This document shows, one piece after another, positions 1 to 42,012 of a stretch of DNA of 42,012 nucleotides. Under the pieces are notes generated by a model, which did not search any database, had not been told where the DNA came from, and saw only the letters and a list, made by a program, of their open reading frames with translations. A program made the position numbers and the translations under genes. The stretch is from Candidatus Zipacnadia bacterium. Lineage in GTDB: Bacteria; Armatimonadota; Zipacnadia; Zipacnadales; UBA5352. Each line of letters begins with the position of its first letter. Position 1 is the first letter of the stretch. The stretch covers positions 1-42,012 of the forward strand of contig JALGTR010000003.1 of NCBI GenBank assembly GCA_029821265.1. Direction: 5' to 3'.

Positions 1-31
1 CAAGCCACCACCTGCGGAGGTGAGAAGATTC

Positions 32-661
32 ATGGCGCGTTATACCGGACCAGTCTGTCGGCTCTGTCGGCGCGAGGGCCAGAAGCTGTTCCTCAAAGGG
101 GAACGCTGTCACGGGCCCAAGTGCGCTATTGATCGCAAGTCATACCCCCCGGGGACCCACGGCGGCCAGCGACGAGGACGCCGGCGGCCCTCGGACTATG
201 CAATGCAGCTTCGTGAGAAGCAGAAGCTGCGCGCGATCTACGGGCTGATGGAGAAGCAGTTCCGCAACTACGTCGAGCGGGCGACCGCCGCCAAGGGCGT
301 CACGGGCTTCGTGCTGCTGTCGCTGCTCGAGCGGCGTCTCGACAGCGTCGTGCGACGCGCGGGCCTGGCCGTCAGCCAGGCGCAGGCGCGGCAGCTCGTG
401 CGGCACCGCCACATCGCCGTCAACGGCCGCGTGTGCGACATCCCGTCGCGTCTCCTCAAAGAGGGTGACGTGGTCGAGGTGCGCGAGGGCAGCCGCAACC
501 TGCAGTCGATCGCCGAGGCCATTGGTCGGGGCTACGAGGCTCCCGACTGGCTGGCCGTGGACACTAACAACCTCACCGTTGAGGTCGTGCGCATGCCCGA
601 GCCCGAAGACATCCAGATCGATGTCGACGAGCAGCAGGTTGTCGAGTTCTACGCGCGATAA
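32..661 (+). CDS. rpsD: 30S ribosomal protein S4 (zinc-type, four Cys)
   Basis: MARYTGPVCRLCRREGQKLFLKGERCHGPKC... and S4 RNA-binding domain (LERRLDSVVRRAGLAVSQAQARQLVRHRHIAVNG). ATG at 32 preceded by GGAGG; the track GTG at 20 overlaps the SD. Confidence 0.97.
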   Translation: MARYTGPVCRLCRREGQKLFLKGERCHGPKCAIDRKSYPPGTHGGQRRGRRRPSDYAMQLREKQKLRAIYGLMEKQFRNYVERATAAKGVTGFVLLSLLERRLDSVVRRAGLAVSQAQARQLVRHRHIAVNGRVCDIPSRLLKEGDVVEVREGSRNLQSIAEAIGRGYEAPDWLAVDTNNLTVEVVRMPEPEDIQIDVDEQQVVEFYAR

Positions 662-715
662 GCAGGATCCCGACCGTTCCGTCAGCAGGAACAGACGGTG
701 GAGGGAGACGATCAG

Positions 716-1702
716 ATGATAGAGGAGCTCGCCCCGAAGATGGTGGCCGTCGAGCTTTCCGAGAAGTACGGAAAGTTCGCCATCGAGCCGCTCGAGAGGG
801 GCTTTGGACATACGCTTGGGAATGCGTTCCGCCGCGTGCTGCTCGCTCATATACCCGGCGCCGCAGTGACGGACGTGCGGATCGAGAACGTCCCGCACGC
901 TTTCACGACGATCGAGGGCGTCTACGAGGACGCAACTGAGATCTGCCTGAACATCAAGGAGCTTGCCATCAAGTTCCACGAAGAGGCCGCGGACGAGGGC
1001 GAGAAGATCGCCCGCATTGAGGCCGAGGGGAAGGGCGAGATTCTGGGCGCCGATATCAAGTGCCCGCCCGGGGTCGAGATCATCAACCCCGAGATCCATA
1101 TCGCCACGATCACCTCGGACGATGCCAGTCTCTACATCGACATGTGGATCGAGCGCGACACGGGCTACCACCCGGTCGAGGAGCCGGGCCGCGAGAAGCG
1201 CCCGGGCGATGTCATCGCCCTCGATGCGCTCTTCTCGCCGATCGCCCGCTGCACCTACCGCGTCGAGCCCACCCGACTGGGGCACCGCACGGACCTGGAC
1301 CGACTGATGCTCGAGGTGTGGGGCGACGGCACGATCATGCCCGACGACGCGGTGCGCAAGGCCGCGGAGATCCTCGTGCGCTACATCACGGTCTTCTCCG
1401 AGATCGAGATGCCCGAGGAAGAGGAAGAGGAAGAGGTGCCCGAGGAGGAAGAGGTCCGCAATAAGGTCCTCGGATGGCCCATCGAGGAGATGGAGTTCTC
1501 GGTGCGCACCTTCAACTGCCTCAAGAAAGAGAACATTGACACCGTCGGCGAGCTTGTCGAGCGGACCGAGGACGATCTTCTCAACATCCGGAACTTCGGC
1601 AAGCGTTCGCTGGAAGAAGTCATCGAGAAGCTCGCAGCCGTTGACCTGTCCCTTCGCGAGCCCGCATCCGCTGAGGAACTGGTCGAAGAGGAAGACGGAT
1701 AA
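716..1702 (+). CDS. rpoA: DNA-directed RNA polymerase subunit alpha
   Basis: Alpha-NTD (FAIEPLERGFGHTLGNAFRRVLL) and alpha-CTD (FNCLKKENIDTVGELVERTEDDLLNIRNFGKRSLEEVIEKL); GGAGGG SD before the ATG at 716. Confidence 0.97.
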   Translation: MIEELAPKMVAVELSEKYGKFAIEPLERGFGHTLGNAFRRVLLAHIPGAAVTDVRIENVPHAFTTIEGVYEDATEICLNIKELAIKFHEEAADEGEKIARIEAEGKGEILGADIKCPPGVEIINPEIHIATITSDDASLYIDMWIERDTGYHPVEEPGREKRPGDVIALDALFSPIARCTYRVEPTRLGHRTDLDRLMLEVWGDGTIMPDDAVRKAAEILVRYITVFSEIEMPEEEEEEEVPEEEEVRNKVLGWPIEEMEFSVRTFNCLKKENIDTVGELVERTEDDLLNIRNFGKRSLEEVIEKLAAVDLSLREPASAEELVEEEDG

Positions 1703-1742
1703 GAGAGATCCGGCGGCGACCGGCCGCCTGTGAGGGACAACA

Positions 1743-2096
1743 ATGCGACACCGACACGACCACCGAAAACTCGGGCGCCCCACCGACCAGCGGCTTGCGC
1801 TGCTGCGCAGCCAGGTGGATGCCCTCTTCCGGCACAGCCGCGTGAAGACGACTGTGCAGAAGGCCAAAGAGACCCAGCGCATGGCTGAGAAGCTCATCAC
1901 CAAGGCCAAGCGCGGTGACATGCACGCCCGGCGCCAGGTGCTCAAGAAGATCGGCGACAAGGACCTTGTCGCGTACATCTTCGACGAACTTGCGCCGCGG
2001 TTTGCCGACCGCGATGGCGGATACACTCGCGTCATCCGCGCCGGCCGTCGCAACGGGGATAGCGCTGAGATGGCCATCCTGGAGCTGACCGAGTAG
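1743..2096 (+). CDS. rplQ: 50S ribosomal protein L17
   Basis: MRHRHDHRKLGRPTDQRLALLRSQVDALFRHSRVKTTVQKAKETQRMAEKLITKAKRGD; canonical position after rpoA. Confidence 0.97.
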   Translation: MRHRHDHRKLGRPTDQRLALLRSQVDALFRHSRVKTTVQKAKETQRMAEKLITKAKRGDMHARRQVLKKIGDKDLVAYIFDELAPRFADRDGGYTRVIRAGRRNGDSAEMAILELTE

Positions 2097-2113
2097 TTCG
2101 GGCGCGATGCACA

Positions 2114-2848
2114 ATGCGCAGGCTGCTGCTCACGGTGCAGTACGATGGGACCGATTACCACGGTTTCCAGCGGCAGCCTGATGTGCCCACCATTCAGTCC
2201 GAGATCGAACGGGCGCTGAGCCGGCTGCTTGACGAGCACGTTACCATCGTCGGCGCCGGTCGAACCGACGCAGGGGTCCACGCCCTGGGACAGACCGTGA
2301 CCTTTGACACCGACAGGCCCATACCGACAGAGCGAGTCCCGCAAGCGCTCAACCTGATCCTGCCCAACGCGATCAGCTGCGTGGGCGCGACAGAGGTGGG
2401 CGCTGATTTCCACCCGCGCTACGATGCGGTCGGGAAGCTCTACGGCTATCGGATCCTGAACCGGGAGTTGCCATCGCCGTTCATCGGTCGCTACGCCTGG
2501 CACATCAGGGAGCCGCTCGATGCTCCGAGGATGGCCGCCGCCGCCGCAACGCTCCTCGGGCGCCATGACTTCGCGGCGTTCTCGAGCGCGGGCGGATCGG
2601 CCAGCACGAGCGTCCGCACGCTCACGCGCCTGGACGTTGAGCGGCACGGAGACCTCGTCGAACTGCGCGCGGAGGCCGATGGCTTTCTTTACATGATGGT
2701 GCGAAGGCTCGTCGGAGCGCTCGTGGAGATCGGTCTGGGCAACCTGTCGGCGGAGGAGCTCGGGCGGATACTGCGGGGCAGGGACCGCACAAAGGCGGTC
2801 TGGATCGCGCCCCCGCAGGGCCTGTCTCTGATCAAGGTGATCTATTGA
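2114..2848 (+). CDS. truA: tRNA pseudouridine(38-40) synthase TruA
   Basis: VQYDGTDYHGFQRQP..., GRTDAGVHALGQ catalytic motif, FLYMMVRRLVGALVEIGLG. Confidence 0.96.
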   Translation: MRRLLLTVQYDGTDYHGFQRQPDVPTIQSEIERALSRLLDEHVTIVGAGRTDAGVHALGQTVTFDTDRPIPTERVPQALNLILPNAISCVGATEVGADFHPRYDAVGKLYGYRILNRELPSPFIGRYAWHIREPLDAPRMAAAAATLLGRHDFAAFSSAGGSASTSVRTLTRLDVERHGDLVELRAEADGFLYMMVRRLVGALVEIGLGNLSAEELGRILRGRDRTKAVWIAPPQGLSLIKVIY

Positions 2849-2884
2849 GGCGGGCAGTGCCCTGCCTTTGAGGAGGAAGTTTCG

Positions 2885-3322
2885 ATGCAGAATAAGACAC
2901 TGTCGGCCAATCCGGCCGACGTTGAGCGCAACTGGTTCATCGTAAGCGCGCGAGGCAAGGTGCTGGGCCGTCTGGCCACACAGATCGCGGCCGTTCTGCG
3001 GGGCAAGCACAAGCCCAGCTATACTCCGCACGTCGATTGCGGCGATTTCGTCGTGGTCACGGACGCGGCGAGCGTGCGGCTCACCGGCTCCAAGCGCGAT
3101 ACCAAGATGCACTACTGGCACACCGGCTATCCGGGGCATCTGCGCTCCAGGAGCTACGGAGAGCTGCTCGAGACCGAGCCCGAGGAGGTCATCCGGCGCG
3201 CGGTCTGGGGCATGCTTCCGAAGAACCCGCTGGGCCGGAAGATGCTCAAGAAGCTGAAGGTCTACGCCGGCTCGGAGCACCCGCATGCGGCGCAGCAGCC
3301 CGAGCCGCTTCCCGAGAACTGA
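2885..3322 (+). CDS. rplM: 50S ribosomal protein L13
   Basis: [44 protein letters not shown]...[32 protein letters not shown]. Confidence 0.97.
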
Positions 3323-3360
3323 GGACGACACACGACGACCTGTCGCAGGAGGCGAATTTC

Positions 3361-3756
3361 TTGGCGAACTACGTAGGATACGGAACCGGACGGCGGAAGT
3401 CTGCCGTTGCGAAGGTCTGGCTGATTCCGGGCGGATCCGGCCAGATCACCATCAACGAAGAGACCCCGCGCTCGTACCTCAAGCGCGATAGCCTGGCTGC
3501 GGTTGTCACCGAACCCTTCGAGGCGACTGGCACCGCGGACGAGTTCGACGCGAAGGTGATCGTTCGCGGTGGCGGCCTCTCAGGCCAGGCCGGCGCGGTT
3601 CGACACGGAATCGCCAACGCGCTTGTGGCTGCGGATCCTCACTACCGGACGGTCCTGGGACCGGCCGGGCTTCTGACCCGCGATCCGCGCGTCAAGGAGC
3701 GCAAGCACGCTGGCTTCCGCAAGGCGCGTCGGGGCAAGCAGTTCTCGAAGCGCTGA
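3361..3756 (+). CDS. rpsI: 30S ribosomal protein S9
   Basis: YGTGRRKSAVAKVWLIPGGSGQITIN...LTRDPRVKERKHAGFRKARRGKQFSKR; TTG start at 3361 with upstream AGGAGG. Confidence 0.95.
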   Translation: MANYVGYGTGRRKSAVAKVWLIPGGSGQITINEETPRSYLKRDSLAAVVTEPFEATGTADEFDAKVIVRGGGLSGQAGAVRHGIANALVAADPHYRTVLGPAGLLTRDPRVKERKHAGFRKARRGKQFSKR

Positions 3757-3820
3757 GAGCGGCGGCCGGATCGAAGCTCGGGCCGTCAACGCCCCGGCTG
3801 TGTGCTCGACCTGTCTGTGC

Positions 3821-3853
3821 ACGGGCCGCCGCGGTATCACCGTGGCGGCCCGT
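3821..3853. terminator. Strong hairpin downstream of rpsI
   Basis: ACGGGCCGCC-G-CGGT-ATC-ACCG-T-GGCGGCCCGT: 10-bp stem, one G-U, 4-bp stem, 3-nt loop; no long T tract. Confidence 0.65.
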
Positions 3854-3926
3854 TCCGTGTCAGAGGGCGAAACATCTCGCCGGCGTCGCCGGTCCAACGA
3901 TGCAGGACGCTCGGAGGAGGGACGCC

Positions 3927-5864
3927 ATGACACTCGGTCGCACGCGAAAACTTGCCCCGTTGCTTCTGCTCGTCGCCTGTGTTCCCATCGCCTCTGCAGC
4001 GCAGCATGGCGCTCAGCTGGCCGAACTCGTCGCCGACTGGGGCGATGAGATCTACGATCGACGCGAGCAGATACCCCACTACGACGCGGACACAGATCTG
4101 GTGCGCGACGGGGCCGGGCGGCTGAATATCGCCGAGACGAGCCTCAACTACGCCGCCGCGCTCGTCGCCGCGGATGAGAAGCCCGAGCGGGCGTATGCGG
4201 TGATAGAGGCCGTGCTGGCCACCCAGGCAACAGGCGACGATGCCGCGCGCGGTCTCTTCCCGTGGTATCTCGGCGGCACGCCGACGTCGGACGCAACGCT
4301 CTACCTCGGCCCAACGCTCGCGTGGCTTGCGCAGGCTCGCGGGCTTCCCGCGGATCTGCATGCCCGACTGCAGCAGTCGGCGAAGCTCGCGCTCGAGGGA
4401 CTGCTCGCGGAGGGCGTCCGACCGCGTGAGGGATTCGGGCTGGCCATGTGGGCGGGCTCGGTGGCCAGTCTGGGCGCTGCGACAGGCGATAGCGAGGCGC
4501 AACGTGCCGCCGCGGACGGCGTCCGACGCGAGCTGGCTGTCGTCAAGACGCGCGGCCCGAACGGCGTGCACAGCCCGACCTACGACGCTCTGCGCATCGG
4601 CGGGCTTCGCTGGGCATGGCAGCACGCCGCCGACGATGCGGCCCGTGCCGAGGCCGGAATGGCCCTGAGGCTGCGGTATCTGGACATGCTTCAGCGCTAC
4701 GAGCCGACATCCGCGATCGTAGCGGGTGCAATCGGCTCAGCCTACGAGGCAGATTACCTCGGTAGCACCGGTGTCGCGCGGTACCTGCTGGCTTGCGATC
4801 TCCCGTCAGCGCTCGCCGCCACCGAGATGGCGACGCCCCTCGCGATGTACTTCGCGCTGTCCGAGTATACGCTGCCTGACGACCTCGTCGCCGTCGCCGA
4901 AGGTCTGCAACAGCCGAGGGAGGTCCGCACGCGTACGCCTTCGCCCGAGGAGGAGGTTGCCGAGGAGGCCGGGACCTGCACGTGGCTGGCTCCCGGCATC
5001 AGTCTCGGCACGATGAGCGGGCAGGTGGACCACACGTCGATCCCGATCCTCGCCACGTCCGACGCCCCTGAGCGGCCGACCAGCTACTTCTACATCTTCG
5101 GCGGCCCCGCGACGGTGCACAGCGCACAGGCCGGCCCCCTCGCCATCTGCAGCTTCAACTTCGATGCCGTGGGCACCCCGAAGCGGCTGCAGGCCGGTGT
5201 GCAGGGCATTCTCGGTCCGCGCGATCAGATCGACCGCGTGATCATCGGGCGTCATGAGTGGATCGGCGAGCCGGAGGCGGTCGGTGGCAATCTGCCCGTG
5301 GTCGTCCAGCGCGGCTCAACATACGTGGGAGTGAAGATCCTCGAAGTCGCGGTCGGGGCGCAGATGCGCTCTCCCGTCAAACCCGGGAGGCTGTCGTGGC
5401 TGCGCGAGGGCAACATGGATTCGCTTAGCCTCGTCGTCTTCGGGCGTCACGCCGACTACCCGCTGCAGAATCCACTCTACGATGTGCGCGTGGGGCTGCT
5501 GGTTGAGGTCGCTCCAATCGACCAGTTCGAATCGCTCGACGCTTTCGCTGAGCACGTGAGCTCGCGGCGTGTCACCCAGCGCATCGCCCAGAGCCGCGTG
5601 CGCGTTGATGAGCAGAGACAGCGGCAGATCCCCGGGCGCCACGAGCTGACGCCGCTTGCAGAGATGCGCTTCCTCGACCTCTTGGAGCATACGATGATGC
5701 TTGAGGACGACGAGGGCCTGTCATTGGGGCTGGTCGAGGAGCTGGCGCAAAACCGGCTGCTGTCGCGGACGGTCCCCGCGGAGCTGCCGAATGGCTACCT
5801 CTGGTACTCGCCGGAGCTGACGCTCACGACGGGCGCGGACATCGCTCCCACGCCCGGGCAGTAA
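3927..5864 (+). CDS. Secreted protein of unknown function (heparinase II/III- or alginate-lyase-like architecture suspected)
   Basis: Signal peptide MTLGRTRKLAPLLLLVACVPIASAAQ; GGAGG SD; long uninterrupted ORF; helical-toroid-like N half then beta-rich C half by eye. Confidence 0.7.
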   Translation: MTLGRTRKLAPLLLLVACVPIASAAQHGAQLAELVADWGDEIYDRREQIPHYDADTDLVRDGAGRLNIAETSLNYAAALVAADEKPERAYAVIEAVLATQATGDDAARGLFPWYLGGTPTSDATLYLGPTLAWLAQARGLPADLHARLQQSAKLALEGLLAEGVRPREGFGLAMWAGSVASLGAATGDSEAQRAAADGVRRELAVVKTRGPNGVHSPTYDALRIGGLRWAWQHAADDAARAEAGMALRLRYLDMLQRYEPTSAIVAGAIGSAYEADYLGSTGVARYLLACDLPSALAATEMATPLAMYFALSEYTLPDDLVAVAEGLQQPREVRTRTPSPEEEVAEEAGTCTWLAPGISLGTMSGQVDHTSIPILATSDAPERPTSYFYIFGGPATVHSAQAGPLAICSFNFDAVGTPKRLQAGVQGILGPRDQIDRVIIGRHEWIGEPEAVGGNLPVVVQRGSTYVGVKILEVAVGAQMRSPVKPGRLSWLREGNMDSLSLVVFGRHADYPLQNPLYDVRVGLLVEVAPIDQFESLDAFAEHVSSRRVTQRIAQSRVRVDEQRQRQIPGRHELTPLAEMRFLDLLEHTMMLEDDEGLSLGLVEELAQNRLLSRTVPAELPNGYLWYSPELTLTTGADIAPTPGQ

Positions 5865-5891
5865 CCAGGAGCCGGCCGCACAGAACGCACA

Positions 5892-5921
5892 GGAGCACGC
5901 CCCGCACCCGGGGCGTGCTCC
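5892..5921. terminator. Bidirectional hairpin terminator between convergent genes
   Basis: GGAGCACGCCCCG-CACC-CGGGGCGTGCTCC: perfect 13-bp stem, 4-nt loop. Confidence 0.7.
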
Positions 5922-5953
5922 ATGCATTGCGCCGGTCGTCTCGGGCCGACGGA

Positions 5954-6199
5954 CTACAGAACAGGCGGTTCGGGCGGCTGCAGGCCGCCCCCATCGTCCG
6001 GCGGCTCCGGCGGAGGCGGGGGCTGTATGCCGCCATTGTCGTCATTCGGTTCGCCTCCGGGGGGCACTGGCGCTGGCTCAACCGTAGGGCCGCCTGTGTC
6101 GTCGCCGATGAACGGAGGGTTTCCCCCGGTGCCGTCGCACGCGGCGAACACGATGACCGTCAGCAGGATCGAAATGAGCAAGAGGCATTTAACCTTCAC
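5954..6199 (-). CDS. Small proline-rich lipoprotein
   Basis: MKVKCLLLISILLTVIVFAAC lipobox, then a Pro/Gly/Asp-rich tail (IQPPPPPEPPDDGGGLQPPEPP); GAGGGGAGA SD upstream of ATG. Confidence 0.7.
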   Translation of the reverse strand: MKVKCLLLISILLTVIVFAACDGTGGNPPFIGDDTGGPTVEPAPVPPGGEPNDDNGGIQPPPPPEPPDDGGGLQPPEPPVL

Positions 6200-6268
6200 G
6201 GCGTCTCTCCCCTCGGATCGGCAGTGACCGCGATCAAACAGTTCACCATCGGGGCGAAAACCCCTTCG

Positions 6269-6424
6269 TCACCCTATCGTATCAGTCGGTGGCCTCTCTG
6301 TCCAGCCCATATCGCATCCGTCGCCCCGGGACGAGGCATCGCGCGAGAGGTAGACGACGAGTATAAAGAGAGCCAGCGCCAGGTCCAGCCCTGTTACATG
6401 CGCCACATCAGCCAGCGGGTTCAT
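6269..6424 (-). CDS. Predicted 51-aa single-pass membrane protein, candidate SOS-regulated
   Basis: MNPLADVAHVTGLDLALALFILVVYLSRDASSRGDGCDMGWTERPPTDTIG; GGGAGGAGCAATAATG gives a strong SD; promoter and palindromes immediately upstream. The track's longer 6269..6871 ORF runs through the promoter and is probably not the true start. Confidence 0.6.
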   Translation of the reverse strand: MNPLADVAHVTGLDLALALFILVVYLSRDASSRGDGCDMGWTERPPTDTIG

Positions 6425-6443
6425 TATTGCTCCTCCCATCAAT

Positions 6444-6457
6444 CGAACGTCAGTTCG
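6444..6457. promoter_or_regulatory. LexA/SOS-box-like palindrome 1 (at the predicted start site)
   Basis: CGAACGTCAGTTCG = CGAAC-N4-GTTCG, matching the GAAC-N4-GTTC core; immediately downstream of the -10. Confidence 0.55.
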
Positions 6458-6458
6458 T

Positions 6459-6487
6459 ATTCTACTCGCCCCGGAGCGGTGCGTCAA
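6459..6487 (-). promoter_or_regulatory. Near-consensus sigma70 promoter for the 51-aa ORF
   Basis: On the minus strand: TTGACG (6487-6482), 17 bp spacer, TAGAAT (6464-6459). Confidence 0.7.
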
Positions 6488-6496
6488 CCCAAATAT

Positions 6497-6510
6497 CGAA
6501 TTAACGTTCG
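6497..6510. promoter_or_regulatory. LexA/SOS-box-like palindrome 2 (upstream of the -35)
   Basis: CGAATTAACGTTCG: GAAT-N4-GTTC, one mismatch from the core; centre 53 bp from box 1 (about 5 helical turns). Confidence 0.45.
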
Positions 6511-6570
6511 ACGTGTCGCCATCCGACCGGATGATGATGTCGCATTCCGCGAGGGCCTTGACTGCACTCC

Positions 6571-6601
6571 TATAATAGTGTAACGTGGGGACACTCTTAT
6601 A
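6571..6601. promoter_or_regulatory. Hyphenated inverted repeat upstream of sat (candidate operator)
   Basis: TATAATAGTGT-AACGTGGGG-ACACTCTTATA; arms complementary at 10 of 11 positions. Confidence 0.45.
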
Positions 6602-6635
6602 GAATTGTCGATCGTGCAGGAGGGACGCGGGTTCC

Positions 6636-7790
6636 ATGATTGCCCCACATGGCGGGAAGCTCGTCAATCGCGTGCTTGAGGGTGACGCGCTCGAGGAGGC
6701 CAGGTCGAGGGCTGCGGATCTGCCCAGGCTGGCGGTGACCGAGGAGATCCTCAGCGACGCCCGCAACCTCGCCCGCGGCGTCTTCAGCCCGCTCGAAGGC
6801 TTCGTCACGGAGCAGCAGTTCAATAGCATCGTGAACGACGAGCGCCTGCCGGATGGCACGATCTTCCCCATCCCGATCTTCCTGACCGTCGATGAGCCTG
6901 ACGCTGTTGCGGCGGGCTCACAGGTTGCGCTGGTGAGTGAGAGCGATCCCGAGAGTCCCGTCGCGATTCTGAACGTCGAGGAGATCTACCAGTGGGATAA
7001 GGAGAAGGCTGCGGCATCGGTTTTCGGGACGGCTGACACCGATCATCCCGGCGTCACCGGCTACCATGCGCGCGGCGACCACGCAGTCGGCGGGACGGTT
7101 GACCTGATCGACAACGATCGCGGGCCGTTCGCCGAGGTGAACCTGTTTCCGGCCGAGACCCGGGCGCTCTTCGAGGAGCGCGGCTGGCGCACCGTCTGCG
7201 CCTTCCAGACGCGCAATGTGCCGCATGCGGGACACGAGGACCTGCAGAAGACCGTGCTGGGGCTTGTTGACGCACTGATGATCCAGCCGGTCATCGGCAA
7301 GAAGAAGTCCGGTGACTACCAGGATGCGGTGATCATCGCGGCGTACGAGGCGCTGATCGCGAATTACTTCCACCCTGACCGCGTCCTGCTGAACATCCTC
7401 CCGACGGAGATGCGCTACGCCGGGCCGAAAGAGGCCATCCTCCACGGCATCATGCGCAAGAACTACGGGTGCACGCACATCATCATTGGTCGCGACCATG
7501 CGGGTGTCGGCAACTACTACGGTGAGGAAGAGGCCATCGAGAAGTTCGAGGCGATGGCGGATGAGCTGGAGATCATGCCGATCACTATCCGGGGCGACTT
7601 CTGGTACTGCTGTGAGTGCGGCCGTGTCGCCTCGAATCGCACCTGCCCCCACGATGGCGATGCCTGCCTGTCGTTCAGCTGCACCGAGATTCGCGCCATG
7701 ATCCGGGAGGGCACGCCGCCCCGGTCCGAGATCATGCGCAAAGAGGTCTTCGAGGTCATCCAGCAGTTCGATCAGCCGTTCTGCGAGTAG
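6636..7790 (+). CDS. sat: Sulfate adenylyltransferase (ATP sulfurylase, Zn-binding type)
   Basis: CAFQTRNVPHAGHEDLQK, GRDHAGVGNYYG, and Cys/His cluster YCCECGRVASNRTCPHD. Confidence 0.93.
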   Translation: MIAPHGGKLVNRVLEGDALEEARSRAADLPRLAVTEEILSDARNLARGVFSPLEGFVTEQQFNSIVNDERLPDGTIFPIPIFLTVDEPDAVAAGSQVALVSESDPESPVAILNVEEIYQWDKEKAAASVFGTADTDHPGVTGYHARGDHAVGGTVDLIDNDRGPFAEVNLFPAETRALFEERGWRTVCAFQTRNVPHAGHEDLQKTVLGLVDALMIQPVIGKKKSGDYQDAVIIAAYEALIANYFHPDRVLLNILPTEMRYAGPKEAILHGIMRKNYGCTHIIIGRDHAGVGNYYGEEEAIEKFEAMADELEIMPITIRGDFWYCCECGRVASNRTCPHDGDACLSFSCTEIRAMIREGTPPRSEIMRKEVFEVIQQFDQPFCE

Positions 7791-7822
7791 TCCGCCCAAA
7801 GGCGATCACAGGGAGAGTTACC

Positions 7823-8377
7823 ATGGAGAGCGGATTCGTCATCTGGTTCACCGGTATACCGGCTTCCGGGAAATCCACCATAGCGACCGAGGTCCAGCAG
7901 CGGGTTGAGGCGATGGGTCTTCCGGTCGAGAACCTCGACGCGGATGAGGTGCGCGCTAATCTCAGCCCGAATCTCGGCTACACCGAGGAGGCGCGCGACG
8001 AGAACACCAAACGTCTGGCCTGGTTTGCGCAGAAGCTGTCCGGCTACGGTGCGAACGTCGTCATCGCGGCCGTTGCCCCGCTCCAGAAGTACCGCGACCG
8101 CGCGCGTGCCTGGTGCGAGAAGTTCGTCGAGGTTCACGTGGACACGCCGCTTGAGGTGTGTCAGGAGCGAGACCCCAAGGGCCTCTACGCACGAGCCGCT
8201 CGCGGCGAGGTGAACGACATCGCCGGGATGCACCAGCCCTACGAGGCGCCGGAGAATCCCGAGGTCCATGTCAGGACCACCGAGGCCACCGTCGAGGAAT
8301 GCGCCGACGCGGTCATCGCGAAGCTGCGTGAGCTGGGCTACCTTCCGGCCGCAGCCGCCCAGCAGGCGGGCGAGTAG
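7823..8377 (+). CDS. cysC: Adenylylsulfate kinase
   Basis: Walker A GIPASGKST; NLDADEVRANLSPNLGYTEEARDENTKRL; DPKGLYARAARGEV. Confidence 0.92.
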   Translation: MESGFVIWFTGIPASGKSTIATEVQQRVEAMGLPVENLDADEVRANLSPNLGYTEEARDENTKRLAWFAQKLSGYGANVVIAAVAPLQKYRDRARAWCEKFVEVHVDTPLEVCQERDPKGLYARAARGEVNDIAGMHQPYEAPENPEVHVRTTEATVEECADAVIAKLRELGYLPAAAAQQAGE

Positions 8378-8379
8378 CC

Positions 8380-9723
8380 GTGTTCAGCTTCTTCCGCCGC
8401 ACGCCGCAGCGCAGGCTCCTCGTGATCGGTCTCGATGGCGTTCCGCACTCGCTGCTGACGAGGCTCATCGAGGACGGGGAGATGCCGACACTGGCGGAGA
8501 TCGCCCAAACAGGCGACCTCCGCCGCGCCATCTCCACCCAGCCGACCGTCTCCTGCGCCGCCTGGACATCGTTCGTGACCGGGGTCAACCCCGGGGCGCA
8601 TGGCGTCTTCGGCTTCGTGGACCGCAAGCAGGGCTCTTACGATCAGTACATCACCGGCTCGCGCTACGTCATCGCGCCACAGATCTGGCGCGTGCTGAGC
8701 GAGCGCAACCTGCGCAGCATCATCATGAACGTGCCGGTGACCGCGCCGCCGCCCGAGATCAACGGGATGGTCGTCAGCGGCTTTCTCGCGCCGAAACTTC
8801 AGGGGGCGACGTACCCTGAGAGCCTTGCCCAGCGCCTCGATCGTCTCGGTTACCGCATCGACATCGACCCATGGAAGGCGCGCGAATCGCTCGACTTTCT
8901 GCTCGAAGACCTCGACGCGACCCTGAAGGGTCGGGTGGCGGGCGCAACCGACCTGCTCTCCCGCGAGAAATGGTCATATGCGATGGTGCACATCATGGGC
9001 ACTGACCGCATCAACCACTTCATGTGGGGCAAGTGGGCCGAGGATGACCCTGTCTACGCCCCGCAGTTCGTCGACTACTATCGGAAGGTCGATGCCGCCG
9101 TGGGGGAGATCGCGCGAGCCGCCGGCGATGACACCGAGCTGCTTCTGCTGAGTGACCACGGCTTCACGAAGACCATCCGTGAGGTGAACATCGACGCGTG
9201 GCTGCGCGAGCGCGGCTACCTCAACCTGCCGGTCTCCGAGGAGGCCCGCATCTCGGACGTCGATGAGCGAAGCCGCGTCTTCTCGATGACACCCGGGCGC
9301 ATCTACCTCAACGTGAGCGAACGTGAGCCGAAGGGCTGCGTCGAGGCGGGGGAGGAGTACGAGACGCTTCGCGATGAGCTGATCGAGGGTCTCATGCAGC
9401 TGAGGGACCCTGAGACCGGCGAGCAGGTGCTCGAGAGCGTCCAGCGCCGGGAGGACCTCTGGCAGGGGGAGGCGCTTGACCGCGCACCCGACCTGCTGGC
9501 CATCCCGCGCGATGGATATGACCTTAAGAGCACGCCCGGCAGCAATGATCTCTTCACCACCAGCCCGATCACCGGCATGCACACCTTCGACGATGCCTTC
9601 TGGCTGATCCGCGGGCGGCAGTTCCACGATGGGACGCCCTCGGTCCACGACGGCGCCGCCACGGCACTTTCGCTGCTTGGCCAGGAGATACCGGCGTCGA
9701 TTGAGGGGCGGCCGATGGCGTAA
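8380..9723 (+). CDS. Alkaline-phosphatase-superfamily (type I phosphodiesterase/nucleotide pyrophosphatase-like) protein
   Basis: VIGLDGVPHSLLTRLIEDGEMPTL, AAWTSFVTGVNPGAHGVFGF, LLLLSDHGF; GTG start 3 bp after cysC. Confidence 0.85.
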   Translation: MFSFFRRTPQRRLLVIGLDGVPHSLLTRLIEDGEMPTLAEIAQTGDLRRAISTQPTVSCAAWTSFVTGVNPGAHGVFGFVDRKQGSYDQYITGSRYVIAPQIWRVLSERNLRSIIMNVPVTAPPPEINGMVVSGFLAPKLQGATYPESLAQRLDRLGYRIDIDPWKARESLDFLLEDLDATLKGRVAGATDLLSREKWSYAMVHIMGTDRINHFMWGKWAEDDPVYAPQFVDYYRKVDAAVGEIARAAGDDTELLLLSDHGFTKTIREVNIDAWLRERGYLNLPVSEEARISDVDERSRVFSMTPGRIYLNVSEREPKGCVEAGEEYETLRDELIEGLMQLRDPETGEQVLESVQRREDLWQGEALDRAPDLLAIPRDGYDLKSTPGSNDLFTTSPITGMHTFDDAFWLIRGRQFHDGTPSVHDGAATALSLLGQEIPASIEGRPMA

Positions 9724-9827
9724 GCGGGCACGGGCACTGCGGGAAGACCGTCGGTGCGGGACGCAGGATGCGGGGCGGCCGATGGCGAAGTTGATGGGCG
9801 AACCGCCGGCAAAGCACAGGGGGGAAG

Positions 9828-10508
9828 GTGGCCCTCATCTCCGACACCGCACTCGTCTCAAGGCCCGAAGATCGCGCCGACCGACGCTCCGTCGTCTGCG
9901 CTCCCGGCGTGCGTCACCCCGGCGGCGGCTATCTGGCGCTGCCCAAGCGCGTCCTCGATATCGCCGGCGCGATCGCGCTTCTTCCCGCCGCGGCAGTGAT
10001 CGTGGCTGCCGCTGCTGTGGCCATCAGGCTCACTTCTCCCGGCCCGGCGCTATACCGCCAGCTTCGCGTCGGCCGTGGCGGCCGCGTCTTCACGCTGCTC
10101 AAGCTACGGACGATGGTTGACGGGGCCGAGGCCGAGACAGGGCCAGTCTGGGCCGCGCCGGATGACCCGCGCCTGACGCCCGCGGGAGGAGTCCTCCGAC
10201 GATTTCACATCGACGAACTGCCCCAGCTGTGGAACGTTCTGCGCGGTGAGATGAGCCTCATCGGCCCCCGCCCCGAGCGTCCCCATTTCGTGCGCAGACT
10301 GCGCGGCGTGCTTCGAGACTACGACGACCGCCTCTCTGTCCGGCCCGGGATCACAGGATGGGCTCAGATCCACCGCGGTCCGGACACCTGCATCGCCGAT
10401 GCAGCGGAGAAGCTGCGCTACGACCTGGAGTATGTCCGCCGGGCATCACCCGGCCTCGACGCCCGGATCGCGCTGGAAACTCTTCGCACTGTGCTGATCG
10501 GTCACTGA
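9828..10508 (+). CDS. Undecaprenyl-phosphate sugar phosphotransferase-like (WcaJ/PglC family)
   Basis: LPKRVLDIAGAIALL TM segment, RLTSPGPALYRQLRVGRGGRVFTLLKLRTM, RRFHIDELPQLWNVLRGEMSLIGPRPERP, VRPGITGWAQ. Confidence 0.92.
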   Translation: MALISDTALVSRPEDRADRRSVVCAPGVRHPGGGYLALPKRVLDIAGAIALLPAAAVIVAAAAVAIRLTSPGPALYRQLRVGRGGRVFTLLKLRTMVDGAEAETGPVWAAPDDPRLTPAGGVLRRFHIDELPQLWNVLRGEMSLIGPRPERPHFVRRLRGVLRDYDDRLSVRPGITGWAQIHRGPDTCIADAAEKLRYDLEYVRRASPGLDARIALETLRTVLIGH

Positions 10509-10514
10509 CGTGAT

Positions 10515-10560
10515 TTGACAGCCGAGGCACATTGTGTTACGTTCTCCCAAAGTGTGTCAC
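10515..10560 (+). promoter_or_regulatory. nikR promoter with overlapping NikR-type operator
   Basis: TTGACA (10515-10520), 17 bp, weak -10 TACGTT (10538-10543); GTGTTAC-N13-GTGTCAC at 10534-10560. Confidence 0.55.
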
Positions 10561-10571
10561 CGGAGGCGACG

Positions 10572-10982
10572 ATGAGTGCCCTGGAACGTTTCGGCGTCTC
10601 GATGTCCCGGGATCTGCTTCGGCAGTTCGATCAGGCGATCAGGGACGCCGGGTACGCCAATCGGTCGGAGGCGCTGCGCGACATCGTGCGGGACTTCCTC
10701 ACGCGCCGGCGCTGGGAGGAGCCCGGTGAGGAGGTCGTGGGCACGATCTCCATCGTCTACGATCACCACGTGCACGACGTCAACGCCACGCTGACAGCAC
10801 TGCAGCATGACGCCGAGGCGAGGGTCATCTGTGCGACCCACGTACACCTCGACCATCACAACTGCATCGAGGTCATCGTGGTGCGTGGCCAGGCGGACGA
10901 GGTGCGACGCCTCGCGGACCACATGATCAGCATTCGGGGCGTCAAGCACGGCGCTCTGAGCTGCACATCCGACCAACCATGA
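10572..10982 (+). CDS. nikR: Nickel-responsive transcriptional regulator NikR
   Basis: RHH N-terminus MSALERFGVSMSRDLLRQFDQ...NRSEALRDIVRDFL and Ni-site motif LQHDAEARVICATHVHLDHHNCIEVIVVRG (three His plus Cys conserved). Confidence 0.95.
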   Translation: MSALERFGVSMSRDLLRQFDQAIRDAGYANRSEALRDIVRDFLTRRRWEEPGEEVVGTISIVYDHHVHDVNATLTALQHDAEARVICATHVHLDHHNCIEVIVVRGQADEVRRLADHMISIRGVKHGALSCTSDQP

Positions 10983-11012
10983 GACAGGAACCCGCAGCGC
11001 TCGTTTTTTTTG

Positions 11013-11048
11013 TGGACAGCGGTAACACGATTTCTTGAATAGTAACAC
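11013..11048 (+). promoter_or_regulatory. Candidate promoter with second NikR-type operator, upstream of the pseudopilin/ECF operon
   Basis: TGGACA (11013-11018), 16 bp, TTGAAT (11035-11040); GTAACAC-N13-GTAACAC at 11022-11048. Confidence 0.5.
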
Positions 11049-11063
11049 GCTTGGAGTGTCCTG

Positions 11064-11735
11064 ATGCCACGCCGTGGTTTCACGCTCATTGAGCTGCTTG
11101 TGGTCATCGCCATCATCGCGATTCTGGCGGCAATCCTCTTTCCCGTGTTCTCTCGCGCGCGTGAGAGGGCGCGCGCGATCACCTGTGCCAGCAACATGAA
11201 GCAGATGGGCCTGGCCTTCGCGATGTACACCACCGACTATGATGAGACCTACCCGCCGACCTATCAGTGGAAGACGAACCTGCAGCCGTACATGCGCAAC
11301 ACGCAGATGTTCAAGTGCCCCAGCCGGCCGCAGCTTCCCTGGTACTACGGCCACGGCTACAACTGCGGGCTCTTCGGATGGGAGACCGTTGACGGGAATC
11401 CGGCCGCAGGTTTCGCGGAGCGTTCGCTGGCAGCGATCGTCAGCCCCAGCCACAAGATCCTGCTCGCCGAGTGGGACCGATGCAACTCAGGTCCCCCAAA
11501 CGGCATTAGGGCGGTGACCAGGGGCGGCTCCACCTGTGCGTGGTCGGTCAGCAGGGTCCACAACGACGGCTCGAATGTGCTCTTCGGCGACGGTCATGTG
11601 AAGTGGCTCAAGCCCGACGTCTACCACTCGAACACCGAACGCGAGGAGAACGGGACGATCATCCCCGCCGATGCTCGTCCAGTTCCAGAGGAGATCTGGC
11701 GCGAATACTGGGACACGAGGTACGAGGTCAATTGA
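11064..11735 (+). CDS. Type IV pilin-like / DUF1559-like pseudopilin with C-terminal H-X9-DG motif
   Basis: [52 protein letters not shown] and [18 protein letters not shown]. Confidence 0.9.
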
Positions 11736-12337
11736 GTACGCGGAACCCGGAGGGCTCTCAGACCACCGTTGCTGAGCAGTTCGAACGCGCGCGGGAGCTG
11801 ACCGTCGGCGGCCTGGCGATCGCGCTCGGAGTGCTTGTGCCGATAGTGTTCCACGCGATCGGAGGCGGTCGGGCGGGCAGCACATTCCTCCCGATGTACC
11901 TCCCGGTTCTCGCGTGCGGTATGCTGGTCTCGCCGGGTATCGCGGCCGCGGTGGGGCTGATCACACCCGCGCTGTCGTCGGCGCTCACCGGGATGCCGCC
12001 GGTGTTGCCGGTGCTGCCGCTGATGGTTGTGGAGCTGGCCGCGCTGGGGGCGCTCGCATCACTTCTGCACCGGCGTCTGAAGCTGCACGTCATCCCTGCC
12101 ACGGCTGTTGCGCTGCTTGGCGAGCGAGTCGTCATGGGTATTGCGGTGGCGCTCGCGGTCGGCCTGCTTCCGGCCGATCTGCTGGAGGCGCTCCCTCCGC
12201 CGATGCGTCAGCCACTTCCGTATGTGATCGGAGCCACGGTGACAGCTCTGCCCGGTCTGGCGCTGCAGCTTGTCGTGGTGCCCGTCATCGTTGCGGCGGT
12301 TGAGCGCACATCGCTGCTGCAGGGGCGAGGGAGTTAG
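11732..12337 (+). CDS. ECF transporter S component-like integral membrane protein (not CbiM/NikM-like)
   Basis: Multiple TM helices ([59 protein letters not shown]); TTG start overlaps the upstream stop (TTGA); followed by EcfT and ATPase genes. Confidence 0.7.
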
Positions 12338-12341
12338 GGTG

Positions 12342-13124
12342 ATGCTTGGGCACGAACTCCTCGACGAGTGGTCGCACCTGCGATCACCCCTGCATCGAAC
12401 CGACGCGCGCGTGAAGCTGCCCTGCGCGCTCGTCCTTGTGGTCGCGATCGTGATGGTTCCGGTCTCCAGCAACTGGCTGCTGATGCCCTTTGCGGCGCTC
12501 ATCTTCGCGCTTGCGGTTGCGTCTGGCCTGCCCGGGCGCTGGATCCTCAAGCGTCTGCTGGTCATCGTCCCGTTCCTTGCCATCAGCGGGCTTCTGGTTG
12601 CGCTGTTGCCACAGGCGGAGGCGTCCGCCGTGCACCATGCGGGGGGAGTCGGGGGGAGGCAACTGGTGCGCCACGCTCTTGCGGTCTGGCTCTCCGTCGG
12701 GGGCAAGTGTGTGCTGACGCTGGTGGCCGCGACGCTTCTGACTGGTACGAGCTCGTCGGCGGATCTCGTTCGCGCGGCGCAGGCTCTTCGGATGCCTCAC
12801 ACGCTCACGGCCCTGACGGGCCTGGCGATGACCTACCTCGGGGTGCTCTCCGATGAGGTGGCGCGCATGATCACTGCCAGCCGCAGCCGCGGACGCGTCA
12901 GCGGCCTGAGACGCAGGGCAGGCGTTTTGTGCAGCGTGGTTGTCACCGCCATCGTGCGCGGCTTCGAGCGCGCGGAGCGGGTCGCTCTTGCCATGGTCTC
13001 GCGCGGTTACGACGGACGCATTCCCGATCTCACCCGCGAGCCGGTCCCCCACGCGCAGATCGCCGGTGGAGTCTGCTTTGTGATATGCACCTGCGCGCTC
13101 TACTGGGCGGGGGTGGGGCTGTGA
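12342..13124 (+). CDS. ECF transporter transmembrane component (EcfT/CbiQ/NikQ family)
   Basis: HRTDARVKLPCALVLVVAIV, AQALRMPHTLTALTGLAMTYLGVL, RGFERAERVALAMVSRGYDGR (EcfT coupling motif). Confidence 0.88.
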   Translation: MLGHELLDEWSHLRSPLHRTDARVKLPCALVLVVAIVMVPVSSNWLLMPFAALIFALAVASGLPGRWILKRLLVIVPFLAISGLLVALLPQAEASAVHHAGGVGGRQLVRHALAVWLSVGGKCVLTLVAATLLTGTSSSADLVRAAQALRMPHTLTALTGLAMTYLGVLSDEVARMITASRSRGRVSGLRRRAGVLCSVVVTAIVRGFERAERVALAMVSRGYDGRIPDLTREPVPHAQIAGGVCFVICTCALYWAGVGL

Positions 13125-13846
13125 GCCTTCTTCGCGTCGATGATCTGCATTTTCGCTATCCTGACGGCACCGCGGCGCTCACCGGGGTGACGTTCTCCCT
13201 CGACCACGGCGATTCGCTGGGCCTCGTCGGCCGCAACGGTGCGGGGAAATCCACCCTCCTGCTGCACCTCAACGGGATCCTGCACGGCACGGGCGCAGTG
13301 CGTGTGCACGACCAGCCCGTCGAGCAGTGGCCGGCCGGAGAGTTGCGCGCGACGGTCGGGCTCGTGTTCGAGGATCCGGCCGATCAGCTCTTCATGCCAA
13401 CAGTGCTCGACGACGTCTGCTTCGGCCCCCTGAATGCCGGTCTGTCGGCCGATGAGGCCCGGCGGCGAGCCCTTGAGGTCCTGCACTCCGTTGGTGCGGC
13501 CGACCTCGCGGATCGCGCTCCACACCACCTCTCGGCCGGCCAGATGCGCCGCGTCGCGCTGGCGGGAGTGCTCGCGATGGAGCCGGAGCTGCTTGTGATC
13601 GATGAGCCGGTCATGGCGCTCGATCCGGAGGGCCGAGAGTCGGTCATCGAGCTCCTGCGGGACCTTCCGCAGGCGAAGATCATCGCCACGCACGACCTCG
13701 AGCTCGTGCTGGAGGTCTGCAATAGGGTCGCGATACTCGATGGCGGGCGTATACAGGCCCAGGGGCCGGCCCGCGACCTGCTCGCCGATGACACCCTCCT
13801 GCGCAACCACGGACTGCGTGTGCCGGCAAGTCTCCGCTTCGTCTGA
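13121..13846 (+). CDS. ECF/cobalt-nickel-type ABC transporter ATPase (CbiO/NikO family)
   Basis: Walker A GRNGAGKST, Q-loop region VFEDPADQLF, signature LSAGQMRRVALAGVLAMEPELLVIDEP; GTG start overlaps the EcfT stop. Confidence 0.93.
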   Translation: MSLLRVDDLHFRYPDGTAALTGVTFSLDHGDSLGLVGRNGAGKSTLLLHLNGILHGTGAVRVHDQPVEQWPAGELRATVGLVFEDPADQLFMPTVLDDVCFGPLNAGLSADEARRRALEVLHSVGAADLADRAPHHLSAGQMRRVALAGVLAMEPELLVIDEPVMALDPEGRESVIELLRDLPQAKIIATHDLELVLEVCNRVAILDGGRIQAQGPARDLLADDTLLRNHGLRVPASLRFV

Positions 13847-13989
13847 GGCCGGCCACCCCCGCGAACCTCAGCATCGCCTCGATCGTCAGACAGATGATTC
13901 GCTGTTGTGCTGCCTCTCGCAGGGAAATCACGCCGCAGTGCGGAAATACCCTCCGATCTCTGGCCGACGAGCCGTGAAAGGAGCACTTC

Positions 13990-14958
13990 ATGGATATCGA
14001 TCGTGACGAGGCGCGTGCGATGCTGCGCACCATGCACACGATTCGCCGCTTCGAGCTCAAGGCCCAGCACCTGTTCGAGGAGGGCCTGGCACGCGGGGAG
14101 TTCCTCGGCGCGCTGCACTCGTATGAGGGCCAGGAGGCCGTTGCCGTGGGGGTCTGCGCGCATCTGCGTCCGGAGGATGCGGTGCTCAGCAGCCACCGCG
14201 GGCATGGCCACGCCATCGCCAAGGGCGCCGATATTCGGGCGATGATGGCCGAGCTGCTGGGGAAGGTCACCGGTATCAGCGGCGGCCACGGGGGCTCGAT
14301 GCACATGTTCGACCCCGCCGTCGGCCTGCTCGGCGGCAACGGCATCGTGGGGGGTGGCACACCTCTGGCCCTCGGACCGGCCTTTGCAGCGCAGTATCGC
14401 GGTAACGACCGGGTGACTGCATGTTTCTTCGGCGAGGGCGCCGCGGCACAGGGCGTGTTCCACGAGTCGATGAACCTCGCCTCGCTCTGGCAGCTTCCCG
14501 TGATATACGTGTGTGAGAATAACCTCTGGGCCGCGACCACGCCGGTCAATGACGCCTGGCCGGTCGAGGACCTTGCGCCGCGCGCCGAGAGCTTCGGCAT
14601 GCCCGGGATGACCGTGGACGGCAACGACGTGCTGGCCGTCTACGCGACCGCCGCAGAGGCCGTGGATCGCGCCCGAAGCGGCGGGGGTCCCACGCTCATC
14701 GAGGCCAAGACCTACCGCCATCGCCCCCACTGTATGGTGATCCCCGAGCATCGAGACGAGAGCGAGCTTGAGGAATGGCAGGGCCGCGACCCAATCCCGC
14801 GCTTCGAGAGCTATCTCGTCCGCGAGGGTCTGATGACCGACGTTGAGATTGCCGATCTGCTCACTGAGGTCGAGGCAGAACTCGAGGAAGCAGCGCAGTT
14901 CGCCCGGCAGAGCGAGCTGCCCGCGCCGGATACGTTTGCAGATCACCTCTGGGCATAA
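13990..14958 (+). CDS. Thiamine-dependent 2-oxoacid (pyruvate/acetoin) dehydrogenase E1 alpha subunit
   Basis: MLRTMHTIRRFE, SSHRGHGHAIAKG, SGGHGGSMHMFDP, TPP motif GEGAAAQGVFHESMNLASLWQLPVIYVCENN. Confidence 0.92.
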   Translation: MDIDRDEARAMLRTMHTIRRFELKAQHLFEEGLARGEFLGALHSYEGQEAVAVGVCAHLRPEDAVLSSHRGHGHAIAKGADIRAMMAELLGKVTGISGGHGGSMHMFDPAVGLLGGNGIVGGGTPLALGPAFAAQYRGNDRVTACFFGEGAAAQGVFHESMNLASLWQLPVIYVCENNLWAATTPVNDAWPVEDLAPRAESFGMPGMTVDGNDVLAVYATAAEAVDRARSGGGPTLIEAKTYRHRPHCMVIPEHRDESELEEWQGRDPIPRFESYLVREGLMTDVEIADLLTEVEAELEEAAQFARQSELPAPDTFADHLWA

Positions 14959-14996
14959 GCGCGGATATCCCGTGAAAAGCAGCGAGGAGCGCGACC

Positions 14997-15968
14997 ATGA
15001 GAAACGTCACCTACGTGCGGGCGCTCAACGAGGCAATTGCCGAGGAGATGGAGCGCGACGATGACGTCTTTCTCATCGGCGAGGACATCGCCGACTGCGG
15101 TGGCGTCTTCGGCGTCACGGCCGGGATGCTCAGGCGCTTCGGCCGCCGCCGGGTCTGGCAGACGCCGATCTCGGAGGCGGCATTCACGGGCCTTGCAGTC
15201 GGCGCGGCCATGGCCGGTCTGCGGCCCGTCTGCGAGATCATGTATGTGGACTTCGCGACCACCTGCATGGATCAGATCCTGAACCAGGCCGCGAAACTGC
15301 GTTACATGTCCGGCGGGCAGCTCACCGTTCCCCTCGTGATCCGCACGCAGCAGGGCGGCGGCACCTGCGAGGCGGCGCAGCATTCCCAGAACTTCGAGGC
15401 GATCTTCGCGCACGTGCCCGGTCTGAAGGTCGCGATGCCCGCGACCCCGCACGACGCGAAGGGACTGCTCAAAGCCGCGATCCGGGACGATAATCCGGTC
15501 ATCTTCCTCGAGCACAAGCTGCTCTACGAGACGAAGGGCGAGATACCGCGCGAGGAGTATGTCATTCCGCTCGGTGAGGCCGACATCAAGCGCGAGGGCG
15601 ATCAGCTGACGCTCGTTGCTACCTCGAGGATGGTCCTCCACGCGCTCGAGGCGGCCGATCGGGTGGCTGGCGAGGTCAGTGTGGAGGTTATCGATCCCCG
15701 CACGATCGTGCCGTTTGACCTTGACACTGTCGCGGCCTCCGTCGAGAAGACCGGTCGTCTGCTGATCGTCCAGGAGGCGTGGCAGAGTGGGGGCTTCGGC
15801 AGCGAGATCATCAGGCGCATCGTCGATCGTTGCTTCGACAGCCTGAAGGCTCCCCCGCGTGTGCACGGCTCCGAGGACGTGCCGATGCCTTTCAGCCCGT
15901 CACTCGAGGCGCGTGTGCTCCCCAATCCCGACAGCATCGCGTCGGCGATCCGGGAGATCGTCGCGTAA
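14997..15968 (+). CDS. 2-oxoacid (pyruvate/acetoin) dehydrogenase E1 beta subunit
   Basis: ALNEAIAEEMERDDDVFLIGEDIADCGGVFGVT, TPISEAAFTGLAVGAAMAGLRPVCEIMYVDF, VIDPRTIVPFD. Confidence 0.93.
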   Translation: MRNVTYVRALNEAIAEEMERDDDVFLIGEDIADCGGVFGVTAGMLRRFGRRRVWQTPISEAAFTGLAVGAAMAGLRPVCEIMYVDFATTCMDQILNQAAKLRYMSGGQLTVPLVIRTQQGGGTCEAAQHSQNFEAIFAHVPGLKVAMPATPHDAKGLLKAAIRDDNPVIFLEHKLLYETKGEIPREEYVIPLGEADIKREGDQLTLVATSRMVLHALEAADRVAGEVSVEVIDPRTIVPFDLDTVAASVEKTGRLLIVQEAWQSGGFGSEIIRRIVDRCFDSLKAPPRVHGSEDVPMPFSPSLEARVLPNPDSIASAIREIVA

Positions 15969-15980
15969 CGGAGGCAAGCA

Positions 15981-17009
15981 ATGGCCTACCGCGGCGTCAT
16001 CGAGGACCTGCGTGCGTGCGCGCGGGGCGATACACCTTCGCGTGTCCCGGCCTTCGCTCTCGGCGAGGAGTTCGACGTTGAGATGCACGGGGCGGATTAC
16101 CGGGAGTACGTCCGGTCGCCGGACCTGATGGTGCAGGTCCAGCTCGAAGCGGTGGAGCGGTTCGACTACGACTGGATTCTGCTCCATCCTGACGATTACA
16201 TTGAGCTGGAGCCGCTCGGCGTAAGGACCACAGTGGGCCAGAGGATGCCGCCCGCGGCCATTCGCACGTTGCCCGCCTCACGGGATACCCTCGGCTCACT
16301 CAAGCTCCCCGATCCATCCACAGATGGCAGGATGCCCCTGCACCTCGAGGCACTGAGCAACATCAAGGCTGCGTTCGGCGATGATCTGGTGGTCGCCGGC
16401 CGGGTCGCCGCGCCCTTCAGCACCGTCGCCCTGCTCTTCGGCATCAGCGACGGCCTCATCCTTGTGCTCGATGATCCGGACCTGTTCCGCGCTGCAGCCG
16501 ACTGGTGCGTTGAGCTGATGGTCATGTGGGGCAGGGCGCAGCTTGACGCTGGTGCGGACGCCATCTGGCTTGGTGACTGCGTTGCGGCGTCGGGCTTCCT
16601 GTCACCGCAGCAGCATGCCCGGTTCGCGCTCGAACCGGCGAGCCGCGTCAGCGACGCGCTTCGCGAGTACGGGGGCGTTGTCATCTATCATGGCGGTGAC
16701 AGCTCGCTGCCCCATCTGGAGCTTCAGGCGCCACACTACGAGATCATCAACATCGGCGAGGACTGCGCGATCAGCGAGATCAAGGCCGCGATCGGCGACA
16801 GCGTCTGCCTCTCGGGGAACGCCGATCCGATCGACTTGATGAACTGTGACGACCTCGCGGAGGTCGAGACGCGCATCCGGGAGATCGTCGAGGCCGGAAA
16901 GCCCGGGGGTGGGTATATCTTCAACACCGGCGAGGGCGTGCCCCGGCAGACCCGCCCGGAGGTCGTGGAGACGATGATACAGACCGTCAAACGGTACGGG
17001 GGCTACTGA
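15981..17009 (+). CDS. Uroporphyrinogen decarboxylase-family protein (UroD / corrinoid methyltransferase MtbA-like superfamily)
   Basis: Overall UroD-like pattern, e.g. GRVAAPFSTVALLFGISDGLILVLDDPDLF, AQLDAGADAIWLGD, GKPGGGYIFNTGEGVPRQTRPEVVETMIQTVKRYG. Confidence 0.78.
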   Translation: MAYRGVIEDLRACARGDTPSRVPAFALGEEFDVEMHGADYREYVRSPDLMVQVQLEAVERFDYDWILLHPDDYIELEPLGVRTTVGQRMPPAAIRTLPASRDTLGSLKLPDPSTDGRMPLHLEALSNIKAAFGDDLVVAGRVAAPFSTVALLFGISDGLILVLDDPDLFRAAADWCVELMVMWGRAQLDAGADAIWLGDCVAASGFLSPQQHARFALEPASRVSDALREYGGVVIYHGGDSSLPHLELQAPHYEIINIGEDCAISEIKAAIGDSVCLSGNADPIDLMNCDDLAEVETRIREIVEAGKPGGGYIFNTGEGVPRQTRPEVVETMIQTVKRYGGY

Positions 17010-17029
17010 GAGCGGGCGGTGGCCCGCTC
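17010..17029. terminator. Hairpin shared by convergent genes
   Basis: GAGCGGGC-GGTG-GCCCGCTC, lying between and touching the stop codons of the two convergent genes. Confidence 0.55.
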
Positions 17030-18953
17030 AGAGCAGGATCCACACGGGGCTGGCCCAGGCCATCTGGCCGTCGGACTGCAGGACGCGCAGGTAGTAGAAC
17101 ACGAACTTCGGCTCGCGCTCATCGCACGGCGTCAACGCCAGAGACTCAAGCGGCTCACTGTCGACCCACTCAAGCTGCAGGTCAACGTCATCGACTCGCA
17201 CGCTGTGAACCACCTCGTTGTTGCGCACGACCTCGACCTGCGAGAGTTTCGTCTCACCGATGACCGTCGCCTCGATCGTCCGAGCATCGGACAGCTGCGG
17301 TCGCGTCTCGAGCTCGATCTCCTCACCCATGAATACGCCCCCCACGCGGAAGACCACGATCATGCGCGCTCCGGTCGTGGCGTAGGTGTGGCGATCGTAC
17401 ATCGCCTGGAAGATCGCCTCACGTGACAGCTCGGGGGCCCAGACGGCCATTAGCCCGTCGCGGTAGCGGAACGGCTCAGCCCCGGTCATCACCGGATCTC
17501 CGGGATGGCCGAGGTGGTCGTCACCGCCGCCCACGAAGCCCAGACGCCGCCCCATCGCCAGCGCGCGCTGCACGAAGCCCTCGGGCCTCTCGCCGCTGTC
17601 AATCGGCATGTCGGTCACGCCGATCGGCGGCGTCCCGGTCGGGCGCATCGGGAACGGATTGCCATCGTGCACCGAGCACTCAGAGCTGCCCCAGACGGAG
17701 TATATCTCGACGAGCCGCTCCTTCTCGGGATCGTGATCCGACCAGTCACAGAAGTTGCCGACACTCGCGGGATGGTGCGGGATGACGATTGCCCGCTGGT
17801 CGCGCAGCGCCTCGAAGAGCTCCGGTGCGGTGGGATAGTGCTCGTCGCCGGAGCGGTACATCGGCTGGTAATCATCCGCGTAGTACACGTTCCGATCTCC
17901 AGCGCCGTTCCTGCGCCACTTCGCCCACTCGTACCCGAGCAGTGTCACGAACCTCCCGGGGTCGTTGCACTCTGCCGTGACACGCTGGATCTCCCGCCAC
18001 TCGTCCTCTCCCGTCTCGTAATCGTGGTCGTGGTCGCCCACGGCTCCGAAGTCCAGCCGGTTGTCATCACGCATGCAGGAGTAGTAGCTTTCGACTGTCC
18101 CGGTGCCGTCAGAGCAGTGCGTGTGTCCGTGAATCACGCCGAAGTAAAGCTGCGCCTGATCGTGCCGCGTCACGAGGATCGGGTTGGACACGTAGCGGAT
18201 ATCGCTGATCGTGTCGGTGGCGATGACACGTAGCAGCCCGCGGCTGAAGGCCTTGAAGCCCTCGACCACGATGACGCCGCCTTCGGTGAACTTCGCCCTC
18301 TCCGGACCGGTCACGTTCTCTTCGGTGATCTCGAGCTCCAGCTCGCCCTGGTACAGCGACGCGACGTTGCCGAACCTGTCCTCGGCCTTGATGTGCACAG
18401 CGAACTCGTCGCCCGCCGGCACCGTCGCCGGCGCCAGCACGCGCAGGTGATCCATGGGGCCGCCGACAACGTTGATTGTTGGTGCGCCCTTCACGCGCTG
18501 AAACTCGGGATCCTGCCCCTCCGCCGGCGGCCGCGCCACGAACAGATCGAAGCGCTTGCCCGGCTCCGAGAACGTCTGGGGTGTGGAGCCTTCGCCTCCG
18601 CCGGATGTGTCGCCGAGCACCACCGTGATCGCGTCCTCGGCGCGAAGTGGCGCTCCGGTGATCGTCATGTCCACGACGTTGCTCGGCACCTCGGAGAAGC
18701 GCGGTACATGCACCAGCAAATCGGCCTCTCCGCTGCATTCTGCCGTGACATACTCGCGGGCGGTCGGATCGTCGGTCTGCGGCCGGATCCAGTCGCTCTT
18801 GTTATCGCGCCCGCCGCCGATGCGCAGCCGGACTATGCCGCCCTCGGGAAGCTCCAGTCCCGCGAAGGTGATCCGCAGCGTATCGGGCACGCCTGCCATC
18901 ACCGTCGGCGGTTCGACTTCGGCTCGGGTCAGTTTCGGCACATCATCGGTCAT
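17028..18953 (-). CDS. PHP-domain-like / DUF3604-like metal-dependent protein with N-terminal beta domains
   Basis: GVIHGHTHCSDGTGTVESYYSCMRDDNRLDFGAVGDHDHD, VIPHHPASVG, GGGDDHLGHPG (metal-ligand motifs). Confidence 0.75.
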   Translation of the reverse strand: MTDDVPKLTRAEVEPPTVMAGVPDTLRITFAGLELPEGGIVRLRIGGGRDNKSDWIRPQTDDPTAREYVTAECSGEADLLVHVPRFSEVPSNVVDMTITGAPLRAEDAITVVLGDTSGGGEGSTPQTFSEPGKRFDLFVARPPAEGQDPEFQRVKGAPTINVVGGPMDHLRVLAPATVPAGDEFAVHIKAEDRFGNVASLYQGELELEITEENVTGPERAKFTEGGVIVVEGFKAFSRGLLRVIATDTISDIRYVSNPILVTRHDQAQLYFGVIHGHTHCSDGTGTVESYYSCMRDDNRLDFGAVGDHDHDYETGEDEWREIQRVTAECNDPGRFVTLLGYEWAKWRRNGAGDRNVYYADDYQPMYRSGDEHYPTAPELFEALRDQRAIVIPHHPASVGNFCDWSDHDPEKERLVEIYSVWGSSECSVHDGNPFPMRPTGTPPIGVTDMPIDSGERPEGFVQRALAMGRRLGFVGGGDDHLGHPGDPVMTGAEPFRYRDGLMAVWAPELSREAIFQAMYDRHTYATTGARMIVVFRVGGVFMGEEIELETRPQLSDARTIEATVIGETKLSQVEVVRNNEVVHSVRVDDVDLQLEWVDSEPLESLALTPCDEREPKFVFYYLRVLQSDGQMAWASPVWILL

Positions 18954-18959
18954 GAGATC

Positions 18960-21260
18960 TCATCCGCCTTCTCTCGGCGTATCGGCTCTTGAGGGATGCT
19001 TCGTGAACGCGCGGCACCGTCCCTCTGGCGTGCCCTGTCGCAGCTCCAGCGAGCCCTGCGCGCCCATCACTTCGGCCTCGCCATGCAGGCGCTCGGCCAG
19101 TCGTGTGTATCGTCGCTGCTCCTCAGTGTTTGTGGCCGCGCGGTAGATGCCCGCGGAGTTGCCGATCAGCAGTGCAAGGTCCTCCGCTCGCGTGAGGGCG
19201 GTGTACAGCAGATTGCGGCGCAACATGATGTAGTGCGTCGAGTGCATCACGATGACGGCCGCCGGGTACTCGCTCCCCTGTGACTTGTGGATCGTCATCG
19301 CGTAGGCGAGCTGGAGCTGGTCGATCTCCGATTGGTCGTAGGTGACCTCTTCGTCCTCGAATGCCACCGTGATCGACTTGTCGCGCGTGCTGATGCGCAT
19401 CACTTTGCCGATCTCGCCGTTATAGACCAGCTTATCGTAGTTGTTGACGACTTGCAGCACCCGATCTCCCTCGCGCAGTACCTGGTCGCCGTAGCGCACC
19501 TCGGCCGTGTGCGGCGTCTTCGGGTTGAGCGCCTCCTGCAGGCGCCGGTTTAGCTCAGAGACGCCCAACGGCCCGCGGTGCATCGGTGTGATGACCTGGA
19601 CGTCCTCCGGATCGAAGCCCAGCGACGGCAATCCGCGCGTGACCGCGCCGATGACGTAGTCCGCCCCCGTCTCCGGCTCGCGCGCGTGCAGGAACAGGCA
19701 GTCCTCGCCGTCGCGTTTGCGCCACGGCACGAGTATCGGCTCCTGATCGTTGATGAGCCTATGCGCGTTCTCGACGATCAATGAGCGCCGGGCCTGGCGG
19801 AAGATCTCCGTGAGCCGATAGACAGGCACAACACCGGCCTCCACGAGATCGCGGAAGAAGCTGCCCGGACCGACGCTGGGAAGCTGATTGGCGTCACCGA
19901 TGAAGATGATCTGCGCCTCCGGGGGCAGCGCCCGGAGCAGATCGCGGGCCAGCGGCAGATCGATCATCGACGATTCGTCGATGACCAGGGTGTCGACCTC
20001 CAGCGGCTCGCTTTCATTGCGGGTGAAGCGGCCCTTGAAGGGATCGTAGGCCAGCAGACGGTGGATCGTCGAGGCATCCGCACCGGCGAGCTCCGCCATG
20101 CGCTTCGCCGCCCGCCCGGTCGGCGCCGCCAGGGCCACATTGCGGCCGAGGGCCCTGCAGGCGCTGACGATGACGCGGACGATCGTCGTCTTTCCGGTTC
20201 CCGGGCCTCCAGTGATCACCGTGATTCGGTCCGCCAGCGCCCCCGCCACGGCCGTCTGCTGCTGGCCCGACAGGATCACTCCCGCCAGCTCTCCCTGCCT
20301 GCCCAGCCAGGCCCGGGTTTGCTCGGGCGTCGGCGCGCCCGGGACCGTCTCCGCGGCGAGCTTCAGGACGCGCAGCGCGACCTCCTGTTCAGCCGCGAGC
20401 AGGTGCGGGAGATAAACCGCGCGGCCCCAGGGCGTCTGCTCGATCTCGACCTCGTCGGCCTCTTCAAGCTGCGTCAGGGCCTGCTCGAGCAGTTCGCGCT
20501 CCACGTCCATCAGCCGCTCTCCCTGGTCGAGCAGCACCCGGGCGGGCAGGAAGAGATGCCCCTCGCCGGTGGCCTGGTCGAGGGTGTAGATGAGCCCCGC
20601 CTGCAGCCTCGATGGATCGCGCTCGTCGACGCCCACAGAGCGCGCGATACGGTCGGCAGTCAGGAAGCCGATGCCACGAATGCGCCGGGCGAGCACATAT
20701 GGCTCGCTCTCGATCACCTCGATGGTCCGATCGCCGTAGGTCTGCGCGATCTTCGCGCCCAGCGCCCCGCCCATGCCGTGCTTGTGCAGAAAGAGCATGA
20801 CCTCGCGCATGCGCTCGTGTCGTCGCCACGCCTTCACCAGCGCCTCGGCGCGCTTCTCGCCGATGCCCTCGACCTCGCGCACGCGCTCCGGTCGCTTGTC
20901 GAGGATCTCGAGCGTGTCCTCGCCGAAGCGCTCCACGAGCCGTTTGGCGAGGGCCTTCCCGATGCCCTCGACCTGTCCCGATGCGAGGTAGCTCACGATC
21001 GCCTCGGTGGAGGATGGCCGTACGAGCTGGTAGCTGTCGAACTGAAACTGGCGCCCGTACTTCGCGTCAACCACCCAGCGGCCGTACACGCGCATGTTCT
21101 CGCCTGTGGTCGGCTCGGTAATGTTCCCGACGCAGGTCACTTTCCGCGTGTCACAGCGCAGGTGCAGCACCGCCCAGCCATCATCGGGCGCATGGTACAC
21201 CACGCGCTCGACGCAGCCTTCGAGGTATTCGAGATCTTCGGGTGGCGACTGCTTGCCCAT
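18960..21260 (-). CDS. recD2: ATP-dependent RecD-like DNA helicase (RecD2)
   Basis: LEGCVERVVYHAPDDGWAVLHL, HhH-rich N-terminus, GGPGTGKTTIVRVIV, DESSMIDLPLARDLL, GDANQLPSVGPGSFFRDL, AYAMTIHKSQGSEYPAAVIV. ATG at 21260 chosen; the exact start is uncertain. Confidence 0.92.
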   Translation of the reverse strand: MGKQSPPEDLEYLEGCVERVVYHAPDDGWAVLHLRCDTRKVTCVGNITEPTTGENMRVYGRWVVDAKYGRQFQFDSYQLVRPSSTEAIVSYLASGQVEGIGKALAKRLVERFGEDTLEILDKRPERVREVEGIGEKRAEALVKAWRRHERMREVMLFLHKHGMGGALGAKIAQTYGDRTIEVIESEPYVLARRIRGIGFLTADRIARSVGVDERDPSRLQAGLIYTLDQATGEGHLFLPARVLLDQGERLMDVERELLEQALTQLEEADEVEIEQTPWGRAVYLPHLLAAEQEVALRVLKLAAETVPGAPTPEQTRAWLGRQGELAGVILSGQQQTAVAGALADRITVITGGPGTGKTTIVRVIVSACRALGRNVALAAPTGRAAKRMAELAGADASTIHRLLAYDPFKGRFTRNESEPLEVDTLVIDESSMIDLPLARDLLRALPPEAQIIFIGDANQLPSVGPGSFFRDLVEAGVVPVYRLTEIFRQARRSLIVENAHRLINDQEPILVPWRKRDGEDCLFLHAREPETGADYVIGAVTRGLPSLGFDPEDVQVITPMHRGPLGVSELNRRLQEALNPKTPHTAEVRYGDQVLREGDRVLQVVNNYDKLVYNGEIGKVMRISTRDKSITVAFEDEEVTYDQSEIDQLQLAYAMTIHKSQGSEYPAAVIVMHSTHYIMLRRNLLYTALTRAEDLALLIGNSAGIYRAATNTEEQRRYTRLAERLHGEAEVMGAQGSLELRQGTPEGRCRAFTKHPSRADTPREGG

Positions 21261-21349
21261 GGGATGGAGGATTTCCCCGGCTGCGGCACGCGTTCCTTCC
21301 GGCCGCTCCCGGCTTAAGACGTCCACCACAGCTGCCCTGTTCGCGTGGC

Positions 21350-21378
21350 TTGACAGCCCATGGGAGCGCACGTAAACT
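21350..21378 (+). promoter_or_regulatory. Sigma70-like promoter upstream of the sugar kinase operon
   Basis: TTGACA (21350-21355), 17 bp, TAAACT (21373-21378). Confidence 0.55.
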
Positions 21379-21490
21379 GCAAACCGATCGTGCACCGCAA
21401 GCGCCAACGGTCCAGGGGCGCAGCGCCTCGCCGGGCGACGCGTACAAAGACAGCAGCGAACGCAGCACGAGGCAGCCGCCGGAGGAAAGA

Positions 21491-22588
21491 ATGCCGCGAC
21501 GCGTGACCGTGTCAGCACCCGGGAGAATCTGCTTGTTCGGCGAGCACCAGGACTTCCTGGGGCTGTCGGTGATAGCCTGCGCGATCAATCTCGACATCCG
21601 CATCACCGGGACATCGCGCGAGGACACGCGCTTCGCCATCGATATGCCCGATCTCGACCGCAGCGATGAGTTCGATGCCGCCCGCACCGTGCCCTATCAC
21701 GGCCGGCGCGACTATATCCGCTCGGCGACCAATGTCTGCAGCCGCAACGGCCTGCAGTTCACGCGCGGCTTCGACTGCACGATTCGCGGCACGATTCCGA
21801 TCAACGCCGGTGCCTCCAGCTCCTCGGCCCTGACCGTGGCCTGGGTCAGCTTCGCATGGGCCACACAAACGGGCGCGCTTCCTGAGAGCCACGAGATGAT
21901 CGCGCGGCTCGCGCACCTGGCCGAGGTCGTGGAGTTCGGCGAACCCGGTGGGATGATGGATCACTACACTTCGGCGATCGGTGGGCTGCTCTACATCGAT
22001 TGCCGCGAGCCGATTACGGTCGAGCGACTACCGGCGAAGCTTGACGGCTTCGTGCTCGGCGATTCGCTGGAGCCGAAGGACACCACCGGGGTGCTCGGGA
22101 AGAGCCGCAGCGCCGTGGAGACCGGGCTTGCCGTTCTGCGGGATCGCGTGGCCGACTTTGACTTTCGGACCACGACGCTTGCCGAGGTCGAGCCATTCCT
22201 GGGGGAGATGCCCGAGGAGAGCCGGCGCAGGATCGTCGCGAACTTCCACAACCGCGAGATCTGCCGCGACGCCCGGAAGCTTCTGTCCCGACCGGCCCCG
22301 GATTCCGAGACCCTTGGGCGGCTGCTCTACGCCCACCACGAGCATCTGCGCGACGGAATCGGCGTCTCGACGCCCAAGATCGATCGCATGCTCGACGCGG
22401 CGATGGAGGCCGGGGCGCTGGGCGGCAAGGTCAACGGCTCGGGCGGTGGTGGCACGATGTTCGCGTACGCTCCCGGGCGGCAGGAAGAGGTCAAGGAGGC
22501 GCTGGACGCCGCGGGTGGTCGCGGGATTATCGTCAGCCCGCGCGAGGGCGCCACGCTGCTCGAGTGTGTCGAAGAGGAGGGGACGTAG
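21491..22588 (+). CDS. GHMP-family sugar kinase (galactokinase-like)
   Basis: APGRICLFGEHQDFLGLSVIACAINLDI; GTIPINAGASSSSALTVAWV (ATP-binding motif); KVNGSGGGGTMFAYAP. Confidence 0.85.
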   Translation: MPRRVTVSAPGRICLFGEHQDFLGLSVIACAINLDIRITGTSREDTRFAIDMPDLDRSDEFDAARTVPYHGRRDYIRSATNVCSRNGLQFTRGFDCTIRGTIPINAGASSSSALTVAWVSFAWATQTGALPESHEMIARLAHLAEVVEFGEPGGMMDHYTSAIGGLLYIDCREPITVERLPAKLDGFVLGDSLEPKDTTGVLGKSRSAVETGLAVLRDRVADFDFRTTTLAEVEPFLGEMPEESRRRIVANFHNREICRDARKLLSRPAPDSETLGRLLYAHHEHLRDGIGVSTPKIDRMLDAAMEAGALGGKVNGSGGGGTMFAYAPGRQEEVKEALDAAGGRGIIVSPREGATLLECVEEEGT

Positions 22589-22590
22589 CG

Positions 22591-23973
22591 GTGAGTTCGC
22601 TCAGCGCCGAGGCCAGCAGACCGCTGAAGATCACCATCGGCGGAGTGCGCGGGGTGGTCGGTGAGACGCTCACGCCCGACCTGCTCGTGAACTTCAGCCA
22701 GGCTTTCGGAACGTGGGTCGGTGGCGGGCGCGTGCTGATCTCACGCGACACGCGACCGTCCGGGCGCATGGTCGCCCACTGCGTTACCTCCGGGCTCATA
22801 GCCACCGGCTGCGAGGTCGTCGATCTCGGCATCTGCCCGACCGCGGCCCTCCAGCTCGCCGTCCGGCAATCCGAGGCCGTCGGTGGCATCGCCATAACCG
22901 CCGGGCACAACAACGCCCGCTGGAACGCGCTCAAGTTCTGCCGCGATGACGGAATCTACCTCAACCCGCGTCAGGCCCAGGAGCTGCTTAACGTCTACCA
23001 CCAGCGCGAGTTCGCCAAAGCTCCGTGGAATAAACTCGCGCCGGTCGGGCGCGATGACGCGGCGGGCGAGCGTCACCTCGAGGCCGTGCGCGAGCAGCTC
23101 GACGTCGATGCCATCCGGGCCGCGGGCTTGAAGATCGCCGTTGATTGCACCAACGGGGCCTGCTCGCGCTTCACGCCGCGTTTCCTCGCGGACCTCGGCT
23201 GCGAGGTCGTCGCGATCAACGATGATCCCGAGCTTCCATTCCCGCACGAGCCGCGTCCGACGCCCCCCAATCTTAGCCAGCTTCGCGCACTCGTCTCGGC
23301 CGCTGAGGCGGACGCGGGCTTCGCGCATGATGCCGACGGCGACAGGCTCGGCATCGTCACGGAGGCCGGCGAGGCGCCCGGCGAGGAGTACACGCTCTGC
23401 CTTGCCGCCGAGATGGTTCTCGGCCGCGGCGATCCGGGTCCGGTCGTGACGAACCTGTCCACGTCCATGGCCGTGGAGGATGTCGCGTCGAAGTACGGGC
23501 GCGAGGTGATCCGCACCGGCGTCGGGCAGGTCTTCATCTCCGAGGCGGCGGTCGATCATGGCGCGGCGATCGCCGGCGAGGGCTCAGGCGGCATAGTCTT
23601 CCCGCGCATCAACTACGCGCACGACAGCATCGCGGCGCTCGGCCACATCGTGAACCTCATGGCCGAGCGCGATCGCCCGATCTCCGAGCTGATCGCGGAG
23701 ATACCGCGCTACACGATCGTCAAGCGCGAGGTTGTCTGTCCGCCACAACGCGCCTACAGCGCCCTCGAGGAGCTGCGGCGCGGAATCGACGCCCCCTGGG
23801 TCACCGAGACCAACCTCGATGACGGCGTGAAGCTGATAGGCGAGGATCGCTGGGTCCACATCCGCGTATCGATGACCGAGCCGCGCATCCGCGTGATCGC
23901 AGAGGCCGCCGCGGAGGGCCTTGCGATCGATCTCGCCGAGGAGTATGTCCGCAGGGCCAACCGCCTGCTGTAA
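22591..23973 (+). CDS. Alpha-D-phosphohexomutase family protein lacking the catalytic serine (TAGHNN)
   Basis: KITIGGVRGVVGETLTPDLL, ITAGHNNARWNALKF, DADGDRLGIV, RVSMTEPRIRV; GTG start with GAGGAGGGG upstream. Confidence 0.88.
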   Translation: MSSLSAEASRPLKITIGGVRGVVGETLTPDLLVNFSQAFGTWVGGGRVLISRDTRPSGRMVAHCVTSGLIATGCEVVDLGICPTAALQLAVRQSEAVGGIAITAGHNNARWNALKFCRDDGIYLNPRQAQELLNVYHQREFAKAPWNKLAPVGRDDAAGERHLEAVREQLDVDAIRAAGLKIAVDCTNGACSRFTPRFLADLGCEVVAINDDPELPFPHEPRPTPPNLSQLRALVSAAEADAGFAHDADGDRLGIVTEAGEAPGEEYTLCLAAEMVLGRGDPGPVVTNLSTSMAVEDVASKYGREVIRTGVGQVFISEAAVDHGAAIAGEGSGGIVFPRINYAHDSIAALGHIVNLMAERDRPISELIAEIPRYTIVKREVVCPPQRAYSALEELRRGIDAPWVTETNLDDGVKLIGEDRWVHIRVSMTEPRIRVIAEAAAEGLAIDLAEEYVRRANRLL

Positions 23974-24005
23974 CGTTGCATCGCCGCTGTGCGAGAGGGT
24001 CTGAG

Positions 24006-25370
24006 ATGGCTGGCATCCAGAGCTTGAAGATCGGAGTCTCCGGCGTTCGTGGGGTCGTCGGCCAGTCGCTTACGCCGCAACTCGTCGTGGGATTTGCCGA
24101 GGCCTTCGGCACCTACCTCGACGGCGGCGTGGTCGTGATCGGTCGGGATCCCAGACCGTCGGGCGAGATGATTCTGAACGCGCTGGTCGGAGGGCTGCTC
24201 TCGACCGGCTGCTCGGTGATCGACATCGGGGTCTGCCCGACGCCCACGATGCAGCACGCCGTGGTGGATCTCGGCGCGGACGGTGGGATCGCTGTGACCG
24301 CCAGCCATCATCCGGCGGCCTGGAATGCGCTCAAGTTCTGCCGCGAGGACGGCATCTTTCTCAACCAGCACCAGGCTGAGGAGTTGCTCAACGTCTACCA
24401 TCAGGGCGCCTTCGTGCAGCGCCCACACGACGCGCTGGGGCGGATGGGGCACGACGAGGGCGCGATCAACCGCCACCTGACCAAGGTCCTGTACTCGGCC
24501 GATCTCGACGCCATCTCCAGCCTCGCCCCGAAGGTCGTCATCGACAGCGTCAACGGCGCCGGCGCCGACTGCGCCGAGGGGCTGCTGCAGAAGATGGGTT
24601 GCGAGGTCATCGCCATCAACGATGTGCCCAATGGGCGCTTCCCGCGCGAGCCCGAGCCGATCGCAGAGAACCTCGGACAGCTCTGCGAGGCCGTGCGCGA
24701 GCATGGCGCGGACCTTGGCCTGGCGCAGGACGCCGACGGCGATCGCCTCGCCATCGTCTCCGAGGAGGGCGAGGCCATCGGCGAGGAATACACGCTCGCC
24801 TTCGCCTGCGACGTCATGGCCGAGACCCGCAAGGGGCCGCTGGTTACGAACCTCTCGACCAGCCGCATGATCGACGAGGTCGGCGAACGCCACGGCTGCG
24901 AGGTCGTGCGCTCGAAGGTCGGCGAGGTGAACGTGGTCGAGACGATGCTCGCCGTCGATGCGATTGGCGGCGGCGAGGGCAACGGCGGCGTAATCGACCC
25001 GAATCTGCACTACTGCCGCGACAACCTCGCCGCCATGGCACTGATCCTCGGTGGCATGGCCAGACGCGGGATCACGATCACGGAGTGGAAGCGCACATTC
25101 CGCCCCTCGGCGATCGTCAAGGAGAAGCTCCCCTGCTCCGCAGGCATGATCGGCCGCGCGATTCTCGCGCTGCAGCGCCACTACGAGGGCCAGACTCTCG
25201 ACCTCACTGAGGGCGTGAAAGCGTTCTTCGACGGCGACGCATGGGTGCACGCCCGGCCCAGCAACACCGAGCCGATCATCCGCGTTGTGGCCGAGGCTGA
25301 TGACCACGCCACCGCGCGCTGGCTGGCGGATGAGGCCGTCCAGGTCGCGGCACAGGCCATCGAGGGGTAG
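24006..25370 (+). CDS. Phosphoglucomutase/phosphomannomutase family protein (catalytic Ser present: TASHHP)
   Basis: KIGVSGVRGVVGQSLTPQLV, VTASHHPAAWNALKF, DADGDRLAIV, RPSNTEPIIRVVAEA. Confidence 0.92.
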   Translation: MAGIQSLKIGVSGVRGVVGQSLTPQLVVGFAEAFGTYLDGGVVVIGRDPRPSGEMILNALVGGLLSTGCSVIDIGVCPTPTMQHAVVDLGADGGIAVTASHHPAAWNALKFCREDGIFLNQHQAEELLNVYHQGAFVQRPHDALGRMGHDEGAINRHLTKVLYSADLDAISSLAPKVVIDSVNGAGADCAEGLLQKMGCEVIAINDVPNGRFPREPEPIAENLGQLCEAVREHGADLGLAQDADGDRLAIVSEEGEAIGEEYTLAFACDVMAETRKGPLVTNLSTSRMIDEVGERHGCEVVRSKVGEVNVVETMLAVDAIGGGEGNGGVIDPNLHYCRDNLAAMALILGGMARRGITITEWKRTFRPSAIVKEKLPCSAGMIGRAILALQRHYEGQTLDLTEGVKAFFDGDAWVHARPSNTEPIIRVVAEADDHATARWLADEAVQVAAQAIEG

Positions 25371-25400
25371 GCTCCACCAGGGACGCGCGTCACGAATCGC

Positions 25401-25427
25401 GAGGGGCCGGGTGATGCCCGGCCCCTC
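25401..25427. terminator. Bidirectional hairpin terminator between convergent genes
   Basis: GAGGGGCCGGG-TGATG-CCCGGCCCCTC: perfect 11-bp stem. Confidence 0.7.
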
Positions 25428-25454
25428 TTCGCATGCCGATGCCGCGTGCGGACG

Positions 25455-28400
25455 CTACGGTAGCCGCAGGGCCCGGGCGCGGCCGCCAGCGCCCGCGACG
25501 ATGACGTCCTGGCCGCCGGCGGCCCCGAGCTTCGCGGCCGCAAGGTCGAGGATCGCCCGGCCTATCTCCTGGCGCGCAACCACCGTGCCGTCGTCAGCTC
25601 GAAGCGCGTAGACGGCGCCGTCGTCGCATCCCGCCGCGACCAGCCGACCGTCCGGGCGGTCCAGCAGCGCCAGCGTGCCCACCTGATTGGGCAGGCCGGT
25701 GCGCCAGATCATGGTCCCATCCCCGTCGAGGCAGTAGACGTTGAACGACATCGATGAGGCCAGCACCTCGTGCGCGCCGTCACCGTCAACGTCCGCACAG
25801 ATCACGTCCGTGACCTCATCGCCGGTGTTGACCACCCACAGGCGGTCGCCGTCGGAGCTGTACGCCTGCACCGTCGTGTCCGCACCGCCGAAGATGACCT
25901 CCAGCCGGCCGTCGCCGTCGAGGTCGCCGGTCGTCACGGCGTTCGCGTCCGGTCCGCCTGCCGTGCGCACCTGCCATTTCCGGGTGCCGTCCGGGTTGAC
26001 GCAGTGCCACCAGTAGTACTCCGTGCCGCAGATCACCTCGTCGCGGCCATCGGCGTCGAGGTCGGCGGCGGCGCCGGCGGTGGAGCCGTGGACGCTCTCG
26101 TAGTGCCAGATCTCCTCGCCGGACGCGTCGATCGCGTAGTAGCGCCAGCTGTCGGCGCCGGCGACCACGACCTCGCTGCCATCGCCCGTCAGGTCGGCGG
26201 GGAAGACCACCCGCACGTGCGGCGTCCGCTTGTAGTATGGCACCTCGAACCGCCACATCCGTTCGCCCGCGGAGTCGATCGCGATCACCTGCGAGTTCAT
26301 CGTGCCTGCGACGATCGAGGGGGTGCCATCTCCGTCGAAGTCCACGGCGGCCACGGAGTTGACCTCGTGGTCGCAGTCGTGCGTCCAGCGCAGCGAGCCG
26401 TCGGCGTCGAGGCAGTAGACCTTCCCGTTCGAGTTACCGCCGATCGTCTCGTCGATTCCGTCGCCGTCAAGGTCCGCGGCGATCACTGAGTTGAAGACGT
26501 AGCCGACCTCGCCCTCCGACTGCGCGGCCAGCTCCGCCAGACCCTCGCCTGAGCCCCAGAGCATCAGTTCGGCCATGTAGACGGCCGTGCCCGGCCGTGG
26601 CGTGAGCACCAGGCGCAGCTCGTCGGCCTCAGCGTCGAGGCCGTCGAACTCGTACTCCTCCGGAGCGTGGCCGGGATCGCCCCAATTACCGTGCATCTCG
26701 TCGTCGGTGAAGTCAACGACCGTCCGGCTGTCCTGCTCGAATCCATCGGTGGACGCCAGCAGCCGAATGCGCCCGAGCTGGAAGAGCCTGTCCTTGCTCG
26801 AGGAGGTCGCGAACCAGGCCCGCAGGTTCATCCGCTCGATCGTGTAGCTGTCGCGCAGTTTCAGCGTGAGCGTGACCTCCTGGTCGTCGTCCCACATGAC
26901 CGCGCTCTCGGTGCCCTCGACCGAGCCGTCGAATGCGTTAGCGAGCTGATTGCCGCCCGCCCGCTGCGAGAAGACATTGACCGGTAGCGGTGCAGGATCC
27001 GCCGACATCTCCACGACGGCCTCGACCGACTCCGGCCGCCCGGGGTTGCCTGTCAGCAGGAAACTGTCCGGGCGCTCGAGGTAGCTCCATAGCTCGGCCA
27101 TGGGCTCGGCCTCGGCCCCTGCAGCGGCGGGAGGCGTGACCGGTGGAGCGGCCGCGATGACGCTGCGCATCATCTCGGCGATCTCCTCGCGACCAGCGGT
27201 GTTGCCAAGCTCCACGGTCTCCGTCTGCTGCTCGGTTCCGATGGAGGAGACCACCGGCGTGTGCACGAGGACCGTGCCCATCCCCAGGTCGGCCTCCACG
27301 TCCGCGCCCTGCTCAATGGTCCTCGTCTCTCCGAGGGCAGTGACCTCTGTCACGCCCACGCCCCACATCCGTTCGGGCGTCATGACCGCCATCTCCCCGA
27401 GCGCCGAGGCCGCGCCGGGCAGCGTCAGCCGGCCGTCTGCATCTCTGACCGACACGATCACCGGATCGCCCTCGCCGGTGATCGCAATGGAGCTGTCGTT
27501 CAGGCGTGTAACCTCAAGCGCCGACGGCTCCTCGCCTGACGCGTGCAGCACCGTGAAGAGCACCACCTGCTCGCCGGGCTGCAGCGTCGCATTGACGATG
27601 CCCTGCATCGACTTCACCACCGGCTCATCGGCCCACGGATAGCTGCTCCAGTTCTTGCCGGTGTACTCGTCCTCATTCACGATGCAGTGGGTGTCGGGGG
27701 TCATGACGAAGGCCGCGTGCTGACCGTCCTGCTCGACACGCAGCGTCGAGCCCACAAGCTCGGTGTCACCGATGGTCTGCCAGACTGCGCGGAAGCTGTA
27801 ATCGCCCGGCTCTGTCGCGACCATGCGGTCCGCCACGACGAACATGCGGTCCTTCAGCCACATCACGTTGCGGTGCCAGTCCACCCCCGCATAGGCCCGC
27901 ATGACCGTCTGCGACGCCCCCATGCCCTGCATATCCGCAAGGTTCTCCAGTTCGGCGTAGGCCGGAACACTTTCCGACTGGCCATCGCGCAACACGAGCA
28001 TACCGTTGTGGTACTTGGGCAGCGACTTGATGTAATCGGTGTCGGCCAGCCAGATACGCCCATTCTCGGTCCACTGCAGCAGGCAGTTGCCGTCCATGTG
28101 CCCGTGGCCGCCCAGCGTCAGCCCGTCGAGCAGCAGGTACGCCGCATCCTCGTCGAAGCTGTTGCGCCAGGTGATCTTGTCGAACGCGTGCGACTGCTCC
28201 ACGTGCTCGCTGCCACTGAAGCTCTCATACCACATCTCATCGAGCCCATAGCCCACCGTTTCGAGCAGATCGCTCGGCAGCGTTGTTTTCGCGTTCGACC
28301 CCAACGAGTACTGCGACAGTGCAAGCTGTGGTCGAGTCTGCATCTTCTTCTCAATCGCCCACTGGTAACGCCCGTCGCGATACCACCACTCGGCCATGCG

Positions 28401-30773
28401 CAGAATGCTCAGCTCGCGGCCGATGTAGCCCCAGCCGCCAACGTCACCGTAGGGCACCTGGTAGCCGAGGTTGTTCATCGTCAGGATCGCATACTCGGCG
28501 TTCTTGCGCGCGTTCCCATTCTCGAAGTAGCGCAGGTCCGGGCGTGCCAGCGAGTACATCATCGTGTGCCCCAGCGTCAACCACTGGTAGGTGTTGCAGT
28601 CGCAGTGCGGCTTCGAGGCGTCGAGCTGAAACTGGAAGGTCCCATCCGCCACGCGGATCCACTCTTCGCCCTCGACCGCGTCGTAGTAGCGGCTGAAGTA
28701 CTGACCTGCATACAGGCAGCCCAGCGCAGGGAAGGTCTGGTGATTGAACCGCACGTGTGTGCTCGAGGCCGAGGCCGACTTCTGCGGCCCAAGCTCGCTG
28801 ACCCACCGGAACAGGATCTTCGTGACCTCCAGCCGCTCCTCGTCGCTGATCGCCGGGCTCTCCTCGACGGCGTCCCATGCCATGAAGTTCGGGGCGATGT
28901 GAAAGTCCGAGTCCATACCCCACGGCCCGCCGTAGGTGTCCGGATCGGACAGATACCACTCGTACGTGCGCTTGATCATCCACACGTACATCTGCGCGTA
29001 CTCGTCCCTGCCGGTCAGCGCGTAGTTCAGGCCCTGGTTCTGCGCCATCGCGAACAGCCCGCGTGTCCCTGCCCGCTCCAGGTGGCTCTCGCAATCGGCC
29101 CTGGTGCTCTCGAACCACTCCTCGTCGAGGTCCATCGTGAACCTATTGCCCCAGGCCTTCTCCGCTTCGCCCGTCAGCTCAACCTCCAGCAGCGACGGCA
29201 GCGTCAGCGTCTCGCCCGGCTGGATGTGCGCCCGCAGCGCGCGAAGACCTGCCCTCGCGCCCTCGATGTCAGATGCGCCGATGCAGATCAGATTTCGCCC
29301 TGTACCCCACGGATCAGAGACTGTGCGTAGTTCGTAGCCGCCATCACCGGGGTAGACGCCATCGGCGAAGCACTGCTGGTGGGAGTAGGGATACAGCAAC
29401 GCGCGGTTGTTGACGATGCTTCCGAGCATGATCGCGTTGGTCTCCGCCAGGTCCTCGTCGCCCACCTCGTCGGCATCGACGATCTGCAGTGTCGCCCCGG
29501 TCGCCTCCTCGATCGCGGAGGCCACCTCCGCGGCCACTTCACGCCACGCATCATCCGCCGGCGTGACGATGATCGCCGCAGCCTCGCCGTCGTCCACGAG
29601 CGTGGTCTCGGGATACAGCCTCTTCGGCTCGGTCACCTCGCTGAAGCTCTTCAGTGTGGACTGCCCGGTCCTCACGTTGTCGATGTACATGTCGATTGGC
29701 GTCGCCGGGTCGTGCGCGCCGACGTAGAAGCGCAGGTAGGTCACGCCGACCGGCTCGTCACCCTCCAGTCGCGACGTCTCCCACGAGATCCCGCGGTATG
29801 ACATCCCCGGGTACAGCTCGAATGTCGTCATCTCCGGCCCGAGTTGCCCGCTCCACGACGTCCAGCTGAGCACGCACTCATCCTCGGCATTGTAGCCCCG
29901 CACGTACAGCGCTTCGGATACATCCGGCGTGGAGGTAGCGGCATCGAACTTGAGTGTGGTGTTGTCCGTGAAGTCCGTGGCGGGGATCTGCATCCCCACG
30001 CACAGGTAGGAGTTGCCCTCGGCGTCCTCCGGCGTCGTCCCCGAGAGGTGAATCGCCGCTGCGCCCTCAGTCACGTGGTCGGGATCGTCGACGGCCTCAA
30101 GTGAGGCGTCCGCCCAGTCCTCGCCGAGGTCGATCGACATGCCCTGGGTGCTCTCACATGAGTTCAGCAGCACCTCATCGCCCACATTCCCGCTGCCCGA
30201 GATGCGGATATTGTCCACGTACATCGCGAACTCCGTCCCCGCCTCATGGGTACCGGTGTAGAAGCGAAGCCGGACAACCGCGCTGTGGTCATCGTTTTCG
30301 ATCTCCTGCGGCTCCCACTTGAGCTGCCCGGACTGCTCCGGAACTGCTTCGAAGCGCTTCATGCCCTCCTCGAGCGGGTGCGCCCAGTTCTGCCAGCTCA
30401 GCACGCAGCTTCCGTACTCGTCGTAGCCCCGCACGTACAGCGCGCCCGACGTCTCGGGCATGGTCGTCCCGGCATCGAAGATCAGCGTCCGGTTGGTGAA
30501 GTCCGTCGGCTCGATCTGCAGGTCAAATGAGACGTATGAGTTCCCCGTCGCGTCCTCCGGAGACCTGCTGGAGATTCGGATGCTTCCGGCGCCCTCTGTC
30601 ACGTATTCGGCGGCACGCGCGATCACCAGCAGTGTCTCGGGGTTGTCCGCGGCAGTGGTGACCTTGACGCCGTCCAGCGTTTCACAGCCATGCAGCAGCG
30701 TGGTGTTCTCCTGCGCAGAAGATGCAGCGGCAAACGCAGTGAGCAACGCAACGATCGCGATAAGGGACCTCAC
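25455..30773 (-). CDS. Giant secreted multidomain protein: duplicated N-terminal carbohydrate-binding-like domains, heparinase II/III-like region, F5/8C-like domain, C-terminal FG-GAP/PQQ-type beta-propeller
   Basis: GTG at 30773 with GGAGGGG SD; signal peptide VRSLIAIVALLTAFAAASSAQ; two copies of a CES/CET...ALYVRGY...RFY.GAH...Y.DN(I/V)R module; repeated D-L-D-G-D-G...CLDADG blades. Confidence 0.8.
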   Translation of the reverse strand: MRSLIAIVALLTAFAAASSAQENTTLLHGCETLDGVKVTTAADNPETLLVIARAAEYVTEGAGSIRISSRSPEDATGNSYVSFDLQIEPTDFTNRTLIFDAGTTMPETSGALYVRGYDEYGSCVLSWQNWAHPLEEGMKRFEAVPEQSGQLKWEPQEIENDDHSAVVRLRFYTGTHEAGTEFAMYVDNIRISGSGNVGDEVLLNSCESTQGMSIDLGEDWADASLEAVDDPDHVTEGAAAIHLSGTTPEDAEGNSYLCVGMQIPATDFTDNTTLKFDAATSTPDVSEALYVRGYNAEDECVLSWTSWSGQLGPEMTTFELYPGMSYRGISWETSRLEGDEPVGVTYLRFYVGAHDPATPIDMYIDNVRTGQSTLKSFSEVTEPKRLYPETTLVDDGEAAAIIVTPADDAWREVAAEVASAIEEATGATLQIVDADEVGDEDLAETNAIMLGSIVNNRALLYPYSHQQCFADGVYPGDGGYELRTVSDPWGTGRNLICIGASDIEGARAGLRALRAHIQPGETLTLPSLLEVELTGEAEKAWGNRFTMDLDEEWFESTRADCESHLERAGTRGLFAMAQNQGLNYALTGRDEYAQMYVWMIKRTYEWYLSDPDTYGGPWGMDSDFHIAPNFMAWDAVEESPAISDEERLEVTKILFRWVSELGPQKSASASSTHVRFNHQTFPALGCLYAGQYFSRYYDAVEGEEWIRVADGTFQFQLDASKPHCDCNTYQWLTLGHTMMYSLARPDLRYFENGNARKNAEYAILTMNNLGYQVPYGDVGGWGYIGRELSILRMAEWWYRDGRYQWAIEKKMQTRPQLALSQYSLGSNAKTTLPSDLLETVGYGLDEMWYESFSGSEHVEQSHAFDKITWRNSFDEDAAYLLLDGLTLGGHGHMDGNCLLQWTENGRIWLADTDYIKSLPKYHNGMLVLRDGQSESVPAYAELENLADMQGMGASQTVMRAYAGVDWHRNVMWLKDRMFVVADRMVATEPGDYSFRAVWQTIGDTELVGSTLRVEQDGQHAAFVMTPDTHCIVNEDEYTGKNWSSYPWADEPVVKSMQGIVNATLQPGEQVVLFTVLHASGEEPSALEVTRLNDSSIAITGEGDPVIVSVRDADGRLTLPGAASALGEMAVMTPERMWGVGVTEVTALGETRTIEQGADVEADLGMGTVLVHTPVVSSIGTEQQTETVELGNTAGREEIAEMMRSVIAAAPPVTPPAAAGAEAEPMAELWSYLERPDSFLLTGNPGRPESVEAVVEMSADPAPLPVNVFSQRAGGNQLANAFDGSVEGTESAVMWDDDQEVTLTLKLRDSYTIERMNLRAWFATSSSKDRLFQLGRIRLLASTDGFEQDSRTVVDFTDDEMHGNWGDPGHAPEEYEFDGLDAEADELRLVLTPRPGTAVYMAELMLWGSGEGLAELAAQSEGEVGYVFNSVIAADLDGDGIDETIGGNSNGKVYCLDADGSLRWTHDCDHEVNSVAAVDFDGDGTPSIVAGTMNSQVIAIDSAGERMWRFEVPYYKRTPHVRVVFPADLTGDGSEVVVAGADSWRYYAIDASGEEIWHYESVHGSTAGAAADLDADGRDEVICGTEYYWWHCVNPDGTRKWQVRTAGGPDANAVTTGDLDGDGRLEVIFGGADTTVQAYSSDGDRLWVVNTGDEVTDVICADVDGDGAHEVLASSMSFNVYCLDGDGTMIWRTGLPNQVGTLALLDRPDGRLVAAGCDDGAVYALRADDGTVVARQEIGRAILDLAAAKLGAAGGQDVIVAGAGGRARALRLP

Positions 30774-30862
30774 GGGGCACCCCTCCAGGTGGTCTTGAGC
30801 GTCGTTCTTTCGTGTGGCGTGCATCCTCGTTCCGAGACGCGAGAGCGCTCGTCGAAGTTTCG

Positions 30863-31738
30863 TTACAGCTCAACCTGCATTCCGTCGAAGGCCGGCTCGA
30901 TGCCGTGGGGGCGGAAGAACTCCTCCAGCCGCTCGTGCAGCCAGCCGCCGTTGTGCGAGAAGTGCGTGGCGATCACCCGGGTGCTTTCACTGAGTGTCCC
31001 GAGCTTCAGAAGCCGCGCGCGAACGGCGAGCACGTCCTCGGCTCCAAGATGGTGGTGTCCGCCCTTACGCGAGCCGTAGGTGCACTCGATGATCAGCGTG
31101 TCCAGGCGCTTGCCGGCGAGGAACTCCCACGTCTGTTCCGGCCACCAGCCCGTATCATTGCCCTGCAGCACCGCCCGCTCCCCGCGCTCGAACAGATAGT
31201 TCAGCGCCATCTCGTCATCGGCGTGGTCTGCCAGCAGAGGCGTCGCGGTAACTCCCTCGCCGAGGTCGATCGGCTCGAATGGCTTCACGGTGATGAACCT
31301 CGCCCGCGCCTCCTCGAGGCTGTGCCTGCCGCCCTCGAGGTACTCGCGCACGCTCTCATTGCCGTAGATCGACAGCACATTATCGTCCGGCAGATCGGCG
31401 AAACCGGGGCGCCGGTACATGATCTCGCGCCGGTCGATGTGATCGCCGTGCGAGTGCGTGATCAGCAGGTGCTCCAGCGCAGCGTAGTCGAGGCCGAACT
31501 CGTTCATCTGCCAGAGCGAGTCCGGGCCGAAGTCCACGCGGATCCGCTCTCCGAGCTGATACGCCGCCCGGCGGCGCAGGTTCCTACCGCCCAGCCTTCG
31601 CGCTTCGGCGCACGCCTCGCAGGTGCACCACAGCGCCGGCCAGCCCTCCGCGGCGGCAGTCCCGAGTATCGTCAGCAGCATCGGATCCGAGCTTTCCTGG
31701 CTCACCATGCTCCTCCGTCCCATGTGGTCGTCGCTCAC
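30863..31738 (-). CDS. MBL-fold metallo-hydrolase (PhnP-like)
   Basis: MLLTILGTAAAEGWPALWCTCEACAEARRLGGRNLRRRAAY; HSHGDHIDRRE; ATHFSHNGG. GTG start overlaps the ruvB stop (GTGA); internal ATG starts are possible. Confidence 0.85.
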   Translation of the reverse strand: MSDDHMGRRSMVSQESSDPMLLTILGTAAAEGWPALWCTCEACAEARRLGGRNLRRRAAYQLGERIRVDFGPDSLWQMNEFGLDYAALEHLLITHSHGDHIDRREIMYRRPGFADLPDDNVLSIYGNESVREYLEGGRHSLEEARARFITVKPFEPIDLGEGVTATPLLADHADDEMALNYLFERGERAVLQGNDTGWWPEQTWEFLAGKRLDTLIIECTYGSRKGGHHHLGAEDVLAVRARLLKLGTLSESTRVIATHFSHNGGWLHERLEEFFRPHGIEPAFDGMQVEL

Positions 31739-32811
31739 TGCAGCGGCAGGTTACTCTGCGGCGACGGCGGCTCCGGCGGTCTGCCGTCGATGCCCAGGTG
31801 AGCGTACGCTCGCTTCGTAGCCATCCGGCCCCGCGGCGTCCGTATCACGAAGCCGATCTTCAGCAGATAGGGCTCCACGACGTCCTCGAGCGTGTCCGAG
31901 TCCTCGCCGAGCGTGGCCGCGAGGGCGTTGACGCCGGCCGGTCCGCCCTGGTAGTAGTCGATCAGCGCCCGCAGGTACTTCCGGTCGAGGTCGTCGAGTC
32001 CCTGCTCGTCGACGCCCAGCGCCTCCAGCGCCTCCTGCGCGATCTCGTCGGTGATCCGGCCGTCGCCCATGATCTGCGCGTAGTCGCGCACGCGGCGCAG
32101 CAGGCGGTTCACCACGCGCGCAGTGCCTCGCGCGCGGCGGGCGATCTGTTCGGCGCCACCATCTGTGAGGTCCACGTCGAGGATCAGCGCCGACCTCCGC
32201 ACGATCTTCTGCAGCTGCTCGGGCGTGTAGAAGTCCAGGTGGTGGAAGATTCCGAAGCGGTTGCGCAACGGCGGGGTTAGCAGCCCGGCGCGTGTCGTCG
32301 CGCCCACAAGCGTGAAGGGTTCGAGGTCCAGGGAGATGTTATTCGCGTAGGGGCCGCTGTCGACGACGAAATCTATGCGGAAGTCCTCCATCGCGGAGTA
32401 GAGGTACTCCTCGACCACGCGTGGGAGGCGGTGGATCTCGTCCACGAACATGATGTCACCGCGGTCGAGGTTGGTCAGGATCCCCACGAGGTCCGACGCC
32501 CGCTCAAGTGCCGGGCCGGAGTGCTGCTGGAAGTCGCCGCCCATCTCGTTCGCGATGATATGCGCGAGCGTGGTCTTTCCCAGGCCCGGCGGCCCATCAA
32601 GCAGCACATGATCGAGAACCTCACCGCGCTGGCGCGCTGCCCTGATCGCCACACGCAGACCCTCGATGATCCGTTCCTGGCCGACGTCATACTCATCGAG
32701 CGTCTGTGGTCGCAGAGCCACCATCGCGCTGCGCTCGTCATCCTCCGCCTGCGCGCTGACCAGGCGGCGTCGGCCCTCCATGCTCTCGTCTGCCACGCGA
32801 TCGCTCCTCAC
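31735..32811 (-). CDS. ruvB: Holliday junction branch migration DNA helicase RuvB
   Basis: LRPQTLDEYDVGQERIIEGLRVAIRAARQRGEVLDHVLLDGPPGLGKTTLAHIIANEMG; FVDEIHRLPRVVEEYLYSAMEDF. Start may be GTG 32811 or ATG 32781. Confidence 0.96.
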   Translation of the reverse strand: MRSDRVADESMEGRRRLVSAQAEDDERSAMVALRPQTLDEYDVGQERIIEGLRVAIRAARQRGEVLDHVLLDGPPGLGKTTLAHIIANEMGGDFQQHSGPALERASDLVGILTNLDRGDIMFVDEIHRLPRVVEEYLYSAMEDFRIDFVVDSGPYANNISLDLEPFTLVGATTRAGLLTPPLRNRFGIFHHLDFYTPEQLQKIVRRSALILDVDLTDGGAEQIARRARGTARVVNRLLRRVRDYAQIMGDGRITDEIAQEALEALGVDEQGLDDLDRKYLRALIDYYQGGPAGVNALAATLGEDSDTLEDVVEPYLLKIGFVIRTPRGRMATKRAYAHLGIDGRPPEPPSPQSNLPLQ

Positions 32812-33425
32812 TTGCGCCGGAAGACTGCGCGCACCAGCTCGTCGACCTCTTCGATCTCCGGCTGCGCCTCACGCACCGCCGAGACGCGCTCGATGGCCTC
32901 CCCCTGCGACATCCCCAGTTGGGTGAGAACGGCCATCGCCTCCGCGGTGAGATCGTCGGCGGCAGCGCGCTTACCAGCCATCGGCTCGCGCCCCATGTAC
33001 GGTCCCATTCGGTCCTGCAGCTTGCTGATCATGTCCCGGGCCCGCTGCTTCCCGACGCCCGGCAGGCGCTTGAGCGTCGTCTCGTCGCCAATGCTGATGG
33101 CCTTCGCGATCGTGGAGATCGGCAGCGCCATGGCCTTGCAGGCGCCGACCGGACCAAGCTGATGCACCGTGAGCAGCTCCTCGAAGAAGCTGCGCTCAAG
33201 CTCGCTGTCGAAGCCCACGAGCATCGGCGTGCCGCTTCCGGCCGCACCGCCGCGCTCGCAGTGATAGGTGTGGATCTTTACCTGTGTGCCCTGTCCGCGC
33301 TCGATCAGCTTCTGGGCGAAGGGTGGGGAGACGTTGATCTCGTATCCGACACCTGCGACGTCCACGATGGCGATATTCTCGTCGACGTCAACGCTGACGA
33401 GCTCGCCACGGACGAATCGAATCAC
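32808..33425 (-). CDS. ruvA: Holliday junction DNA-binding protein RuvA
   Basis: MIRFVRGELVSVDVDENIAIVDVAGVGYEINV; HhH LKRLPGVGKQRARDMISKLQDRM. Confidence 0.95.
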   Translation of the reverse strand: MIRFVRGELVSVDVDENIAIVDVAGVGYEINVSPPFAQKLIERGQGTQVKIHTYHCERGGAAGSGTPMLVGFDSELERSFFEELLTVHQLGPVGACKAMALPISTIAKAISIGDETTLKRLPGVGKQRARDMISKLQDRMGPYMGREPMAGKRAAADDLTAEAMAVLTQLGMSQGEAIERVSAVREAQPEIEEVDELVRAVFRRK

Positions 33426-33988
33426 TCGCGCTCACCCCTGGCTTTCGCGATGGCTTCTGCGATGCGAGGCGGCAATCGGCGGCCGCAGCGACGCCCGCCC
33501 TGGCTCGTGAACGCCCGTCTGGCGGGGGTAGAGTGACAGATCGCAAGCGCCAGGGCGTCCGAGACGTGGTCGGGAGACGGGGCCTCCGAAAGCCGCAGCG
33601 TCTGGCAGACCATCTGCCGAACCTGCTCCTTCGTCGCCCGCCCGTTTCCCGTGATCGACTTTTTCACCAGCGACGCGGGGTAGCTCTCCACGGCAACCGC
33701 TCGCTGTGCGGCGGCGAGGATGATCACCCCACGGGCGTGACCCATCATGATTGCGGTGCGCGGGTGGGGGTACTCGGCGTAGAGGTCCTCGACGACCACG
33801 CGCTCAACCTCGAACTCGTCGATGATCGAGACCAGCGCCTCGTGGATACGATGCAGCCGCAGAGGCAGATCCTCGTCGGCATCGGTGCTGATGACACCGG
33901 CCTCCACGACGCGACATGCGCCGTTCTCGGCGTCAATAATCCCGTAGCCGGTATCGGCGAGTCCGGTGTCTATTCCGAGGATTCGCAT
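33422..33988 (-). CDS. ruvC: Crossover junction endodeoxyribonuclease RuvC
   Basis: MRILGIDTGLADTGYGIIDAENG; VVEDLYAEYPHPRTAIMMGHARGVIILAAAQ; SPDHVSDALALAICH. ATG at 33988 with CGAGGAG SD; the track start at 34588 is a spurious extension. Confidence 0.95.
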   Translation of the reverse strand: MRILGIDTGLADTGYGIIDAENGACRVVEAGVISTDADEDLPLRLHRIHEALVSIIDEFEVERVVVEDLYAEYPHPRTAIMMGHARGVIILAAAQRAVAVESYPASLVKKSITGNGRATKEQVRQMVCQTLRLSEAPSPDHVSDALALAICHSTPARRAFTSQGGRRCGRRLPPRIAEAIAKARGERE

Positions 33989-34007
33989 TTCTGTCGCTCC
34001 TCGGGCG

Positions 34008-34037
34008 ATTATATCACGCTCGCGAAGGGGGTGTAAA
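34008..34037 (-). promoter_or_regulatory. Candidate ruvCAB promoter
   Basis: On the minus strand: TTTACA (34037-34032), 18 bp, TATAAT (34013-34008). Confidence 0.55.
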
Positions 34038-34180
34038 GCGCGCCAGACCTCGCGCGCCCCGGCCTCACGCCCCTTCGTCCGGTCTTCCACTCCCGCGGGC
34101 AGGAACGGCCATCGCTGGCGGCGAATCTCCTCCAGAGAAGCCCGGATCGCCCCAGCAGGGCCTGAGGAGGAGACCAGCTC

Positions 34181-34570
34181 ATGGAAATCGTCGTTACGAA
34201 TGATGGCATGAACTATCACGCAGAGACGAGCGGTGGGACGGAACTCGATATCGTTTTCGGCCCCGGCAAGCCTGACGAGGACACAACGATGAACCCCGTT
34301 GAGCTTTTCGTCAGCAGCCTGGGCATGTGTATTGCCGCCATGCTGCGCAAGTACTGCACCGAGCACAACCTCGACTGCGGCGAGATTCGCGTGCGCGTGC
34401 AGGATGAGTGGGAGCCCGGCGATCCGATGTGCAAGGACATCCAGGTGGAGGTCGAGGTCGAGGGGGACTTCGATCAGCGTCGCAAGAACGCCTTCCTGAA
34501 GGTTGCAGAGACCTGTCCGGTTCACCAGACGATCTCCTCCTGCGATGGCGTCAATATCACGATTCTCTGA
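34181..34570 (+). CDS. OsmC-family protein
   Basis: MNPVELFVSSLGMCIAAMLRKYCTEHNLDCGEIRVRVQ ... CPVHQTISSCDGVNI; two conserved Cys and the OsmC pattern. Confidence 0.85.
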   Translation: MEIVVTNDGMNYHAETSGGTELDIVFGPGKPDEDTTMNPVELFVSSLGMCIAAMLRKYCTEHNLDCGEIRVRVQDEWEPGDPMCKDIQVEVEVEGDFDQRRKNAFLKVAETCPVHQTISSCDGVNITIL

Positions 34571-34607
34571 CCCTCGCGCGATCAGCATCTGCCGTGCGGC
34601 AAGCGAT

Positions 34608-34633
34608 TGGCGGCGCCGCCCCTGGCGCCGCCA
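34608..34633. terminator. Hairpin downstream of the OsmC-family gene
   Basis: TGGCGGCGCC-GCCCCT-GGCGCCGCCA: perfect 10-bp stem; no T tract. Confidence 0.5.
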
Positions 34634-34746
34634 TCAGTGATTCGGCTCCTCGCATCCGCGGTGGAGGCGAGGACGCCCTGACGGCGAATAGTGGTGCACC
34701 TGTTCGGGGCGCGCCCCTGCAATCTCCACGCGGGAGTGATCTGAAG

Positions 34747-37353
34747 ATGCGGCGCATCACCGCAGTCATTGTGCTTATGGTGGCCATCTCAGCAATGGCC
34801 AGCGCAGAGCAGGCGGAGATGGTGCTTCGCGACGGACAGATGGGGTATTTTGGCGTTGCCGATTTCATGATGTACGCCCCGCCGTCCGTGGCGAACGTCA
34901 ACTACGGCGATTTCGACCACATGAGCACCGGGATCAACCGCTGGAACGAGAGGTACGCGTGCGTCGTGCGCTTCGACCTCTCGCACATCCCGGCAGGCCT
35001 GCAGGTGACCTCCGCTCGACTTCTTCTGCACGCCCGCGACGGAGGCTACCCATACCGCGACCTCGTCGTCACCGCCCGCGCGCTCACCCCCGAGAACGCC
35101 GGCTGGGTCGAGGGCTCCGGCGATGGCACCCGAGTGCCAACCCCCGGCGCCCCCTGCTGGAACTGGCTGGCGTACGACAGCCGTCGTTGGGCCGGCGAGC
35201 CCGGCGCGGCGGCGGCGGGCGTCGATTACAGCACTGACTGGGGCGCCGAGGCGACGGTCCCGCAGGAGGGCGGTGTGGAGGTCGCTTTCGAGCTGCCTCC
35301 CGAGGTCGTTCAAGGCTGGATCGACCGTCCGGCAACGAACGCCGGCATCCGCCTCTACCCCGAGATGGCCCGGGAGCCGGGTGATATTGCGGCATTCGAC
35401 AGCTCGGAGGCCGAGGAGCCCGATCATCGCCCGGCGCTCGCCCTGACTGTCGAGGGAACCGGTGATGCCTTCGCCCGGCTGGAACGATCGCGCGCGACCA
35501 CGATCCTCAGCGAGGCCGAGACCCGGCTTGCGGCCGCCCGTGGCCGATTCGCGCAGTGGGGCCCTCCGGCCGGTATCGAGATGCGCCTCCATCGGCTTAC
35601 GCTGCAGCTGCGGAATGCACGCGCTCGCCTCAATGAGGTCGAAGATCCCGTGGCTCTCGCCCGCTCCGTACTTGAGGGCCAGATCAGAGCGATCGACGCA
35701 CTCAGCCGCCGACTTCCCATTGAGCGTGGCCGCGATTGGGTCGCCACCCAGGGTGGCACGCGCGATTTCGCGCTGGCCGTCGAGTGGCCGACGGTCAAGG
35801 TCTTCCCCGAGGGCGAGCTGTTCAGCGCCGAGTTCGCAACCAGCGCAACCGTGCGACTGGCCCGCAATGAGCACGAGGCGACTCAGATCGTCGTCGTGCC
35901 CCTGCGCGGCGACCTTGAGGGCGTATCCTGGGAGGTCCGCGGCTTCGATACCCCGGGCGTGAGCGTCTCTGTCGCGCCCGTGGGGTTCGTCGAGTCCCAT
36001 CGCCCACAGTTTGCCGATACCTCTCCGCGCACCGACTGGTGGCCCGACCCGATCCTGAGCTTCATGGACGAGGTCGACGTCCAGCGCGGCGATGTCCAGC
36101 CGCTCTGGGTCGATGTCCACGCATTGGAGGACGCTCGCCCGGGTCTTCACCAGGGCGAGGTCGTTGTCCGTCCGCGTGGCGGCGAGGCGCGCAGCGTGCG
36201 CCTGCGGGTCGAGGTCTTCGACTTCGCCCTGCCAACGGAGCAGCATCTGAAGACGATCTGGGGCATGAGCGAGGGCAATTTCGGCAAGTACTACGGTGAG
36301 CGCTATGATGAACGGTTCGCGTGGCGGTATGCCGATATGTTCCTCGACCATCGCATGGCGGTGGCCGATCTCTACCGCACCCAGCCGACCGGCGTCGAGG
36401 GCGAGGACAGCATCTACCACTTCGCCAGTGTCGAGGACCTTCAGCGCCTCAGGCAGCGTGGCTCAGGCTGGTGGAACATCGGCTACGTCCTCGCGCCCGA
36501 GCACGCCCTCAAGCGCGAGCCGTGGAGGGGCATGACCTACGAGGAGTACCTCCAGGACTACGTGCGCATCCTGCGCGGCGAGCTTGAGCGCGTCCGCGCA
36601 TCCGACTGGCCCGAAGACCGCCTCGGGCTGTACTTCCTCGACGAGACACGCAACTTCGAGGCCCTCGCTCGTGCGGCTCAGGTGATGAGCGAGAACTTCC
36701 CCGAGATCCCGCTGATGACCACCGGCTACGACCGCAGCTACGGCACCGAGGAGACCGAGGTCTCGAAGTACCTCGACATCTGGGTGCCGCTGACCCCGCG
36801 CTATCATGAGGATCGCGAGAAAATCGCGCAGGGGCGCAAGCTGGGCAAGCAGGCCTGGTGGTACATCTGCGTCGGCCCGCGCGACCCCGGTGCGCTGAAC
36901 TGGTTTGTGCAGTATCCGGCCATCCGCGCGCGTCTGCTGATGGGCGCGGCCGCCCGCAAGTATCGGACCGACGGCTTCCTGTACTACCGCGTGGCCGGCT
37001 GGTCCGAGAACGACAGGCCGATCACCGGAGGCCCCTACACTGACTGGATCCCGGCCTACCACGCGCAGAGTCTTCCTGATGGCGACGGGCAGATTATCTG
37101 CGCCGGGCCCGACGGCCCGCTGGCGACCGTGCGGCTCGAGAACATCCGCGACGGCCTCGAGGATTACGAATACTGGTGGCTGCTCGACGAGCTGATCGCT
37201 TCAGGCGAGGCGTCTGAGGAGGCGCTGGCCGCTGCCGAGGTGCCGGACACGCTGCTCACAAGCGTCCACGAATACTCCGAGGACCCCGAGCTGCTGGCCG
37301 AGGTCCGCCTGCGGGTGGCCCGAGCGATAGAGGCAATGATGCGGCGCAGGTGA
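34747..37353 (+). CDS. Secreted DUF4091-like glycoside-hydrolase-type protein
   Basis: Signal peptide MRRITAVIVLMVAISAMASAEQ; N-terminal DNRLRE-like beta domain (MSTGINRWNERYACVVRFDLSHIPAGLQVTSARLLLH); C-terminal DGFLYYRVAGWSEND...TVRLENIRDGLEDYEYWWLL. Confidence 0.8.
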   Translation: MRRITAVIVLMVAISAMASAEQAEMVLRDGQMGYFGVADFMMYAPPSVANVNYGDFDHMSTGINRWNERYACVVRFDLSHIPAGLQVTSARLLLHARDGGYPYRDLVVTARALTPENAGWVEGSGDGTRVPTPGAPCWNWLAYDSRRWAGEPGAAAAGVDYSTDWGAEATVPQEGGVEVAFELPPEVVQGWIDRPATNAGIRLYPEMAREPGDIAAFDSSEAEEPDHRPALALTVEGTGDAFARLERSRATTILSEAETRLAAARGRFAQWGPPAGIEMRLHRLTLQLRNARARLNEVEDPVALARSVLEGQIRAIDALSRRLPIERGRDWVATQGGTRDFALAVEWPTVKVFPEGELFSAEFATSATVRLARNEHEATQIVVVPLRGDLEGVSWEVRGFDTPGVSVSVAPVGFVESHRPQFADTSPRTDWWPDPILSFMDEVDVQRGDVQPLWVDVHALEDARPGLHQGEVVVRPRGGEARSVRLRVEVFDFALPTEQHLKTIWGMSEGNFGKYYGERYDERFAWRYADMFLDHRMAVADLYRTQPTGVEGEDSIYHFASVEDLQRLRQRGSGWWNIGYVLAPEHALKREPWRGMTYEEYLQDYVRILRGELERVRASDWPEDRLGLYFLDETRNFEALARAAQVMSENFPEIPLMTTGYDRSYGTEETEVSKYLDIWVPLTPRYHEDREKIAQGRKLGKQAWWYICVGPRDPGALNWFVQYPAIRARLLMGAAARKYRTDGFLYYRVAGWSENDRPITGGPYTDWIPAYHAQSLPDGDGQIICAGPDGPLATVRLENIRDGLEDYEYWWLLDELIASGEASEEALAAAEVPDTLLTSVHEYSEDPELLAEVRLRVARAIEAMMRRR

Positions 37354-37375
37354 GGTGCGACGCGAGGCGGTCTGT

Positions 37376-37969
37376 TCAGCCCTGCCGGCGGCCCGCGGCG
37401 GGCCCGAACACGAGCTCCCCGCCCACCGCCAGCAGCTCATCAAGCGGTGGACCGGCCGTCTGCTCGATATCACAGTGTGACGCGAGGTCGCGGACCAGCG
37501 CCACCATGCTGTCATGTCTCCCGCGTCCGGCGTATTCCACGAGCAGATGCCGCGGGGCTCCGCCCTTTCGCGTGTAGTCGATCTCCATCCAGGCGCGTGA
37601 GATGGTGTCCTGCAGCAGTCCCGGACGGGCGTAGCGAAAGCTCCAGGTGAGCCCGCGAACGCTCGCCAGCGGCACCCACTGACGTCCGCCGAACCACTCG
37701 CGCAGACAGATCTGGGTGTCGCTGACGATCACCGCCGGCATGCTGGCGCTCAGCAACGCGTAGACCCCCATCGCCCCGAACGTCAGCGCCGCCAGTCCCG
37801 CCATGGCAAGGCGATTCTCGTCGCGGAGGTAGTCCACGCGCAGGTGCCCGAACGTCAGCGCTACAGCTAACACCAGCAGCAGGGCCCCGGCCAGATACCC
37901 CAGCGGCGAGCCGGTGCGGTACGCCCTCACCTCGCGCTCGTCGTCCCCTGCAGCGCTCCGTGGTCGCAC
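37376..37969 (-). CDS. Two-TM membrane protein with PH-like domain, unknown function
   Basis: TM segments GYLAGALLLVLAVALTFGHL and LAMAGLAALTFGAMGVYALL; soluble C-terminus. Confidence 0.6.
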   Translation of the reverse strand: MRPRSAAGDDEREVRAYRTGSPLGYLAGALLLVLAVALTFGHLRVDYLRDENRLAMAGLAALTFGAMGVYALLSASMPAVIVSDTQICLREWFGGRQWVPLASVRGLTWSFRYARPGLLQDTISRAWMEIDYTRKGGAPRHLLVEYAGRGRHDSMVALVRDLASHCDIEQTAGPPLDELLAVGGELVFGPAAGRRQG

Positions 37970-38050
37970 TCGCAGGCACTCCCCGGACGCTCAGATGACC
38001 CTCGGATCAGATTACCCCCTCAGCTCCCGGGAGACCTCCCGTACATCACG

Positions 38051-38078
38051 GAGCCGCCGCATTGCGTCACGGCGGCTC
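38051..38078. terminator. Hairpin in the intergenic region downstream of the Gfo/Idh gene (minus)
   Basis: GAGCCGCC-N12-GGCGGCTC, perfect 8-bp stem. Confidence 0.45.
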
Positions 38079-38104
38079 TCACGGGGGTTACACCTGACGG
38101 GGCG

Positions 38105-39097
38105 TCACTCGAGGACGATCGTGCTTCCGACCGCGGCGCTCTCGGCCGCCGCGTTCATGACCCGCAGCACCGGCACCATGTCGTGAATCGTCGCGATCGG
38201 CTCGCGGCCGCTGCTGAAGGCGTCCAGTGTGTCCTCAACGTAGTAGTCGTAGACCTCCAGCCCGTTCATCCCGCCGACGTGCTCGTTCTCGCCGTCGCGG
38301 ATCAGCAGGTCCTCGTCGCCCACGTCGCCCCCAACGTGCAGCGCGTCCGTGGTCACCGAGAAGTATCGCTCGTAGCCCTCAGGGATCGTGTACGCAACCT
38401 CACCCACGCCGATCGCGCCGGTGTCCCTTCCCACCATCATGACCGTGGTGTGGTCCTCGATCTCGGCGTTGCGGAGGCCGTGGCTCCAGCGCGCCGTAAC
38501 CTCGCCGACGTCGTCGATGAGGTAGATGAACAGGTCGATCACGTGGGGCCCGAAGTTGAAGAGCGGACCTCCGCCCGCCTTCTCGGGATCGAGCATCCAC
38601 TCGCAGTGTGTCTCGCGGTACCGCTCTGGACTACCGGCCAGCAGGCGGTAGTAGTAGTGCACCGGCCCGCCCAGCTCTCCCGCCTCGCGCATCTCGCGTA
38701 ACCGCTGCACCACGCCATAGTAGCGGCTTACCAGTGCGACGGAGGTGAACAGATCCTTCTGCTTGGCGCGAGCCGCCACCGGCTGGAGCATCCTCCAGTC
38801 AAGGCCCATTGGCTTCTCCATGTGGAATGGCTGCTCCCGCTGCACGAGCTCAGCGGCGATCTCCGTCATCCGGTCGTGAGATGCCGATGACCACACGATA
38901 TCGCACTCGACCTCGTCAAGCAGCTTCCGGAAGTCCGTATACTGCGGGCAGCCGAGGTTGAACTCGGCCTCGATGCGATCGCAGGCATCCTGCTCAGGGT
39001 CTGAGATCGCGACGATCTCGACATCGCGCTTGAGCAGCGCTGGAAGGTAGAATTCGGCGGCGTGCCAGTGTCCGACTCCGATGAAAGCGACTCTCAT
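38105..39097 (-). CDS. Gfo/Idh/MocA-family oxidoreductase
   Basis: MRVAFIGVGHWHAAEFYLPALLKRDVEIVAISDPEQD; MEKPMGLDW; GGGPLFNFGPHVIDLFIYLI. Confidence 0.9.
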   Translation of the reverse strand: MRVAFIGVGHWHAAEFYLPALLKRDVEIVAISDPEQDACDRIEAEFNLGCPQYTDFRKLLDEVECDIVWSSASHDRMTEIAAELVQREQPFHMEKPMGLDWRMLQPVAARAKQKDLFTSVALVSRYYGVVQRLREMREAGELGGPVHYYYRLLAGSPERYRETHCEWMLDPEKAGGGPLFNFGPHVIDLFIYLIDDVGEVTARWSHGLRNAEIEDHTTVMMVGRDTGAIGVGEVAYTIPEGYERYFSVTTDALHVGGDVGDEDLLIRDGENEHVGGMNGLEVYDYYVEDTLDAFSSGREPIATIHDMVPVLRVMNAAAESAAVGSTIVLE

Positions 39098-41049
39098 TGC
39101 TCTGTCTCCTCGGTCTGGTTGGCTGTATCCGGCGTGGTGTCCTCACTCGCGGCTGGAGGCGGTGCGATGATCGGCTCGTCGCCGCCCAGCCCGCGCAGAT
39201 CGATCTGTGGAGCGTCCTCTCGCGGCGGCGCCGGCAGTTCACGAGGCCTGTCGGACGACTCCGGCCCCGGCCGCTCGTCCAGCGCATCCTGCGCAACCAC
39301 ACGCATGCGCCCGACGCTGCGATCGACGACCTCCTCGGCCTGCTCGTACTCGTGCTTCACAATCAGCTCGCGGGCCTCTTCGAACATCTCCTCCAACTCC
39401 GCAGTGTCGACGTCCGTCTCGTCCCGCAGCCTCGCGTACATCTCCCCGGCAATGCGCATCTTCGTCCGCACGCGCTGCTCAGGCGTCATATCCTCCAGCG
39501 GCGGTCCGCCCCGCTCGCTTGGTTCAACCGGCGAGGTGATCGCTGCCAGCACCTGCCGTGCGATCTCCGCCTGGTTCGCCTGGAACTCATCCTCCGGCAT
39601 CTCCCGCACACGCTTCAGGATTCCGGTGACCCGTGCGGCGATCGCCTCCATCTGCTCCTCTCGCTGCTGCTGTAGGGGGCCCTCCGGGCGCTGGCGCCCC
39701 TGCTGGCCCGAGCGCACCTGCTCCTGGGCCTTCGAGATCGCCGTCGCCATCTGTCGCCGTCGTCCGAGGATCGCCTCCAGCGCGTCCTTCGCCTCAGAGA
39801 GGATGCTGCGGACCTGTTCGGCGTTCTTCTCGCGCACCGCCACCGCCGCGTTCGTCACCGACTCCTGGATCTGCGCCAGGTTGCGCATCTCCGTCTCCAT
39901 GACCTGGTTCATGAGGTTTGCGACGAAACGCAGGAAGCCGAGCTCCGGCGCAACCCGTGGGCCGCCCGGCCGCTGCGTCGGACGGGCCGCCCTCGCGCCG
40001 GCGCCCATCCTGGGCGCCCTCTGCAGCGCCCCAAGGGCCTGATCGATCAGCTGCTCCGCGCGCTCGTAGCGTCCGCGTCTTGCCGCCTGCTCCGACTGCT
40101 GCGCCAGCCTTACGGCCGCGCGCACGTCGCGCCGCTGCTGCTGCGCCCTCTTGAACGCCCCGCCGAAGGTTTCCAGCTTCTGCTTGAGCGTGTCAGGCAC
40201 GCGCTGCTGCCCGTTGTCGCCCATGCCCTGCGCCGCCTGCCTGAGCAGGCTCTCGACCTTCTCTGCGTCTCCGGCCTCTGCAGCCCCCACCATCTCATCC
40301 CGCAGCTTCTCGAGGTCCGCCACCTCCGCCCCCTGCTGCTCGGCCCGCCGGATCGCCACGCTGAAGCCGAAGAACCCCCGCCACAGCTCCTGATGTGCCT
40401 TGAAGAAGTCCTTTGCCGCGGCCGATAGGTCCTGCGCGCGATCGGGCGACGGCAGTTGCGGCTGCCCGCCACCCTCCGCGTCCTGCTCCCGGTCGCTCTC
40501 ACCCGGCATCGGCAGATCCTCGCCCGGGGGCGAGACGGTCTCGGGCGTCCCCAGCGCCTGCAGCGCCTTCTGCACCTCCGACCAGTCCCCCTCATCGACC
40601 GCCCGCTGCAGCCACGCCAGTCGCCGCTTTGACGTATCGCTCGCCTCCGGGCCGGCGTATGCCGCCTCCAGCCGATCGATCGACTGCATCAGCGCCTGGC
40701 CCATCCCCCTCTGCTCGCGGTAGAGCAGCACCGTCGTGATCGTCGTCACGATCCCGATGATCGCCATGACGACGACGAGGGACGCCACGTACGTCGCGGC
40801 TCGCGGCGGCCTCCGATCTCCCGGCGGCTCAGGCAGCTCGCCGTCAGGCGCCGGCAGTTCGTCGGGCAGCGCTGCAGCGTCGGGGCCGTCGTCTTCGGCG
40901 GCCTCCGCCATCCCCGGGGCCTCGCCCATCTCCTCGGAGTCGTGTTCGCCCCCCGGTTGCCACCGCTCCCCGCGCGGCTGCTCCGGCGACAGCCCGTCCT
41001 CGGGCTGCTCCCTCCGCCGGTCGTCGCGGTCATCGTCCAAGACGTTCAC
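39094..41049 (-). CDS. Membrane-anchored Q/E-rich coiled-coil protein with acidic disordered cytoplasmic N-terminus
   Basis: Disordered acidic N-terminus, single TM AATYVASLVVVMAIIGIVTTITTVLLY, long heptad-like charged/Gln-rich regions. Confidence 0.75.
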   Translation of the reverse strand: MNVLDDDRDDRRREQPEDGLSPEQPRGERWQPGGEHDSEEMGEAPGMAEAAEDDGPDAAALPDELPAPDGELPEPPGDRRPPRAATYVASLVVVMAIIGIVTTITTVLLYREQRGMGQALMQSIDRLEAAYAGPEASDTSKRRLAWLQRAVDEGDWSEVQKALQALGTPETVSPPGEDLPMPGESDREQDAEGGGQPQLPSPDRAQDLSAAAKDFFKAHQELWRGFFGFSVAIRRAEQQGAEVADLEKLRDEMVGAAEAGDAEKVESLLRQAAQGMGDNGQQRVPDTLKQKLETFGGAFKRAQQQRRDVRAAVRLAQQSEQAARRGRYERAEQLIDQALGALQRAPRMGAGARAARPTQRPGGPRVAPELGFLRFVANLMNQVMETEMRNLAQIQESVTNAAVAVREKNAEQVRSILSEAKDALEAILGRRRQMATAISKAQEQVRSGQQGRQRPEGPLQQQREEQMEAIAARVTGILKRVREMPEDEFQANQAEIARQVLAAITSPVEPSERGGPPLEDMTPEQRVRTKMRIAGEMYARLRDETDVDTAELEEMFEEARELIVKHEYEQAEEVVDRSVGRMRVVAQDALDERPGPESSDRPRELPAPPREDAPQIDLRGLGGDEPIIAPPPAASEDTTPDTANQTEETEQ

Positions 41050-41915
41050 TTCCCTCTGTCCGTCACTGCTCGCGGCCGAAAGAAATGCGGCAGGACCTCG
41101 AGCATCGTGATCAGATCCAGTCGGTTATGTTCCAGCACCTGCGCTATCCGCCCGGCGTCGCCGGTGTGCACGAAATCATGCCACGCGTCCGGAATCTCAG
41201 CGCCGTCGATATCACCCAGCCGCGACCTGCCGCACAGCCGCCTCTCAAGCGTCTGCAGCCGGCAGTTCTCCAGCTCGTCACGGAAGCGTGCCCGGATCGC
41301 GTGCAGCAGATCAATGTGTGCAGGCGGCTCAGGGCAGTCGCCCAGGCCGTGGTAGATCATCCGCTCGCGGATCATCGGCATATCAAACGAGCGTCCATTG
41401 TACGTCATCAGGACCCGTCGATGGGCCAGCATCTGAGCTGTCGCGGCCAGCACCGCACGCTCCTCGGCATAGTCGCGCGCAAGCATCTGCACCGACAGCG
41501 CCTCAGTCGGCTCGTCGCACTCCCAGAGGATCAGCCCCACCAGGAAGACCGGAGCTGAAGACAGCCCCCCGGTCTCCGTATCGAGCAGGGCCAGCTCCCG
41601 CGGCCGTATCCCACGCAGGTCCGCCAGCGGGCAGTCCTCGCGCTCACCAGCGCAGCGAGCGATCGCCCCGAGCTCCGCCAGCACATCGGATCCGTGTGGC
41701 AGTATCTTCGCCGCCGCGCCCCGCACCAGCCAGTAGCTGCCCGCGTCACATTCGACCTGCTTGCCCGGTGCAAGCTCCTCGATCGGGCCGCTCGGGACCG
41801 CCAGCCGGGGGCCATCCGCAGCCTTAGACGATCGCGGTGCGTCCGCCGATTCCCGAGATCTGCGCGCCTGCTCCGCCAGCCGTCTGCGTGAGAGGCCGGG
41901 CAGCCCGGCGCGCAC
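41046..41915 (-). CDS. RNase H-like / YprB-type exonuclease-domain protein (start uncertain, may extend past the window)
   Basis: ALLDTETGGLSSAPVFLVGLILWE, LMTYNGRSFDMPMIRERM, HNRLDLITMLEVLPHFF; the frame stays open upstream of 41915 toward the window end. Confidence 0.75.
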   Translation of the reverse strand: MRAGLPGLSRRRLAEQARRSRESADAPRSSKAADGPRLAVPSGPIEELAPGKQVECDAGSYWLVRGAAAKILPHGSDVLAELGAIARCAGEREDCPLADLRGIRPRELALLDTETGGLSSAPVFLVGLILWECDEPTEALSVQMLARDYAEERAVLAATAQMLAHRRVLMTYNGRSFDMPMIRERMIYHGLGDCPEPPAHIDLLHAIRARFRDELENCRLQTLERRLCGRSRLGDIDGAEIPDAWHDFVHTGDAGRIAQVLEHNRLDLITMLEVLPHFFRPRAVTDRGK

Positions 41916-42012
41916 CGGCTCCGAACGCGCCGCGGCGTCCTGAGGCCGCCTGTTCGGCGTCTCGCCGGGCCCCTCGTCGATCTGTCTCAGGCGCCTGCGG
42001 AGGCGCTTCGAA

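Follow-up and report, generated by a model that had tools for sequence, protein, structure and literature searches.

A conserved single-helix membrane protein under predicted LexA control in the Zipacnadia, a candidate SOS division brake

SOS division inhibitors vary between phyla, and gene callers miss them because of their small size. SidA of Caulobacter crescentus, a 29-residue SOS-induced inner-membrane protein, acts on FtsW (PMC4211646). YneA of Bacillus subtilis and ChiZ of Mycobacterium are likewise small SOS-controlled membrane proteins, but differ in having an extracellular LysM domain, in YneA a requirement for inhibition, and the YneA helix binds TM7 of FtsW (PMC13396833). SosA of Staphylococcus aureus is an SOS-controlled single helix without LysM whose extended extracellular part is needed for activity (PMC13396833). 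The type I toxin TisB of Escherichia coli, also LexA-controlled, small and hydrophobic, depends on leader processing, and both a structured 5' leader and the antisense RNA IstR-1 restrain it (PMC11575346). The palindrome CGAAC-N4-GTTCG is the LexA box of B. subtilis and S. aureus, and is thus common to YneA, SosA and the small gene described here, unlike the Caulobacter LexA box, which is a direct repeat (PMC9578287); that of Streptomyces venezuelae is tCGAAC-N4-GNNCGa (PMC9380542).

The DNA analysed here (the window) is a stretch of 42,012 nucleotides, contig C85 of a draft genome (G000; 4.24 Mb in 362 contigs) from the uncultured Zipacnadia, a group treated within the Armatimonadota (PMC10290634). 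On its minus strand lies a small, previously unannotated gene, 24–51 residues long across genomes, which here encodes a 51-residue protein predicted to span the membrane once (MNPLADVAHVTGLDLALALFILVVYLSRD...; 6269–6424 with the stop codon, ATG at 6424, stop at 6271–6269), its conserved core being roughly residues 1–29. A Shine-Dalgarno sequence, GGGAGGAG (6430–6437), stands 5 bases before the ATG, and the homologs have AGGAG-like sites. Further upstream is a sigma-70-type promoter, TTGACG-N17-TAGAAT (6459–6487; −35 at 6487–6482, −10 at 6464–6459), and one base behind its −10 the proximal LexA box, CGAACTGACGTTCG (6444–6457), covers the expected transcription start. A distal LexA-like box with one mismatch, CGAACGTTAATTCG (6497–6510), lies 9 bp above the −35. 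The ORF, ribosome site, promoter and both palindromes had been reported in the first-pass annotation, and all are present at base resolution; the 200-residue open frame said to enclose the small ORF is seen at 6871–6269 (minus strand).

Recurrence of the ORF in close relatives, on which that reading depended, is borne out by an aligned locus in the corresponding position of 7 of 10 family genomes, tblastn and profile searches having recovered homologs from G002, G003, G004, G006, G007 and G009. All of them, the 46-residue form of G007 included, have the start, a Shine-Dalgarno sequence and the same promoter-operator. A shorter form occurs at the syntenic place in G005, where TTGACA-N16-TATACT is directly followed by CGAACAGTTGTTCG and then by a 24-residue peptide, MDGIHVLACALMVVLYVCRDAFIG, that retains the Gly-to-Tyr spacing of the core. 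Across these eight genomes TTGAC and TA...T are always kept and the LexA box always lies 0–2 bp behind the −10, exact in seven and with one mismatch in G002. Among named relatives, the gene occurs in MAGs of 'Candidatus Zipacnadia bacterium' and 'candidate division WS1 bacterium'. No small ORF is recognisable in G008, so the gene is not indispensable, and G001, the other genome without a hit, is 59% complete. The syntenic place in genomes of other families has no such box, save for one single-mismatch match in G016. A profile search of 291 genomes found no homologs outside the family, a match at E = 0.01 within a 756-residue frame being set aside, and viral contigs yielded none.

Could the ORF and its palindrome both be coincidental? 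An exact box is expected 0.03 times in 42 kb under a first-order Markov model, and the window's genome holds 11 exact boxes against 5 occurrences of the reversed pattern, about a twofold excess. In the relatives per-genome counts of the exact box do not rise above the reversed-pattern control, which favours coincidence and led us to reject motif counts alone as evidence. The combined pattern TTGAC-N(17-19)-TANNNT-N(0-4)-CGAAC-N4-GTTYG behaves otherwise, with 19 matches in 291 Armatimonadota genomes and none for its reversed control. Seven of these matches are the small gene, one per genome in seven family genomes, and within the family the pattern is found nowhere else; those outside the family include DUF6504-like, ImuB-like and DinB-like genes, as expected of a LexA operator. 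It is the register of promoter and box, rather than the motif alone, that is decisive for a non-chance origin, and with the arrangement kept in eight genomes and the ORF under selection, coincidence has a negligible probability.

The palindromes had been read as LexA's, and the lexA promoters of the lineage do carry the same box type rather than an unrelated motif. A lexA gene was detected in 10 of the 11 genomes searched, and TCGAAC-N4-GTTTGC stands 108–139 bases before the LexA match in G000, G002, G003, G004, G005 and G006; in G001 the distance is 254 bases. In the window's genome this GTTTG variant precedes lexA and uvrA; 8 of the 11 exact boxes fall, so far as inspected, within long open frames, and the other 3 precede dinB, the small ORF, and a short DUF6504-like gene with a PHP-domain dnaE-type gene behind it (names other than lexA were read from translations). 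Relatives have boxes before dinB (3 genomes) and the DUF6504-like gene (about 4). No box was found directly in front of recA, which apparently follows a 2'-5' RNA ligase-like gene within an operon. The LexA of the window's genome has VAAGEP, SGDSM and ATVK, corresponding to an Ala-Gly cleavage site and a Ser/Lys pair, and from these motif residues is predicted to be self-cleavable; the genome also encodes RecA. The box of the small gene is of the same type as the genome's lexA operator and is positioned to block the promoter. Together with its conservation in eight genomes, the boxes at lexA, uvrA, dinB and the DUF6504-like–dnaE pair and the cleavable LexA strongly support the LexA gating proposed earlier, and on this sequence evidence the small gene is almost certainly controlled by LexA.

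The literature searched contained no paper on a LexA regulon of Armatimonadota. In seven family genomes (L128, L141, L145, L153, L161, L168 and L189) the promoter region of a DEAD/DEAH helicase-like gene contains an exact LexA box, and the gene apparently belongs to the core SOS genes of the lineage. In G284, two Dam-type DNA methylase-like genes (L214 and L216) lie under exact LexA-type promoters and are perhaps prophage genes.

The two-box arrangement described in the first-pass annotation holds for only part of the family. The distal box is present in the window, G007 and G003, with centre-to-centre spacings from the proximal box of 53, 51 and 51 bp, respectively, and is absent from the other five of the eight genomes. 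Since 0 of 2000 shuffles reach three genomes, we consider it real where it occurs; being confined to three of eight genomes, it is not essential, and only some genera have the two-box arrangement.

At the protein level, the first 25 aligned codons show 0.34/0.15/0.53 differences per codon position, and each of the 20 pairs with computable dS has a dN smaller than its dS (ratios about 0.1 to 0.7); judged by these substitution patterns, the small ORF is under purifying selection. Besides Met1, the invariant core residues are G12, D14, L17, L22 and Y25. The last ~13 residues of the 51-residue protein, by comparison, are not conserved as protein. Inside the 3' end of the ORF lies a second promoter, TGGACA-N17-TACGAT with an extended −10 (TGA), at 6276–6304 on the minus strand, which is not LexA-linked. 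Its form CTGGACA-N17-TANNAT is kept at the ORF end in the seven homologous loci and in G008, which is without the small ORF, showing that these bases are conserved as a promoter and leaving the protein tail without protein-level conservation; the counterpart beside the shorter G005 ORF is TTGCAG-N17-TAGAAT. A conserved C-terminal motif, GLD...AD, was considered and rejected as a protein signal, because its bases are those of the lipoprotein promoter and are read in another frame in the window's copy.

This second promoter presumably serves the downstream gene, which on an open-frame reading encodes a Pro/Gly-rich small lipoprotein of 81 residues with a GTG start and a lipobox-like FAAC (5954–6199, minus strand). 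The lipoprotein's own promoter is thus buried in the upstream small ORF. At least seven other genomes have kept the lipoprotein at this locus, and most copies end in PP.PP plus a hydrophobic pair. Its start lies about 70 bases past the ORF stop and SOS transcripts may run into it, so that the small ORF could be merely a translated leader and the lipoprotein the true LexA target. Three observations make this very improbable: the purifying selection acts at the amino-acid level, the lipoprotein has a conserved promoter of its own, about 75 bp before its start and with no link to LexA, and the lipoprotein is retained where box and ORF have been lost.

On the other side, the divergent neighbour is a sulfate adenylyltransferase-like gene (sat, named by sequence reading; 6636–7790, plus strand), which marks the conserved locus. 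At all seven homologous loci the rplM-rpsI-side neighbours are shared, and six of these loci have sat in the divergent position. A neighbourhood so fixed within the family, with sat on one side and the lipoprotein on the other, would suit a different SOS membrane role, with the helix as a modulator of some membrane enzyme, transporter or protease, or as a partner of the lipoprotein or sulfate genes, and with division left unblocked. The lipoprotein, however, has its conserved box-free promoter and is present in G008, where the small gene is missing, and the small gene is still kept in G003, where the distance to sat is about 700 bp rather than about 200, and in G004, where sat was not found beside it; we regard such a role as somewhat unlikely. 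A conserved inverted repeat, CACTCCTATAATAGTG (variants CACTCTTATAATAGTG and CACTCTTATTGTAGTG), lies upstream of sat in the window (6565–6580, plus strand) and in G002, G006, G007 and G009, and is possibly an operator for sulfate assimilation.

The label of small membrane protein, given at first reading, is strongly supported by conservation and hydropathy. Every homolog has a 17-residue hydrophobic stretch (mean hydropathy 1.9–2.4), and structure prediction on seven sequences gave a single helix over residues 3–35, with pLDDT about 90 for residues 11–20 and 87 for residues 21–30 and low confidence in the tail. The helix has the core pattern G-x-D-x2-L...LY, and since the G005 peptide is reduced to the helix and short ends, the helix is the likely working part. 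Pfam, NCBIfam, PHROGs and the PDB hold no family match to the protein, which therefore inherits no functional label.

In combining small size, one predicted membrane helix and predicted LexA control, the protein is closest to SidA, which likewise has no soluble domain; the likeness drawn here is one of control, size and topology, and the target is a presumed one. A LysM domain of the YneA/ChiZ type is not found, the ORF being too short and without a Pfam match. The extended part that SosA needs also has no equivalent, as the tail is unconserved here and nearly absent in G005. Judged from its sequence, the small protein represents a new family within a functional kind that is already known.

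By analogy with these systems we infer the following course of damage induction, membrane insertion, target binding and division arrest. In the undamaged cell, LexA on CGAACTGACGTTCG would cover the transcription start and block TTGACG-N17-TAGAAT. DNA damage would lead to RecA-stimulated self-cleavage of LexA and free the promoter, and the short-leader mRNA with its strong ribosome site would give a burst of protein, which would insert one short helix as a single-pass inner-membrane protein. This helix would then most likely bind a divisome membrane protein, for example one of the FtsW family, so that septation is held up during DNA repair. FtsW-family proteins occur in nearly all walled bacteria, and the three encoded in this genome, as possible targets, accordingly lend weak support.

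The first-pass annotation's wording, a checkpoint or toxin-like peptide, would also admit a toxin of the TisB kind, a hydrophobic peptide that is made in the SOS response and depolarises the membrane, leading to dormancy. SOS control, small size and the single hydrophobic helix would fit this. Unlike TisB, however, the small gene has no apparent antisense antitoxin or inhibitory 5' leader and has a strong, canonical Shine-Dalgarno sequence. The distance from box end to start codon is 17–20 bases in 6 of 8 genomes (34 in G003, 56 in G005), a short leader that contrasts with TisB's long, structured, translation-inactive one. A consensus scan, in itself a weak test, found no conserved antisense promoter in the eight genomes, and the helix flanks are neutral to acidic, not cationic, in most homologs. 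A depolarising toxin is therefore unlikely, and size, single helix, SOS control and the absence of an antitoxin-like arrangement lead us to favour a division brake. A SidA-like brake acting through the membrane helix is, by analogy, the best mechanism, and we give it an even chance of being correct: the SidA helix can stop division, yet the dependence of YneA on LysM shows that a helix by itself does not always suffice.

Conservation of a LexA operator has in this way revealed a candidate division inhibitor that gene callers would miss. That it is a new, lineage-specific SOS checkpoint peptide of the Armatimonadota, with a bare helix of ~24 residues as its working part, is a tentative proposal, which we hold possible with the balance leaning against it. 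A sequence family, a natural 24-residue minimal form and a natural loss make division arrest by a bare helix directly testable.

Similar layouts were seen elsewhere. In G017, from another family of the order, L205 (1500–1800) has the same promoter–LexA box layout before a 65-residue single-helix ORF (MDTVSECSSAALNGVDVLLWVLFVAVV...); a second box-like sequence follows closely downstream. We did not accept this ORF as a family homolog (hhalign probability 1.7%), and no second genome with it was found; on the same tentative reading, its layout points to a repeated origin of such brakes as free-standing helices controlled by LexA. In G284, L204 (minus strand) has a LexA-type promoter and, 35 bases past the box, a 24-residue hydrophobic ORF, MMFRTTYTIVLALAIIFTGTNIYA, followed by a 460-residue protein.
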